From the NCBI GenBank assembly GCA_026986305.1, contig JALSOU010000064.1, positions 1 to 14,329 of the forward strand: a stretch of 14,329 bases of DNA, written 5' to 3'. The notes under the pieces are model-generated. The model ran no database searches. It had not been told where the DNA came from and saw only the letters and a program-made list of their open reading frames with translations. The position numbers were made by a program, and so were the translations under genes. The DNA comes from Thermoplasmata archaeon (GTDB lineage Archaea; Thermoplasmatota; Thermoplasmata; WALJ01). Positions 1 through 14,329 of the stretch are shown piece by piece; position 1 is the stretch's first letter; every line of letters starts with the position of its first letter.

Positions 1-939
1 ATAAAGACGGATATGAAGCATCCCAATCCTGCTTTCAGGGACAGGGTTCTTTTCAGGATTTCCAAAAGAGAGCATCCCAGAGTTGGAAAGAAATACCATG
101 TCTGGCCGCTTCTGGAGTTCTCGTGGGCTGTTGATGATCACCTTCTCAGAATAACCCATGTTCTCAGGGGAAAGGACCTTGTTATGGAGGACCTCATGGA
201 AGAGTACCTCTGGAAGCTCTTCGGAATAAAAGGACCTGAGTTCATACACTACGGAATGCTCAGGATTAAGGAGGCAAAGCTCAGCAAGAGCAAGTTCAGT
301 GCAGAGGTTAAGAGCGGAAAGTTTTCAGGATGGGATGACCCGAGGACATGGAGCCTCCAGTCCCTGAGAAGGCGGGGAATAAGGCCTGAGGCCATAAGGT
401 CATTCATACTCTCATTCGGGCTTAGCCAGAGCGACATAGAGGTTCCTGCTGAGAACCTTTACGCTGAGAACAGGAAGCTCATTGATGCCACGACACAGAG
501 GAGGATGTTCGTTCCCGACCCTGTGAAAATAAAGATAAAAGGCATGCCTGAAATAGTAGAGGTTGAGTTAGCAAATCATCCTAAAGAGGATCTCGGAAAG
601 CGCAGAGTCAAAGTGAATGATGAGATATACATAGCGAGAGAGGACTTTGAGAGGCTCAGAGGAAAGGAGATAAGGCTGAAGGACCTTTTCAACATCGTGC
701 TTGATGAGGAGAGCGAGTTCACCTCCATGCCTAACAAGGATATTCCCAGAATCCAGTGGGTCTCTGATCCTGTGGAGGTTGAAGTGATAATGGTTGATGG
801 CAATGTGGTTAAAGGGTACGGAGAGCGCTCCCTCACCGAGATGAAGGTAGGGAATATGGTGCAGTTTGAGAGGTTTGGATTCGTGAGAATAGACTCAATG
901 GAAGGTGAAAAAATAAGGGCCTATTACGGGCACCCGTAG
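1..939 (+). CDS. gltX: Glutamyl-tRNA synthetase, archaeal type, 3' part (5' end outside window)
   Basis: Charges tRNA(Glu) with glutamate in the cytoplasm. Archaeal GluRS is usually non-discriminating and also makes Glu-tRNA(Gln) for amidation by GatDE; that is family knowledge and is not shown here. The frame is open from base 1 (I-K-T-D-M-K-H), so the first ATG at 13 is internal. The 312 visible residues hold the end of the class I catalytic core: HVLRGKD at about 53-59, and the KMSKS-loop variant KLSKSK at about 93-98, the usual archaeal form. An alpha-helical connector follows, then from about residue 175 a beta-rich anticodon-binding domain of the GlnRS/archaeal-GluRS kind, starting near ATTQRRMFVPDP. 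The HIGH motif lies upstream of the window. The stop is TAG at 937-939. aIF5A follows 42 nt later with its own TATA box. Confidence 0.95.
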   Translation: MKTDMKHPNPAFRDRVLFRISKREHPRVGKKYHVWPLLEFSWAVDDHLLRITHVLRGKDLVMEDLMEEYLWKLFGIKGPEFIHYGMLRIKEAKLSKSKFSAEVKSGKFSGWDDPRTWSLQSLRRRGIRPEAIRSFILSFGLSQSDIEVPAENLYAENRKLIDATTQRRMFVPDPVKIKIKGMPEIVEVELANHPKEDLGKRRVKVNDEIYIAREDFERLRGKEIRLKDLFNIVLDEESEFTSMPNKDIPRIQWVSDPVEVEVIMVDGNVVKGYGERSLTEMKVGNMVQFERFGFVRIDSMEGEKIRAYYGHP

Positions 940-940
940 G

Positions 941-971
941 GAAATTTATTTAAAGAAGTTCCAAATGGAGG
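941..971 (+). promoter_or_regulatory. Promoter and ribosome binding site of the aIF5A-agmatinase unit
   Basis: A GAAA (BRE-like) sequence at 941-944 precedes an AT-only TATA element, TTTATTTAAA, at 945-954. A start about 26 nt from its centre would fall near 975, very close to the ATG at 982, so a transcript from it would be nearly leaderless. GGAGG at 967-971 would serve as Shine-Dalgarno only on transcripts that read through from gltX or start further upstream. Confidence 0.55.
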
Positions 972-981
972 CAGGATTACC

Positions 982-1380
982 ATGGCAGCAGAAGGCGGAT
1001 GGACACAGGCTGAAGTTCGTGAGCTCAAACCGAACAGATACATGATAATAGATGGAGAGCCGTGCAAGATAGTCAGCATAACCACCTCAAAACCGGGGAA
1101 GCACGGTGAAGCCAAGGCCAGAATAGAGGCTATAGGAGTATTTGATGGACAGAAAAGAAGTGTTGTGCACCCTGTTAAGCACAAGGTCCAGGTTCCGATG
1201 ATAAACAAAGGTACGGCACAGGTGGTATCCATAATGGGCGATGAGGTTCAGCTCATGGACATGTCAACCTATGAGATGTTCACCGTGCCCATTCCGGATG
1301 AGTTCAAAGATGCTCTTGAGCCGGGAAAGGAGATACAATATCTAGAAGCCCTCGGAAGAAGGAAGATAACACGCGCATGA
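982..1380 (+). CDS. eif5A: Translation initiation factor 5A (aIF5A)
   Basis: Helps the ribosome through difficult peptide-bond steps such as proline runs. It is active only after one lysine is modified to deoxyhypusine or hypusine. The 132-residue length is normal for the archaeal protein. The SH3-like N-terminal domain carries the modification loop [10 protein letters not shown], and Lys40 in PGKHG is the target lysine. The C-terminal OB-fold domain starts near residue 70. The ATG at 982 has GGAGG 10 nt upstream. The stop TGA (1378-1380) overlaps the start of the agmatinase-family gene as ATGA, so the two are probably translationally coupled. A deoxyhypusine synthase gene is not in the window. 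Confidence 0.97.
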
Positions 1381-2207
1381 AAACCTTTCTCTTTTTTCCG
1401 GAGCATCTTGAGGATGCAAAGATTTCCATCCTCGGCGCTCCCTATGACCTCAATAGCAGCAGGAGATATGGGTCGAGATTTGCTCCTGATTCTGTTAGGG
1501 CTGAATCAAGAGATATGGAAAGCAATTTCATGGGAATGGAGCTATCACATCTCCCTGTGGAAGACATAGGAAACACGGAAACAGGTGGATGGAAAAGATT
1601 CACGAAATCACTGCATGAAAAGGTAAATATCATAAAAGAAAAGGGAAGCGTGCCTGTCGTTATCGGTGGTGACCATTCCATAACCCCTGAAATAATCAGA
1701 TCCATTGGGAGAAGAGATATCCATGTGGTCTCCATAGATGCTCACCTAGATTTTGACAGAGAACTATTCGGAAATACTCACAGCCACGCCTGCCCGAGAA
1801 GATGGGAAGCTGAGATGCTAGGTGCTGAGAAAATACACATAATCGGCATAAGAAGCTGGCCCACAAAATCCATGATTGACGCCAAAGAAGCTGGAGTCCA
1901 TATAATAGATGCAAAGGAGATTATGGAAAAAGGCATGGAGTATGTTATTAAAAGCCTTCCTGAGGGCGATGTATATCTAACAATAGATATAGATGGAATA
2001 GACCCTGCCTATGCGCCGGGAACCGGGACTCCTGAGCCTTTTGGTCTAATGCCAAAAGATGTTCTTGCGATTATAGAGAGATTATCAAAGAGGATCGTTG
2101 GGATGGATGTGGTTGAGATATGCCCGCCCTGTGATGTAAACGGCATAACCTCATCCCTGGGCGCTCACTTTATCTCAGCGTTCATCGCCTCTTTCTTTTC
2201 CAGATGA
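1377..2207 (+). CDS. speB: Agmatinase-family ureohydrolase (agmatinase or aminopropylagmatinase)
   Basis: Mn-dependent ureohydrolase of the arginase/agmatinase family, 276 residues, cytoplasmic. The metal ligands are visible: GGDH at 97-100 (His100), DAHLD at 121-125 (Asp121, His123, Asp125), and DIDGIDP at 204-210 (Asp204, Asp206). It also has THSHAC at 134-139 and the family block PGTGTPEP. Agmatinases release urea from agmatine to give putrescine. In some archaea the relative acts on N1-aminopropylagmatine and gives spermidine directly, and sequence alone does not separate these. The start ATG lies inside the aIF5A stop (ATGA at 1377-1380), with GGAAG inside the end of aIF5A as a possible Shine-Dalgarno. 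This fits a supply of polyamine for aIF5A modification. The 3' end overlaps the convergent transglutaminase-like gene by 26 bp. Confidence 0.93.
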
Positions 2208-3462
2208 ATAGAGCTGTAGGTGCGGCAAATATGAAGAGCGCGGAAGTGAATCCGGGTATCGGATTCTCATGAACTGAGTTATCCGAACTGACAACAATTT
2301 CTCCGCTGGATGTGTAGTTTATTGCGGCGAACTCATCACTTACCTGTATGTTTCCGCTGTAAAGCACAGTGTGATAGTAATCGTCCAGATGATCTCCGTT
2401 TCCATCGTCAACCCATGTTGTAAACCTGTCCGCATCCCTTATTAAGAACTCATCGTTCACCACATCCACATTGTACCAGTATCCCTGACCGTCTGTTGAG
2501 GGTATATACACCTGAACCCACGCATGTCCGCCCCATTCATTCTTTGTAGAATCGTAGAGAGCTCCCATTTCCATCCTAGCAGGTATCCCTAGCGCTCTTA
2601 GGAATGAGATGTAGAGCATGGATTGCTCATCGCAATCCCCCCATTTATCTCTCAAAGTGGCAAGGGCATGCTTTGGAAGGCCACCATATACCTGCTGGAC
2701 ATAGTTCATCTGCTCAGATGTGGAGTATGTGAAATTCTCTACCATGTAATCGAATATGGCCTTTGCCTTTGAATAAACATCTGGTTTATCGTCAGCTATC
2801 TGGTGTGCCAAGTTTCTTATCTGAGGTGCTGATGGGTTGATCATTATATCTGGTATGCCATCTCCATCCCTGTCACTCGTGCCCAATGCAGTATCATCCT
2901 CTTTCACGGACCACTCATCTCCTGTGTACTGGTTTTTTATGCTCTGTGGTATGTCATCCACCGTGCCGCTTGAGTCCATCTTCCAGACCAGAGTGGATGT
3001 TTTTATCCTCATCTGTATCGTTATTATGTCTTCCCTGTCAAAAGTACCGAGGCTTCCTTCCCATATATCCCATTCATATCCATATTTCATCTTGCTGTCT
3101 GTTGGATATGGATTCATTTTCATATCCACTACATCCTGCACATTCTTCCTGCTTATGACCCTAGGAAGGTCAAGTGTATAGTCTCCAGTGCCAGAGAGAG
3201 TTATTCTCCTCTCAACGGTGAATTCCGCCTCCTTTGGGAGAACTCTTCCGTACCCAGGAACATTGTTGTTTATCAAATCCTGAAACTGGGGTGAAAGCAA
3301 GAGAAATACCAAAAAAATTACTAAAACCGTTAAAACTATTCCTTTGATAATCCCACCACCTCTTTTCCTAGGTGGCTCTGGAGGCCTGTAGGTCTGCGTA
3401 TGAGGTGCAGAGTATTCATAATCCTCAGGGGGAGCGCCAAAATATGGAACATCATCTTCCAT
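2182..3462 (-). CDS. Membrane-anchored transglutaminase-like (papain-fold) surface protein with PGF-type C-terminal tail
   Basis: 426 residues from the ATG at 3462. A proline-rich cytoplasmic stretch (1-36) precedes a membrane helix at about 38-60. The outside part includes a transglutaminase-like domain with a Cys-His-Asp triad: WGDCDEQS (Cys277), GGHAWVQVYIP (His313) and YNVDVVN (Asp333). Two acidic calcium-type loops flank it: DRDGDGIPD at 197-205 and DDGNGDHLDD at 352-361. The end is NPIPGFTS, a hydrophobic stretch and KRKRR, the layout of a PGF-CTERM sorting tail. In this family the triad usually belongs to peptidases or amidases; the substrate is unknown. An upstream GTG at 3471 adds three residues and has AGGGA close by. 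I prefer the ATG because a TATA box lies 27 nt before it. The last 26 bp overlap the agmatinase gene. Confidence 0.85.
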   Translation of the reverse strand: MEDDVPYFGAPPEDYEYSAPHTQTYRPPEPPRKRGGGIIKGIVLTVLVIFLVFLLLSPQFQDLINNNVPGYGRVLPKEAEFTVERRITLSGTGDYTLDLPRVISRKNVQDVVDMKMNPYPTDSKMKYGYEWDIWEGSLGTFDREDIITIQMRIKTSTLVWKMDSSGTVDDIPQSIKNQYTGDEWSVKEDDTALGTSDRDGDGIPDIMINPSAPQIRNLAHQIADDKPDVYSKAKAIFDYMVENFTYSTSEQMNYVQQVYGGLPKHALATLRDKWGDCDEQSMLYISFLRALGIPARMEMGALYDSTKNEWGGHAWVQVYIPSTDGQGYWYNVDVVNDEFLIRDADRFTTWVDDGNGDHLDDYYHTVLYSGNIQVSDEFAAINYTSSGEIVVSSDNSVHENPIPGFTSALFIFAAPTALFIWKRKRR

Positions 3463-3484
3463 AAAACTCACTAATCCCTGAAGT

Positions 3485-3496
3485 ATTAAAAATTAA
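3485..3496 (-). promoter_or_regulatory. TATA box of the transglutaminase-like gene
   Basis: The minus strand reads TTAATTTTTAAT here. Its centre (about 3489-3490) is about 27 nt from the ATG at 3462, the archaeal TATA-to-start distance. This suggests a leaderless transcript beginning at or near that ATG. Confidence 0.45.
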
Positions 3497-3501
3497 TGGT
3501 T

Positions 3502-3507
3502 AAAAAA
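3502..3507 (-). terminator. T-rich terminator of the peptide-binding protein gene
   Basis: On the minus strand a run of six T lies 12 nt after the TAA stop (3520-3522) of the binding-protein gene, with no GC-rich hairpin before it. Archaeal polymerase stops at plain T tracts, so this is a plausible weak terminator between the two surface-protein genes. Confidence 0.4.
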
Positions 3508-3519
3508 TGGTAAAGGGGT

Positions 3520-6117
3520 TTATTCTCTCTTTCTGTAGAGAGCAAAGGCGATTCCTGCCATTGACAGGGCTAGGAGCGCAGTTACTGCTTCAAATCCAGG
3601 TACAGTGTCCTTCTTTACTGTCTGAGGCTGTGATGCTGGCTGTCCCTTCACAAGAAGTGTCATCGTAGATGATGGGGCATTTGGATTTGAATCCTTGTAA
3701 CCTGCCTTGTGCGCTACTACTGTAAGGGTGTATGATATATCATCTGTCACCTTGGGGGCTTTGAAGGTTATAACTGCCTGTCCATTTTCATTTGTAGGAC
3801 CAGATACTGTAACATTTGCACCGGTTATTGAAGGCTCCACTCTGACCTCTATGTTCGCGCCTGAAACTGGCTGTCCTCCGGAAGTCACTGTAACAGTTAT
3901 CTGTGTGCTGTTTCCACTACCTATCTCTTCATAGCCCTTTTCTATGCTCACAGAAAGGGAGGGAAGTTCCTCAGGATGCACTGTTACAGATATAGACTTG
4001 CTGGCGTGTACATATCCGGGCTTGTACGCTGATATTGTCAAAGAAACATCTGTAGGCTCATCAACAACAGGTGCTGTGAATGTTATCTTTGCCATTCCAT
4101 TCGCATCTGTGGTGAGTTCTGATGATGAAAGGCCTCCACTGCTTGCGCTCACTACCACTTTTGCTCCTTCAACAGGATTTGCTCCATCTGTAACTGTTAC
4201 TGTTATTGTCATCTTTCCATTTGAGTTCACTGAAGTTGATGATGGAATGACAGTCATATCAAGATTTCCAGAGATGGTGTGATATACATTGAGGAATGTG
4301 AACTTATTGTTCACTCCATTTATCATTGCCTGAAATCCTTCGTATTTCTCACCGTTATAGTACTGAAGGCCTGTGAGATATGCGAGTACGACAACTGCAG
4401 TGTCGTCATAGAGAACACCCTGGGCCTCTTTTACATACTTCTGCAGGTCTTCCACCGTCTTTGCTGTTTTTACCTTCTCCATAACTGAGTCAAAGGCAGG
4501 GTTGGAATAGTGCATGAAGTTGTTGGCATTTCCCGTAACGAAGTTATTCAGATAACTCGGGTCAAGAGGATAGTTGAACTGAGTCATTATCATGTCAAAG
4601 TTGCCGTTATTCATATCAGCACTTATGTTTGCTCCATCCTCCTGGACCCATGTTACATTTATACCGACGCTCTGAAGAACAGTCTCAAGGGTCTGGGCCT
4701 CTGCTGCGAGATAGTTCACCTCTGTGATTCCAACGCTCTTTATGGTTAAGCTTATGGGTGTACCATCAGGAAGATCTACAAATCCATCACCATCTTTATC
4801 GGAAAATCCTCCTTTTGTGAGTATTGACATGGCCATCGACTTATCAAATGGCCTTGCAGGAAGAGAAGTATTGTACCAGAACAGATTGTCCCTTGGAATT
4901 ATGGAATCTCCCTTTATGCCGCTGTTCTGAAGGGTCTTTGAAACGAAGAAGTCCTTGTCCACAGAATAAGATATAGCTTTCCTGAAGTCGGAGTTGTTGA
5001 GTGGGGCGTTTGCACAGTTGAATACCATTTCAACGGTCTTTGTTGTAACGGGCTTAACAATGTTAGCACCCTGAACCTGGGATTTGTAATAAGCATCTAT
5101 GTTTTCAAGTATAACATCTATCCTACCATTGTTAAGGTCATCTACCATTGCCTTATCTGTGCCTGAAATAACGAAAGTGACTGAATCAACATATGGCCTT
5201 CCCATGAAATAATGAGTGTTTGCGTTTATGGTTATTGTGGGTGCTGTGAATGTGAAATCCACGGTCACATAGTCAAATTCGCTCATGTGATGTATTGTTA
5301 TTACTCCATTCTGGCCGTCCAAATCATAATCAGAGGATGAGAGAATGGTCTCATTCTTCCAGTTTGTCCTCTGGAAACTACCATTATACATGACAGGACC
5401 GTAGATATGAATGGTTACAGACTGAACATCGGTATGTGGCAATGTGAAAGTGACATTGTCACCGCCCTTTCTTGTAGCTGGGTTTGTAGGGTCATTGAGA
5501 GTTATATTGGTGTCTGTACCTGTCATTGTTCCATGTTCATATCCCATAAATGGTCCTGTACCAACAGGGGAGTTTGCGCTCCCATCCTTTATTATCGGAA
5601 CCATCAGAGACTTTGTAAAGAATTCACTGTTCGGCTCCTTGAGGACGAACTGAACGGTCATATCATCCACAGCACTTACGCTCTGTATTGGAGAGACATA
5701 ATCGTGATAGATCCCGCTTCCAGCCATATACTGGTTGTATGAATATACCACATCTGCAGATGTCAGAGGAGATCCATCAGTAAATGTAACTCCACTTTTG
5801 AGCTTTACAGTTACAGTAACATTGTCTGATCCAACAGTCCAGCTATCTGCAAGCCAAGGAAGTATTCCCTCAGTGGGCTTATAAACAGCGAGAGAGTCAT
5901 ATAACAGTCCCATTATCCAGCTATCTTCAGTGGCCTGCAGTGGATTTGTGGTTTCTGGGGCCTTATAAACTCCCGCTACAAGATTTCCCCCGAATTCCTT
6001 TGTAGTGGCCGTTCCAGTATAGGTAAATCCGCCCACAACTACCAGAAGCATGCTTGTTGCCACCAGCAATGTGAGGGCAATGCTCTTTACCTGCTTTCTT
6101 TCCTTATTTTGCGTCAT
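3520..6117 (-). CDS. Surface-anchored ABC peptide/solute-binding protein (family 5) with two Ig-like domains and PGF-type tail
   Basis: 865 residues, well above the roughly 500-600 usual for the family. An N-terminal signal or anchor segment (about 1-36) ends near FTYTGTA, with no lipobox cysteine. The family 5 extracellular solute-binding fold follows (about 44-610), recognisable from LPWLADSWT, VTFTDGSPLTSADVVYSY, GTGPF and FRKAISYSVDK. Within lobe I, after GTGPF, there is an extra beta-rich segment at about 198-300. Two invasin-like Ig domains follow (about 620-715 and 722-825), each with the TDxNGxAxITFxAP signature. The end is TVPGFEAV (PGF at 840-842), a hydrophobic helix and RKRE, a PGF-CTERM-like sorting tail. 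I start at the ATG at 6117 because AAGGAGG sits 6 nt before it; the in-frame ATG at 6135 would place that site inside the gene. No permease or ATPase gene is nearby. Peptides are the likely ligand, unproven. Confidence 0.9.
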   Translation of the reverse strand: MTQNKERKQVKSIALTLLVATSMLLVVVGGFTYTGTATTKEFGGNLVAGVYKAPETTNPLQATEDSWIMGLLYDSLAVYKPTEGILPWLADSWTVGSDNVTVTVKLKSGVTFTDGSPLTSADVVYSYNQYMAGSGIYHDYVSPIQSVSAVDDMTVQFVLKEPNSEFFTKSLMVPIIKDGSANSPVGTGPFMGYEHGTMTGTDTNITLNDPTNPATRKGGDNVTFTLPHTDVQSVTIHIYGPVMYNGSFQRTNWKNETILSSSDYDLDGQNGVITIHHMSEFDYVTVDFTFTAPTITINANTHYFMGRPYVDSVTFVISGTDKAMVDDLNNGRIDVILENIDAYYKSQVQGANIVKPVTTKTVEMVFNCANAPLNNSDFRKAISYSVDKDFFVSKTLQNSGIKGDSIIPRDNLFWYNTSLPARPFDKSMAMSILTKGGFSDKDGDGFVDLPDGTPISLTIKSVGITEVNYLAAEAQTLETVLQSVGINVTWVQEDGANISADMNNGNFDMIMTQFNYPLDPSYLNNFVTGNANNFMHYSNPAFDSVMEKVKTAKTVEDLQKYVKEAQGVLYDDTAVVVLAYLTGLQYYNGEKYEGFQAMINGVNNKFTFLNVYHTISGNLDMTVIPSSTSVNSNGKMTITVTVTDGANPVEGAKVVVSASSGGLSSSELTTDANGMAKITFTAPVVDEPTDVSLTISAYKPGYVHASKSISVTVHPEELPSLSVSIEKGYEEIGSGNSTQITVTVTSGGQPVSGANIEVRVEPSITGANVTVSGPTNENGQAVITFKAPKVTDDISYTLTVVAHKAGYKDSNPNAPSSTMTLLVKGQPASQPQTVKKDTVPGFEAVTALLALSMAGIAFALYRKRE

Positions 6118-6123
6118 TTTCTT

Positions 6124-6130
6124 CCTCCTT
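6124..6130 (-). promoter_or_regulatory. Shine-Dalgarno that fixes the start of the peptide-binding protein
   Basis: AAGGAGG on the minus strand, 6 nt before the ATG at 6117, is a near-ideal match to the archaeal 16S tail. It lies inside the reading frame that would begin at the ATG at 6135, which argues against that longer start. Confidence 0.75.
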
Positions 6131-6179
6131 AACATTTATTAACTGATTCATAGCGTGGTTAGAGAGAGGAAGGGAAGTC

Positions 6180-6192
6180 TCATATATATATC
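6180..6192 (-). promoter_or_regulatory. TATA box of the peptide-binding protein gene
   Basis: An alternating AT run (6182-6191) is preceded on the minus strand by AGAAAG, a plausible BRE. A start about 26 nt on, near 6160, would give a leader of about 43 nt containing the AAGGAGG site. The element lies only about 10 bp beyond the stop codon of the purN 3' fragment, as expected if a complete purN once ended directly upstream of this gene. Confidence 0.55.
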
Positions 6193-6200
6193 TTTCTCTA

Positions 6201-6307
6201 TCAGGTAGGATTTTTCAATTTCCCATCTAAAAATAGTTTCACAGCCTCTGGAAGGCACTTATGCTCCTCTTCAAGCACCCTTTGAGCCAGAGTTTCCACG
6301 GTGTCAT
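6201..6307 (-). pseudogene. Detached 3' end of purN (C-terminal fragment)
   Basis: In the purN frame the minus strand reads DTVETLAQRVLEEEHKCLP and onward, identical to intact PurN through AVKL (73 identical bases). It then continues with a different but homologous tail, FLDGKLKNPT-stop, where intact PurN has FLEGRIKI-stop. The fragment has no in-frame ATG and an in-frame TAA lies just upstream, so it is unlikely to be expressed. The tail is undamaged and ends in TGA at 6201-6203. I infer that this is the original end of purN, left behind when the DNA between the two copies was inserted. Confidence 0.8.
6235..6307. repeat. 73-bp perfect direct repeat, copy A
   Basis: Identical base for base to 7327-7399 (offset 1092) and in the same orientation. 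Beyond 6307 similarity to the other copy stops abruptly. Below 6235 it fades gradually (10 of the next 14 bases match), because both tails encode the end of PurN. Confidence 0.97.
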
Positions 6308-6319
6308 ATATTTATTAAT

Positions 6320-6326
6320 AAAAAAA
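6320..6326 (-). terminator. T-tract terminator of the zinc-ribbon gene
   Basis: Seven consecutive T on the minus strand begin 4 nt past the stop codon (6331-6333), inside an entirely AT stretch with no hairpin. This is typical of archaeal intrinsic termination. Confidence 0.55.
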
Positions 6327-6330
6327 TATA

Positions 6331-7227
6331 TTAAGATAGAGTAATCGAACCTTCTCCAGCACCTGAAACCTTGAATATGTATCCACTTTCAACGTCATCA
6401 TTGTTTATTCTTATCTGATCTCCAGTATCTATAAGATCATCTCCGTTAAGGTCGTACCAGACCACGCCGTTTCCATCTGGAGAATTCGCAGTCACGGGGA
6501 ATGTAGAGTTACGAATAAGATATGTACCATCTGGCCTCTGAATAGAATAGGCAAGACTGTAGGGATTAATATCGTGTGCTGAAAGTTGTAAGGTCCAGTT
6601 CGTTTCTCCTATTTTTTGAGCGACAAAAGCTATAGGTTGTGGAGGTGGGGTTTTAGTCGACTCCATACTAGCTACCATTAGCCACAACTCTTCAGGCATT
6701 ATATATGTCTCATTTCCGAAAGTATATTTTTTGAAGGTGTACTCATACGTGAATTCCTTCCCTTTGTACAGAGTAAAATCTCCTTTAACGACCATGTATG
6801 CGTGGGGGTCGCTTTCCGTGCTTTTGCACTGAATAAGGCTCACGTCATAACTAGCGTTATAGTTCACATCAACAGCAAAATCCCGTATCTTCACTTTATC
6901 GCCTTCATGGAAATCCTTCGGCGTGTAGCTTTCAGGACTTCCATCCCCATCATGGTCATACTGCTCCAGAAATTCCTTGTATGTCATCTCTTTTTCCCCA
7001 ACACCGCCTCCGAGCAGCAGGACAGCGGCAATTGCTGAAACAACCACTATGGCTGCCACCACTATTGCTATAATCGCCTTTTTGTTAGAACTCTTTGGAA
7101 GTGGTGCGGGTTGGGGTGTGTATCCATGACCATAGTATGCTTGCTCAGGTGCCTGAAGCATGACCCCACAGCTTGGACATTGGACTGTGCCTTCAGGAAG
7201 TTCTGTTCCACAATTTGGGCATCTCAC
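6331..7227 (-). CDS. Zinc-ribbon, single-span membrane protein of unknown function
   Basis: 298 residues. The N-terminus is a zinc ribbon with CPNC (Cys3, Cys6) and CPSC (Cys17, Cys20). A Pro/Tyr/Gln-rich linker, a membrane helix at about 51-72 and an outside domain of about 220 residues follow. The outside domain contains acidic calcium-type loops: YDHDGDGSPE near 90-99, and YDLNGDDLIDTGDQ near the C-terminus. No catalytic motif is recognised. Proteins with a cytoplasmic zinc ribbon, one helix and an outside domain are common in archaea, and their roles are mostly unknown. The start is GTG at 7227, backed by GGTGA at 7234-7238. This is the only gene in the segment bracketed by purN 3'-end repeats. 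Two spot-checked lines are low in GC (about 33-40%), but the purP lines sampled range from 38 to 52%, so the contrast is only suggestive. Confidence 0.8.
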   Translation of the reverse strand: MRCPNCGTELPEGTVQCPSCGVMLQAPEQAYYGHGYTPQPAPLPKSSNKKAIIAIVVAAIVVVSAIAAVLLLGGGVGEKEMTYKEFLEQYDHDGDGSPESYTPKDFHEGDKVKIRDFAVDVNYNASYDVSLIQCKSTESDPHAYMVVKGDFTLYKGKEFTYEYTFKKYTFGNETYIMPEELWLMVASMESTKTPPPQPIAFVAQKIGETNWTLQLSAHDINPYSLAYSIQRPDGTYLIRNSTFPVTANSPDGNGVVWYDLNGDDLIDTGDQIRINNDDVESGYIFKVSGAGEGSITLS

Positions 7228-7239
7228 GGTAATTCACCG
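7227..7239 (-). promoter_or_regulatory. Ribosome binding site within a small inverted repeat, zinc-ribbon gene
   Basis: The minus strand reads CGGTGAATTACCG and then TG of the GTG start, so the GGTGA Shine-Dalgarno is held in a possible CGGU/ACCG hairpin with a 5-nt loop. The last stem base is the first base of the start codon. A 4-bp stem is weak and may have no effect. Confidence 0.35.
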
Positions 7240-7273
7240 AGACTCCATTGAAAAACATTATTTAAGTCTTTCT

Positions 7274-7284
7274 AAATGTATAAG
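7274..7284 (-). promoter_or_regulatory. Likely TATA box of the zinc-ribbon gene
   Basis: CTTATACATTT on the minus strand would place a start near 7254, a leader of about 27 nt. TTAAATAA at 7258-7265 is a second candidate but would start transcription right at the ribosome binding site. Either way the gene has its own promoter after the end of purN. Confidence 0.4.
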
Positions 7285-7298
7285 TATTCCTACGAACA

Positions 7299-7892
7299 TT
7301 ATATCTTTATTCTCCCTTCAAGAAACAGTTTCACAGCCTCTGGAAGGCACTTATGCTCCTCTTCAAGCACCCTTTGAGCCAGAGTTTCCACGGTGTCATC
7401 GTCTTTTACTGGAACGCATCTCTGAAGTATTATTGGCCCTCCATCTATATCCTCCGTGACAAAATGCACCGTGCATCCTGAGACCTTCATTCCTGATTCA
7501 AGCACAGCTTTATGCACCCTCTCCCCATAGAATCCTTTTCCTCCAAACAAGGGAAGAAGGGCAGGATGGATATTGATTATCTTCCCCCTGTATTTGTTTA
7601 TGAAATATGGAGTGAGGGCTCTCATATACCCTGCAAGGACTATGAGGTCCGGTTTGAATGGCTCTATAGCTTCTATTATTTCCTTCTCATGCTCTTCCCT
7701 GCTCTTTCCCCTGTGGTCTATGTATATGGGCTCTGCACCGTGCTTTCTGGCCCTTTCAAGTGCATATGCATCCTTGTTGTTGGAAACAACTGCGCTCACT
7801 CTTGCATCCCTTATATAACCGGAATCTATCGCATCCAGTATGGATTGGAGGTCAGTGCCTCTTCCCGAGGCGAGAACAACTATTGACTTCAA
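7299..7892 (-). CDS. purN: Phosphoribosylglycinamide formyltransferase (GAR transformylase)
   Basis: Transfers the formyl group of 10-formyl-tetrahydrofolate to GAR, step 3 of purine synthesis, in the cytoplasm. The 197-residue length is normal. It has the phosphate-binding start ASGRGTDLQS (8-17), NIHPALLP with catalytic Asn107 and His109, and VTEDIDGGPIILQ with catalytic Asp150 (by analogy with N106, H108 and D144 of E. coli PurN). The start is TTG at 7892, overlapping the purP stop (TTGA), with AAGGAGATAG just before it inside purP; the two are probably coupled. The last part (bases 7327-7399) is duplicated exactly at 6235-6307. The present tail, EGRIKI, may have been supplied by the inserted segment, replacing DGKLKNPT. 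Confidence 0.95.
   Translation of the reverse strand: MKSIVVLASGRGTDLQSILDAIDSGYIRDARVSAVVSNNKDAYALERARKHGAEPIYIDHRGKSREEHEKEIIEAIEPFKPDLIVLAGYMRALTPYFINKYRGKIINIHPALLPLFGGKGFYGERVHKAVLESGMKVSGCTVHFVTEDIDGGPIILQRCVPVKDDDTVETLAQRVLEEEHKCLPEAVKLFLEGRIKI
7327..7399. repeat. 73-bp perfect direct repeat, copy B (inside purN)
   Basis: Identical to 6235-6307. In this copy the repeat encodes PurN residues from about Asp166 to Leu189 within the intact reading frame. Confidence 0.97.
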
Positions 7893-9046
7893 GTAACTAT
7901 CTCCTTGAGCTTATCCATCTTTATTGCCCTTTTTATCTCCATTGCGAGGCGCCTTCCTGTGCTCATGGGCTTCCTCCATAGAGCATTTCCATATGGATGG
8001 CCCACGGACATGTGCACATTGGTACCTCCACCTATTCTCGGTGCCACATCATATATGTAAAAATTCAGGTCCTTATCAACGGTTGTTTGAAGGCAGAAAG
8101 GTCCGATTATTCCCGGAGGATAGTATTCCTGCGTGGCCTTAACGAACTTCTCTCCGAGAGCAAAGACCTTTTCAAGCAGGGATTCCCTCAGAGTTGCTGA
8201 GTTGTGCCCTGTCACGGTGTATTCTGGCACGAATTGATGCTCTGGAAGGGTCAGCTGCTGCGGTGCAGGTAGTCTGACATGGCCATCAAGGGAGGTTTCA
8301 AATCTCCAGTCTATTCCAAGGAGTTCAAGTTTTTCTCCCTCTTCCTCAATAGGTGAATAGAAGAAGTCAAAGTTAAACACAGGACCTATGACATAGCGCT
8401 CTATTCTCGCATTTTCCAGCAATTCTGGCGTTATTACTCCCTGCTTTATCAGCTTATCAGCCTTTTCCCTGTATTCTTTATAAGAAGCGGCTGTGAAGAA
8501 ACCTCGCTCCAATTTCTTAACTGCGTGGTGCATCTTCACTATGACCAGCTCGTTTATATCCTCTGGGTTCTCTATCCTCTCAGGATATGGTAGCCCTGCC
8601 TTTTCTAAAAGCCAGTAGTAATCCCTCTCTCCACCGCGGTCCTCACTCCTCAGAAGGTTTCTAGAACCCACAAGAGGAACCATGAACTCGTCCTCAATCC
8701 TCTCAACACTTGCGTAAGAGGTGAATGAGCGGTTTGATATGAAAAGGACATTATCATCCCTCAACTTTTTCTGATTCTCTTCCTTTAAGATGTCGGCGAA
8801 TTTATCCAGCACCCATGCTTCATCAACCATACCCCTCTTAACCCTGCCTTCTTCATCCCTGAATGCCCTGAAATATCTGGTGTATGTTTTCTCCCTTCCT
8901 TTCTGAGCTATGGCCAGGGTTCTGAATCCTTCTTCCACAGCACCATCAAAGACATCCAAAGCTGAATGCGATGCTATCGCGCCTATCTTTATCCTATCAT
9001 AATCGTACTGCTCAACTATCTCCTGAATGAGCTTTCTGTCAATCAT
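7889..9046 (-). CDS. purP: Formate-dependent AICAR formyltransferase (FAICAR synthetase), PurP
   Basis: Archaeal ATP-grasp enzyme that makes FAICAR from AICAR, formate and ATP, replacing the folate-dependent PurH step. It has 385 residues from the ATG at 9046. Family landmarks are the N-terminal IASHSALDVFDGA with His27, RNLLRSEDR, the NFDFFYSP segment, GIDWRFETS, GPFCLQ and the C-terminal ATP-grasp block DVAPRIGGGTN. An in-frame ATG at 9115 would add 23 residues unlike the family. I chose 9046 because GAGAGGTAAT lies just upstream and the family begins close to the HSAL motif. The stop overlaps the TTG start of purN, so the two formylation genes form an operon. Confidence 0.95.
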   Translation of the reverse strand: MIDRKLIQEIVEQYDYDRIKIGAIASHSALDVFDGAVEEGFRTLAIAQKGREKTYTRYFRAFRDEEGRVKRGMVDEAWVLDKFADILKEENQKKLRDDNVLFISNRSFTSYASVERIEDEFMVPLVGSRNLLRSEDRGGERDYYWLLEKAGLPYPERIENPEDINELVIVKMHHAVKKLERGFFTAASYKEYREKADKLIKQGVITPELLENARIERYVIGPVFNFDFFYSPIEEEGEKLELLGIDWRFETSLDGHVRLPAPQQLTLPEHQFVPEYTVTGHNSATLRESLLEKVFALGEKFVKATQEYYPPGIIGPFCLQTTVDKDLNFYIYDVAPRIGGGTNVHMSVGHPYGNALWRKPMSTGRRLAMEIKRAIKMDKLKEIVT

Positions 9047-9076
9047 GGGATTACCTCTCTCCGCAATCTTCGGTGG

Positions 9077-9084
9077 TATATTTA
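9077..9084 (-). promoter_or_regulatory. TATA box of the purP-purN operon
   Basis: TAAATATA on the minus strand lies about 34 nt before the purP ATG at 9046, giving a leader of about 8 nt. It is back to back with the eS1 promoter; the 125-bp divergent space (9047-9171) holds no gene. Confidence 0.5.
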
Positions 9085-9118
9085 GATTAGCGGGTTGGGA
9101 ACTTCGGTGGAGCAAAAG

Positions 9119-9127
9119 TATTATAAA
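9119..9127 (+). promoter_or_regulatory. TATA box of the eS1 - tRNA-Met - isomerase unit
   Basis: TATTATAAA, preceded by GCAAAAG (BRE-like), predicts a start near 9150. A strong Shine-Dalgarno, GGAGG, follows at 9161-9165, 6 nt before the ATG. A second TATAAA at 9156-9160 would start inside the gene and is less likely. Confidence 0.55.
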
Positions 9128-9171
9128 GGGATATGGTTAGGGGGAAATCCCAGTTATAAAGGAGGCAAAAA

Positions 9172-10014
9172 ATGGCAAAGAAAGCCAGAGCAAGAGCCGC
9201 AGCGAGAAAGATGCGTGAAGCGTGGAAAGCCAAGCAATGGTACAGGATAGTGGCACCTGATATGTTCAACGGTGCTGAGCTAGGTGAAACCCCAGCTAGA
9301 GAACCTGATATGCTCATCGGAAGGGTAAGCGAAGTGAGCTATCAGGACCTCACAGGAGACTTTACAAAATCCCACATAAAGCTGTACTTCAAGATAAATG
9401 CGATAAAGGGCATGGATGCTGCCACGGAGTTCATAGGCCACAGCATGACCAGTGATTATCTCAGAAGACTCACCAGAAGGAGAAACAGCAAGATAGAGGA
9501 TGTTGTGGATGTAAGGACCAAAGACGGCTACAAGATAAGGATGAAGACGGTCTCCATATCTCTGGGAAGGATTTCAAGCTCTCATCAACACCTTGTAAGG
9601 ATGAAGATGGAAGAGATAGTAAAGAACAGGGCTGCGGCATCAACCATGGCAGAGCTGATAAAGGCCTCAATAAATGGAGAGCTTCCCAAAGAGATAGCGA
9701 AGGAGTGCAAGAAGATACATCCTCTAAAGAGGGTTGAAGTTAGAAAGTCCGAGATTCTGGAGAAACCGAAGATAACAAGGGAAGAAATCATGGAAGAGAA
9801 GAGCGAAGAGGAATCCATGAAGGAGCTGGAAACCATAGAGGGAGTAGGGCCTGCAAAGGCGAAGATCCTCTATGATGCTGGATATAAGACTGTGGAAGAT
9901 GTTAAAAAGCTCAGCCTTGAAGAGCTTGAAAACATAGAAAAGCTCGGAGAGGCCACAGCTAAGAAGATTTACTCTGCGCTCCATCCCGAAGACTCTGAAA
10001 ATGCCGAGGAATAA
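9172..10014 (+). CDS. rps3ae: Small-subunit ribosomal protein eS1 (S3ae) with C-terminal helix-hairpin-helix extension
   Basis: Structural protein of the archaeal 30S subunit near the mRNA exit. Residues 1 to about 195 match archaeal eS1: a basic N-terminus, WYRIVAPDMFN, GETPAREPDMLIGR, DLTGDFTKSHIKLYFK, GHSMTSDYLRRLTRRR and TKDGYKIR. The usual protein ends at roughly 200-220 residues, whereas this one has 280. An acidic linker (about 200-217) leads into a (HhH)2-type module at about 219-271 with two hairpins, GVGPAKA (224-230) and KLGEATA (257-263), the kind seen in DNA repair and recombination proteins. The coding is continuous with no frameshift. The start ATG has GGAGG 6 nt upstream. The tRNA gene begins 8 nt after the stop. 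Confidence 0.95.
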   Translation: MAKKARARAAARKMREAWKAKQWYRIVAPDMFNGAELGETPAREPDMLIGRVSEVSYQDLTGDFTKSHIKLYFKINAIKGMDAATEFIGHSMTSDYLRRLTRRRNSKIEDVVDVRTKDGYKIRMKTVSISLGRISSSHQHLVRMKMEEIVKNRAAASTMAELIKASINGELPKEIAKECKKIHPLKRVEVRKSEILEKPKITREEIMEEKSEEESMKELETIEGVGPAKAKILYDAGYKTVEDVKKLSLEELENIEKLGEATAKKIYSALHPEDSENAEE

Positions 10015-10021
10015 ACAAAAA

Positions 10022-10123
10022 GCCGAGGTGGCTCAGCCTGGTGGAGCGTCGGACTCATAGGGACTTCTGAGACGCTCGTCCCGGGAAATCCGAAGGTCAC
10101 GGGTTCAAACCCCGTCCTCGGCA
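10022..10123 (+). tRNA. Elongator tRNA-Met (anticodon CAT), with intron
   Basis: Acceptor GCCGAGG (10022-10028) pairs with CCTCGGC (10116-10122), with discriminator A at 10123 and no encoded CCA. The D stem is GCTC/GAGC (10031-10034, 10044-10047). The anticodon stem is TCGGA (10049-10053) with TCCGA (10089-10093). The T arm is ACGGG-TTCAAAC-CCCGT (10099-10115). The anticodon CAT is at 10056-10058. Removing 10060-10087 gives the normal 7-base loop CTCATAA. The anticodon stem lacks the three G-C pairs of an initiator, and GCCGAGGTGGCTCAG resembles archaeal elongator Met; tRNA-Ile2 (agmatidine-modified CAT) is the alternative. No TATA lies at the expected distance upstream, so it is probably cut from the eS1 transcript. 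Confidence 0.92.
10060..10087 (+). other. tRNA-Met intron (28 nt, canonical position 37/38)
   Basis: The intron contains the helix GGGAC (10060-10064) with GTCCC (10078-10082) and an inner GAG/CTC hairpin. Near the junctions, 54-56 can pair with 83-85, leaving AAA (10086-10088) bulged at the 3' site and UA plus G at the 5' site. This resembles the bulge-helix-bulge cut by the archaeal splicing endonuclease, with one A-C mismatch in the central helix. Confidence 0.85.
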
Positions 10124-10142
10124 CTTCCAAAGGAGGCATTAA

Positions 10143-11189
10143 TTGGAAAAAGAAGAGGCGATAGCCATACTGGACAACAGGGAAAGAATGCGTGAGATAG
10201 ATAGAAACAACATGCTCTCCTCAATTCTCAGCCTCCCCGAGCAGCTTGTTGAGGGTATGGAGAGCGGAAACCGGGTTGAAATCCCATATTTCAGGCCTGA
10301 TAACATAGTCGCCTGCGGAATGGGTGGGTCCGCCATAGCTAGCGAAATAGTAGCCTCATGGCTATCTGAAAGGCTCAGGATTCCCTTCATAACAAACAGA
10401 AACTACCACATTCCCTCTTTTGTTGGTAAAAATACCCTTGTCCTCGCAATCTCCTACTCTGGAAATACCTATGAAGTGCTGAACATGGTTGAGGAAGCCA
10501 TGGAAAGAGGAGCTAAAGTGATAGGAATATCCTCAGGAGGGAAACTGAGAGACATACTGGAAGATGATTATTATTTCATAGAACTTCCATCGGGTTTACA
10601 GCCAAGGGCTGCCCTTGGATATCTGGTTGCTGCGATGGGCAGCGTCATGAAGTCTCTGAAAATATATGACCCTGATGTTGAGATACTCTCCATATCTGCC
10701 CACCTTAAATCCCTAAGGGAAAAGCTCACTCCTTCCAGAAAATACGAGTACAACGAGGCGAAAAGAATAGCGTGGCAGATATACGGCACAATCCCTGTTA
10801 TTTACTCCTATGGTTCCTATGTGTCCGCAGCCAACAGGTGGCACACGCAGCTAAATGAGAATTCAAAGGTTCTCTCATTCTACGGTGAGCTGACAGAGAT
10901 GGATCACAACGAGATAGTTGGATGGGATTCTGATGCCAAGGGATTTTCCGCTGTGTTTCTCAGGGGAAATGAGAGCGCTCTCCTCTCAAAGGTTGTGGAC
11001 TTCACAAAGGGCATCATAGAAAAATCAGGTGGAAAGGTTGTTGATGTCTGGGCCGAGGGAGATTCCTCTCTTGAAAGGATGTTCTCCCTCATCTATAAGG
11101 GAGATTTTGTCAGCTACTATCTGGCAATGCTTAAAGGGGTGGACCCGAGCCCTGAGGATGTAATTGAGAGGTTGGATGAAATACTTTAA
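10143..11189 (+). CDS. Bifunctional phosphoglucose/phosphomannose isomerase (SIS-domain type)
   Basis: Interconverts glucose-6-P or mannose-6-P with fructose-6-P in the cytoplasm. It has 348 residues with two SIS domains. Motifs are CGMGGSAIA (58-66), the sugar-phosphate loop ISYSGNTYE (103-111), QPRAALGYL (153-161), RWHTQLNENSK with the likely catalytic Glu239, and MDHNEIVGW with His255. These match the archaeal PGI/PMI family. The start is TTG at 10143, with GGAGG at 10132-10136, 6 nt upstream. That site lies in the 19 nt between the tRNA 3' end and the gene, so RNase Z cutting of the tRNA would free a short-leader mRNA. It is followed 30 nt on by an unrelated isomerase for the same reaction. 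Confidence 0.93.
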   Translation: MEKEEAIAILDNRERMREIDRNNMLSSILSLPEQLVEGMESGNRVEIPYFRPDNIVACGMGGSAIASEIVASWLSERLRIPFITNRNYHIPSFVGKNTLVLAISYSGNTYEVLNMVEEAMERGAKVIGISSGGKLRDILEDDYYFIELPSGLQPRAALGYLVAAMGSVMKSLKIYDPDVEILSISAHLKSLREKLTPSRKYEYNEAKRIAWQIYGTIPVIYSYGSYVSAANRWHTQLNENSKVLSFYGELTEMDHNEIVGWDSDAKGFSAVFLRGNESALLSKVVDFTKGIIEKSGGKVVDVWAEGDSSLERMFSLIYKGDFVSYYLAMLKGVDPSPEDVIERLDEIL

Positions 11190-11210
11190 TATTGGTGCTA
11201 TTTTAGAGCC

Positions 11211-11222
11211 GGTGATACCATA
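11211..11222 (+). promoter_or_regulatory. Shine-Dalgarno pointing to an AUA start codon
   Basis: GGTGAT (11211-11216) matches the archaeal anti-Shine-Dalgarno fully. It is followed by ACC and then ATA (11220-11222), the place where ATG would be expected. There is no ATG, GTG or TTG in this frame between the previous stop (11187-11189) and GTG at 11283. Confidence 0.6.
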
Positions 11223-11780
11223 AAGCTCTTCGGAGTTGATATAGACCCTGATACTGGTATAATAAATGGTGCAAAGAAGACCGTGAGACGGCTCAGCGAC
11301 ATGAAGGGATATTTTCAGGATATAAATGAATGGGAGCACATGCTTGAAGAAAACCCGACAATCTATGAGGTTTATGCCATAGAGCAGGAGGAAAAGGAAG
11401 GCGACCTGAACTTCGCAACAACCGTGATACATCCCGGAAAAGTGGGAAATGAGTATTTCATGACAAAGGGCCATTACCATTCAAAATCCGACAGAGCAGA
11501 GCTTTATCTATGCCTGAAAGGCAAGGGTATGCTGCTATCTCAGGATATAAATGGGAATGCCAGCTGGGTTGAGATGGAGCCCATGAGGATGGTCTATGTT
11601 CCTCCCCATCATGCGCACCGCACCATAAACACAGGGGATTCTCCATTAATATTCCTCGCCATATATCCGGCAGATGCAGGCCACGACTACGGCAGCATAG
11701 CTGAGAAAGGCTTCTCAAAGATAGTTGTTGAAGAAAATGGAAAAACTGTGGTTAAGGACAACCCAAAGTGGCTGAGTTGA
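11220..11780 (+). CDS. pgi: Cupin-type (archaeal) phosphoglucose isomerase, apparent AUA start
   Basis: Metal-dependent isomerase of glucose-6-P and fructose-6-P, cupin fold, in the cytoplasm. Metal ligands are His85, His87 and Glu94 in TKGHYHSKSDRAE, plus His133 in PPHHAHRT. These correspond to His88, His90, Glu97 and His136 of the Pyrococcus enzyme. YEVYAIEQEEKEGDLNFATT and AIYPADAGHDYG are also family blocks. The first standard start, GTG at 11283, lacks a ribosome site and would lose the conserved N-terminus KLFGVDIDPDTGIINGAKK, which is encoded in frame upstream. Starting at ATA (11220) gives 186 residues, close to the family's usual 189, with GGTGAT properly spaced. If AUA is not used, the gene may have lost its ATG by mutation. 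Its stop is 4 bp from the convergent top6A stop. Confidence 0.88.
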   Translation: MKLFGVDIDPDTGIINGAKKTVRRLSDMKGYFQDINEWEHMLEENPTIYEVYAIEQEEKEGDLNFATTVIHPGKVGNEYFMTKGHYHSKSDRAELYLCLKGKGMLLSQDINGNASWVEMEPMRMVYVPPHHAHRTINTGDSPLIFLAIYPADAGHDYGSIAEKGFSKIVVEENGKTVVKDNPKWLS

Positions 11781-11784
11781 GGGA

Positions 11785-12879
11785 TTAAATTATTCCCATA
11801 TCGCTCAGCTTCTCCGGTAGATATGTGTCTGTGACATAGTCCAGACCGTACTTTGCCAGAGCCTGCTGCTCTGCCTTCTTCTTTATCTCAAGCATGGTCT
11901 TTATCTCCGAAATCCAGAAATCTGTCTGGAACCTAGGATCGGATAGCTCAGCTTTAAGAGCTTCTATGTCCCTTTCATTTAGCTTATCCGTAGGCAAATC
12001 ATAGTTCAATATGTCAGAAGCGGTTACCCCTACGAATTCAGCTGTTGGCGTAGCCAGATACTCGGATAGATGGGCTGTTTTTATGGCTCCATATGCCACG
12101 GATGCGAAAATCCTGAATGACCATGGGTCTCCATCTGTAAAAACCACAACGGGCAGATTGAGCTCTTCGTTCATCCTTTTCAGGAACCTTCTTGTACTGC
12201 GGGCTGGCTGACCCTTTAGATGCACCAGTATAGCCCTCTCCTTCTCATCAAATCCGTTCTCCACAAGTCGGTCAAACATACCTCCTGTCTCTATAGCTAT
12301 GACAAAATCAGCATCCACATCAACGAATTCTATCTTATCCTTCTCAACATTGTAAGGTATGGTGTATCCTGAGTCGCCAACATCGTCCCTGCAGTTTATC
12401 CTCTTCTTCACACCCTTTCTATTGGTCTCATTTATGGTTATGTTTCCTATTACCCTCGCTCCGTCCTCTTCAGGCCTGAGCTTGAAGTCCTCTCTCAAGT
12501 ATCTTGTAATTATCTCCAAGTCTTCCACTAGGTTATTGGATTCGTCCTGCGCATGGAACTTGGCATCTCCCCACCCCTCAGATATGTAGTACATCTCTCT
12601 AAGGGTTGATGACTTGTTCTCCCTTATCATGTCCTTTATGAAGTCCAGCATATAGAGGGTTCTGAGGAGCATGTACGCCCCGTCAAGCTTCTTTGCGCTC
12701 CGCTGTCCATAGCTGTTCCCGTACTTCCAGACCCCGTGCTTTATATCAAAAACTATGTTGTTCTTGGTCCTCACAGGTATTTTCATGGAGGGTATCTTTC
12801 CAGCCTTTATCTGCTCGTATATCTCCTCTGCGATTTCCTCAAGCTTTTTCACCGCTTCATTCTGGCTCTGCCTGCTCAC
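11785..12879 (-). CDS. top6A: DNA topoisomerase VI subunit A (Spo11-like)
   Basis: DNA-cutting subunit of the type IIB topoisomerase, working as A2B2 with Top6B to relax and decatenate DNA. It has 364 residues, a normal length. The winged-helix (CAP) domain carries the tyrosine pair in [10 protein letters not shown] (Tyr97/Tyr98), one of which attacks DNA. The Toprim domain follows, with Glu197 in [10 protein letters not shown] and the metal-binding [11 protein letters not shown] (Asp249, Asp251). The start is GTG at 12879, overlapping the top6B stop (GTGA), with a perfect GGAGGTGA (12884-12891) 4 nt upstream inside top6B. It is the second gene of the top6B-top6A operon, the usual archaeal order. 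Confidence 0.97.
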
Positions 12880-14329
12880 TGACTCACCTCCTCGCCAAGC
12901 TCTATAACCTGAGATTTCTCTATGTTCCAGTCTCCGGGCAGGGGTTCTGCACCCACGACATAGACAGGATTAACATTTTCCACATATAGGTCCACATCCT
13001 CATAATCCCCTCTCTCGCTTCTTAGTTTAAGATGTATCTCAAGCTTTTCTGTTGGATCAAGTGCTATTTCCCACATGATCCCCCTTCCATCAGCCTTGCC
13101 CTCAGGTTCCATGGATATTATGTCGTCCCTCTCTATTTCTGCATATAACCTGAATTTTGCCCTCTTTTCCATGTAATTTATCACCTCAATATCAACATCG
13201 TATTTCTCATCAGCATACCTGCTTCTGGAATCAACCCAGAGTATGCCCATTATCTTTGTTATAGTCCTGTCTATTGGAGGCACAGGCTTTCCTACGATCT
13301 CTGCGGATTTCCTAGCAATCTCTGGAATCAGTTTCTGCACTATCTCAAACTTGCTCCTGACCTTCTTCTTCTTTTCCTGCTTCTTTATATGGAATCTCAG
13401 ATGGCGAGCGCACTCCTTCAGCGCCTTGTCTATCTCATCCAGAATCTCAGGTATGTCCGCTATGGCCTCCTTAGCCTCTGAGGTATATGGAACTCTGGTT
13501 GATGCTATGTGCACGAGTATCACAGCAGGTCCTGTTGGAATCCCTTTACCTCCCTTCTGTTCCAGTCCGTACTGCTTCCAGTTCACCCTCTCAATCGCGT
13601 GGGTGATTGCACATGCCCCTTGCTGATAAAGTAATGGAACGCGGTTTGCGAACCTCAGTATCTCCACAGGCTGGTCCTTTGGAAGATTTCCCCCATACAC
13701 TATTCCGACTTCAACCTGAAAAGGATTCCCTGAATACACAGCAGGTTCACGGGTGACAGGGGGAACATAGTATTCGGGTTTGTACTCATCCATGACATTT
13801 CTAAGGCCTTTCTTTATGAGATGAGCGCCTATTGGTGAGAGGCAATCGGATGGCGGAGCCATTATCTTCACCTTCTTCATGGCCTCAACCAGCCTCTTTG
13901 CCTCATCCACCCCTATATCCTTCGGTCTTTTTTTAGGGTCTATGCCTGCAACTGAGCATATCTCCTCTGCAACCCTTGAACTAACCCTTGAAAATTCCGT
14001 GGAAAGGAAGGAGTTCAGCTGCCTGTTTTTGGAGTGTTTCAGCATTTTCAAAAGGGTTCCCAGCTCCACCCCATATGGATGAGGCTTTATCTCCACAGTC
14101 TTTTTCGGAAGTTTATCGGTGGCCCGCTCAAATATGTACTTCTTTCCGTTTTCTATGTATGTTATGCGGGCGTGAGGGTTAACGATTGCGGTCCTTCTCA
14201 GATACTCATACACCGATTGCTTTCCCCTTATCAGCCTTCCTTTTATGTAAACCTCAATCCTAGTTCCATGCTCAACCTCATCCCAGAGAATGACATCCTC
14301 CTTTATGACTTCGGGTTTGTTATGCTTTG
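12876..14329 (-). CDS. top6B: DNA topoisomerase VI subunit B, C-terminal part (5' end outside window)
   Basis: ATPase subunit whose dimer gate opens and closes around DNA. The frame is open to the window edge: [18 protein letters not shown] leads into [16 protein letters not shown], so the GTG at 14213 is an internal valine codon. Visible parts are the end of the GHKL ATPase domain; the H2TH region around [13 protein letters not shown] and [18 protein letters not shown]; and the transducer domain with [15 protein letters not shown] and [20 protein letters not shown]. The transducer also carries the ATP-sensing lysine in NWKQYGLEQ (codon 13575-13577). After a long charged helix comes a beta-rich Ig-like C-terminal domain from about base 13190 downward, as in the Methanosarcina protein. 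The nucleotide-binding N-terminus lies beyond the window. Confidence 0.96.

Follow-up and report, generated by a model that had tools for sequence, protein, structure and literature searches.

A purN gene end stranded beside an exact 73-nt repeat looks like a one-off recombination scar in an uncultured archaeon

Homology-facilitated illegitimate recombination (HFIR) usually yields an insertion combined with a deletion, with 3–10 bp of microhomology, as described in PMC3240628. For orphaned, displaced 3′ regions, a published model invokes incoming DNA that is anchored at one end (PMC5361080). In Thaumarchaeota, PMC6563490 reports that 14 of 68 elements lie in the 3′ ends of protein genes, as judged by comparison with relatives that either carry or lack the insertion; one of these elements sits in a phosphoribosylamine-glycine ligase gene, and in one case the stop codon of the target gene was replaced. 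Here we analyse an archaeal locus at which the 3′ end of purN occurs twice, on either side of a single gene. The original prediction took this arrangement for an element integrated at the gene end. We find that the locus looks like a one-off recombination scar, a further instance of a type of event already described, and not a proven mobile element.

The window, meaning the whole stretch of DNA that was analysed, is the entire contig C64 (14,329 bases) of draft genome G000, which is 75% complete and consists of 225 contigs. It was compared with four relatives, G001–G003 from the same genus and G004 from the same family. The domain scan of the window covered 15 of 50 listed open reading frames (ORFs), including both antisense ORFs of the unit between the two purN ends. 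The features discussed below are:

3520..6135, minus strand: gene for an ABC-type solute-binding protein, with PF00496 and an Ig-like Big_1 domain in the domain scan
6120..6199, minus strand: conserved stretch upstream of the transporter gene, containing a TATA-like box, aligned in the window and four relatives
6201..6234, minus strand: detached purN end (...LFLDGKLKNPT-stop), in frame and with conservative changes; proposed original purN end
6235..6307, minus strand: detached copy of the 73-nt block, an exact direct repeat
6308..6330, minus strand: AT-rich join from the passenger gene to the detached block, where purN similarity stops abruptly; proposed illegitimate junction
6331..7227, minus strand: passenger gene, encoding an N-terminal zinc ribbon (PF13240), a hydrophobic stretch and a C-terminal domain common with a pilin-like protein
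7299..7326, minus strand: end of the intact purN beyond the block, with 8/22 differences from the detached end; proposed donor tail
7299..7892, minus strand: intact purN, 197 aa, ending in EGRIKI (TIGR00639 PurN, 208.6 bits; PF00551)
7327..7399, minus strand: copy of the 73-nt block within the intact purN, an exact direct repeat

Elsewhere in the window, positions 9172–10014 hold a ribosomal protein S3Ae reading frame with a C-terminal helix-hairpin-helix domain (HHH_5, residues 217–270).

The exact 73-nt direct match that had been noted between 6235–6307 and 7327–7399 is confirmed; with the diverged end included, the repeat reaches 94 nt at 93% identity (6214–6307 and 7306–7399). It is far above chance, as the longest exact repeat was 18 or less in 100 first-order Markov sequences of equal length. 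Towards the inside of purN the match has zero extension and similarity drops abruptly at 6307/6308, in agreement with the earlier description. Towards the gene end the two copies pass from 0/73 differences in the block to 8/22 immediately beyond it (Fisher test, P = 2.6 × 10−6). The ten pairs that can be formed among the window and its four relatives have 7–20 differences in the block and 3–9 in the next 22 positions, and a comparable step, from 0 to 8, occurs in none of them. All four pairs with 8–9 differences in the 22-nt tail have 17–20 of 73 in the block, so an unchanged block followed by eight tail differences fits no ordinary pair. A search of the own genome for further copies of the block or the detached end found only the two purN ends. 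A hairpin or terminator at the 6308..6330 junction was considered and rejected, the predicted fold being no better than that of shuffled sequences (z = −0.90).

As a base rate, 50 loci (442,587 bases, 2,503 of which were not A, C, G or T) contained 17 within-locus repeat pairs of at least 30 nt, six of them at 90% identity or more; exact direct matches of at least 30 nt occurred in seven loci. Both of the latter counts include the window's own repeat. Two other repeat loci were inspected, and neither resembles a stranded gene end. One (L110, positions 611–810 and 2380–2579, from G001) is a 200-nt stretch that recurs at 89% identity in similar genes next to one another and includes exact runs of at least 30 nt; the other (L109, positions 6551–6592 and 13635–13676, also from G001) spans 42 nt at 95% identity and may be a small dispersed repeat. 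A further G001 contig (L108) has identical inverted 136-nt ends (1–136 and 9312–9447), perhaps an assembly hairpin or the end of an element.

Translated in the purN frame, the intact copy ends in AVKLFLEGRIKI and the detached copy in AVKLFLDGKLKNPT, each followed by a stop; the final residues are LFLEGRIKI in the former and LFLDGKLKNPT in the latter, whose stop codon is TGA (6201–6203). The eight nucleotide differences fall within eight codons, yet five of the eight residues are identical and the other three are exchanges of E for D, R for K and I for L. When the same number of substitutions was placed at random, starting from the intact copy and with transitions and transversions weighted equally, this degree of similarity without a stop arose in 0.12% of 200,000 trials (P about 0.001). 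Because the changes are conservative and so rarely produced by random change, the detached copy has the appearance of a PurN terminus that used to be functional. The claim that both copies continue as homologous but diverged PurN ends is thus borne out, in frame and with a conservative pattern.

Which of the two ends is native is harder to say. The intact PurN as a whole shares 83–92% amino acid identity with the four relatives. Over 24 nt, the intact end differs from G001, G002, G003 and G004 at 4, 6, 7 and 9 positions, and the detached end at 7, 9, 6 and 8; the intact end is nearer to G001 and G002 and the detached end to G003 and G004, so the sequences do not tell the native end. The intact end is the closer one to G001 and G002, two of three congeners, which is slight evidence that the detached end is not the native one. 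The PurN terminus is variable and rather short here, judging by the 15 closest database proteins: 14 of them have 201–212 aa, compared with 197 aa in the window, and the remaining one (P0014) has 188.

We screened the flanks of 40 purN loci for a second purN end and found one only in the window's own locus. Ten of these loci came from the first PurN search (11 loci, one of which was partial and left out) and 30 from a wider genome search that matched 57 genomes, the other 27 of which yielded no locus and fall outside the flank screen; the 40 loci include four overlapping pairs, and most of the 30 carry only about 1.5 kb on either side. A more distant genome (G035:C1:1123228-1123808) has a second purN-like stretch beside a full purN, which matches in two overlapping pieces.

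The solute-binding protein is 60–62% identical to those of the four relatives; a database protein, P0126, on a contig of 6,965 bases, shares 74% identity with it. In all five genomes the homology upstream of its gene begins at the TATA-like box; the promoter and TATA box are our reading of this alignment. The stop codon of the detached purN end sits at the edge of this conserved upstream sequence. Past that edge, G002, G003 and G004 have other genes, and G001 is similar to G003. As the detached stop meets the conserved edge, purN probably ended directly before the transporter gene prior to the arrival of the module. The alignment thereby supports, as the probable reading, the earlier proposal that the detached tail marks where purN had ended in front of the next gene's promoter. 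A search for an empty site found none: in all four relatives, the block of genes for eIF5A, an arginase family protein, transglutaminase and the solute-binding protein (or the part of it that is present) and the purP–purN pair are on separate contigs. The gene behind purN differs among these relatives, being a short passenger-related gene in G001 and G003 and other sequence in G002 and G004.

The passenger protein (298 aa) had been described as a zinc-ribbon membrane protein. The zinc ribbon is borne out by PF13240 (26.9 bits; cut-off 25), and one transmembrane stretch is predicted by our reading of the sequence. Its C-terminal 100 aa are related to the purN-adjacent proteins of G001 and G003 (37–38% identity) and to a pair of proteins encoded on contig C199, one carrying a Pilin_N domain. 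Orthology between the passenger and the purN-adjacent genes of G001 and G003 was rejected, as only these 100 aa are common (about 38%). In a tree of eight C-termini, the passenger pairs with the database protein P0122, and the G001 and G003 genes pair together; P0123 and P0124, whose C-termini do not match, are not in this tree. Given the similarity confined to the C-terminus and the pairing in the tree, the shared position behind purN is not proof of vertical descent. The position may nevertheless be old, given that G001 and G003 have a related gene there too. Four of 1,663 candidates in the protein database were hits, the passenger itself at 100% (longest contig, 73,318 bases) and three relatives. 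Within this family (P0121–P0124), the N-terminal zinc-ribbon and membrane part is retained, whereas the C-terminal domain has been swapped: over residues 1–195, P0122 and P0124 share 83% identity, and the C-terminal part of P0122 has no significant match to those of P0123 and P0124 (E = 2.3 or worse), with the full-length alignment of P0122 and P0123 continuing at 61% overall. For the C-terminal domain of P0124 there are further matches in G004, where they are short reading frames of their own. The GC content at third codon positions of the passenger gene (39.1%) is the lowest of 13 genes measured. A foreign base composition was rejected, as the overall GC content (44.3%) is not distinctive and the third-position value is near that of the next gene (41.4%).

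Our tentative preference, held with somewhat less than even confidence, is for a recombination scar: the capture of congener DNA by a homologous crossover near the purN end and an illegitimate join 73 nt upstream. The ancestral purN would have terminated in DGKLKNPT, immediately ahead of the solute-binding-protein promoter. Incoming DNA from a related species would have carried its own purN end (EGRIKI) with a membrane-protein gene behind it. One end of this DNA would have entered by homologous crossover with the resident purN near the end of the gene, and the other would have been joined illegitimately 73 nt upstream of the crossover, perhaps with a sister chromosome as the partner. As a result, 73 nt of resident sequence would be duplicated, purN would gain the donor end and the old end would be left before the next gene. 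Under such a capture the blocks would be identical because both are resident sequence, which is the simpler account of identity that gives way abruptly to divergence. The repeat, the divergence step, the conservative detached end and the boundary at the conserved upstream region of the next gene are observed; the direction of the event, the donor and the mechanism we infer. The divergence step, the protein-like changes in the detached end, its stop at the conserved edge, the different genes behind purN in the relatives, the low third-position GC content of the passenger and the published model of displaced 3′ regions (PMC5361080) count for capture. Against it count the unremarkable overall GC content, the related gene behind purN in G001 and G003, the comparison of both ends with the relatives, which does not single out the native one, the duplication where HFIR usually gives a deletion, and the searches for a donor genome and an empty-site strain, which found none. 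The donor block could also have been identical by chance, as the purN genes of G001 and G003, 90% alike, contain one 74-nt identical run.

The geometry at the purN 3′ end does resemble that of an element, with attL- and attR-like ends, and integration into the 3′ ends of archaeal protein genes is documented (PMC6563490). One rival reading is a minimal or decayed element that targets this site with a replacement end and whose recombinase has been lost or is provided in trans. Four of the five family genomes contain tyrosine recombinase matches, G000 itself having a single partial one close to the beginning of contig C19, so the action of a recombinase encoded at another locus is conceivable. 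As the original prediction had stated, the unit has no recombinase: no such domain turned up in the passenger, in the two antisense ORFs or in the 12 remaining window ORFs of the scan. Searches of viral contigs, phages and plasmids returned nothing similar to the passenger or its module, PADLOC gave no match to the passenger (three proteins tested), no purN ends were found in viral contigs, and the window contains no inverted pairs of at least 20 nt that could be terminal repeats of a transposon or casposon. The suggested recurrence of the module or of replacement tails in other elements was not borne out in these collections. An element bringing its own diverged purN end would also make one block element-derived, and that block should differ; instead, the count is 0/73. 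Finally, an att site of 73 nt with frozen synonymous sites would exceed the generally short att sites, for which PMC6563490 gives an example of 13 bp. With no recombinase in the ORFs scanned, no module kin in the collections searched, no second purN end at the other loci screened and no empty site found, a site-specific integrated element is unsupported, and we consider it unlikely. Even less credible is a one-gene cassette that repeatedly enters the purN 3′ end in this genus and rebuilds the enzyme end with its own codons, moved by a recombinase from another locus; the genes next to purN in G001 and G003 would then be other cargoes of the same site. A literature listing gave no support for purN as a recorded integration site.

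Tandem duplication of the purN end within the lineage needs no donor, and the order of purN and then a gene related to the passenger C-terminus in G001 and G003 is in its favour. Gene conversion would later have had to homogenize the 73 nt and stop precisely at the end of the block, sparing the last codons, and the detached fragment would have been free of protein selection, yet the ends differ mostly by synonymous or conservative changes. Simple tandem duplication, which had been named as the case against integration, is weakened by the step from 0/73 to 8/22, and we give it a low probability. An assembly artefact appears similarly improbable. In a draft of 225 contigs, two strain variants (purN-EGRIKI-module and purN-DGKLKNPT-transporter) could have been joined, a contig end with the common 73 nt being misplaced beside another contig, and both variants would be real even so. 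Merging contigs by overlap would ordinarily leave just one copy of the 73 nt. Moreover, misassembly is less likely because the passenger and the transporter protein each match a database protein at 100%, and for both of these the longest contig measures 73,318 bases, which suggests that one longer contig, presumably from a separate assembly, holds both genes. Single-crossover (Campbell-type) integration of circular DNA carrying a purN end and the module would yield the same order of parts, and entry of circularized linear DNA by a single crossover has been described in E. coli (PMC3240628). The donor and the resident would have to match over 73 nt and then differ at once at 8/22 positions, and we regard this route as quite unlikely.

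If recombinational capture is correct, one-sided recombination has left a scar in this uncultured archaeon that can still be read, and it shows how a housekeeping gene can acquire a different end, and a genome a membrane-protein gene, with no machinery of a mobile element involved. The locus would also offer a simple screen for such events in other genomes: a search for exact repeats that run into an alternative gene end of protein-like sequence.

Among the described systems, the thaumarchaeal elements resemble this locus in that the target gene can gain a new end and stop codon from the element (PMC6563490). They differ in being recognized mobile elements; here there is one gene, with no recombinase, and no empty site was found. 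In the Vibrio T6SS/Rhs loci with displaced immunity genes and orphan 3′ regions, DNA anchored in an upstream gene is proposed to strand the old 3′ region (PMC5361080), as at purN. Those are toxin loci that form an array, whereas here about 100 nt of a housekeeping enzyme gene is left and there is no array. A pneumococcal transformant likewise has a small duplication without flanking repeats that, following DNA uptake, places the resident and donor alleles side by side; that duplication spans 3,276 bp and was obtained under selection, and PMC3784515 calls its mechanism unclear. HFIR shares with our locus one homologous and one illegitimate end and the capture of about 1 kb of foreign DNA (PMC3240628). 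At purN, the homologous end is represented by the PurN-like codons with which each copy continues beyond the block, in one case running on into the passenger; we infer a donor origin for one of these ends. The second junction is non-homologous. HFIR products generally delete a similar length of resident DNA (PMC3240628), whereas no such deletion is seen here: 73 nt of resident sequence is duplicated instead, and the host is an archaeon. Because the usual HFIR product deletes resident DNA, we describe the purN scar as working like HFIR and not as being HFIR.
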